From a virus, in IMG/VR virus record IMGVR_UViG_3300036719_000100, positions 1 through 32,999 of that record: a DNA stretch of 32,999 nucleotides; one strand, given 5' to 3'. This document shows positions 1-32,999 of this stretch, one piece after another (within the stretch, counting starts at the first letter, position 1; each line of letters starts with the position of its first letter). Position numbers and translations under genes: made by a program. The notes under the pieces are model-generated. The model saw only the letters and a program-made list of their open reading frames with translations, made no database searches and was not told the origin of the DNA.

Positions 1-254
1 TGAAGATGCGTTGATTGAAAGCATGATAACTCAAGCAAGAGAGGCTATTGAACAAATTACTAATTTAAGCCTAATCCCTCGTCAAGTAGAGGTATGGTTT
101 TGTAATGAAGGGGCAAACTTTGAATTGCCATTTGGTCCAGTAACTTATTTCCTTTCTTTATACGATAATAACGGAGATGAAATTGATAGCAACGATTATA
201 AACTAATTGGCGGTGCTTATCCTAAGGTTAAATACCCAGCACAAAACGACATGA
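1..254. repeat. Left copy of near-identical contig-end repeat
   Basis: These 254 bases recur at 32746-32999 with five substitutions (positions 88, 94, 112, 124 and 127 of this copy) and no gaps. The repeat lies wholly inside the head-tail connector gene, so it is best read as the wrap-around of a circular or circularly permuted genome, not as a dedicated terminal repeat. The mismatches mean the two ends do not come from one identical molecule. Confidence 0.9.
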
Positions 255-424
255 AAGCGACTTATAACGCTGGTTTTGACTGTATCCCACAAGACCTTAA
301 AATAGCAATATTAGACCAAGTAAGTTACGATTACGAGAATAGAGGTTTAGACGGCAACTCTGGTATTTGTGAGAAAACATATAGAGCGTGTCAAAGATGG
401 ACTAAAACTTCGCCAATATTATAA
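2..424 (+). CDS. Head-tail connector (gp6-like adaptor), 5'-truncated here
   Basis: This is the 3' part of a phage gp6-like head-tail connector, which forms a ring below the portal and joins the capsid vertex to the tail. The window opens inside the gene; the other copy at 32642 supplies the missing start and about 35 residues. The opening residues (EDALIESMITQAREAIEQ) match the helical N-terminal hallmark of the gp6/gp15 connector family, followed by a beta-rich region with LPFGPV. It stops just before the ATG of the next gene (426), as in a co-translated head-tail joining operon. The codon at 11 is TTG and is not the true start. Family assignment is by sequence pattern and gene order. Confidence 0.85.
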   Translation, partial: EDALIESMITQAREAIEQITNLSLIPRQVEVWFCNEGANFELPFGPVTYFLSLYDNNGDEIDSNDYKLIGGAYPKVKYPAQNDMKATYNAGFDCIPQDLKIAILDQVSYDYENRGLDGNSGICEKTYRACQRWTKTSPIL

Positions 425-425
425 T

Positions 426-767
426 ATGAAATTAGGTAAAGCAAAAGCTAATTATATTGATGCTAATACAATGACTCGTCAAGTATTGGTTTATGCTCCT
501 ACTCGTGTTAGTGATGGGCAAGGTGGATATACAACGACATTTGCCCTACAAAGCACTGTTTGGGGCGATTTAAGACCAGATAATAAGGCAAGAGAGATAG
601 ACGAGTCGGAATTGCAATTTGACCAAAGAGCAGTGCTTTATATCAGATATGGAGTTACGATAAACGAAAATTATGAGGTAGAAGTTGAAGGGTCAAGATA
701 TACTATACATTCTGTAAAGGATGTAGAGAATCAAAAGAGATTTTACGAACTTGTAATTTATAGATAA
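426..767 (+). CDS. Head closure / head-tail joining protein (SPP1 gp16-like)
   Basis: A protein of 113 residues with the all-beta pattern of the phage head-tail joining (head closure) family: an N-terminal strand set around RQVLVYAPT, a DGQGGYTTTF turn, a VWGDLRP strand, and a C-terminal VEVEGSRYTIHSVKDVENQKRFYELVIYR segment, which is the usual ending. It plugs the connector and receives the tail terminator. I chose the ATG at 426 over an upstream in-frame ATG at 369 because it lies one base after the previous stop and gives the family's normal length. Its stop overlaps the next ATG as TAATG. Confidence 0.82.
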   Translation: MKLGKAKANYIDANTMTRQVLVYAPTRVSDGQGGYTTTFALQSTVWGDLRPDNKAREIDESELQFDQRAVLYIRYGVTINENYEVEVEGSRYTIHSVKDVENQKRFYELVIYR

Positions 768-1339
768 TGGGCTTTGGAATAGACTTATCTGGCATACCAA
801 GACTTGAAAAAAAGTTAAAAGAAATAGAAAACAATGTAAGTACAGAGTTAGCTAAAGAAATATCTGCATCTACATTAAGAATAGAAAAGATAGCAAAACG
901 TCTGGCTCCAGTAAATATGGGTACATTAAGACAAAGTATTCACGCTACATCAAAAGATAAATTAACTCACTATGTAGAAGTTGGTGCGTCTTATGGGGCA
1001 TATGTAGAATTTGGAACTGGAGGTAAGGTTTCTATACCAGCTGGGTATGAAGAATACGCTGCAACGTTTAAAGGCAAGAGAGGTGGCAGTTTAGATGATA
1101 TGATTAAGGCTTTAACTTTGTGGGTTAAAAGAAAGGGATTAGCTGGAACTTATAGCGTGAAGAGTGGTAGAAGGCAAGGTGGAAGTAAACTAAAACAATC
1201 ACAAGACGAGAAATTAGCAAGGTTTTTGGCTATTAAAATATTAAAAAATGGTATTAGACCACAACCTTTTTTAATACCAGCTTACGAGCAAGAAAAGCCT
1301 AAATTGATAGAAAAACTAAAAAAGATATTAAATGCTTAA
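767..1339 (+). CDS. HK97 gp10-like minor head-tail protein
   Basis: A protein of 190 residues with the HK97 gp10-like signature: an N-terminal amphipathic helix (LEKKLKEIE), AKRLAPVNMGTLRQSI near residues 45-60, and YGAYVEFGTGG around residue 80. Proteins of this family act in head-tail completion or tail assembly and sit between the head closure and tail terminator genes, exactly as here. The C-terminal half has a basic segment (residues about 120-145) followed by the usual PQPFLIPAYE motif. The start overlaps the previous stop (TAATG at 765-769), and the next gene starts eight bases before this stop. Confidence 0.88.
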   Translation: MGFGIDLSGIPRLEKKLKEIENNVSTELAKEISASTLRIEKIAKRLAPVNMGTLRQSIHATSKDKLTHYVEVGASYGAYVEFGTGGKVSIPAGYEEYAATFKGKRGGSLDDMIKALTLWVKRKGLAGTYSVKSGRRQGGSKLKQSQDEKLARFLAIKILKNGIRPQPFLIPAYEQEKPKLIEKLKKILNA

Positions 1340-1739
1340 CCCTAATATAGAAATAAAGAAATGGTTTTATACCAACTTAACAAGTGCAAGTGGTCTAATC
1401 GTTTATGATGGTATAGCACCAGAGGGGGCTGGTGATGAATATATTGTAATGACTGGAAGAACATCAACTCAAGAACAAGGGAAATCTGGTTACACAAATG
1501 GTGTATCTATTGATGTGGACATTGTTACAAAAAATGCTAACTTTGGCTATAAACGTGCTGAAACGATTAGCAATTTAGTTTTGACTGCTATAAATTCAGA
1601 TACTAACATAACACTCGCAAATGGCTTTTATAGTTCATCTTTAAGTGTGGCAAGTATCAGAAACTTAGACGGAATAAACCCAATGGATAATGTATTTAGA
1701 ACGATTATAACATATAACATAATAATAACTCAAAATTAA
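1332..1739 (+). CDS. Tail terminator / tail completion protein (DUF3168-like)
   Basis: A protein of 135 residues in the usual position and size for the tail terminator (SPP1 gp17 / lambda gpU-like, DUF3168). The pattern fits: an N-terminal helix (IEIKKWFYTNLT), a short VYDGIAPEGAGDEYIVM strand pair, a long central strand (VSIDVDIVTK), a helix (AETISNLVLTAI) and paired C-terminal strands. This protein caps the tail tube at its head-proximal end. It overlaps the preceding gene by eight bases and lies five bases before the tail tube gene. Identification rests mainly on gene order and secondary-structure pattern. Confidence 0.75.
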   Translation: MLNPNIEIKKWFYTNLTSASGLIVYDGIAPEGAGDEYIVMTGRTSTQEQGKSGYTNGVSIDVDIVTKNANFGYKRAETISNLVLTAINSDTNITLANGFYSSSLSVASIRNLDGINPMDNVFRTIITYNIIITQN

Positions 1740-1744
1740 ATAAA

Positions 1745-2182
1745 ATGCCAGAAACTAAAGTATCAGCAAGAGATTATATCCTACTTGCAGACATTGATGG
1801 GAACGCAACTTTTAAGCCAGTTGCTTGTCTAACATCAAACTCACTTACATCAACTGTAAACACTATTGATGCAACTTCTAAATGTGGAGATGAATTCCAA
1901 CCTGGACCATCATTTACACAATCTTTCCAATGTGAAGGTTTTGCAATTGACGAAACTGGAAGCCCAGCAAAAGATAGCTACCAACAATTATATGCTGCTC
2001 ATGCTGCAAGAACTGTATTTGCTATGAAAATGGGTAAAGCAACTCCAACAACTGGAGACATTACTTATAGCGGTAGTGTTTGGATTTCTAACTTTGACGT
2101 AAATGCAGATGATAAAGATGACGTTAAGTTTTCTGCAACATTTGTAGTTTATGCACCGCCAGTAACACAAACAGAACAATAA
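1745..2182 (+). CDS. Major tail (tube) protein
   Basis: A protein of 145 residues that should polymerise around the tape measure to form the tail tube. The sequence is beta-rich with no membrane segments and has the tail-tube pattern: an N-terminal strand (DYILLADI), PVACLTSNSL, a long loop with DATSKCGDEFQPGP, a strand QSFQCEGFAID, a helix (YQQLYAAHAA), and terminal strands ending KFSATFVVYAP. It lies between the tail terminator and the G/GT chaperone genes, the standard siphovirus order. The protein at 6514-7203 shares its pattern and is probably a paralogue. Confidence 0.82.
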   Translation: MPETKVSARDYILLADIDGNATFKPVACLTSNSLTSTVNTIDATSKCGDEFQPGPSFTQSFQCEGFAIDETGSPAKDSYQQLYAAHAARTVFAMKMGKATPTTGDITYSGSVWISNFDVNADDKDDVKFSATFVVYAPPVTQTEQ

Positions 2183-2200
2183 TAAAAACAAAAAACCAAT

Positions 2201-2554
2201 ATGCATCAATTTGAAACAAACAACAAAACAATAGATTTAAAATGGGGTACATGGGCAATGAGAGAGTTCTGCAAAGACATGAACATTACCATAGACCAAT
2301 ATTTTGAATTAGTAGGCGGAAAGGTATTAGACTTAGATGTTATTATAAAGCTAATTTATGCTGGTTATAAATCAGCTTGTAATAGCAAGAAAGAACCAAT
2401 TGAATACACAGAAAATGATGTATGTGATTGGATAGACGAAATAGGAGGGATATTTAACACAGAGGGTCCAGTAATGGAGTATTTTAAATACATAGTACAA
2501 AATACTGTTACTACCGTAAGTGGAACTCCTAAAGAAGACAAAAAAAAAGTCTAA
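2201..2554 (+). CDS. Tail assembly chaperone, G-like short product
   Basis: A protein of 117 residues in the position of lambda gpG: between the tail tube and tape measure genes. It begins with a strand-rich segment (FETNNKTIDLKWGTWAMREFCKDMN), common in this family, followed by helices (DVIIKLIYAGYKSACN, CDWIDEIGG). These proteins bind and chaperone the tape measure during tail assembly and are absent from the virion. The reading frame ends two codons after a run of nine A at 2540-2548, and the -1 frame is open from there into the downstream T-like domain. See the frameshift entry. Confidence 0.85.
   Translation: MHQFETNNKTIDLKWGTWAMREFCKDMNITIDQYFELVGGKVLDLDVIIKLIYAGYKSACNSKKEPIEYTENDVCDWIDEIGGIFNTEGPVMEYFKYIVQNTVTTVSGTPKEDKKKV
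2540..2549 (+). other. Slippery site for -1 programmed ribosomal frameshift
   Basis: Nine A followed by G. In the zero frame the codons are AAA AAA AAA GTC TAA, so A-AAA-AAA at 2542-2548 is a legal -1 heptamer. Slipping back one base enters a frame open from 2548 to 2871 with no stop. The zero-frame stop (2552-2554) is two codons past the site. I see no strong stimulatory stem in the next 40 bases. Tail chaperone frameshifting at this position is well established in long-tailed phages. Confidence 0.82.
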
Positions 2555-2871
2555 TAAAACTAAGTTGGGATGATATTTTAGTTAAGGCTGCTGAATGTAA
2601 TATACGCCCAAGCGAGTTTTGGGAGATGACTTGGAAGGACTTTTCTATTATTGTAATGGGAAAGGAAAAACAAGAGTTAAACGAATGGGCGAGGACACGA
2701 AACCTCGCCTATATTGTATATTTAAGTAGCACTTCGGAAAAAAGCCCCAAATCGTTAAAAGCGTTTTGGCACATCCCAGAAATTGACGATAACCAACCAG
2801 CAGAGGAAAAGAAAATGCTAACAAATGAAGAATTAGCAAGGACTTTAAAAATGTACGGAGTTAAAAATTAA
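2548..2871 (+). CDS. T-like domain of the frameshifted tail chaperone (GT)
   Basis: This reading frame is the C-terminal extension of the G-like protein after a -1 shift, giving a predicted fusion of about 223 residues (116 from the first frame plus 107). Just downstream of the shift it carries WDDILVKAAECNIRPSEFWE and MTWKDF, the typical start of the T domain, which links the chaperone complex to the tail tube protein. An internal ATG at 2626 could give an 81-residue product, but it would begin in the middle of that conserved block, which argues for frameshift expression. It ends two bases before the tape measure start. Confidence 0.82.
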   Translation, partial: SLIKLSWDDILVKAAECNIRPSEFWEMTWKDFSIIVMGKEKQELNEWARTRNLAYIVYLSSTSEKSPKSLKAFWHIPEIDDNQPAEEKKMLTNEELARTLKMYGVKN

Positions 2872-2873
2872 AG

Positions 2874-4613
2874 ATGGCACAAGAAACATTAAAACTCGTT
2901 ATAACTGCTGATACCAAAGAGGCATTAGATAATCTGCAAAACTTTATTAAGGCATCTAAAGGTCTTAAAGGGGAAATGCAAAACTTTGGTAAGGTTGGTA
3001 ACCAAGCAACTCAAGCCCTATCAAACTTGTCAAGAGTTGCTCAAGATGCTCCGTATGGCTTTATGGGTATAGCCAATAACATTAACCCATTACTTGAGTC
3101 ATTCCAACGTTTACAAAAAGAATCTGGAGGTAGTACACAAGCATTAAAAGCAATGGCTGCTGGATTAACTGGTCCAGCTGGTATTGGCTTAGCAATTGGT
3201 GTGGCAACATCATTAATAGTGGCTTTTGGAGATGAGATTGGAGATTTCTTTAACAAAGTAACTGGTGGCTCACAAAGTTTAAAAGAATACAATAACGCAT
3301 TTAGCCAAACAAAAAAAGAATTTGCGAATGCGTATGTAGAAGTTGAGAATGTAAATAATGCGTTTGAAAGATTTAGAAATGGCACGTTATCTAAAAAGGA
3401 TGCATTAGACCAATATAACAATAGTTTAGGCAAGGTTTATGGAACTACAAAGGATATAGCCGAAGCCGAGAAAGTATTTATAAATAATAAAGAAAGTTAT
3501 GTAAAAGCTGCATTATTTAGAGCAGCTGCACAAATTGCATTACAAAAAGCAGCAGAACAAGCGTTTAAACAATTAGAAGCACAAAATGCACCACAAAATG
3601 TAAACAAGGGTTCTTTGTTTATGGGTGAAGGATTAGGTGCGTTTGCTTTATCTAAATTAACTGGTGGACCAGCAATAACTGGTACTGACATATTAGGTGC
3701 AGAAGCGATAGGTAGTAAGGCTAAAACATTAGAAGAAGTATTTAAAGGCATAGCTAAACAATTTAATGAAGCTGCAAACGAGCAAGATAAATATGCTACT
3801 CGTACAAAAAACTTTAATACAGAAATAACAAAAACAACTGATACGTTTTCCTCTAATTTAAGAAAGGAAAACAATGCAATATTAGAGGCTATTAGATTAA
3901 GAAAAGAATTAGGCAAGACGGCTCAATATATTACTGGTCAAACTGCACAAGATAAAGCAAATGCAGAAAGAAAGAGAAAAGCAGATATAGCAGCATTTGG
4001 CAAACAACAAATGACTGGGGAGTTAGGAGATTATTTACAAGGTAAAACAAGTGTATTTTACGAGCAACAAAAGAAAATTAATGAGCAAAAGGCTTTAGAT
4101 ATACAAATTACTAAAGAACAAACCGATGCAAATATTCAGTTAGCAGATACTTTGTCAAATTATGCAGCAAATGCATTTATGAATTTATTTTCTGCGATGC
4201 AGCAAGGGCAGTCAATTGGTGAGGCTCTAAAAAATGTATTTATTGGGATTGCTGAACAAATTGCTTTTGCAGCAATTAAAGCCGCAGCATTTACTGCAAT
4301 ATTAAATATGATTCCTGGAATGCAAGGTGTTAGTGAATCTCTCGGTGGGTTTAAGGGTGTATTTAAAAGATTTTTAGGACTTGCAGATGGTGGAATTGTA
4401 ACCAAGCCAACATTTGCAATGGTAGGAGAAGGGAACGAAAGCGAAGCGGTTATGCCACTTAGTAAATTAGGCAATTTAATGAACAATACTTTTAACGCTG
4501 GAGCAATGGCTTCTAATGGTGGCGGTGGGAATGGTGAGTTTATTTTAAGAGGAACAGATTTAGTATTGGCAATGAATAGAAGCGAAACATCTTTAAAATA
4601 TAGACGAGGATAA
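2874..4613 (+). CDS. Tape measure protein
   Basis: A 579-residue protein that sets tail length and is ejected with DNA. Evidence: the position right after the chaperone pair; a long helical Lys/Gln/Asn/Ala-rich sequence; two hydrophobic helical segments (about 90-120, GLTGPAGIGLAIGVATSLIVAFG; about 450-480, IAEQIAFAAIKAAAFTAILNMIPG); and the very typical C-terminal DGGIVTKPTFAMVGEGNESEAVMPL. No lysozyme or peptidase domain is visible. With the usual 0.15 nm per residue, the predicted tail is about 85-90 nm, short to medium for a siphovirus. The stop overlaps the next start (TAATG). Confidence 0.92.
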   Translation: MAQETLKLVITADTKEALDNLQNFIKASKGLKGEMQNFGKVGNQATQALSNLSRVAQDAPYGFMGIANNINPLLESFQRLQKESGGSTQALKAMAAGLTGPAGIGLAIGVATSLIVAFGDEIGDFFNKVTGGSQSLKEYNNAFSQTKKEFANAYVEVENVNNAFERFRNGTLSKKDALDQYNNSLGKVYGTTKDIAEAEKVFINNKESYVKAALFRAAAQIALQKAAEQAFKQLEAQNAPQNVNKGSLFMGEGLGAFALSKLTGGPAITGTDILGAEAIGSKAKTLEEVFKGIAKQFNEAANEQDKYATRTKNFNTEITKTTDTFSSNLRKENNAILEAIRLRKELGKTAQYITGQTAQDKANAERKRKADIAAFGKQQMTGELGDYLQGKTSVFYEQQKKINEQKALDIQITKEQTDANIQLADTLSNYAANAFMNLFSAMQQGQSIGEALKNVFIGIAEQIAFAAIKAAAFTAILNMIPGMQGVSESLGGFKGVFKRFLGLADGGIVTKPTFAMVGEGNESEAVMPLSKLGNLMNNTFNAGAMASNGGGGNGEFILRGTDLVLAMNRSETSLKYRRG

Positions 4614-6499
4614 TGGCATACTACGATAAATACAAAATTACATATGCTACTAAAACAAGTAAAACGGCTTACTTGTATTTACAAGAAGATTTACCATCTG
4701 CTCCTACTTTAATAGAGTATATTGGAGTAGATATATCTTTACAATATATTCCAAGCGGTGATGATATTTATGAAGCAATCTATGCAAGTGAATTGTCTTG
4801 TACTATTGACGTTACAGATAACTTATCCAACATTCCAGACTTTGTTACTGTAAACGATAGAAAGTATTTTGCCAAATTATATTTAGGCTCTGACTTAGAA
4901 TGGTGTGGATATACTCTAAGTGATAATGTATCTATAAGTTATTCAACTGGCAGAAAGCAATTGTCTTTTAATTGTGTCGATGGTTTAGGGATGCTTAGAA
5001 ATATTCCTTTAAATATTAATAGTGTTGGTAACAGAACAAATAGTCAGTTAAGTGTATTAACTTATATCTTAACTTGTTTAAACTCTTTAAGTTTTCCAAC
5101 TAACCCTAACTTGATGACAGTTTGTTCCTACTTTGCTCTTGATATGAATGATAGAGCAGATGGAACACAATACGAGCCATTTAGTCAAACGTTCTTACCT
5201 ATAAGAACTTTTAAAAACGAAGACTATACTTATGAGAATAGCTTTGACGTATTAAATAAATTAATAAAGTCTTTTGGTTGTAGACTATTCCAAGCTGGTG
5301 GGAAATGGTGGGTTGTAGCAATTAACGAATTTGCAAATACAAATAATTACTTTACACAATACAATTACTTAGGAGCAGTTGTATCAAGTGGAAGTACTTT
5401 AAATACATCAAGTACAATACAAGGATACATTGGTAATACAAGCGGTTTATATTTTATAAACAATGAGCAGTTTAAACTTATCTTAAAAGGATTTAATAGA
5501 GTACAAACTTCTATTGAAATTAATCAAGATAAAAACTTAGTTGATAATGGTAATTTAAAAATATATCCTAATTTAACATCTGCTCCGCAATCTTGGACAG
5601 TAACTAACGTTGGAGTTGGTTCATCGTTTTTTCTGGTAAATAATGCAACAGAGTCTTATACTCAAATAACATTAGTAAGAGGAGGTGGAGGTGGTTATAC
5701 AAGAATGATTAACAACTTCATGCCTAAAATTAGTGCTAATGCGGTATTAAATTATTCAATGTTATTTTTAAATGGTGGAAGTGGTACAAGAGGTTATGTT
5801 TCAATGACTGTATTTGACGGTACAACAACATATTACCTAAATAATAATAAAGACTGGCAAAGTACTGCAAGTTCTGGATATACAATACCAGAGGGAGCAA
5901 ATGGTGAGTTTTCTTTCTCTACTTTACCTTGCCCTATAAGTGGTCAATTAACAGTAGAGTTTAATAATTCAGTAGGTAATACTTGTACTGTAACTCAATT
6001 TGTAGTAACTGCTGAATACGACTATAACAAAGTAGATTACTTTGCTTACATAAATAATAATAAAGAATACGTTAAAGATGTAGATATCCCTTTTGGCTAT
6101 GTGGGAATATCTGGGTTCCCTACATCTGTTGGTGTGTTCTTAAAATCAGATGGTAGTCCACTTTTAAACTGGTATAGATTTGGCATAACTGGGCTATTTA
6201 GTAGTATGACTGATTTACTAATGAGACAATATATAAACTCATATGGTAAGAATATAATTAACATAGATTGTTCATTAAGTAGCTTTGAAACTACAAATAC
6301 AAGTTATCCAATTGTAAACGCATCTAAAATGTTGAAGGCAACTGATACAGACCCAGCACAAATAAATGTATCTACTAATTCTTATATGTTAGGCAATAGT
6401 TCAATTAATTATGGTGCAAATACAATAAGCGGAACTTTATTAGAAATTAGTAACGATGATATTGATGCAACAATAAATTACATACAATACTTTAAATAA
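4613..6499 (+). CDS. Tail hub / tail-tip protein (Dit-Tal region)
   Basis: A 628-residue protein in the position where siphoviruses encode the distal tail and tail-associated (hub) proteins. The N-terminal 130 residues alternate strands and contain SELSCTIDV, a WCGYTLSDN turn and FNCVDGLGMLRNIPL, a pattern I associate with hub-like tail-tip proteins of Bacteroidota phages. A second conserved block near residues 200-240 (YENSFDVLNKLIKSFGCRLFQ then KWWVVAINEF) fits the same family. The C-terminal two thirds look like beta-sandwich domains of a baseplate protein. I see no enzymatic motif. It probably forms the ring closing the tube and anchoring the fibres encoded next. The exact Dit or Tal assignment is uncertain. 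Confidence 0.65.
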   Translation: MAYYDKYKITYATKTSKTAYLYLQEDLPSAPTLIEYIGVDISLQYIPSGDDIYEAIYASELSCTIDVTDNLSNIPDFVTVNDRKYFAKLYLGSDLEWCGYTLSDNVSISYSTGRKQLSFNCVDGLGMLRNIPLNINSVGNRTNSQLSVLTYILTCLNSLSFPTNPNLMTVCSYFALDMNDRADGTQYEPFSQTFLPIRTFKNEDYTYENSFDVLNKLIKSFGCRLFQAGGKWWVVAINEFANTNNYFTQYNYLGAVVSSGSTLNTSSTIQGYIGNTSGLYFINNEQFKLILKGFNRVQTSIEINQDKNLVDNGNLKIYPNLTSAPQSWTVTNVGVGSSFFLVNNATESYTQITLVRGGGGGYTRMINNFMPKISANAVLNYSMLFLNGGSGTRGYVSMTVFDGTTTYYLNNNKDWQSTASSGYTIPEGANGEFSFSTLPCPISGQLTVEFNNSVGNTCTVTQFVVTAEYDYNKVDYFAYINNNKEYVKDVDIPFGYVGISGFPTSVGVFLKSDGSPLLNWYRFGITGLFSSMTDLLMRQYINSYGKNIINIDCSLSSFETTNTSYPIVNASKMLKATDTDPAQINVSTNSYMLGNSSINYGANTISGTLLEISNDDIDATINYIQYFK

Positions 6500-6501
6500 A
6501 T

Positions 6502-6509
6502 TAACTTTG
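6502..6509 (+). promoter_or_regulatory. TAACTTTG promoter-like box, 4 bases before ATG 6514
   Basis: TAACTTTG fits the Bacteroidota -7 element TAnnTTTG. No TTG is seen at the expected upstream distance. The G is followed by exactly four bases and then ATG, an arrangement repeated at 24670 and 30702. If used, the transcript would begin at or inside the start codon. Confidence 0.45.
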
Positions 6510-6513
6510 ACAT

Positions 6514-7203
6514 ATGGCAGTTATAGGAAATAATATGATTTTATACAAAAGGAACACTTCCGTAACTCCTTACGAAGACATACCTTTTGCTTGTTCTACT
6601 AATTGCACTTTTAGTGTAAATGTTGAGCAAATGGAGGTTACATCTCAAAGTTCTGCATGGTTTAGAGAATATAAAAACGATGTAGCAAGTTGGCAAGTAA
6701 CTTGTGATGGTTTAGTTGCCTTAAATAATCAATACAACTATTTAGCATTATTAGATTTACAATTAGATAGAACTCCGATTGTAATTGACTTTGCTATTGA
6801 TAACGGTGTTGATGGGTTAGTAGTAATTAGTGGTACTTGTAACTTAACGAGCCTACAATTAAACGCACCTTATAAAGACGTGGGAACATATAGCGTAACA
6901 TTACAAGGTAGCGGTGCTTATGGAGTTGCTGGAACACAAATAACTCCAGGCGGTGTAATTATTAGAGAGGGTCAAGTTTACAATAAACAATATACTGCAA
7001 CTGGTGGCGAAACTACAATAACTTGGGCTGACATGATTGGTAAAGAGTGTGTTTATGTATCAAGAGGTGGAATAGATGTAAGAAATATAATCACAAGTGG
7101 TGTTCCAACAAGTGAGCAAGTAAAGTTTAATACACTAACTGGTGTATTGACTTTTGGTAGAGCATTAGAAGCTGATGAATTTGTAAGAGGATTATTTAAT
7201 TAA
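6514..7203 (+). CDS. Second tail-tube-like protein with extra C-terminal domain
   Basis: A 229-residue protein. Residues 1-140 have the tail-tube pattern seen at 1745-2182: PFACSTNCTFSVN aligns with PVACLTSNSL, EVTSQSSAWFREYK with the DATSKCGD loop, and WQVTCDGL with QSFQCEGF; the segment ends with a strand GTYSVTLQGSGAY. Residues 145-229 form an added beta-rich domain (TITWADMIGKECVYVSRGG, LTFGRALEADEFVRG) that could be a decoration or binding module. It follows the hub gene and precedes the fibres, so it may be a tail-tip ring component rather than part of the tube. A promoter-like box lies directly upstream. Confidence 0.6.
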   Translation: MAVIGNNMILYKRNTSVTPYEDIPFACSTNCTFSVNVEQMEVTSQSSAWFREYKNDVASWQVTCDGLVALNNQYNYLALLDLQLDRTPIVIDFAIDNGVDGLVVISGTCNLTSLQLNAPYKDVGTYSVTLQGSGAYGVAGTQITPGGVIIREGQVYNKQYTATGGETTITWADMIGKECVYVSRGGIDVRNIITSGVPTSEQVKFNTLTGVLTFGRALEADEFVRGLFN

Positions 7204-7205
7204 TT

Positions 7206-8450
7206 ATGGCACATCAATTACAAGTAACTGGGTCTGCAAGTCTTGCCTTTATGGGCGGTTCTGGTAATGTAATTACTGGGGCTGATAACTTAGGAGATTT
7301 ATTTAAAATAATAATTGGCTCTGGTTTAACATTAACTGGAGACACATTATCGGCATCTGGTGGGGCAGCGTTATCATTAACGACTACTGGAACGAGTGGT
7401 GCGGCAACTTATAATAGTACTACTGGAGTTTTGAATATTCCAATTTACTCTGCTGCTGCTGGTGCGGTTACTTCCGTTTTTGGTCGTACTGGAGCAGTTG
7501 TAGCAGTTAGTGGTGATTACAATACAGACTTAGTTACAGAGGGTTCAACAAATTTATATTACACAAATACAAGAGCAAGGGCTGCTTTTAGTGCTAACGT
7601 AGGCTCTGCATTGACATATAATAGTGCAACTGGTAGATATACCTTACTTGCTGCAAATAGTACAACAGCAGGATATGTTACGGCTGCTGATTATAACTAT
7701 TGGGATGCCAAACAACAATCTTTAGGAACAGGAACAACAAGCCAATATCTAAGAGGTGATTTAACGTGGTCAACTCCACCTGCACCAGCTTTAGAAGATT
7801 TAACAGATGTGACTATAACAAGTCCTTCTAATGGTCAGTTATTAAGATATACTCCAGGCGGTTGGATTAACTTTACACCAACCTATGTAGCTGCTGGTTT
7901 CTTTTCAGCTACAGCTCCTTTATCCTATAATAGTTCTACTGGTGTATTCAGCATTAGTCAGGCAGGTTCAGGCTCTAATGGATTCCTGAGTAGCACAGAT
8001 TGGAATACCTTTAATGGTAAGCAAAATCAACTCAATGGTACTGGTTTTGTAAAGGTTAGTGGCACAAGTGTGTCATATGACAATAGTACTTACCTAACCA
8101 CTTCTGCTGCTTCAAGCACCTACTTACCTTTAACTGGAGGAACCCTATCAGGCAACCTAACGGCAACAGGTTTCTTTGAGTCATCAGATAAGCGTCTTAA
8201 AACGCAATTAGAGGCGAATTTTGCCCCTCAAAATGTCGGTGATATACAAGCCTACCTTTACGTTAAAAATGGCAAGGAAGAGGTAGGATATTACGCACAA
8301 GAGGTATCTGAGGTTATACCTTCTGCTGTGTCAGAAGGAGAAGATGGTTTTTTAAATGTAGCGTACAATCAAGTTATGGTTGCCAAGATTCAATACTTAG
8401 AAAATAAGCTAAAAAAATTAGAACATGAGTTGGGCAGGACTAGCAAATAA
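7206..8450 (+). CDS. Tail fibre with C-terminal S74 self-cleaving chaperone
   Basis: A 414-residue fibre. Residues 1-320 are Ser/Thr/Gly-rich with modules also found in the gene at 9318 (SVFGRTGAV, TEGSTNLYYTNTRARAAF, LSSTDWNTFNGKQ) and a TYLPLTGGTLSGNLTATGFF segment. The last 89 residues match the peptidase S74 intramolecular chaperone: SSDKRLK (326-332), then AYLYVKNGKEEVGYYAQEV and a terminal coiled coil (YLENKLKKLEHEL). S327 and K332, five residues apart, fit the Ser/Lys dyad that trims the chaperone after trimer folding. This is probably a receptor-binding component. It overlaps the next gene by 26 bases. Confidence 0.85.
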   Translation: MAHQLQVTGSASLAFMGGSGNVITGADNLGDLFKIIIGSGLTLTGDTLSASGGAALSLTTTGTSGAATYNSTTGVLNIPIYSAAAGAVTSVFGRTGAVVAVSGDYNTDLVTEGSTNLYYTNTRARAAFSANVGSALTYNSATGRYTLLAANSTTAGYVTAADYNYWDAKQQSLGTGTTSQYLRGDLTWSTPPAPALEDLTDVTITSPSNGQLLRYTPGGWINFTPTYVAAGFFSATAPLSYNSSTGVFSISQAGSGSNGFLSSTDWNTFNGKQNQLNGTGFVKVSGTSVSYDNSTYLTTSAASSTYLPLTGGTLSGNLTATGFFESSDKRLKTQLEANFAPQNVGDIQAYLYVKNGKEEVGYYAQEVSEVIPSAVSEGEDGFLNVAYNQVMVAKIQYLENKLKKLEHELGRTSK

Positions 8451-8919
8451 TCAATGTATAAGCAGAAATAACCTTTTGGATGCTGTTAATACTGGGGTAT
8501 TCCAATTAGCTGGATCATCTACTCCTCCTGGTAGCCTTATGGTTACAAGAAACGAGGCTGAGGCTTATGTGGTTATTAATCCTATTACTTCTAAAGCCCT
8601 AAATCAGTTGCCTGTTAAATCCGACTTAACCCCAATAACAGGTGTTTACAAATGGGAACTTTCCTCAAATGGAGATACATCTTCCCTAACTGCTTGTTCT
8701 TTATTTTTAGATATTTACACAATAGCTTGGACTAATACGGCAACCCCTGTTGCTGGAACTGTGTTTTATGAAGATTACACATTGACAACGATATTCCCTA
8801 TGAGTGGCTATAGTGGTTTATTCTTACACTTTAGAACTTGGAATACTACAGGTGCTGGTTTTAGAGCAAGATTTAACTTGGCAACCTCTACTATAAATAA
8901 TACTCCAGTTGCTTGTTAA
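8425..8919 (+). CDS. Conserved tail-region protein of unknown function
   Basis: A 164-residue protein starting MSWAGLANNQCISRNNLLDAV, an opening I associate with proteins in tail modules of Bacteroidota phages, without a known function. It has no signal peptide or membrane segment. The composition (many Thr, Ser, Asn and aromatic residues in alternating stretches) fits an extracellular beta-sandwich domain, especially after residue 70. The ATG lies inside the end of the S74 fibre gene, so the two are probably translationally coupled. The likely role is a structural part of the tail tip or fibre; I cannot say more. Confidence 0.6.
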   Translation: MSWAGLANNQCISRNNLLDAVNTGVFQLAGSSTPPGSLMVTRNEAEAYVVINPITSKALNQLPVKSDLTPITGVYKWELSSNGDTSSLTACSLFLDIYTIAWTNTATPVAGTVFYEDYTLTTIFPMSGYSGLFLHFRTWNTTGAGFRARFNLATSTINNTPVAC

Positions 8920-8937
8920 AGTAAATTAGTAAATTTG
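8909..8937 (+). promoter_or_regulatory. Promoter: TTG-N18-TAAATTTG before gene 8953
   Basis: TTG at 8909-8911 and TAAATTTG at 8930-8937 are separated by 18 bases, close to the Bacteroidota -33/-7 arrangement. The box ends 15 bases before the ATG at 8953. The gap between the genes here is longer than most others in the tail region. Confidence 0.55.
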
Positions 8938-8952
8938 TAAAAATATCTTATT

Positions 8953-9318
8953 ATGTCTTGTAACAATAGTGCTGATTTAAGACCAGCAACGTATAATATC
9001 CAAATTTGGAAAAATGATAACTGGGCTCAAACATTTGCTTTATTTGCAAACGATGTGGCTATCAATTTGACTGGTGCTTATTGTGAAATTCAAATCAGAC
9101 CAAGCATAAAGTCTACAACTGTTTCTGCTACATTAGATAGCACTGGCGGTGGCATAACAATAGGTGGGGTAAATAATAATCTTATAACGGTAGATTATCC
9201 TATAACAATAGCTGCTGGAAACTATGTTTATGACATGACAGTAGTATTCCCAGATGACTTTACGAAAACTTATATTTGGGGAACGTTCATAGTTTATCAA
9301 GATATAACACAAATCTAA
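8953..9318 (+). CDS. BppU N-terminal-like baseplate / fibre adaptor
   Basis: A 121-residue protein resembling the N-terminal domain of upper baseplate proteins (BppU_N-like): strand patterns NIQIWKNDNWAQTFALFANDVAINLTGAYCEIQIRP, then a GGITIGGVNNNLITVDYP turn and a final GNYVYDMTVVFPDD-TKTYIWGTFIVYQD hairpin. In other phages this immunoglobulin-like domain attaches fibres to the tail tip. It is followed without a gap (TAATG at 9316-9320) by the large fibre gene, so it may be the socket for that fibre. The assignment is from pattern and context. Confidence 0.6.
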   Translation: MSCNNSADLRPATYNIQIWKNDNWAQTFALFANDVAINLTGAYCEIQIRPSIKSTTVSATLDSTGGGITIGGVNNNLITVDYPITIAAGNYVYDMTVVFPDDFTKTYIWGTFIVYQDITQI

Positions 9319-12300
9319 TGAGTACAGAGATAACAATAAATCAAGACCAAATAGACATAAACGTAGACACAACGGTAGTAACTATTGAGGCTCCTCAAGG
9401 AGGCTACCCTTTGCCTAATAACGTTTATTCTGTATTTGGTCGAGTTGGTAACGTAGTAGCACAAGAGGGAGATTATACTTTGACCCAATTAGGCGGAGTA
9501 ACAATCACTAACCCTTTGACTGGTCAAGCCTTAGTTTATAACGGAACAAGCTGGGTGAACAATACCGAAACTTATGTGGGTACTGTTACCTCTGTAAACA
9601 TGAGTGTTCCTACTGGACTTACGATAAGCGGAAATCCAATTACTACTGCTGGTACATTAGCTTTAGGTTTAGCGAGTGGTTATTCAATTCCAACTGATGC
9701 TAACCAATCTTTATGGACTACTGCTTATAATGATAAGATTAATAGTGCAGCCGTAACTGGTCTTGCAACTAAAACACTTACTTTAACTCAACAAGATGGT
9801 GGTACTATAACCGCTTCTTGGGATGATGCAGAGGCTACAAGACTTGTAACTGAAGTTTATAACTCAACTGGTGCAACCTTAGCTAAGGGAACAGTAGTTT
9901 ATATTAATGGTGGTCAAGGCAACTTGCCAACTGTTACTAAAGCTATTGCAAGTGGAGATGCTACATCTGCTCAAACATATGGAGTAGTGCAATTTGATAT
10001 TACTAACATGAATAATGGTTATGTAGTAGTATTAGGTTCTTTAAACAATTTAGATACTCAAGCATACCCAGTAGGTACTCAACTTTATTTAAGTGGTACA
10101 AATGCTGGTGCGTGGACATCAACTAAGCCTTACGCACCAATTCATTTAGTGTATGTTGGTATAGTAGTTCGTTCACATCCTACTCAAGGAGTAGTAGAGG
10201 TAAGAATACAGAATGGATATGAGATGGATGAGTTACATGATGTTTCTGCTCAAAATCCTAATAACGGAGATATTTTACAATATGTAGCTGCTACTGACTT
10301 ATGGACTAAGACTGCTGGTACTACGACTAACATAGCAGAGGGTACTAACCTTTACTATACAGATGCTCGTTCAAGGGCTGCTTTTAGCGAGAGTGTAACT
10401 GGTTTAGACTATAACTCTACAACTGGTGTTTTAAGCACTACAACTGGCTACGGAATACCTACAACGGCAAGTCAAGCTACTTGGAATACTGCTTACAATG
10501 ATTCAATCATTTCTGCTGGTGTTACTGGTACAACAACAAAGACTTTAACGCTTAACCAACAAGACGGAGGAACAATAACTGCATCTTGGACTGATGATAA
10601 TACTGATGCGGTTACTTCGGTGTTTGGTAGAACTGGTGTCGTAACTGCTCAAAGTGGTGATTATACAACAACACAAGTAACAGAGGGTACAAACTTATAC
10701 TTTACTAATACTCGTGCAAGAGCAGCGATTAGTGAAACAGTAACTGGACTTGACTACGATAACACAACAGGTGTGCTTAGTACATCTGCTGGTTATGGCA
10801 TACCTACTACTGGTTCTCAAACGAACTGGGATACTGCTTATACTAATAGAATCACAAGTGCATCTGCACCTTTAAGCATAGCATCAAACGCTATCTCTAT
10901 TAGTCAAGCTAATACTACAACAGATGGTTACCTTTCAAGTACTGATTGGAATACCTTTAACAATAAACAAGCTGCTGGTAACTACATTACTGCTTTAACT
11001 GGTGAGGCTACTGCAAGTGGACCGGGTTCAGCTTCAGTTACTTTAACGAATAGTGCAGTAATTGGAAAAGTACTTACTGGATTAAATGTAACTGGCGGTA
11101 GCGTAAGTGCTACTGATTCTATCTTAGATGCTTTTGGTAAAGTACAAAATCAAATCAACGGATTGATTGGTGGTTCTATCTATCAAAGTGTATGGAACGC
11201 ATCTACAAATACTCCTACCTTAACATCAAGTGTTGGTACTAAAGGTTATTACTATATCGTAAATGTTGCAGGTTCTACTAACTTAAACGGCATTACGGAT
11301 TGGAAAGTAGGAGACTGGGCGATATATGATGGAACTGCATGGCAAAAAGTAGATAACACAGATGCAGTAAGTTCTGTAAATGGGTTTACTGGTGCAGTTA
11401 GTTTAACTACTGATAACATTAGTGAAGGTTCTACAAATCTTTACTTTACAAATACGAGAGCACAAAACGCAATTACTTTAACTACAACTGGTACAAGTGG
11501 TGCTGCGACATACACAAGTGGAACTTTAAATATTCCACAATATCAAGCGGTTTTAACAAACCCAGTAACTGGAACTGGTACTACAAACACTTTACCTAAA
11601 TTTACTGGTACAAGTGCAATAGGTAATAGTAATATTACCGATGATGGCTCTTTAATTAGTTTAGGTTCTAATAGTTTTGTAAATGGTGCTTTAGGTATTG
11701 GTTCTACAAATTTAACTGGGCGTAGTTTAGTTGTTGACAAAACAATAACTGGAGCAACAATAAGTTATGGAATTTTTAATAGAGGTGTAGTCCAATCAGA
11801 TGTAACAACTGCAAGTTATTACAATGCAACTCAAGTGGCAACTGCTGCTTCAAGTTTTACACTTCCTACTTTAATTCATTATTATGCAAATCAAGGCACA
11901 ATAGGTATAGGTTCTTCTGTAACAAATCAAACAGGTTTTTTAGCAGAATCTACTTTAAGTGGTGCTACAAACAATTATGGTTTTAGAGGTAATCTTGCTG
12001 CTGCAACTAACTCTTGGAATCTCTACATGAATGGCACTGCAAACAATTACCTTGCAGGAAGTTTAGGGATTGGTACTACAAGTTTGACAGGATATAGTTT
12101 AAGAAGTGAAAAGGGTATAACAGGTGCAGTAACTTCTTATGCAATAAGACAAGACGGAACTGTTCAGTCAGATGTAACAAGTAATGCTTATGGATATAGT
12201 AATACTTTAAGAACTGCCGCAGCATCTTTTACTTTAACAAACTATTATCATTATGATGCAGGACAAGCTGCTTCATTAGGTGCTGGTAGCGTTGTAACAA

Positions 12301-13577
12301 ATCAAACAGGCTTTTGGGCTCAAAATAGTTTAATTGGTGCTACAAACAACTACGGATTTAGAGGTGCTATCCCTTCAGGTACAGGTCGCTTTAACTTATA
12401 TATGGATGGAACTGCTGATAATTTTTTATCAGGTAATACAGGCATAGGTGTTTCAGGTAATCTTGTTTCAAGTGGTCCGATTTTAACAACAACACTTACT
12501 AATGGTGGTAGTGGTTATGTAGATGGAACTTATACAGATGTAGCATCTTCAATTATTTCTGGAAGTGCTTTTGCTGATTTTGCTTTATTTACAATAGTAG
12601 TTAGTGGTGGAATAGTAACAAGTGCTACTTTAACTTGGGCAGGTATAAATTACAAAGCAGGTGATACATTAACAATATCAAATACTTTATTAGGTGGTAC
12701 AGGAAGTGGTTTAATTATAACTGTTGTAACTGTTGATTCATCACAATTAACTATTGCAAATGCTAATGGTGGAGATATTACCTTATTAAGAAATGATAGT
12801 TCTTTAGCAGCAGGAGAAAATATTGGAACAATTAAATGGGGTGGTAGAGATTCAAGTCTAAAATCAAGTGGATTATACGCTGAAATAGGTGCATTTGCAG
12901 CAGGGACATTAGGTGGTGCATACTTATCATTCTTTACTCGTTCTTTAACTCCAGGTACTTCTTTGGTAGAAGCTATGAGAATTGATTCTCGTGGTGGTGT
13001 TGGAATTGGTGCTACTACTTTAACACAATATGGATTAAGAATATCTAAGAATATTACTGGTTCAACAATATCTTACAATCAATTAAATGAAGGTATTGTA
13101 CAAAGCGATGTAACAAATCAAGCACATTATTATTCAACAAATGCTCAAACACAAGCTGCTACATTTACAACAGGTACTATATTCCATTATAGAGCAATAC
13201 AAGGAACATTTGGAGTGGGTTCAACTGTAACTTCACAAGCAGGATTTTATGTTGATAATACATTAATTGGTGCTACAAACAACTACGGCTTCTACGGTAA
13301 CATACCAAGTGGTACTAACAGATGGAACTTGTATATGGCAGGAACGGCTGCTAACTATATGGCAGGACAAGTAGGAATAGGTGCTACAACTATTAACGCT
13401 TCTGCTAAAGTTCAAATTGATTCAACTACTCAAGGTTTCTTACCTCCAAGAATGACTGCTGCTCAAAGGGCTGCAATAGCATCTCCAGCGACTGGCTTAA
13501 TGGTATATCAAACAGATGGTACAGAGGGTGTGTATGTGTATAGTGGTGGTACTTGGAAATCTTTAACAATGGTATAA
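9318..13577 (+). CDS. Large modular tail fibre (receptor-binding candidate)
   Basis: A fibre of 1419 residues, the largest gene here. I start it at ATG 9318, overlapping the previous stop as TAATG; an upstream in-frame ATG at 9276 would lie within the previous gene. Order: a short acidic N-terminus, an SVFGRVGNVVAQEGDYTL module, a domain with VYINGGQGNLPTV and YVGIVVRSHPTQG (about residues 190-300), two copies of a TEGTNLYFTNTRARAA / TGLDYNSTTGVLS module, a GYLSSTDWNTFNNKQ segment, three repeats of about 124 residues (11691-13370) interrupted by one unrelated block, and a C-terminus with FLPPRMTAAQRAAI and VYVYSGGTWKSL, common at fibre ends. It lacks a chaperone domain. Domain content fits host recognition and frequent module exchange. 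Confidence 0.85.
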   Translation: MSTEITINQDQIDINVDTTVVTIEAPQGGYPLPNNVYSVFGRVGNVVAQEGDYTLTQLGGVTITNPLTGQALVYNGTSWVNNTETYVGTVTSVNMSVPTGLTISGNPITTAGTLALGLASGYSIPTDANQSLWTTAYNDKINSAAVTGLATKTLTLTQQDGGTITASWDDAEATRLVTEVYNSTGATLAKGTVVYINGGQGNLPTVTKAIASGDATSAQTYGVVQFDITNMNNGYVVVLGSLNNLDTQAYPVGTQLYLSGTNAGAWTSTKPYAPIHLVYVGIVVRSHPTQGVVEVRIQNGYEMDELHDVSAQNPNNGDILQYVAATDLWTKTAGTTTNIAEGTNLYYTDARSRAAFSESVTGLDYNSTTGVLSTTTGYGIPTTASQATWNTAYNDSIISAGVTGTTTKTLTLNQQDGGTITASWTDDNTDAVTSVFGRTGVVTAQSGDYTTTQVTEGTNLYFTNTRARAAISETVTGLDYDNTTGVLSTSAGYGIPTTGSQTNWDTAYTNRITSASAPLSIASNAISISQANTTTDGYLSSTDWNTFNNKQAAGNYITALTGEATASGPGSASVTLTNSAVIGKVLTGLNVTGGSVSATDSILDAFGKVQNQINGLIGGSIYQSVWNASTNTPTLTSSVGTKGYYYIVNVAGSTNLNGITDWKVGDWAIYDGTAWQKVDNTDAVSSVNGFTGAVSLTTDNISEGSTNLYFTNTRAQNAITLTTTGTSGAATYTSGTLNIPQYQAVLTNPVTGTGTTNTLPKFTGTSAIGNSNITDDGSLISLGSNSFVNGALGIGSTNLTGRSLVVDKTITGATISYGIFNRGVVQSDVTTASYYNATQVATAASSFTLPTLIHYYANQGTIGIGSSVTNQTGFLAESTLSGATNNYGFRGNLAAATNSWNLYMNGTANNYLAGSLGIGTTSLTGYSLRSEKGITGAVTSYAIRQDGTVQSDVTSNAYGYSNTLRTAAASFTLTNYYHYDAGQAASLGAGSVVTNQTGFWAQNSLIGATNNYGFRGAIPSGTGRFNLYMDGTADNFLSGNTGIGVSGNLVSSGPILTTTLTNGGSGYVDGTYTDVASSIISGSAFADFALFTIVVSGGIVTSATLTWAGINYKAGDTLTISNTLLGGTGSGLIITVVTVDSSQLTIANANGGDITLLRNDSSLAAGENIGTIKWGGRDSSLKSSGLYAEIGAFAAGTLGGAYLSFFTRSLTPGTSLVEAMRIDSRGGVGIGATTLTQYGLRISKNITGSTISYNQLNEGIVQSDVTNQAHYYSTNAQTQAATFTTGTIFHYRAIQGTFGVGSTVTSQAGFYVDNTLIGATNNYGFYGNIPSGTNRWNLYMAGTAANYMAGQVGIGATTINASAKVQIDSTTQGFLPPRMTAAQRAAIASPATGLMVYQTDGTEGVYVYSGGTWKSLTMV
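11691..12062 (+). repeat. Fibre repeat unit 1 (372 bp)
   Basis: First of three in-frame coding repeats: LGIG, then TITGATISYG, RGVVQSDVT, a HYYANQG segment, VTNQTGF, GATNNYGFRG and a closing NLYMNGTANNYLAG. Confidence 0.85.
12063..12440 (+). repeat. Fibre repeat unit 2 (about 378 bp)
   Basis: Second unit, directly adjacent to the first: LGIG, GITGAVTSYA, GTVQSDVT, HYDAGQA, VTNQTGF, GATNNYGFRG and NLYMDGTADNFLSG. It is two residues longer than unit 1 and diverged throughout. Confidence 0.85.
12999..13370 (+). repeat. Fibre repeat unit 3 (372 bp)
   Basis: Third unit: VGIG, NITGSTISYN, GIVQSDVT, HYRAIQG, VTSQAGF, GATNNYGFYG and NLYMAGTAANYMAG. It is separated from unit 2 by an unrelated 558-base block (12441-12998) coding a Gly-rich beta domain ending EAMRIDSRGG. 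Confidence 0.85.
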
Positions 13578-13587
13578 ATAATATAAT

Positions 13588-13902
13588 ATGACAAATACAT
13601 TATGGGTAATCCCACAAGATGCAATGGTAACACAAAAGATGATAGACAGACTAACGGATGTAGTAATACAAGTGAACGCATTTAGAATGATTACAGATGG
13701 TACTACATCAACTCAAATTCCAGTATGCGTAGGATTAACTCCTCCAACGGAAGGGTTTGTACCTTACCAAGACTTAACTCAAGAGATTGTAGAAAGCTGG
13801 TTAAATCAAGGTACGGATGTTCCTGCTTTAGATGCAGAGTTAGCGATTCAATTAGACAATATTATCAACCCTAAGACAGTAGTCTTACCTAATCCTTTCT
13901 AA
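13588..13902 (+). CDS. Small protein between fibre genes, possibly fibre-associated
   Basis: A 104-residue protein without signal peptide or membrane segment. It has an N-terminal strand (LWVIPQDAMV), a strand-like DVVIQVNAFRMITDG, then FVPYQDLTQEIVESWLNQG and a C-terminal helix (LDAELAIQLDNII). The PYxDLT...VxxWL pattern recalls small proteins next to fibre genes in other phages (the group I know as DUF7936-like), which have no established function. A fibre-assembly helper is one possibility. It starts ten bases after the large fibre gene and ends two bases before the next fibre. Confidence 0.5.
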   Translation: MTNTLWVIPQDAMVTQKMIDRLTDVVIQVNAFRMITDGTTSTQIPVCVGLTPPTEGFVPYQDLTQEIVESWLNQGTDVPALDAELAIQLDNIINPKTVVLPNPF

Positions 13903-13904
13903 AA

Positions 13905-15212
13905 ATGGCAATAGCTAATATAACTGGGAATATTTTAACTGATAGTGGAGTAGCTACAAGTAGCTTACTACCTTTAACTGGTGGTACATTGACTGGTGCA
14001 TTGAATGGTACAAGTGCGGTATTTTCTGGTTTCTTAGGTGTAAATGGTAGTCCAGGAACTGCATTCCCATTTGAGGCATATATCAATAGTTCTACTGCTT
14101 ATTCATCTACATCAAGAGGTAATGTGATGAGAGTGTATAATTCTAATACTGGTGCTAATGTTTTTGCTGGTATAGAGTTAGGGGGTGCTGGTACTGCAAA
14201 TGATGGATTAGCTGGATTAAACGCAATAGTAACTGGTAGTGGTAGTGCTGCTTTAACTTTTTATACAAGAGATGGTGGAACTTTTGCAGAGAGATTAAGA
14301 GTGGCTGCTAATGGTAATGTAGGTATTGGTACAAGTTCACCCGTTTCTTATACTGGTTATACAAGTTTACATATAGCTGGTGCAACTTCAACTGGTAGTG
14401 CAATTGTGTACTTGACTAATTCAACATCCTCTATAAGAGGTTTAATGTATGCAGAAGGCACGAATAGTAATATTACTTTTGGTTCACAATCAAACCACGA
14501 TGTAAGAATTGTATCTAATGATACCGAAAGAATGCGTATTCAGTCAGATGGTAGAATTATTAAAGCTGCAAATAATACACAAACTGGACAATTTCAAATA
14601 GGAGGACAAACTGGCTCTCCACCAAATGCAATATTAGTTTCTGCTGCTGATGAAAATGGTCCTTATCCAATTGGTATAAAAGCATTATCTGCAACACCTT
14701 CACAAGGATTGTTTGGTTTTTTTAATTCAGCAAATGCAACACAAGGCTCAATTACAATTAATGGTTCTGATGTTTCCTATAATTCTTTTATGGGAAGCCA
14801 CTGGTCTCAATTATCTGATAATTCAAAACCAGAAATATTAAAAGGAACTATCTTAGAGGCTATTGATGAATTATGTAAATGGGAAGGAGAAATAAATGAC
14901 AGACTACCAAAAATAAAAATAAGCGATACCATTGAGTCAAAAAATGTATATGGAGTATTTTTTGATTGGGATAATATGGATGATTTTAACGATATGTATG
15001 TAGCTGCTTTAGGTGCTGGGTATATTAGAGTTAATTCAAATGAAGTAGTTTCTATGGGTGATTTATTACAAAGTAATGGTGATGGAACTGCTAAGGTGCA
15101 ATCAGATGATATTATGCGTTCATCCACAATAGCTAAAGTAGTATCTACTCAAAAAATAGAAACTTACCCTGATGGAAGTTATTTAATAGCAGCAACTTTA
15201 CATTGTGGCTAA
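13905..15212 (+). CDS. Tail fibre / spike with C-terminal self-processing-like domain
   Basis: A 435-residue fibre-type protein. Its N-terminus carries SLLPLTGGTLTGALNGTSAVFSGFLGV, close to the TYLPLTGGTLSGNLTATGFF segment of the 7206 fibre. The middle has GNVGIGTSSP and SNDTERMRIQSDGRI, typical of phage fibre shafts. The last 110 residues (KNVYGVFFDWDN, AALGAGYIRVNSNEVVSMGDLLQSNGDGTA, MRSSTIAKVVS) resemble the C-terminal intramolecular chaperone of the peptidase G2 type, in which a GDLL turn precedes an IGKxL-like strand. I cannot confirm the catalytic residues. It probably trimerises and binds host surface structures. Confidence 0.7.
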   Translation: MAIANITGNILTDSGVATSSLLPLTGGTLTGALNGTSAVFSGFLGVNGSPGTAFPFEAYINSSTAYSSTSRGNVMRVYNSNTGANVFAGIELGGAGTANDGLAGLNAIVTGSGSAALTFYTRDGGTFAERLRVAANGNVGIGTSSPVSYTGYTSLHIAGATSTGSAIVYLTNSTSSIRGLMYAEGTNSNITFGSQSNHDVRIVSNDTERMRIQSDGRIIKAANNTQTGQFQIGGQTGSPPNAILVSAADENGPYPIGIKALSATPSQGLFGFFNSANATQGSITINGSDVSYNSFMGSHWSQLSDNSKPEILKGTILEAIDELCKWEGEINDRLPKIKISDTIESKNVYGVFFDWDNMDDFNDMYVAALGAGYIRVNSNEVVSMGDLLQSNGDGTAKVQSDDIMRSSTIAKVVSTQKIETYPDGSYLIAATLHCG

Positions 15213-15235
15213 TTAGAGAATAAATCCTAAATTTG
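15203..15235 (+). promoter_or_regulatory. Promoter-like TTG-N22-TAAATTTG before the lysis region
   Basis: TAAATTTG at 15228-15235 lies 14 bases before ATG 15250, with TTG at 15203-15205. The 22-base spacing is slightly long. The same box plus following TAAAAA occurs at 8930 and 32621, which supports a shared late promoter type. Confidence 0.45.
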
Positions 15236-15249
15236 TAAAAAATAATCAT

Positions 15250-15390
15250 ATGACATTAAGCAACGAACAATTACAACAGTTAGAAGCTATCTTATTGGAA
15301 ACTCCATTTAAGTATGCTCAACCTATTTTAAACATCTTACAAAAGGCTGCTCAAGAACAAGCACCTAAAGAAGAAGTAAAAGCTGACTAA
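15250..15390 (+). CDS. Small helical protein (46 aa), first of lysis region
   Basis: A protein of 46 residues, MTLSNEQLQQLEAILLETPF followed by a hydrophobic-faced helix and a charged tail (EEVKAD). It contains no membrane segment or known motif. It is preceded by a promoter-like TAAATTTG box and ends one base before the ATG of the next small gene, which supports real coding. Function unknown; by position it belongs to the lysis or late accessory block. Confidence 0.6.
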   Translation: MTLSNEQLQQLEAILLETPFKYAQPILNILQKAAQEQAPKEEVKAD

Positions 15391-15391
15391 A

Positions 15392-15559
15392 ATGCACCAT
15401 CACGATAGTAACCAACCGATTCTAAGTATATTGTTAAGCATCTCTGGTGCTTTAATTAGCTTTGGCAACTTTGTTCCAGTCGTTCAGTTTACGGCAGCAT
15501 TGGTTGGTACTATCTCTGGATGTATCGCAATCTACAAGCAGACTAAAAAGAAAAAGTAG
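15392..15559 (+). CDS. Small two-helix membrane protein (55 aa), holin candidate
   Basis: A protein of 55 residues: polar N-terminus with MHHHDSNQP, two hydrophobic stretches (ILSILLSISGALISFGNF and VQFTAALVGTISGCIAIY), and a basic tail KQTKKKK. The small size, hairpin topology and charged C-terminus fit a class II holin or antiholin, but another holin-like gene lies at 16983. Its stop overlaps the GTG of the next gene (TAGTG), indicating tight coupling. Confidence 0.55.
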   Translation: MHHHDSNQPILSILLSISGALISFGNFVPVVQFTAALVGTISGCIAIYKQTKKKK

Positions 15560-16101
15560 TGAAATCAGTTGTTATTACATTGCTAATAGCAGTATTGATA
15601 TTCTTCATCTTTGATAAGTCAAAGTACATAGGCGACAAGCCAATCATAGTTACACAAATAGATACTATTTATTCTACCGATACAATAGTAAAATACAAAA
15701 AGGGCAAAGACATTCCATTTGAGATTTACCGAGTTTTAGAAGATTCTATCTTCATACACGACACTATACAAGTTTTAAGCGATTACTACGCTACAAGGGT
15801 TTACAAGGATACAATAACCCAAGATTCAAGTAAGTTTTACATACAAGATTCTATTTCCCAAAACAAGATACAATCAAGGCTATTTAAGGCTGAAATTGCC
15901 TATAAAACGATTTACAATACTACAACTATAACCAAAAAGGATAAGAGTGCCATTTATTTAGGCTTTTTAACCGATTTAAGGGCATTTGACAATAAATTAG
16001 GGTTAGGGCTTGGCTTGGGATATTATACCCCAAAAAAAGGCTTATTTTTGTTAAACGCTACAACAAACAATTATAGTTTAGGTTATTATAAAAAGTTTTA
16101 A
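15559..16101 (+). CDS. Membrane-anchored protein of unknown function
   Basis: A protein of 180 residues starting with GTG (TAGTG overlap). Residues 3-19 are a hydrophobic anchor (VVITLLIAVLIFFIFDK). The rest looks extracytoplasmic and rich in beta and DTI repeats (IDTIYSTDTIV, HDTIQV, KDTITQDS), and then a glycine-rich C-terminus (LGLGLGLGYYTPKKGLFL) that alternates like beta-hairpins of an outer-membrane or surface protein. In the lysis region it could be a spanin-like or cell-wall-spanning factor, but I do not recognise a family with confidence. Confidence 0.6.
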   Translation: MKSVVITLLIAVLIFFIFDKSKYIGDKPIIVTQIDTIYSTDTIVKYKKGKDIPFEIYRVLEDSIFIHDTIQVLSDYYATRVYKDTITQDSSKFYIQDSISQNKIQSRLFKAEIAYKTIYNTTTITKKDKSAIYLGFLTDLRAFDNKLGLGLGLGYYTPKKGLFLLNATTNNYSLGYYKKF

Positions 16102-16102
16102 T

Positions 16103-16369
16103 ATGCTACCAATAAAATTTAAGGAGTTTGCAAAGAACCCAGTTGTCGGAACTTTATTTATCGTAATGGGTGCCATCGGTGCTTTGTATGTAGACATTCG
16201 TTCTACGTTCCAAGACCAAGCAAAAAGCCAAGATGTACGCATAGAAAAGTTAGAGCATAGGGTTGATGTGGTTAGTGATGCCTTAAGAAAGTCAGATAGT
16301 TTATCAGCGGTTTCTACTACTAAACTTTCTACTTTGGCTGAATTAGGAGCAATTAAAGGTTTAAAATAA
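16103..16369 (+). CDS. Single-pass membrane protein with coiled coil (i-spanin candidate)
   Basis: A protein of 88 residues: basic N-terminus (KFKEFAKNP), one membrane segment (VVGTLFIVMGAIGALYV), then a periplasm-facing helical part with heptad-like spacing (QDVRIEKLEHRVDVVSDALRK). This is the architecture of an inner-membrane spanin subunit. The following gene (TAATG overlap at 16367-16371) encodes a small lipoprotein, as expected of a spanin pair. No sequence family is recognised, so this remains a topology-based proposal. Confidence 0.5.
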   Translation: MLPIKFKEFAKNPVVGTLFIVMGAIGALYVDIRSTFQDQAKSQDVRIEKLEHRVDVVSDALRKSDSLSAVSTTKLSTLAELGAIKGLK

Positions 16370-16662
16370 TGAGGTGGCTTTTATTAGTCTTTTTGGCTGG
16401 ATGTGGAGTTACGGCTCAAAGTCCAAGCGAAACAATAAAAGAAGACATTGAGTTAGAGAAACTTTTAGGCAAGATTAACCAGAACATTGAACTAACTATA
16501 AAGGTTCAAGATAAAGCAGACAAAAAACAAAAACAAATAGTAACCGAAGCCGTAACGACAATAAAAGAACTAAAGGAGGAATTAAATGAAACAAAAGCAA
16601 AGCTGGATAGTGTTAGTACTGATTCTATTGTGCCATTTAAGTTACTCCCAATACCCTATTAA
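16369..16662 (+). CDS. Small lipoprotein with helical domain (o-spanin candidate)
   Basis: A protein of 97 residues with a signal peptide and a clear lipobox: MRWLLLVFLAGC, with C12 as the lipidated residue. The mature part is a charged helix (about residues 25-85) with heptads suited to pairing with a coiled-coil partner. Adjacent to the membrane-anchored coiled-coil gene, it is a plausible outer-membrane spanin. The next gene starts inside its 3' end (16586, 77 bases of overlap in another frame), an embedded arrangement like that of Rz1-type genes. Confidence 0.6.
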   Translation: MRWLLLVFLAGCGVTAQSPSETIKEDIELEKLLGKINQNIELTIKVQDKADKKQKQIVTEAVTTIKELKEELNETKAKLDSVSTDSIVPFKLLPIPY

Positions 16663-16981
16663 AAGGTTTTACAAGGGTGATTCAGTTATTATAATGTCAG
16701 TTGAGCAAGGCGAAGAAATAAACAAATTGTATAGTAAATACAACGATACAATAAGTTTACTAAAAGAAAACTTAAAGATTAAAAACGTTAAATATGACTC
16801 TATATTCAATACAATATCTGCTCAAAAAGATAGCTTCTATAATTGGAAGTATAAATACTCACTTAACAAGTCTTTATATCAAGACTGGGAAGAAAACCAA
16901 AAAAAAATAGATAAGTTACACGCTTGGAGTAAGATTCTATTAATTTTCATAATAGTTTTTCAATTCAATCAATTACAATAA
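16586..16981 (+). CDS. Exported protein with signal peptide and C-terminal membrane segment
   Basis: A protein of 131 residues. It opens with a signal-type sequence (KQKQSWIVLVLILLCHLSYSQ), cleavable after SYS or thereabouts; the Cys is not in a proper lipobox. The centre is a periplasmic helical region (residues 45-110, Lys/Asn/Ser-rich), and the C-terminus is hydrophobic (WSKILLIFIIVFQF). It overlaps the lipoprotein gene by 77 bases in a different frame. It could be part of the envelope-disruption machinery; no family is recognised. Confidence 0.55.
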   Translation: MKQKQSWIVLVLILLCHLSYSQYPIKRFYKGDSVIIMSVEQGEEINKLYSKYNDTISLLKENLKIKNVKYDSIFNTISAQKDSFYNWKYKYSLNKSLYQDWEENQKKIDKLHAWSKILLIFIIVFQFNQLQ

Positions 16982-16982
16982 G

Positions 16983-17207
16983 ATGAAACAATTTTTTACT
17001 GAAGACAACGGAAGATATAGCATGAAAAGACTTTGTGGGTTATTATGTACTATTGCTTTGTGTGCTACAATGTATCACAATCAATTTAGTGAAGAGCATA
17101 CTGCACCAAGTGCTATTTTAGTAGAGGCGGTTGCTATGTTAGCGTTTGGAACATTGGGTTTAACATCAGTTGAGAAAATATTTAAAAAGAAAGAAGATGC
17201 CGAATAA
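16983..17207 (+). CDS. Holin-like protein
   Basis: A 74-residue protein with an N-terminal cytoplasmic segment (MKQFFTEDNGRYSMKRL), a first hydrophobic helix (CGLLCTIALCATMYHNQF), a short loop (SEEHTAPS) and a second helix (ILVEAVAMLAFGTLGLTSVEKIF), ending in a charged KKKEDAE tail. I associate the NGRxSxKRLCG start and LAFGTLGLTSVEKIF end with small membrane proteins annotated as holins in Bacteroidota phages. Holins make the inner-membrane lesion that releases the endolysin. Only a 28-codon gene and a homing endonuclease gene separate it from the endolysin. Confidence 0.65.
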   Translation: MKQFFTEDNGRYSMKRLCGLLCTIALCATMYHNQFSEEHTAPSAILVEAVAMLAFGTLGLTSVEKIFKKKEDAE

Positions 17208-17283
17208 CGAGAAAAGAGCCTTTGCCGTTGGCATTGTTGTTTGGATTGTTTGTATTTGTATCTTTGCTAAACATTTGATTTAA
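17197..17283 (+). CDS. Tiny single-pass membrane peptide (28 aa)
   Basis: A peptide of 28 residues, MPNNEKRAFAVGIVVWIVCI plus CIFAKHLI: a charged N-terminus and one membrane helix. It starts 11 bases inside the holin-like gene and ends one base before the homing endonuclease start, so it fills the gap exactly. Possible roles are antiholin or a lysis regulator, but this is not supported by recognised similarity. Confidence 0.45.
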   Translation: MPNNEKRAFAVGIVVWIVCICIFAKHLI

Positions 17284-17284
17284 T

Positions 17285-17887
17285 ATGGCATATGTTTATA
17301 GGCATATTAGGCTGGATAAAAACGAACCATTTTACATTGGTATTGGTTCGGATATTGACTATAAAAGAGCATTTTCTAAACATTCAAGAAATAAGTATTG
17401 GAATAGAATAGTTAATGTTAGTGAGTATGAGGTTGAAATAATTATGGATAATTTATCAAAAGACGAAGCAAAACAAAAAGAAATTGAGTTTATTGCTTTA
17501 TATGGGAAAAAGATAAATAAAAATGGTTCTTTAACAAATATATCCGATGGCGGAGAAGGTAATGCTGGTGGGAAACATACTGAAGAAGCTAAAAGAAAAA
17601 TTGCAGAAGCTAATAAGTTAAAGGATTATAGTAATTTTGATAGGTCTTTTACAAAAACAAAAGAGTATAAAGAAAAGATTAGCTTAATAAATAAAGGTAG
17701 AAAGATGCCAGATTCTATGCGTCAAAAGACAAGTGAAAGAATGAAAAATAGAATTATGACTGAAGACCAAAAACAAAAATTAAGAGAATTAAGATTAGGG
17801 ACTAAAATGTCAGAAGAAACAAGATTAAAAATGAAACAAGCTGGTATCTTGGCTTGGCAAAAAAGAAAAAATAAAAGCAATGATTAG
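17285..17887 (+). CDS. GIY-YIG homing endonuclease with NUMOD3-like repeats
   Basis: A 200-residue protein. Residues 3-21 (YVYRHI then PFYIGIG) are the GIY-YIG core in a YVY-YIG variant; R28 fits the conserved arginine, and EFIALYG near residue 70 the catalytic glutamate helix. After TNISDGGEGNAGG come several short DNA-binding repeats of the NUMOD3 type (KHTEEAKRKIAEANK, GRKMPDSMRQKTSERMK, GTKMSEETRLKMKQAG). The free-standing gene sits between the lysis genes, with no intron visible. Such enzymes nick the allele lacking them and spread by repair. Its 3' end overlaps the endolysin start by eight bases. Confidence 0.88.
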   Translation: MAYVYRHIRLDKNEPFYIGIGSDIDYKRAFSKHSRNKYWNRIVNVSEYEVEIIMDNLSKDEAKQKEIEFIALYGKKINKNGSLTNISDGGEGNAGGKHTEEAKRKIAEANKLKDYSNFDRSFTKTKEYKEKISLINKGRKMPDSMRQKTSERMKNRIMTEDQKQKLRELRLGTKMSEETRLKMKQAGILAWQKRKNKSND

Positions 17888-18482
17888 CAAACGTAGCATA
17901 GAATTAATTATCCAACATGAGGTTGGTGGTCGTGCGGTTTACGAGAAGAAATATCAAAAGCCAATTTGGGCTGGAGGTGAGTCTGGACTTACGATTGGGC
18001 TTGGCTATGATGTGGGTTATGCTAAAGAAGCGGACTTGTTTTCTGATTGGTCAGCATTGAACCTAAACTTCTTAAACGCAATGAAAAGATTTTGTGGAGT
18101 TAAGGGTGAAGTGGTTAAGTCAATGATGAAAGGCGAAGTGTTAAATGTTATCATTCCGTACAATATAGCTTATGATGTTTTCGTTAAGAAATCAATTCCT
18201 AAGTATTACGCAATGACTAAAAGAATATACCCTCAATTAGATACTTTAAATGAAGATACTAGAGGTGCTTTGGTTTCTATGGTATATAACAGAGGTTCAA
18301 AGATAGAAGGTGATTCTCGTAAAGAAATGAAGGCTATTGTTGAGTTGGTGGCAAAGCAAGACTATGAAGGGATAGCAGAGCAAATTGAAAAGAGCAAAAG
18401 ATTATGGGAGGGTAAAGGATTAGACGGCTTGGTGATTAGACGAGAAAGCGAGGCGGACTTGATAAGGTCAAGCATGGCATAA
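17880..18482 (+). CDS. Endolysin, pesticin/T4-lysozyme-like muramidase
   Basis: A 200-residue protein expected to cut peptidoglycan during lysis. The N-terminus has IELIIQHEVGG (E14, candidate catalytic acid) and WAGGESGLTIGLGYDVGY (residues 30-47), the active-site turn of pesticin-like lysozymes, in which T38 and D44 are candidate partners. A conserved helix, TRGALVSMVYNRGS, follows near residue 140, and the C-terminus carries GLVIRRESEADL, the usual lysozyme-family ending. There is no signal peptide, so release should depend on the holin. The start overlaps the homing endonuclease gene, which may indicate the endonuclease gene was inserted directly before it. Confidence 0.85.
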   Translation: MISKRSIELIIQHEVGGRAVYEKKYQKPIWAGGESGLTIGLGYDVGYAKEADLFSDWSALNLNFLNAMKRFCGVKGEVVKSMMKGEVLNVIIPYNIAYDVFVKKSIPKYYAMTKRIYPQLDTLNEDTRGALVSMVYNRGSKIEGDSRKEMKAIVELVAKQDYEGIAEQIEKSKRLWEGKGLDGLVIRRESEADLIRSSMA

Positions 18483-18499
18483 AAACAAAAACCTACATA

Positions 18500-19243
18500 A
18501 TGGCTGAAAGAACAACAAGGAGAAGGCTATTCTTTGACATAGAAACCTCTCCAAACATCGGTCTATTCTGGGAAGCTGGATACAAAAAGAATATTGACTA
18601 TTCAAACATAGTCAAAGAACGAGCCATAATTTGCATTTGTTACAAGTGGGAAGATGATAAAGAAGTAGAAGGGCTTTACTGGGATTCCAAGCAGAACGAT
18701 AAAAAGATGCTTGAGAAGTTTATACAAGTAGCGAATACTGCTACCGAATTAGTAGGACATAACGGAGATAAGTTTGATTTGGCATGGATTAGAACCAGAT
18801 GTTTATTTCATGGGATACCAATGTTTCCTAATTATATTACAATAGATACTTTAAAAATAGCAAGGTCTAAGTTTAGATTTAACTCTAATAGATTAAACTA
18901 CATAGCAGATTTTTTAGGTATAGGACAAAAGATTAAAACAGAGTTTAACCTTTGGAAAGATATTTTGTTACATAAGGATAAAAAGGCTATGGATGATATG
19001 CTTAAATACTGCAAAAAGGATGTAATATTGCTTGAGAAGGTATTTAAACACTTAAATAACCATATACCATCTAAATCTCATTATGGGGTGCTTTACGGAG
19101 GCTTAAGAGCATCTTGCCCAGAATGTGGAGCAGATGGAGAAAACATAGTTAGAAACAACACAAGAACAACCGCAACTGGGGTCGTAAAAGTGCAAATGAG
19201 ATGTAAAGTTTGTGGGAAGTTTCATACAAAAACCGATAAATAA
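18500..19243 (+). CDS. DEDDy 3'-5' exonuclease with C-terminal zinc ribbon
   Basis: A 247-residue protein of the RNase H-like (DnaQ/YprB) fold. Motif I is FFDIETSPN (D13, E15), motif II is VGHNGDKFDLAW (D93), and motif III is YCKKDVILLEKV (Y170 and D174, the DEDDy type). A second part, residues 200-247, contains two Cys pairs (CPEC at 206-209, CKVC at 235-238), a zinc ribbon likely to bind DNA. Possible roles are repair, recombination end processing or nucleotide salvage. It starts 17 bases after the endolysin stop and overlaps the next gene by one base (TAATG). Confidence 0.85.
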   Translation: MAERTTRRRLFFDIETSPNIGLFWEAGYKKNIDYSNIVKERAIICICYKWEDDKEVEGLYWDSKQNDKKMLEKFIQVANTATELVGHNGDKFDLAWIRTRCLFHGIPMFPNYITIDTLKIARSKFRFNSNRLNYIADFLGIGQKIKTEFNLWKDILLHKDKKAMDDMLKYCKKDVILLEKVFKHLNNHIPSKSHYGVLYGGLRASCPECGADGENIVRNNTRTTATGVVKVQMRCKVCGKFHTKTDK

Positions 19244-19434
19244 TGAGCCAAGTAACTCAAGAAGTAATAAACGACATAAACGCAAGAGAACTAAAAGGGC
19301 TTGAGACCTATGGTACTACAATGGATAGAAACGATTTAACTCAAGACCAATGGCTTAACCATGCATACGAGGAGGCATTAGACTTCGCTATATATTTAAA
19401 AAAATTATTAATTATTAGAAATGGCAACATATAA
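19243..19434 (+). CDS. Small helical protein, possible MazG-like fragment
   Basis: A 63-residue protein: KGLETYGTTMDRNDLTQDQWLNHAYEEALDFAIYLKKLL. The KYG-like loop followed by an HAYEEALDxAxYLKK helix is common in small phage proteins related to all-alpha NTP pyrophosphohydrolases (MazG/dATP-dGTP diphosphohydrolase type), where the acidic residues coordinate metal. The protein is shorter than a full enzyme, so activity is uncertain; it may dimerise. TAATG coupling to the exonuclease and overlap with the next gene show it belongs to the same operon. Confidence 0.55.
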   Translation: MSQVTQEVINDINARELKGLETYGTTMDRNDLTQDQWLNHAYEEALDFAIYLKKLLIIRNGNI

Positions 19435-19618
19435 ATTACCTAAAGGATTTTCAAAAATGACATTAGAAGAACAAGAAAGTGCATTAGTTAATGAATTGAC
19501 TAAAGTGCATCAAATCGAGGCAGAGATTACAAAAGCGTTAGCAAAAGTTAGAGGTGGACACAAGTACACTCCTAAGGAAATAGACCGCCCAGATTTGGCG
19601 GCTTTAAAAGATGCCTAA
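19421..19618 (+). CDS. Small hypothetical protein (65 aa)
   Basis: A 65-residue protein, mostly helical (LEEQESALVNELTKVHQIEAEITKALAKVR) with a basic, flexible end. It has no known motif, signal peptide or membrane segment. It overlaps the preceding gene by 14 bases and the following one by eight, so it is probably translated as part of this chain. Function not recognised. Confidence 0.55.
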   Translation: MATYKLPKGFSKMTLEEQESALVNELTKVHQIEAEITKALAKVRGGHKYTPKEIDRPDLAALKDA

Positions 19619-19883
19619 GATTAGAATTATATATAAAAAGCTGGGCAAAGAGAAGGCTCATGGCATCGCTTGTAGTGATGGCGAGATTCTTATTGATTCA
19701 AGGCTAAAAGGTAAAAAGCATTTAGAGATATTAATACACGAAGTCATGCACTTGCTAAACCCAGAGGATAGCGAGGCTGAAATAGTGCGTAAAAGTGTTG
19801 CCCTAACTAAAATACTATGGAAAGAAGGATATAGAAGGGTAGATAACCACGACAAAGACTTGCTCCAAGACGGCTCAAAATAG
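19611..19883 (+). CDS. Small HExxH metallopeptidase-like protein
   Basis: A 90-residue protein with a zinc-metallopeptidase core: LIHEVMHLL (H43, E44, H47) preceded by a strand (EILIDSRL) and followed by acidic residues (NPEDSEAEI) that could supply a third ligand. It has no signal peptide, so it would act in the cytoplasm. Small HExxH proteins of this type occur in phage genomes without a proven substrate. It is the last gene before the terminator at 19927, so it closes a transcription unit. Confidence 0.65.
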   Translation: MPKIRIIYKKLGKEKAHGIACSDGEILIDSRLKGKKHLEILIHEVMHLLNPEDSEAEIVRKSVALTKILWKEGYRRVDNHDKDLLQDGSK

Positions 19884-19926
19884 AGTCGTATCTTTGTGTT
19901 GTTGTTTTTTCATAGTTCTTAGGTTT

Positions 19927-19955
19927 CTCCCAGTGTAAAAAGCTGGGAGTTTTTT
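19927..19955 (+). terminator. Rho-independent terminator
   Basis: CTCCCAG (19927-19933) pairs perfectly with CTGGGAG (19943-19949) across a nine-base loop and is followed by six T. It lies 43 bases after the metallopeptidase-like stop and should end the lysis/exonuclease transcription unit. Confidence 0.9.
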
Positions 19956-20004
19956 ATTACATTTGTACTAATTCATATTGCATAGTAAATTAAGGTTTAT
20001 TCGA

Positions 20005-20029
20005 GGGGTGTTTCTACATCCCTTTTTTT
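20005..20029 (+). terminator. Second terminator-like hairpin
   Basis: GGGGTG (20005-20010) pairs with CATCCC (20017-20022) with one G-T pair, over a six-base loop, followed by seven T. It is weaker than the upstream terminator. It may be a backup, or end a short transcript beginning in this gap. Confidence 0.65.
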
Positions 20030-20147
20030 GTTATATAATTATATATCATTTGATTAATAAGTTTACTATTAGAAAACTTTATGTTTACTAAATTCTTTAG
20101 CAAAGTGTTAAAATTATGCTAAAGCCTAAAAATAAATGTAAATAAGT

Positions 20148-20178
20148 TTGGTGGATAACTTATGTGTATATATCTTTA
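20148..20178 (+). promoter_or_regulatory. Early promoter TTG-N20-TATCTTTA
   Basis: TTG at 20148-20150 and TATCTTTA at 20171-20178 are 20 bases apart; the -7 box matches TAnnTTTG except at the last base. It precedes the first gene of the small-gene block (ATG 20202) and follows two terminators. GGTGGATAA (20150-20158, reverse of TTATCCACC) and TGTGTATAT (20163-20171) within the spacer each match the DnaA-box consensus at all but one position. Confidence 0.6.
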
Positions 20179-20201
20179 CTTCATAAACAAAAACCTTATT
20201 T

Positions 20202-20399
20202 ATGAATTGGCAAACAACCATCTATTATGCCCAAGACGGCATCGACTACCAACAAGTATTTAATGCTCCACATCTACCAAGAGTAGGGGATAGCATTATT
20301 ACAAACTTTGGCAAAGAAGTTAAACGCATTATGTTTACCGTAGAAAGTATTACTTTCTCAAACATGAGTTACTCAATTATCATCACTTTAAAACCTTAA
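20202..20399 (+). CDS. Small early protein of unknown function (65 aa)
   Basis: A 65-residue beta-rich protein: MNWQTTIYYAQDGIDYQQVF, LPRVGDSIITNFGKEVKRIMFTVESI, and a final strand MSYSIIITLKP. The VGDxI turn and alternating strands suggest a small barrel. It is the first gene after the early promoter, a position often used for proteins that act on the host. It has no recognised family. Confidence 0.6.
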   Translation: MNWQTTIYYAQDGIDYQQVFNAPHLPRVGDSIITNFGKEVKRIMFTVESITFSNMSYSIIITLKP

Positions 20400-20402
20400 A
20401 CC

Positions 20403-20498
20403 ATGAACAAGTACGAACAAGACTCAATTAAGCCTATGTACGTTTTTATTATCGTATTAATAGGATTTATCTTAACCGCATTAGTAGAAAACCTTTAA
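20403..20498 (+). CDS. Tiny membrane protein (31 aa)
   Basis: A 31-residue protein with a polar N-terminus (MNKYEQDSIKP) and a single membrane helix (YVFIIVLIGFILTALV). It lies three bases after the preceding stop and ten bases before the next start, in an otherwise gene-dense stretch. Function unknown. Confidence 0.5.
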   Translation: MNKYEQDSIKPMYVFIIVLIGFILTALVENL

Positions 20499-20508
20499 AC
20501 CTACAATT

Positions 20509-20808
20509 ATGGAACTAATTTATCAAGGAAAACAACTTGTACTCCACAAAAGAGCAGCTTGTTTATTAGAACTATTAAAGTCAGCACAAGCAAGACAAAC
20601 GCTATTCGAGAAAGACTTAGCTAAATGGAGAAAAGGCACTTATGACGAGCCTATACGTTTAATGCAAAAAGAAGAAGATATTTTAATTAAGATAGCCAGA
20701 ATGAATGAAGTGCAAAAACGTATTTTAAAATCATATCATTTTTTAATCTTGGATTTGTACGAAATCACCGAAGATTTTATGCTGCCAGTAAACCTATTAC
20801 ACTTTTAA
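20509..20808 (+). CDS. Helical hypothetical protein (99 aa)
   Basis: A 99-residue protein, largely alpha-helical after an initial hairpin (MELIYQGKQLVLHKRAACLL), with charged helices (QTLFEKDLAKWRKG, LMQKEEDILIKIARMNEVQKRILKS). The length and regular charge suggest a soluble protein or coiled-coil partner. No motif is recognised. It ends one base before the next small gene. Confidence 0.6.
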   Translation: MELIYQGKQLVLHKRAACLLELLKSAQARQTLFEKDLAKWRKGTYDEPIRLMQKEEDILIKIARMNEVQKRILKSYHFLILDLYEITEDFMLPVNLLHF

Positions 20809-20809
20809 T

Positions 20810-20986
20810 ATGAGTTACATAGACAATAAAAGCTATTATATCAAGATGAACCAGATTCTTGAATTAGAGAATGAGATGCTAAGAAAACAAATTAAAGAAC
20901 TAAAACAAAAACTAAATGAACTACTGGACCCAACCTATAATGAAGGAAAAATCGGGGCTAAAAAGCCAAATCAAAATGGCGGATAG
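20810..20986 (+). CDS. Small coiled-coil protein (58 aa) overlapping the DnaA-like gene
   Basis: A 58-residue protein: MSYIDNKSYYIKMNQILELE continues into NEMLRKQIKELKQKLNELL, a leucine-heptad coiled coil likely to dimerise, and ends in a basic tail (KIGAKKPNQNGG). Its 3' part overlaps the start region of the DnaA-like gene in another frame. It begins one base after the previous stop. Function unknown; a partner or regulator of the DnaA-like protein is a possibility from overlap alone. Confidence 0.5.
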   Translation: MSYIDNKSYYIKMNQILELENEMLRKQIKELKQKLNELLDPTYNEGKIGAKKPNQNGG

Positions 20987-21254
20987 CGTAATTGAGAAAG
21001 TGGCTGCCTTCTATGGTATGTCTAACTCGGATATTAGAGGCAAATGCCGAAAGCGTGAACTGGTTAAAGCCAGATGGATAGCTATGTATTATATTAGGGA
21101 GAAAACAGACTTTACCCTAAATACCATTGGCGATATGTTTGGGCGAGACCATACTACGGTTATTCATGCCTTAGAAACAATTAAGGATATTATGTCTTTA
21201 AAGTACGAAACCGATTTAAAAGAGGATTTGATAAATATTAAAAGATTTATTTGA
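20916..21254 (+). CDS. DnaA domain IV-like DNA-binding protein
   Basis: A protein of up to 112 residues containing only the C-terminal DNA-binding domain of DnaA: IEKVAAFYGMSNSDIRGKCRKRELVKARWIAMYYIRE, then LNTIGDMFGRDHTTVIHALETI. GRDHTTVIHA (76-85) is the DnaA signature that contacts the box, and R53/R77-type residues are retained. The AAA+ ATPase domain is absent. It could bind DnaA boxes to recruit, compete with or displace host DnaA. Start choice is uncertain: ATG 20916, 20940 or 20976, the last giving a 92-residue domain with only 11 bases of overlap with the upstream gene. A perfect DnaA box follows two bases after the stop. Confidence 0.85.
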   Translation: MNYWTQPIMKEKSGLKSQIKMADSVIEKVAAFYGMSNSDIRGKCRKRELVKARWIAMYYIREKTDFTLNTIGDMFGRDHTTVIHALETIKDIMSLKYETDLKEDLINIKRFI

Positions 21255-21255
21255 T

Positions 21256-21264
21256 TTATTCACA
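21256..21264 (+). promoter_or_regulatory. DnaA box TTATTCACA
   Basis: TTATTCACA is an exact match to TTATNCACA. It lies directly after the DnaA-like gene stop in a 54-base AT-rich gap that ends at ATG 21309. It could be an origin element or an autoregulatory site. Chance matches of this motif are expected at about two per genome this size by my rough estimate, so position, not the match alone, carries the case. Confidence 0.5.
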
Positions 21265-21308
21265 AATTAGTTTTACTTTTAATTATTAAATAACAAAAAA
21301 CCTATACT

Positions 21309-21932
21309 ATGCAAGAACTACAACAGATTAGACCGACCTACGAACTTATTAACAAAGATAGTCTTTTAAGCCTATCAAATGAGTTGGCAAGTCTTATCAA
21401 AGAGAAAAAACTAAGCACAAACATTCAAGGCAAACAATTTGTAAACGTTGAGGGCTGGGGTTACGCTGGAGCAGCAATTGGATTGATTCCAATTATTACC
21501 GAAGTAAAAGACCTAAGCAAAGAAAACGAGGTTAAATACTGGGCTACTTGTGAGGTGCGAAATATTACTACCAATCAAGTGGTATCAATTGGACACGCTA
21601 TTTGCTCTAACAAAGAACGCACTAAAAGAACCTTTGATGAGTATGCTATATGCTCAATGGCTCAAACAAGAGCAGAGGGAAAGGCTTACAGATTGCTTTT
21701 AGGCTGGTTAATGAAAGCAGCTGGTTTTGAGGCTACTCCAGCAGAGGAGATGGACTTTAGCAAAGAACAAGCACCTTACATTAAGAAACACGAAACCCAA
21801 GATAATTTAATAGTAGCTATTGACTTTTGCGAAAGTTTGACAGAGTTAAAGCAACTTTACGAACTAAATATAACTATGATTCAAGAGAACCAGTTAAACG
21901 AATTATTTACCAACGCAAAAAAGAACTTATAA
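21309..21932 (+). CDS. DNA metabolism protein, possible single-strand annealing type
   Basis: A 207-residue protein. The conserved core is GKQFVNVEGWGYAGAAIGLIPIITEV, a strand series with YWATCEVRNITTNQVVSIGHAICSNKE, then FDEYAICSMAQTRAEGKAYRLLLGWLMKAAGFEATPAEEM. I know this arrangement from phage proteins near recombination genes. The beta-sheet followed by a helix recalls Erf/Rad52-like annealing proteins, but I am not sure of the family. The C-terminal 50 residues form a separate small helical part. It lies between the DnaA-like and SSB-like genes and overlaps the next ATG (TAATG at 21930-21934). Confidence 0.55.
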   Translation: MQELQQIRPTYELINKDSLLSLSNELASLIKEKKLSTNIQGKQFVNVEGWGYAGAAIGLIPIITEVKDLSKENEVKYWATCEVRNITTNQVVSIGHAICSNKERTKRTFDEYAICSMAQTRAEGKAYRLLLGWLMKAAGFEATPAEEMDFSKEQAPYIKKHETQDNLIVAIDFCESLTELKQLYELNITMIQENQLNELFTNAKKNL

Positions 21933-22177
21933 TGAATACTTTAGTAATTTTAGAAGGCTTAAGGGAAAATGTTAAATTTTGGCAGTATAAGTTTGATACT
22001 TGCAAACCACACGAAGCCAGATTAACTCAACAAAAGTTATTAGGTGCTAAGGAAGCATTAAAGGAATTTAAAGTTAAATACATGCCACATTTATTAGTGC
22101 CACCAACTCCACCACAAAGACAAATCTCAGTTAGGATGTCTGACTGGACTGAAACATTTGAAGAATACTCAAATTAA
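21932..22177 (+). CDS. Hypothetical helical protein (81 aa)
   Basis: An 81-residue protein: MNTLVILEGLRENVKFWQYK, a helix (HEARLTQQKLLGAKEALKEFKVKYM), a proline-rich linker (VPPTPPQ) and a polar C-terminus. I start it at 21932, overlapping the previous stop (TAATG); an in-frame ATG at 21827 would lie wholly inside the previous gene. No family is recognised. Confidence 0.55.
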   Translation: MNTLVILEGLRENVKFWQYKFDTCKPHEARLTQQKLLGAKEALKEFKVKYMPHLLVPPTPPQRQISVRMSDWTETFEEYSN

Positions 22178-22181
22178 AATC

Positions 22182-22250
22182 ATGAAATGGATTTGCTTAA
22201 TTATAATTTTATTGTGTATTATGGATGCGATTAATAATATAAAAAAATAA
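22182..22250 (+). CDS. Tiny membrane peptide (22 aa)
   Basis: A 22-residue peptide: MKWICLIIILLCIMDAINNI then KK, a single hydrophobic segment. It sits four bases after one gene and three bases before another, so it fills the gap between them exactly. Another peptide starting MKWI with a single membrane helix is at 24371. Weakly supported but plausible. Confidence 0.4.
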   Translation: MKWICLIIILLCIMDAINNIKK

Positions 22251-22253
22251 ACT

Positions 22254-22421
22254 ATGCCATTTTCAACATGCTGCGGAGCTTATACCGATATGCCAGAAAT
22301 TGATTTATGCCCAGATTGTTTAGAGCATTGCGACTGGGAAGAAGAAGACGAAGAAGAACTTATAGAAGACCAAAAGACGGAAGAACAAGTAAACGAATTA
22401 CAAATCAATAAAAACAATTAA
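22254..22421 (+). CDS. Small zinc-binding-like acidic protein (55 aa)
   Basis: A 55-residue protein with Cys pairs in CCGAYTDMPEIDLCPDCLEHC, which fits a small zinc ribbon, followed by a very acidic stretch (DWEEEDEEELIED). I associate such Cys-rich plus acidic mini-proteins with Bacteroidota phages. The acidic tail could mimic DNA or bind a basic protein. It ends one base before the SSB-like gene. Confidence 0.6.
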   Translation: MPFSTCCGAYTDMPEIDLCPDCLEHCDWEEEDEEELIEDQKTEEQVNELQINKNN

Positions 22422-22422
22422 A

Positions 22423-22704
22423 ATGAAAGTATTAAACATTTGTCAAGAAGACATTAAATGGAAACCAGTACAAACTAAATCTGGAGTAAAACATTACGCA
22501 AACATTGCAGTAGATTATCTTAAAGAACCAGATGATAAAGGAAATACAGTTACCGTTTGGAATAATCAAACTCAAGAAGAACGAGCAGAAAAGAAGAAAA
22601 AAGAGTATTGCGGAAGAGGCAAAGAATATAAATTCGATGCTAAAAAAGAATACGCAAATACAAACAAACAAGAACAAGAAGACCACGATAATATGCCATT
22701 TTAA
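22423..22704 (+). CDS. SSB-like protein with acidic C-terminal tip
   Basis: A 93-residue protein. The N-terminal half (MKVLNICQEDIKWKPVQTKS, KHYANIAVDYLKEPDDKGNTVTVW) is beta-rich and fits a small OB-like or similar fold; the second half is charged and probably disordered. It ends QEDHDNMPF, like the acidic DDDIPF-type tip by which SSB proteins recruit partners. This makes it a strong candidate for a phage single-strand DNA-binding protein, consistent with its neighbours. I cannot verify the fold from the sequence alone. Confidence 0.55.
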   Translation: MKVLNICQEDIKWKPVQTKSGVKHYANIAVDYLKEPDDKGNTVTVWNNQTQEERAEKKKKEYCGRGKEYKFDAKKEYANTNKQEQEDHDNMPF

Positions 22705-22728
22705 AACATTAACAAAAAATTAACAACT

Positions 22729-22923
22729 ATGAAAACTCAAAAAGAACAAATCAAAAAGTATCTATTAAGCAGAAAGACAATTACCCCAATTCAAGCACTA
22801 AATAAATTTGGTTGCTTTAGATTAGCAGCGGTTATTTACAAACTAAAAGAGGAAGGTTTAAAAATTGTAACTGAAATAGAACACAATGGTAAAAAGCAAT
22901 TTGCTAAGTATAGGTTAGTATAG
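22729..22923 (+). CDS. Winged helix-turn-helix protein (64 aa)
   Basis: A 64-residue protein: QKEQIKKYLLSRKTITPIQALNKFGCFRLAAVIYKLKEEGLKI, then a wing-like hairpin (VTEIEHNGKKQFAKYRLV). The ALNxFGCFRLAAxIYxLK recognition region is typical of small phage winged helix proteins. It probably binds DNA as a transcriptional or replication regulator. The TTG of a promoter (22901-22931) lies inside its last codons, so it could regulate the following DnaD-like gene; this is inference. Confidence 0.72.
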   Translation: MKTQKEQIKKYLLSRKTITPIQALNKFGCFRLAAVIYKLKEEGLKIVTEIEHNGKKQFAKYRLV

Positions 22924-22931
22924 TATATTTG
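22901..22931 (+). promoter_or_regulatory. Promoter TTG-N20-TATATTTG
   Basis: TTG at 22901-22903 and TATATTTG at 22924-22931 are separated by 20 bases, among the best promoter matches in the window. It drives the structured leader and the DnaD-like gene. The predicted transcript start is near 22937. Confidence 0.65.
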
Positions 22932-23021
22932 TAACGGATGTAGGATATCCATTATTAAACTTATTGGCTCAAAGCTGAACCCCTAATCCTACTGGGGGGG
23001 ATGCCGAGAGCCTTTTTATTT
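22932..23021 (+). ncRNA. Structured leader RNA, possible kissing-loop element
   Basis: Hairpin 1 is GGAT (22936-22939) / ATCC (22947-22950), extended by TAA/TTA across one mismatch, with the seven-base loop GTAGGAT. Hairpin 2 is CCCC (22980-22983) / GGGG (22994-22997) with a ten-base loop containing ATCCTAC (22986-22992), the exact complement of loop 1. An outer stem GGCTC (22966-22970) / GAGCC (23008-23012) is followed by five T. The leader ends at ATG 23022. It does not match any riboswitch I know. It could be an attenuator, translational control element or origin-associated structure. Confidence 0.5.
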
Positions 23022-23777
23022 ATGAAAAATAATAGTTTTTATTTTAGCCATGATTACAATGCGGCTAATGATACTAAGATTTTATTTCTTAGGCATCAAC
23101 TTGGTATGGAAGGTTACGGAATTTATTGGTTTCTCATTGAGCAATTAGCCAACGCTGGAGGTCGTTTACCTTTAGAATTAATTCCAGTTTTAACAATGCA
23201 AATGCAATCAACAGATGTTAAAGTTAATGGAGTAGTACACAATTTTGACCTATTTAAGATTGAACAAGGAGAGTTTTATTCCGAACGCTTAGAGGACCAT
23301 TTACAACTTAGATTAAAGCTAAGTGAAAGCGGCAAAAATGGGGCGGCTAATAGGTGGGCTAATAGGGGTGCTATTGGGGAGGCTAATGCAAAGGAAAGGA
23401 AAGAAAAGGAAATAAAAGGAAAGGAAAACAAAGAAAATAAAACAAAGGAAAGTAAAAGTAAGGCACTCACGCTTTTTAGTGAAAGTATTTATAACGATAT
23501 AAAAATATTTGAGTCAAGTTTTTTGGGTACTCAATATGAAGGTGCTAATTTTACCTACTATCACGAGGTTATAAAAAATTGGTCAGATTCTACTGGAAAC
23601 AAAAAAAGGGATTGGATTGCCACCGCAAAAAATTGGATGGCAAAGGATATGACAAAAGGAACTTTTATTGACAAAAATTATAAGCCAAATGCAAATAATC
23701 AAACAAAATCAAGAATTAGCCACGCTACCGAAGAACAGTTTATCCAAACTGCTTTTAAACGCAATGGCGGTTGGTAG
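23022..23777 (+). CDS. DnaD-like replication initiation protein (DUF4373-like)
   Basis: A 251-residue protein. The N-terminal domain (SFYFSHDYNAANDTKILFLRHQLGMEGYGIYWFLIEQLANAGG) matches the DUF4373/Lin1244 winged-helix type found at the start of DnaD-like phage initiators. A Lys/Glu-rich linker (about residues 125-150) separates a C-terminal domain with YYHEVIKNWSDSTGNKKRDWIATAKNWMAKD, similar to the DnaD C-terminal YxxxxNW pattern. Such proteins load host helicase at the phage origin. I chose ATG 23022 over ATG 23001, which lies inside the leader stem. The gene is followed by an overlapping gene at 23764. Confidence 0.78.
   Translation: MKNNSFYFSHDYNAANDTKILFLRHQLGMEGYGIYWFLIEQLANAGGRLPLELIPVLTMQMQSTDVKVNGVVHNFDLFKIEQGEFYSERLEDHLQLRLKLSESGKNGAANRWANRGAIGEANAKERKEKEIKGKENKENKTKESKSKALTLFSESIYNDIKIFESSFLGTQYEGANFTYYHEVIKNWSDSTGNKKRDWIATAKNWMAKDMTKGTFIDKNYKPNANNQTKSRISHATEEQFIQTAFKRNGGW
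23389..23462 (+). repeat. Purine-rich AAAGG-type low-complexity tract
   Basis: This stretch of degenerate AAAGGAAAGG-like repeats is nearly all purine and encodes the Lys/Glu linker of the DnaD-like protein. It is probably prone to length change by slippage in steps that keep the frame; no selective function is evident. Confidence 0.65.
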
Positions 23778-24297
23778 TACTGGAGAGGTACACAATCAAA
23801 TGTGCCGATACAAAGAAAAGGGAGAACCAAATCATTTGTCGGTAATGCAAAACATACCTAAAGACCAACGATTGCCACAAATAGCTAAAATTTATGGAAA
23901 CGATAAAATAGCAACTGTATTAGGTAAGCAAATAACAAGAACTCTTTTAAATTTTAATTTAAGAGTGGGAATGAATACAGAGCAGATTTATGATTTAAGT
24001 TTGGCTTTAATTGAAACGGCTGAAGAAGATAATTTGGCTATTGAGGACATTATGTTATTCTTAGATGGTTTGCCTAAGTTTAAATACGGCAAAGTTTATG
24101 ATAGAATGGATATGCCTACATTTTTTGAGATGTTAGAGGTATATCGTGAACAAAGGCATCAAGCGTATGTTAATGCTAAAGAGGAGGCACACGCACAATT
24201 TAAGTCTATGGGCGATACTAACCGAATGTCAAATGATACCGACAAAGAGGCTAACCGAAACGCAATGAATGACTATTTAAAAAACTTATCTAAATAA
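23764..24297 (+). CDS. Hypothetical protein, possible replication partner
   Basis: A protein of 177 residues, helical: SVMQNIPKDQRLPQIAKIYG, QITRTLLNFNLRVGMNTEQIYDLSLALIET, AIEDIMLFLDGLPKFKYGKVYDRMDMPTFFEMLEVYREQRHQAY and a Lys/Asn-rich tail. The GKVYDRMDxxTFFEML segment is one I have seen next to DnaD-like genes in Bacteroidota phages. No ATPase motif is present. I start it at ATG 23764, overlapping the previous gene by 14 bases; ATG 23668 would overlap by over 100. A helicase-loader accessory role is a guess from position. Confidence 0.6.
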   Translation: MAVGSTGEVHNQMCRYKEKGEPNHLSVMQNIPKDQRLPQIAKIYGNDKIATVLGKQITRTLLNFNLRVGMNTEQIYDLSLALIETAEEDNLAIEDIMLFLDGLPKFKYGKVYDRMDMPTFFEMLEVYREQRHQAYVNAKEEAHAQFKSMGDTNRMSNDTDKEANRNAMNDYLKNLSK

Positions 24298-24298
24298 T

Positions 24299-24356
24299 TG
24301 CCCAGCTTAAATATATTAATTAACAAATGGGTGTTGGTTATGTAAACGGCTGGGCA
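24299..24356. repeat. 8-bp inverted repeat around an AT-rich loop
   Basis: TGCCCAGC (24299-24306) and GCTGGGCA (24349-24356) are perfect inverted copies separated by 42 bases containing the palindrome TTAATTAA. It occupies the gap after the 24297 stop. No T-run follows, so it does not look like an ordinary terminator. Confidence 0.6.
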
Positions 24357-24370
24357 TTAAACTTTAAACT

Positions 24371-24469
24371 ATGAAATGGATTAAATTTTTCTTTATTAGT
24401 GTTCCTTTAGCACTACTTTTAATAACAACTGCAAACCTTTATTTTGAATTTAAACGATGGAGAAAATGA
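24371..24469 (+). CDS. Tiny membrane protein (32 aa)
   Basis: A 32-residue protein with one membrane helix (IKFFFISVPLALLLITTANLYF) and a basic end (FKRWRK). It starts MKWI like the peptide at 22182. The stop codon overlaps an in-frame ATG of the next gene as ATGA (24466-24469). Role unknown. Confidence 0.5.
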   Translation: MKWIKFFFISVPLALLLITTANLYFEFKRWRK

Positions 24470-24672
24470 TAGCAAGTGGAACTGAAAATGCGAGACCGAT
24501 AAAAATGATTGACATAGAAACAAAAGAAGTTACCGTATTTAAAAGCATAGCTTATGCAGTAAGAACAACTAAAGTTAATGAGTATGCTTTAAGACAAGGA
24601 TTAAGCCCATTAAAAAAGAAGCGATTTGAGGTTAATGGTCGAACTGTTGTTTTTAGGCTACATAACCCCTAA
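24457..24672 (+). CDS. NUMOD1-like DNA-binding mini-protein
   Basis: A protein of 68-71 residues. RPIKMIDIETKEVTVFKSIAYAVRTTKVNEYALRQGL fits the NUMOD1-type domain: a strand pair followed by a helix-turn-helix, normally attached to HNH or GIY-YIG homing endonucleases. Here it stands alone, with no nuclease domain in the same frame. The start is either ATG 24457 or ATG 24466, the latter overlapping the upstream stop as ATGA. It is probably a leftover of a homing endonuclease or a domesticated DNA-binding protein. It ends ten bases before the NinG gene. Confidence 0.6.
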   Translation: MEKMIASGTENARPIKMIDIETKEVTVFKSIAYAVRTTKVNEYALRQGLSPLKKKRFEVNGRTVVFRLHNP

Positions 24673-24677
24673 CTTTG
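24647..24677 (+). promoter_or_regulatory. Promoter TTG-N20-TAACTTTG, 4 bases before ATG 24682
   Basis: TTG (24647-24649) and TAACTTTG (24670-24677) are 20 bases apart. The box lies four bases before the NinG start, so the transcript probably begins at or just inside the start codon. Confidence 0.55.
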
Positions 24678-24681
24678 TCTT

Positions 24682-25050
24682 ATGGCATTAACTCCATTAC
24701 CTAAGCTATTAGAAAAAACACAAAAGGTGATTAACGCATACGTTCGCAAAAGAGATGAAGGTTTGCCTTGTATATCTTGCGGAAGTCAAAATGCAAATCA
24801 AGCTGGGCATTATTTTCCAGTCAAAGGATATTCAGCTTTAAGATTTAACGAATGGAATATCAACTTACAATGTGCTGGGTGCAATATGTATAAGCACGGA
24901 AACCAAGCTATGTATAGAATAGGCTTAGTAAACAAGTTGGGTGAACAAGCGGTTAAAGGATTAGAGACAATAGCAACAAGAGTTAAGGTTTACAAATGGT
25001 CAAGAACTGAATTAAACGAATTAATAGAAAAATATGGCGAAGGCAAATAA
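24682..25050 (+). CDS. ninG: NinG/Rap-type recombination endonuclease
   Basis: A 122-residue protein of the lambda NinG (Rap) family, which cuts recombination junctions. The core is LPCISCGS (C30, C33), AGHYFPVKGYSALRFNEWNINLQCAGCNMYKHGNQAMYR, with H43 in the AGHYF motif and C64, C67 completing the zinc site, and an HNH-like fold. It is shorter than lambda NinG (about 204 residues) and lacks an N-terminal part. The position near DnaD-like, SSB-like and possible annealing genes supports a recombination-dependent replication set. It overlaps the next small gene by 17 bases. Confidence 0.85.
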   Translation: MALTPLPKLLEKTQKVINAYVRKRDEGLPCISCGSQNANQAGHYFPVKGYSALRFNEWNINLQCAGCNMYKHGNQAMYRIGLVNKLGEQAVKGLETIATRVKVYKWSRTELNELIEKYGEGK

Positions 25051-25156
25051 CTCAAATAAAGTAAGTTTTGGTCGTAGAAAAGGCGGCAAAGCTAAAAAGA
25101 CATCTGGTCCAAAAGATAAACCAGTAAAACCATATAATAGACAAGGCAGATGCTAA
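25034..25156 (+). CDS. Small basic protein (40 aa)
   Basis: A 40-residue, Lys/Gly-rich protein: MAKANNSNKVSFGRRKGGKA followed by KKTSGPKDKPVKPYNRQGRC. It overlaps NinG by 17 bases and the ParB-like gene by seven, so it is held between two real genes. Similar tiny basic proteins with KVSFGxRKGGKAKK occur in Bacteroidota phages, to my knowledge without known function. Binding to nucleic acid is a reasonable guess from the charge. Confidence 0.6.
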   Translation: MAKANNSNKVSFGRRKGGKAKKTSGPKDKPVKPYNRQGRC

Positions 25157-25680
25157 TATCACAAATCAAACCGAACCCAGAAAACCCAAGAATTATTAAA
25201 GACCATAAGTTCAAGCAACTTGTTGAGTCTATTAAGTCCTTCCCCCAAATGTTGGAACTTAGACCTATTGTAATAGATGAGAATAATGTTGTACTTGGGG
25301 GCAACATGAGATTAAAAGCGTGTATTGAAGCTGGGCTAACAGATGTACCAGTAGTACAAGCTAAATACCTTACGGATTTACAAAAGAAAGAGTTTATTGT
25401 AAAGGATAACGTAGGATATGGCGAGTGGGATTATGATGATTTAGCTAATAATTGGGATGAGAAACTTTTAACAGAATGGGGATTAGATATACCAAACTTT
25501 CAAACAGATACATTTGCAGACCTAAATAAAGAACTAAGTCTTGATGATGTAACTGATTCAATGTCAATTAATCTAAAATATACTGAAGAAGAATATTACA
25601 TAGTAAAAGAAGCATTATCTAAAATAGCTTCTACTCCTGAACAAGCAATATGGAAACTAATAACTAATGATAAAATATGA
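25150..25680 (+). CDS. ParB/sulfiredoxin-like domain protein
   Basis: A 176-residue protein. The N-terminus has the ParB-like nuclease domain: LISQIKPNPENPRIIKDHKFKQLVESIKSFPQMLELRPIVIDENNVVLGGNMRLKACIEAGLTDVPV, where GGNMR is the motif II equivalent of the GERR/GGxR box. The C-terminal half (EWDYDDLANNWDEKLLTEWGLD) is common in phage ParB-like proteins paired with DNA methyltransferases. There is no ParA gene, so partitioning is unlikely. It overlaps the methyltransferase gene by 14 bases, implying a shared role, perhaps in site recognition or DNA modification. Confidence 0.85.
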   Translation: MLISQIKPNPENPRIIKDHKFKQLVESIKSFPQMLELRPIVIDENNVVLGGNMRLKACIEAGLTDVPVVQAKYLTDLQKKEFIVKDNVGYGEWDYDDLANNWDEKLLTEWGLDIPNFQTDTFADLNKELSLDDVTDSMSINLKYTEEEYYIVKEALSKIASTPEQAIWKLITNDKI

Positions 25681-26713
25681 ATTTAATGACCATAAGTTCC
25701 CTTATAAATGGAATTTAGAAAATGGTTACCCAGCAAAAGGGATAGAAAAAAACAATCTTAAAGTATTTGGAACTTTTATATGTGGTGGTGGCTCTACAAT
25801 GGGTTATAAATTAGCAGGATATACCCATCTTGGAGGAGTTGAAATTGATCCACAAGTAGCAGATATTTATAAGACAAATCATAATCCTAAATACTTATTT
25901 AATGAAGATATAAGGGAGTTTAATAAAAGAACTGATCTACCAGAAGAACTATTTAATTTAGACTTATTAGATGGAAGTCCTCCTTGTTCAACATTTTCAA
26001 TGGCAGGAAGTAGAGAAAAGGCTTGGGGTAAAGAAAAGCAATTTAGAGAAGGGCAAGCAGTACAAACTTTAGATGACTTAGTCTTTGAATATTGTAATAC
26101 AATTATAAAACTACAACCTAAAGTATTTTTATTAGAAAATGTAAAAGGTATTATTTTAGGTAATGCTAAGGCTTATTCTAAGAAGATAGTTCAAACAATG
26201 GAACAGGCAGGCTATAAAGTACAAATATTCCTATTAAATGGCGCTTCTATGGGAGTTCCACAAAGGAGAGAAAGAGTATTCTTTACAGGGTATAAAAAAG
26301 AACTTAACTATAAACCTTTAAGATTAGACTTTAACGAAAGACCAGTACTTTATAAAGAAATTGAAGATGGATCAACAGGTAAGCCTATAACTGGAGAATC
26401 TTTAGAATTATGGCAAAAATGCCCAGAAGGTAGTAGTTTAAGTAAGGTTCACCCTAAAGGGCATTACTTTGGATCATATAAAATTAGTCCTAATGTAGTT
26501 TGTAACACAATTATAGCTACTGATTCAAGCCCTATTTTCCATTATAACAAACCTAATTCTTTGTCTAATAGTGATTTTTGTAAAATAGGAACTTATCCTT
26601 TAGACTATAACTTTAAAGATTTAAGACCTAAATATTTGATAGGCATGTCAGTTCCCCCTGTTATGACTGCTCAAATAGCACATCAAATTTGGTTGCAATG
26701 GTTTAATGGCTAA
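25667..26713 (+). CDS. DNA (cytosine-5) methyltransferase
   Basis: A 348-residue C5 methyltransferase. Motif I is FICGGGSTMG (37-46, SAM binding), then GGVEIDP (motif II), motif IV GSPPCSTFS with catalytic C107, motif VI LLENVKG (near 155), and motif VIII GVPQRRERVFF (near 205). The variable target-recognition region between VIII and the C-terminus is short, about 100 residues, and the end has a motif IX/X-like segment (MSVPPVMTAQIAHQIWLQW). No restriction enzyme is adjacent, so it is probably an orphan enzyme that shields phage DNA from host restriction. Confidence 0.9.
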   Translation: MIKYEFNDHKFPYKWNLENGYPAKGIEKNNLKVFGTFICGGGSTMGYKLAGYTHLGGVEIDPQVADIYKTNHNPKYLFNEDIREFNKRTDLPEELFNLDLLDGSPPCSTFSMAGSREKAWGKEKQFREGQAVQTLDDLVFEYCNTIIKLQPKVFLLENVKGIILGNAKAYSKKIVQTMEQAGYKVQIFLLNGASMGVPQRRERVFFTGYKKELNYKPLRLDFNERPVLYKEIEDGSTGKPITGESLELWQKCPEGSSLSKVHPKGHYFGSYKISPNVVCNTIIATDSSPIFHYNKPNSLSNSDFCKIGTYPLDYNFKDLRPKYLIGMSVPPVMTAQIAHQIWLQWFNG

Positions 26714-26718
26714 CTTTG
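26689..26718 (+). promoter_or_regulatory. Promoter TTG-N19-TAACTTTG before terminase
   Basis: TTG (26689-26691) lies 19 bases before TAACTTTG (26711-26718). The box overlaps the methyltransferase stop region and lies 25 bases before the TerS start at 26744. It probably opens the packaging and head operon. Confidence 0.55.
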
Positions 26719-26743
26719 TAATTCAATGAAAATTCAGTGAGAT

Positions 26744-27091
26744 ATGGCAAACGAACAAAATCTTAAACCATTTCCTAAAGGAGTGTCTGGCAATCCAGCT
26801 GGTAAACCTAAGGGAGTACAAAATAGCAAGACAAGGCTTTTACGTTTACTTGAATTAGTTACTAAGGTTAGAAACCCAGTAACTGGAGAGGAGGAGGAAT
26901 TTAGCATAGCAGAACAATTAGATATGCAGATTATAGCTAAGGCGAGAAAGGGCGACCTTAAAGCCTATGAGATAATTTTAGATAGATTAGAAGGTAAGCC
27001 TAAGCAATCAACAGAGGTAGAAGTAAGCGGTGGTATGAACATAACTTGGGAGGAGAAAAAAACTTACGTTGGAAATACTGGCAGCCTATAA
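26744..27091 (+). CDS. Terminase small subunit-like protein (DUF5681 type)
   Basis: A 115-residue protein. FPKGVSGNPAGKPKGVQNSKTRLLRLLELV is the DUF5681 start, and the middle helices (SIAEQLDMQIIAKARKGDLKAYEIILDRLEGKPKQ) are typical of the same group, which precedes the large terminase in many phages. The small subunit recognises phage DNA and regulates packaging. Its stop overlaps the large-subunit ATG (TAATG at 27089-27093). No long DNA-binding domain is seen beyond the N-terminal basic region. Confidence 0.82.
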   Translation: MANEQNLKPFPKGVSGNPAGKPKGVQNSKTRLLRLLELVTKVRNPVTGEEEEFSIAEQLDMQIIAKARKGDLKAYEIILDRLEGKPKQSTEVEVSGGMNITWEEKKTYVGNTGSL

Positions 27092-28401
27092 TGGAATTAT
27101 CAATAAAACAAACAATAGCCTTAGATTTACTTGAAGATAAAACCACAAATGAGATTTTATTTGGCGGTGGTGCTGGAGGAGGCAAGACTGCATTAGGATG
27201 TTACTGGCAGTTAAAGCAAAGACTAAAATACCCAAACACAAGAGGCTTAATAGGTAGAGCCGTACTAAAGACACTTAAAGAAACTACATTGGTTTCATTC
27301 TTTCAAGTGGCAAAGATGCAAGGCTTAGAAGCTGGTAAACATTATAAGTATAACGGACAAATGAGCCAAATAGAATTATTTAACGGCTCGGTGATTCTAC
27401 TTAAAGACCTTTATGCTTACCCAAGCGACCCTAACTTTGACGAGTTGGGTTCATTAGAGATTACAGATGCATTTATAGACGAGGCTAACCAGATAGAAGA
27501 TAAGGCACGAAACATTATCAAGTCAAGGATAAGATACCAGCTTGACGAAAACGAACTAATCCCTAAAGTACTTTACACTTGTAACCCAGCTAAGAACTGG
27601 ACATACTCGGAGTTTTACAAACCACAAGTAGACGGCACAATAGCGAAGAACAAACAATTTATTGCATCCCTTATTGACGATAACCCATTTATCTCAAAGC
27701 ACTATAAGGAAAACCTTTTAACCTTAGATACAGTTTCAAAGGAGCGTTTGCTATTTGGTAACTGGGAATACTCTAATGACCCATCAATACTAATCGAATA
27801 TGACAAGATTCTTGATTCTTTTAATAGCGGCTACATACCTTCTGGTCCACACTATATTACTTGTGATGTTGCACGTTTTGGCTCTGATAGTACTGTTATT
27901 GGTATTTGGGATGGGTTTCGTGTTAAACTTCATCAATACAATGGGAAGTCAGTTGTTGAGGTGGCTGAAATTATAAAACAATTCCAAGCAGAGCATCAAG
28001 TACCTAACTCGCAAATAGTAGTCGATGAAGATGGTGTAGGAGGTGGTGTTGTAGATATACTTAGGTGCAAAGGTTTTGTGAACAATAGTTCTCCATTAGA
28101 AAACCCTATAACAAGACAAAAGGAAAACTTTGATAACCTTAAATCACAATGCTACTTTAAGTTAGCAGAGTTAATGAACGATAATAAAATCTTTATTAAT
28201 GCAAGTGGCACAACTAAAGAAAAGATTATACAAGAGTTAGAGCAAGTCAAACAAAAGTCAGTAGATAACGATGGCAAAAAAGGAGTAATGCCAAAGGATA
28301 AAGTAAAAGCCTTGATAGGTCGTTCTCCAGACTTTAGCGATTGTTTAGCAATGAGGATGATTTTCGAATACACTCCTAAATTCCAAGTAAGCGTATTCTA
28401 A
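27091..28401 (+). CDS. Terminase large subunit (DNA packaging ATPase/nuclease)
   Basis: A 436-residue packaging motor. The Walker A loop is FGGGAGGGKTALG (K32, T33), Walker B is ITDAFIDEAN (D130, E131), and the nuclease domain starts with HYITCDVARFGSDSTVIGIWD, where the aspartate of CDVAR is a candidate metal ligand, followed by VVDEDGVGGGVVD. I place the start at ATG 27091 (TAATG with TerS); an in-frame ATG at 27046 would sit in TerS. With MuF and HK97 neighbours, the layout is typical of pac or cos siphoviruses; the strategy cannot be told from this gene alone. Confidence 0.93.
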   Translation: MELSIKQTIALDLLEDKTTNEILFGGGAGGGKTALGCYWQLKQRLKYPNTRGLIGRAVLKTLKETTLVSFFQVAKMQGLEAGKHYKYNGQMSQIELFNGSVILLKDLYAYPSDPNFDELGSLEITDAFIDEANQIEDKARNIIKSRIRYQLDENELIPKVLYTCNPAKNWTYSEFYKPQVDGTIAKNKQFIASLIDDNPFISKHYKENLLTLDTVSKERLLFGNWEYSNDPSILIEYDKILDSFNSGYIPSGPHYITCDVARFGSDSTVIGIWDGFRVKLHQYNGKSVVEVAEIIKQFQAEHQVPNSQIVVDEDGVGGGVVDILRCKGFVNNSSPLENPITRQKENFDNLKSQCYFKLAELMNDNKIFINASGTTKEKIIQELEQVKQKSVDNDGKKGVMPKDKVKALIGRSPDFSDCLAMRMIFEYTPKFQVSVF

Positions 28402-28412
28402 TATAAAATCTT

Positions 28413-28420
28413 TAACTTTG
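28413..28420 (+). promoter_or_regulatory. TAACTTTG promoter-like box before portal gene
   Basis: TAACTTTG lies 16 bases before the portal ATG (28437) in a 35-base intergenic gap. No clear TTG occurs at the expected distance upstream. Confidence 0.4.
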
Positions 28421-28436
28421 ACTAAAATATACACAA

Positions 28437-29813
28437 ATGGGATTATTTGACTTCTTGAAAACAAAACAGAAGCTAAACACTATTTTACCTAACATTCCTT
28501 TTAACGGACAAGTAGCAATACAACAAGGGATAGTAACGTGGCAAGGTGGCGATAATATTAGCTTTGTAAACGATGGTTACCAAGCAAACGATATAGTTTA
28601 TTCAATTGTAAAGTTAATTACTGATAAAGCAAAGATAGCCCCATGGCACGTTTATAAGGTAGTAGATGAAGTTGCTGCTAAAAAATACAAGGCTTTAATG
28701 AGCCAACCAGATAAAATTGAGAACTGGAAAGAAGTACATAAGCTACATAGCAAAGCATTTGAATTATATAAGAACGATGGTAGATTAAATGAATTATTAA
28801 AATACCCTAACGAGCAAGATACTTGGGGAGATTTTATTGAGGCTTGGGCTGGTTTCAAATTAGTTACTGGTAATTCATTTGTGTACGCTAAGATGATAGA
28901 AGGCGGTAACAATAACGGCAAACCTTATGAGTTGTACGTTTTACCAGCACAGTATATGTATATTTTAGCTGATATTCAAAGATTCCCTCCAACGATAGCT
29001 GGTTATCAATTAAACTATGGACCGCTTTGGGATTTTAGCAAACAAGAAATTTTACAAGACAAATACTTTAACCCACAATGGAATACTACTGGCAATCAAT
29101 TATATGGTCAATCTCCGTTAATGGCTGCTGCGAAAAACTTGACTCGTTCGAACGAAGCCAAGACTGCTGCGGTTGCATCTTTTCAGAATGGAGGTCCAGC
29201 TGGAGTTCTTTTTATGAACGATGATAGATTTGACCCAATGAGTGGAAGCCAACAAGCACAAGCATTAAAGAAGGCGGTTAGTGAGAAAGGTGGTGCAAGT
29301 AACTTTAACTCTATTGCAGTAAGTGGATATAAAGTAGATTGGAAACAAATAGGATTAAGTCCGGTAGAACTTGACATTATTGAGAGTGAGAAGTGGGATA
29401 TGAAAGCACTTTGCAATATTTACGGAGTACCGGCACAATTATTAAACGATAGCGACAACAAGACTTACAATAACCAAAGAGAAGGCGAGAAGGCTTTGAC
29501 ATTACGTTGTGCGTTACCATTATTAACTGGTATTAGAGATAACATCAACAGAAAGCTACATTCTGACTGGGGCTATAAAGGAACTGATATTTATGTAGAT
29601 TTTGATGCATCTATTTATGGTGAACTTGAGGCAAACAAGAACGAGCAAGTAGAATGGTTAGATAAAGCGTGGTGGATTGCTCCTAAGCAAAAAATGGACA
29701 TTATGGGAATTGAAATACCAGACTACATACCAGAGGCGGAAATGGAAAAACTTTACATTCCATCTTCACTTCAATCAGCTGACGATTTCCAACCATTACA
29801 AATACCAGAGTAA
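28437..29813 (+). CDS. Portal protein (HK97 family)
   Basis: A 458-residue protein of the HK97-type portal, which forms the dodecameric channel at the capsid vertex. The opening MGLFDFLKTKQKLN and NDIVYSIVKLITDKAKIAPWHVYKV, the LVTGNSFVYAKMI strand and GQSPLMAAAKNLTRSNEAKTAAVASFQNGGPAGVLF segment are characteristic. Near the end of the core are VPAQLLNDSDNKTYNNQREGEKALTLRCALPLLTGIRDNINRKL and a C-terminal helix with the tunnel-loop region. The length is normal. It ends one base before the MuF gene. Confidence 0.9.
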   Translation: MGLFDFLKTKQKLNTILPNIPFNGQVAIQQGIVTWQGGDNISFVNDGYQANDIVYSIVKLITDKAKIAPWHVYKVVDEVAAKKYKALMSQPDKIENWKEVHKLHSKAFELYKNDGRLNELLKYPNEQDTWGDFIEAWAGFKLVTGNSFVYAKMIEGGNNNGKPYELYVLPAQYMYILADIQRFPPTIAGYQLNYGPLWDFSKQEILQDKYFNPQWNTTGNQLYGQSPLMAAAKNLTRSNEAKTAAVASFQNGGPAGVLFMNDDRFDPMSGSQQAQALKKAVSEKGGASNFNSIAVSGYKVDWKQIGLSPVELDIIESEKWDMKALCNIYGVPAQLLNDSDNKTYNNQREGEKALTLRCALPLLTGIRDNINRKLHSDWGYKGTDIYVDFDASIYGELEANKNEQVEWLDKAWWIAPKQKMDIMGIEIPDYIPEAEMEKLYIPSSLQSADDFQPLQIPE

Positions 29814-30689
29814 ATGATTTGGCAAGACTATTGTAAACTTTATGCAAACGCATTAAAGCAGTACTCGCCTAAGTTCAAGAAAGAACTACAAAAGCAAGTA
29901 GATACGTTTTGCCGTACACAAGACTATGACGCAATAAGCGATAAAGCCCTTAAAAAGACCATTAAGCAACTCCACGTTGCTTTGGGTACAAAGATGGCAT
30001 TAATAGCAGAAAAGGACGTTAAAAAGGCTACAAAGGGCTATTCTGGACCATTCGAGCAAAAGTCAGCTAAGACAGACCTATTTGCTTATGTTATTTTACA
30101 ATACTTAGAAACTAAAGGATTAGACCAATTAGCATCCGACATTACTGACACTACAAAGGAACAAATAAGAAACTTCTTATTACAAGGAGCAAGACAAAAC
30201 TTATCTATAAGCGAACTAATCCCTATGCTTAGAGTATCTGGTATTACAGATTATAGAGCAGAACTTATAGCAAGAACTGAAACATCAAGAGCAGCAAATA
30301 CTGGCTCAATGGTTGGTGCAATGTCTACTGGCTTAGTAACTGTTAAAGAATGGATAGCGACAAGAGATAACAGAACTCGTAGAATACCAAGAGATAGTGC
30401 TGACCATTTACACATGGACGGAGTAACAGTTCCTATGGATGAAAAGTTTATGGTTAAGGGTAAAACATTTGTAGATTATATGTTACATCCAGGCGATTCA
30501 ACTGCTCGTGCTGCTAACGTATGTAATTGCAGATGTACCTTAGGATATGAGGCAGTAAGAGGTAGCGATGGTAAATTACAAACACTACAAAACAATCCGC
30601 CAAAAGGAGATGCTGGAGTAATTTGGGGTTTACTTGGAAACGTAATAGGAATGACAATTGGAAACTTAGTAGCGGATGCATTGCAATAA
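29814..30689 (+). CDS. Head morphogenesis protein (MuF / SPP1 gp7-like)
   Basis: A 291-residue minor head protein ejected or packaged with DNA. The MuF domain occupies about 120-250: ISELIPMLRVSGITDYRAELIARTETSRAANTGSMVGAM, then VKEWIATRDNRTRRIPRDSADHLHMDGVTVPMDEKFMVKGK and HPGDSTARAANVCNCRCTLGY, including the CNCRC cysteines. The N-terminal half is helical and Lys-rich. No effector domain is fused to the C-terminus, only a short Gly-rich hydrophobic end (GVIWGLLGNVIGMTIGNLVADAL). The start directly follows the portal stop. Confidence 0.9.
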   Translation: MIWQDYCKLYANALKQYSPKFKKELQKQVDTFCRTQDYDAISDKALKKTIKQLHVALGTKMALIAEKDVKKATKGYSGPFEQKSAKTDLFAYVILQYLETKGLDQLASDITDTTKEQIRNFLLQGARQNLSISELIPMLRVSGITDYRAELIARTETSRAANTGSMVGAMSTGLVTVKEWIATRDNRTRRIPRDSADHLHMDGVTVPMDEKFMVKGKTFVDYMLHPGDSTARAANVCNCRCTLGYEAVRGSDGKLQTLQNNPPKGDAGVIWGLLGNVIGMTIGNLVADALQ

Positions 30690-30709
30690 TAAAAAATATA
30701 ATAACTTTG
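30681..30709 (+). promoter_or_regulatory. Promoter TTG-N18-TAACTTTG, 4 bases before ATG 30714
   Basis: TTG (30681-30683), inside the end of the MuF gene, and TAACTTTG (30702-30709) are separated by 18 bases. The G is followed by four T and ATG 30714, so the transcript could be leaderless. Confidence 0.5.
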
Positions 30710-30713
30710 TTTT

Positions 30714-31460
30714 ATGAGTAAAATCGAGCAAAAGGGTTATGATGAAATGATATTAGACATCACCCCAGAAACAAGAACAGTAAAAGCGTGTTGGTCTCGT
30801 TTAGGAAACGTAGATTTAGATGGCGATATTATCGTAGCTGAAGCGTTTACAAAAACAATAAAAGAAAGAGGACCAGAGGGCAAGAATATGATTTGGTCAT
30901 TAGTAGACCATAAAGCCGATATGGCACATACTTTAGGTAAGCCTAAAGAATTGTACGTTGAAGGCGATATGCTTGTTGCAGTTACTGACTTAATCGAAAC
31001 AGAGTGTGGCGAAGATGCAATCAAACTTTACGAGGCTGGTTTAATCAATCAACACTCAATCGGTTTTACTACATTAAAAAGTACAGTAGACCAAAAGACT
31101 GGAGTTAGAACAATTACAGAATTAAAACTGTATGAAGGTTCAGCGGTTCTTTGGGGTGCTAACCCAGAAACTCCAACTCTTGGATTCAAGGGTGAATTAA
31201 AAGAAAACAAGGAGACTTTATCTTTGCGTTTAGAAAACTTGATTAAGGCATTTAGAGGTGGAACCTTTACAGATGACACTTTTGCTTTAATGGAGATTCA
31301 AATAAAACAAATACAAGCTGCATTATTAGAACTTGACATTGTTGAAACTATCACTCAACCCGAGCCATCAGTTGAGCCGACCGAAACAGTAGTAGAGGAG
31401 AAAAGTAATGAAGACGTATTGAAAGCAATCAATCATTTTAACAATCTATTTAAAAAGTAA
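30714..31460 (+). CDS. HK97-type prohead protease
   Basis: A 248-residue serine protease that processes the capsid and scaffold during prohead maturation. The HK97 protease signature is complete: WSLVDHKADMAHTLGKP (catalytic H66), LYEAGLINQHSIGF (catalytic S115), and YEGSAVLWGANPETP, the following acidic residue block. The enzyme domain ends near residue 160; the C-terminal 88 residues (ALMEIQIKQIQAALLELD, then Glu/Pro-rich ETVVEEKSNEDV) look like a helical scaffold extension. It lies four bases before the capsid gene. Confidence 0.9.
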   Translation: MSKIEQKGYDEMILDITPETRTVKACWSRLGNVDLDGDIIVAEAFTKTIKERGPEGKNMIWSLVDHKADMAHTLGKPKELYVEGDMLVAVTDLIETECGEDAIKLYEAGLINQHSIGFTTLKSTVDQKTGVRTITELKLYEGSAVLWGANPETPTLGFKGELKENKETLSLRLENLIKAFRGGTFTDDTFALMEIQIKQIQAALLELDIVETITQPEPSVEPTETVVEEKSNEDVLKAINHFNNLFKK

Positions 31461-31463
31461 AAA

Positions 31464-32558
31464 ATGGAAAATTTAATTAACGAAATGGCAGAGAACCTTA
31501 AAGGTTTTCAAGCTAACACAAGTGCTTCTATCGAAGAGGTAAAAGCATCTGTAACTGTTGTAAAAGACGAGTTACAAAAGCAAATCGATTCTCAATTAGC
31601 TGCTCAAAAGAAAGCTGCTAAGAAAGAAGTAAAGTACATTGACGAAGTTATCATGGAGAAATTAGATGGTAACATGGATGCAATGGAGAAGTCTTTAAAG
31701 TCTAACGGTAAGTTCCGTTTAGATTTATCTGATGTTAAGACAATGACTTTATCTGGTAACTTAACTGGTGATTCAGTAGCAACTTATGCTCCTAATCCAG
31801 CTATCCAACCAGCACAAAGCATTAACTTTAGAGATTTAATCCCTACTGTACGTTCAAGCACTGGTTTGTATGTTTACTATCGTGAGAACGCTGGTTTAAC
31901 TAACAACATTGCTAACCAAACAGAAGGTTCTGATAAAGGTGAGAACAACTACTCTTTAACAGAAGTTAAAGTTGTAAACGACTACTTAGCTGGTTTCTCA
32001 ACTTTCTCTAAGCAAATGTTAAAGTCATTACCTTTCATGACTCAAACTTTACCAAGAATGTTACAAAGAGATTTCTTTAAGGCTGAGAACGCTGCATTCT
32101 TCGGTACTGTATCTGGTGCTGCAACTGGTTCTACTACAACTGCAGAAACAAACGATTTAAAGCAATTAGTTGATTACATCGGTAACCAAAAGACTGCAAA
32201 CTTCGTTCCTTCTTTCGCTTTAGTAAGCCAAACTCAAATGGGTCGTTTATTGAAAGCTACTATCGATGCTGGTTACTATGCTGGTAACGGTAGCGTAATT
32301 GTAAACGCTAATGGTGGTATGACTATCTGGGGTGTTCCAGTAGTATCTGCATCTTGGGTAACTGATGACAAAGTATTGATTATCGACAATAACTACATCG
32401 AAAGAGTAGAAGTTGAAGGATTAGCTATCGAGTTCTCTTATGAGAATGGCGAGAACTTCCAAAAGAACTTAGTAACTGCTCGTATCGAGTGTTACGAAGA
32501 CATCAACTTAATGTTGACTACATCTGCTATCTATGCTGACTTAGGAAACGTAGGATAA
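31464..32558 (+). CDS. Major capsid protein (HK97 fold)
   Basis: A 364-residue protein, the shell subunit. The first 75 residues form a charged helical delta domain (MENLINEMAENLKGFQANTS, EEVKASVTVVKDELQKQID, KEVKYIDEVIMEKLDGNMD), a built-in scaffold likely removed by the upstream protease. The remainder has the HK97 features: INFRDLIPTVRSSTGLYVYYRE, TEGSDKGENNYSLTEVKVVNDYLAGFSTFSKQMLKSLPFM, and a C-terminal ARIECYEDINLMLTTSAIYADL. A strong terminator follows. It is the expected most abundant virion protein, and its codons look more GC-rich at third positions than many neighbours (ctac, ttc, gtaac), which fits high expression. Confidence 0.93.
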   Translation: MENLINEMAENLKGFQANTSASIEEVKASVTVVKDELQKQIDSQLAAQKKAAKKEVKYIDEVIMEKLDGNMDAMEKSLKSNGKFRLDLSDVKTMTLSGNLTGDSVATYAPNPAIQPAQSINFRDLIPTVRSSTGLYVYYRENAGLTNNIANQTEGSDKGENNYSLTEVKVVNDYLAGFSTFSKQMLKSLPFMTQTLPRMLQRDFFKAENAAFFGTVSGAATGSTTTAETNDLKQLVDYIGNQKTANFVPSFALVSQTQMGRLLKATIDAGYYAGNGSVIVNANGGMTIWGVPVVSASWVTDDKVLIIDNNYIERVEVEGLAIEFSYENGENFQKNLVTARIECYEDINLMLTTSAIYADLGNVG

Positions 32559-32580
32559 TATATATCCATCTAAAATAAAG

Positions 32581-32607
32581 ACCCCATCTTAATCGGTGGG
32601 GTTTTTT
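32581..32607 (+). terminator. Rho-independent terminator after capsid gene
   Basis: ACCCCA (32581-32586) pairs with TGGGGT (32597-32602) across a ten-base loop, and six T (32602-32607) follow. It lies 22 bases after the capsid stop and separates the capsid unit from the head-tail joining unit. Confidence 0.9.
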
Positions 32608-32620
32608 ATTATAATTAATG

Positions 32621-32628
32621 TAAATTTG
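32621..32628 (+). promoter_or_regulatory. TAAATTTG promoter-like box before connector gene
   Basis: TAAATTTG, followed by TAAAAAA as at 8930 and 15228, lies 13 bases before ATG 32642. It comes right after the terminator, so a fresh promoter is needed here. No TTG is found at the expected distance upstream. Confidence 0.5.
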
Positions 32629-32641
32629 TAAAAAAGGGAAT

Positions 32642-32999
32642 ATGTACAGTTATAGGAATGATTACCAATTTTCTAACAATGCTCCAGTAACAGAGCCAGT
32701 TACACTTGCAGAGGCTAAATTGTATTGTAGAGTAACGACATCTACTGAAGATGCGTTGATTGAAAGCATGATAACTCAAGCAAGAGAGGCTATTGAACAA
32801 ATTACTAATTTAAGCCTAATCCCTCGTCAAGTTGAGGTGTGGTTTTGTAATGAAGGTGCAAACTTTGATTTACCATTTGGTCCAGTAACTTATTTCCTTT
32901 CTTTATACGATAATAACGGAGATGAAATTGATAGCAACGATTATAAACTAATTGGCGGTGCTTATCCTAAGGTTAAATACCCAGCACAAAACGACATGA
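32642..32999 (+). CDS. Head-tail connector (gp6-like), 3'-truncated by window end
   Basis: This is the 5' part of the gene seen truncated at the window start. It supplies the true start, MYSYRNDYQFSNNAPVTEPV, then TLAEAKLYCRVTTSTEDALIESMI, the family hallmark (a variant of the L.EAK.YLRV...DD.LI motif). The two copies together give a complete gene of about 176 codons. Where the copies overlap they differ at five bases, all at third codon positions; one changes Glu to Asp, the other four are silent. Confidence 0.85.
   Translation, partial: MYSYRNDYQFSNNAPVTEPVTLAEAKLYCRVTTSTEDALIESMITQAREAIEQITNLSLIPRQVEVWFCNEGANFDLPFGPVTYFLSLYDNNGDEIDSNDYKLIGGAYPKVKYPAQNDM
32746..32999. repeat. Right copy of near-identical contig-end repeat
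   Basis: This copy aligns without gaps to positions 1-254. The five differences fall in a 40-base stretch; the other 214 bases are identical. The offset gives a genome unit of 32,745 bases if the ends are joined. Confidence 0.9.

Follow-up and report, generated by a model that had tools for sequence, protein, structure and literature searches.

The leader of the repZ/repA mRNA of ColIb-P9 and IncB plasmids forms a pseudoknot in which a hairpin loop pairs with a short segment further downstream; the regulation also involves a leader peptide and an antisense RNA. The ColE1 RNAs, RNA I and RNA II, meet through kissing loops of 7 nt that are fully complementary, and this intermolecular antisense contact controls replication. 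Two kissing 7-nt loops are also found in the purine riboswitch, where an outer stem closes the three-way junction that contains both hairpins. In the Pistol ribozyme, the pseudoknot strand itself is not a hairpin loop. Single-strand-binding proteins act on phage mRNA leaders: in the T4 gene 32 leader pseudoknot and the M13 gene II leader, such a protein recognises the leader and controls translation, and T4 gene 32 encodes the very protein that binds its own leader. The putL RNA of phage HK022, about 70 nt with two stem-loops, is positioned just downstream of an early promoter (PMC9378689).

The element described here was found in the virus record IMGVR_UViG_3300036719_000100, of which a stretch of 32,999 nt, hereafter the window, was analysed. 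The protein stretches encoded at the two ends of the window (1-424 and 32642-32998) are the same but for a single residue (FELPF/FDLPF), which reflects either terminally redundant ends whose repeat is imperfect or variation between strains at the joint. The leader lies on the plus strand within 22,932-23,021, before the first gene of a replication operon (23022-23777, plus strand), whose product is of the initiator or helicase-loader type with a DnaD-like Lin1244_N domain (PF14297, E 1.7e-9; phrog_2562, replication initiation protein, E 7e-13). Its first hairpin, P1 (22936-22950), has the stem GGAT/ATCC and the loop L1 GTAGGAT (22940-22946). A single-stranded linker (22951-22965), near-invariant in alignments and ending in the conserved AACTTATT, leads to hairpin P2/P3 (22966-23012); P1 is therefore not enclosed by P2 but lies upstream and outside. 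The outer stem P2a pairs GGCTC (22966-22970) with GAGCC (23008-23012) and is followed by an internal loop, by P2b (GC/GC, 22974-22975 and 23003-23004), by the internal loop TGAA/GGAT and by P3 (CCCCTA/TGGGGG, 22980-22985 and 22993-22998). P3 carries the loop L2 ATCCTAC (22986-22992), which forms a 7-bp kissing helix with L1. Between P2a and the start codon ATG at 23022 is a U-tract, TTTTTATTT (23013-23021), with 85% T in its first 8 nt. The preliminary description of this locus, made from the single sequence, had reported the loop GTAGGAT in hairpin 1, its complement within the loop of hairpin 2, and the outer stem followed by a T-rich stretch before the ATG, and all of these are present at the places given. 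The second loop does not merely contain the complement, however: each of the two kissing loops has a length of exactly 7 nt. The seven consecutive G which it had singled out are likewise there (22994-23000) but are not conserved among relatives, being one version of the P3 strand and internal loop.

The relatives are uncultivated contigs. With the Lin1244_N protein as query, 49 viral loci were found, and the leader was directly upstream in 47 of the 47 in which the gene start was present. A pattern made of P1 and the linker, ignoring the downstream gene, retrieved at least 100 stretches; among the matches listed, nearly all unique stretches were true leaders with perfectly complementary loops; L125 matched by chance. 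A second pattern added further leader types, for example P1 AGGT with loops already known from P1 GGAT leaders, so stem and loop vary independently. The third sample was picked solely by the 93-aa gene that neighbours the leader, and 79 of its 80 phage loci had the leader, while the contig of the 80th ends 177 nt past the 93-aa gene, short of the expected place.

Covariation was analysed in an alignment of 53 distinct leaders, which was fitted to the nested stems P1, P2 and P3 and not to the kissing pairs, because the model cannot hold them. Standard pairs filled 98.7% of the pair cells, and 21 of the 24 pairs had changes on both sides: three of the four in P1 (100% of cells paired), all 13 in P2/P3, each in at least one relative, and five of the seven in the kissing helix. 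The covariation score reached 0.639; shuffles scored 0.177 and slid structures no more than 0.135. The kissing cells were Watson-Crick in 371 of 371 cases, with no G-U, whereas the stems held 39 G-U cells on the sense strand, which marks the sense strand as the RNA strand. In a tree-aware null (home-made, R-scape-like but not R-scape), parsimony substitutions were re-dropped on a FastTree tree; the first run gave 9 significant column pairs, all inside the structure, and a run with 44 unique cores gave 10, again all inside the structure, three of them among the seven kissing pairs. One variant has a P1 of 5 bp and its loop is still 7 nt. Folding one sequence could not decide the matter: its energy does not stand out (z -1.3 to -1.6), and under the default energy model two loop bases are paired within hairpin 1. 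The comparison does decide it. That z is what would speak for chance complementarity in one leader, an explanation which is refuted by the covariation above every control and by eleven different loop pairs, among them the inverted ATGCGAC/GTCGCAT, every one of them perfectly complementary. The preliminary description had judged chance unlikely and had named covariation in the loops as the test on which its proposal of a folded RNA with a loop-loop contact would fall; the test was run and the element survived it. On comparative grounds, the stretch before the replication gene is confirmed as a real, conserved RNA structure in which two 7-base loops pair.

The -7 element of Flavobacterium, TAHHTTTG, has its G at -5 (PMC6847099). 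In the window, a Bacteroidota-type -7 element with the sequence TATATTTG is positioned at 22924-22931 (plus strand; numbering after PMC6847099), and this is what the strong promoter earlier noticed just upstream should be corrected to; a scan for sigma-70 sites was set aside as not meaningful for Bacteroidota. In nearly all relatives, 4-6 nt separate TTTG from P1; with the G at -5, this puts the predicted 5' end of the RNA at P1 or at most two bases before it (here 22936), which leaves almost no free 5' end. From this predicted transcription start, the leader would span the whole 5'UTR (86 nt here). Owing to an in-frame ATG within the leader at 23001, ORF callers place the gene start seven codons too early (MPRAFLF); this ATG is not conserved in all relatives, so that 23022 is the likely start. 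From the end of P2a to the ATG there are 9-13 nt in 53 of 53 leaders. At three other places in the window, TAACTTTG is followed by exactly 4 nt and then by an ATG (6502, 24670 and 30702), and leaderless mRNAs are predicted there. The ATGs behind these promoters fall on the predicted +1, so the long folded leader is an exception in this window. The host phylum is probably Bacteroidota, judging from the -7 promoter and the terminase kinship to Flavobacterium phage 11b (52% identity), which together with Cellulophaga phage phi10:1 is the closest cultured phage by terminase.

The leader is not special to the DnaD-like gene. Gene context was compiled for 83 distinct leaders (85 rows minus two reverse-strand artefacts), and 77 of them precede genes of the replication-initiation or helicase-loader type (Lin1244_N, DPAxLFY, AIFRKVHV, RFTDTEKW and HTH_36), the RFTDTEKW type, which matched no family, being placed among the initiators by position only. 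Five others precede NUMOD4-HNH genes, and one precedes a DNA methylase gene, itself followed by an initiator. Loop types are common to these gene families, and the leader has the same placement before unrelated first genes. The initiator is separated from the leader by an HNH-like gene in L357 and L321 and by a GIY-YIG-like gene in L351 (both names by eye), and the leader keeps its spacing to the ATG; together with L135 and L079, where HNH-like, GIY-YIG-like or DNA methylase genes likewise lie exactly between the two, these loci mark a recurrent insertion point. NUMOD4-HNH endonuclease genes with their own copy of the leader were seen at L017:4026-4550, L059, L133, L159, L168 and L169; the loop in these copies is always GTGAGAT, and they have their own compensated loops. 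The leader thus looks like a portable, exchangeable control cassette.

These copies also bear on the idea, raised in the preliminary description, of an ssDNA or origin structure; an origin structure might, for example, be a primer RNA. The position before replication initiators would suit an origin, and the 7-nt kissing loops recall ColE1 RNA I/RNA II, but a second copy with other loops stands before HNH genes elsewhere in the genome, away from the initiator, the G-U cells favour a sense RNA, and no conserved antisense promoter CAAANNTA was found within 250 nt after the ATG in the 53 leaders by a scan for the -7 consensus. An origin role is therefore very improbable, and the ssDNA part of the proposal is not supported. 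By the same scan, an antisense-controlled rep leader of the ColE1 or IncB type was rejected. The phage leader shares with ColIb-P9 and IncB the pairing of a loop with a downstream sequence in the leader of a replication-initiator mRNA, which there controls translation, but it pairs two full 7-nt hairpin loops and shows no antisense promoter of the -7 type. With ColE1 it shares fully complementary 7-nt hairpin loops, which here belong to one 5'UTR and would pair intramolecularly.

A search of the window with Rfam 15 (4227 models) gave no match at the gathering threshold; the leader at E up to 10 gave three chance matches only, and seven variant loci at E up to 1 gave none. This agrees with the earlier remark that the leader resembles no known riboswitch class. 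The purine riboswitch, with its two kissing 7-nt loops, was rejected because it gave no Rfam match and P1 is here outside and upstream, not enclosed by P2; the Pistol ribozyme was rejected because it gave no Rfam match either and the partner strand is here the loop of hairpin P3. A ligand-sensing riboswitch with an aptamer embedded in a terminator stem could account for the compact tertiary fold, the conserved linker and the purine-rich internal loops beside an expression platform, and an HMP-PP aptamer embedded in a terminator offers a precedent (PMC6478431). Against it, the internal loops differ in sequence between leader types, the first genes (replication, endonuclease, methylase) have no common metabolite, and no Rfam family matched, so that such a sensor is improbable. 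By DNA, the phages in INPHARED gave only chance short matches and no cultured phage with the leader, which is absent from Flavobacterium phage 11b, Cellulophaga phage phi10:1 and Polaribacter phage P12002L. Among 395 Bacteroidota genomes there was one weak chance match, inside a coding region. An exact-pattern scan of genome contigs gave two matches that are not leaders, one of 16.7 bits inside a gene and without the kissing loop, the other without a covariance-model match, and weak matches in G009/G010 fall within a coding region (read for G010), by eye a lysozyme-like gene. Literature searches, which did not cover the 2017 survey of 224 candidate RNAs, found no description of such a leader. 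From its sequences, the leader is best called a new family of structured phage mRNA leader, outside Rfam, and its architecture is unusual, two complete 7-nt loops being predicted to kiss within one molecule in a complex that spans the 5'UTR.

The A of the U-tract keeps a constant distance to P2a and not to the ATG in the 53 leaders, so the tract belongs to the RNA element; the other start regions of the window are A-rich (51% A). Terminator scores were above zero in 37 of the 53 leaders, and the leader median was reached by none of 106 U-tailed control stretches of the window. Negative scores were obtained for the other 16, to which all of the seven HNH copies and the TATTTTATTT types belong, and obligatory termination is therefore not established; the terminator tool's own scan, which has a loop limit of 8, did not list the leader. 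Bacteroidota ribosomes do not use Shine-Dalgarno pairing. In Flavobacterium, base pairing between -20 and +20 is lower, and more so for highly translated genes (PMC6847099).

We consider it somewhat more probable than not, at roughly 0.55, that in a group of tailed phages the leader is a cis-acting 5' RNA which constitutes the entire 5'UTR of the replication-initiation operon and lowers expression of the first gene until a factor acts. The leader would fold during transcription, the kissing helix would lock hairpin 2, and the closed P2 stem with the U-tract would lower first-gene expression by early termination before the gene, by hindered 30S binding, or by both. A factor appearing in infection would then unfold or bind the leader and so time the production of the replication initiator, and homing endonuclease and methylase genes directly behind the leader would come under the same control. 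That the AUG distance is the same before unrelated first genes, and that the U-tract is anchored to P2a, points to control of the first gene at the leader end, whether in termination, translation initiation or both. This reading, already among those of the preliminary description as an attenuator or translation-control element and still the best one, is favoured by the covariation with its controls, the whole-UTR placement before unrelated genes, the neighbour-selected loci, the anchored U-tract, the positive terminator scores, the portable HNH copies and the low pairing around start codons in Flavobacterium. It is weakened by the below-zero terminator scores and by the finding that no mutually exclusive alternative fold, as in a classical attenuator, is conserved among the leaders; all helices are compatible within one fold, which suggests a single locked structure and a factor that opens or binds it.

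The kissing helix may instead serve activation or stability, not repression. As a 5' stabiliser or translation enhancer, the folded 5' cap would protect the mRNA, present a free U-rich start and raise expression, in keeping with a P1 that starts at the predicted +1 to +3, a single fold with no switch and a U-rich stretch before the AUG that is outside every conserved helix. A plain 5' hairpin would suffice for protection, though, and the strict Watson-Crick kissing, the conserved internal loops and linker, and the P2-AUG spacing across unrelated genes would go unexplained; we hold this to be unlikely, if the most serious of the competing explanations. A put-like antitermination RNA, in which the nascent leader binds RNA polymerase for read-through of terminators in the replication operon, is improbable. 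The leader resembles HK022 putL in size (about 70-90 nt), in its two hairpins and in its position just after an early phage promoter, but putL, for which no kissing loops are described, acts on RNA polymerase and is not tied to a start codon (PMC9378689). Such an element does not require a fixed distance to the AUG, single HNH genes with their own promoter do not need it, and near-complete phage records mostly have one leader copy each.

For the regulatory leader favoured here, a candidate factor by analogy is the neighbouring SSB-like protein. The 93-aa protein (22423-22704, plus strand; phrog_24909, unknown) has an SSB-like acidic C-terminal tip, D-L/M-P-F, which is kept in 20 of its 21 members. 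Of 60 leader loci whose upstream sequence exceeds 1 kb, 47 have its gene just upstream of the leader. It is a candidate phage SSB and a possible trans-factor binding the leader, an idea weakened by an assignment that rests on the C-terminal motif and by a low-confidence fold model (pLDDT 55). T4 gene 32 and M13 gene II are likewise phage mRNA leaders, although the SSB-like binder is here only a candidate, and in contrast to T4 gene 32 the first genes behind the kissing leader are unrelated to each other. The window also encodes a stand-alone DnaA C-terminal (DNA-binding) domain (20916-21254; PF08299, E 2e-24) without the ATPase part. More tentatively, and somewhat short of even odds, the leader may represent a phage-specific RNA class in which the kissing complex is a closed ring over the 5'UTR that gates the first replication gene via a factor of the phage or the host, for which the SSB-like neighbour is one possibility, and in which unrelated replication, endonuclease and methylase genes were captured by a portable cassette.

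In many uncultivated phages, the replication module begins with this well-supported, undescribed RNA structure. The leader would be a handle on replication timing in phages of a phylum without Shine-Dalgarno pairing, and its swappable 7-nt loops make the mechanism directly testable through compensatory mutations. The copies before homing endonuclease genes point to a control cassette that can be exchanged.
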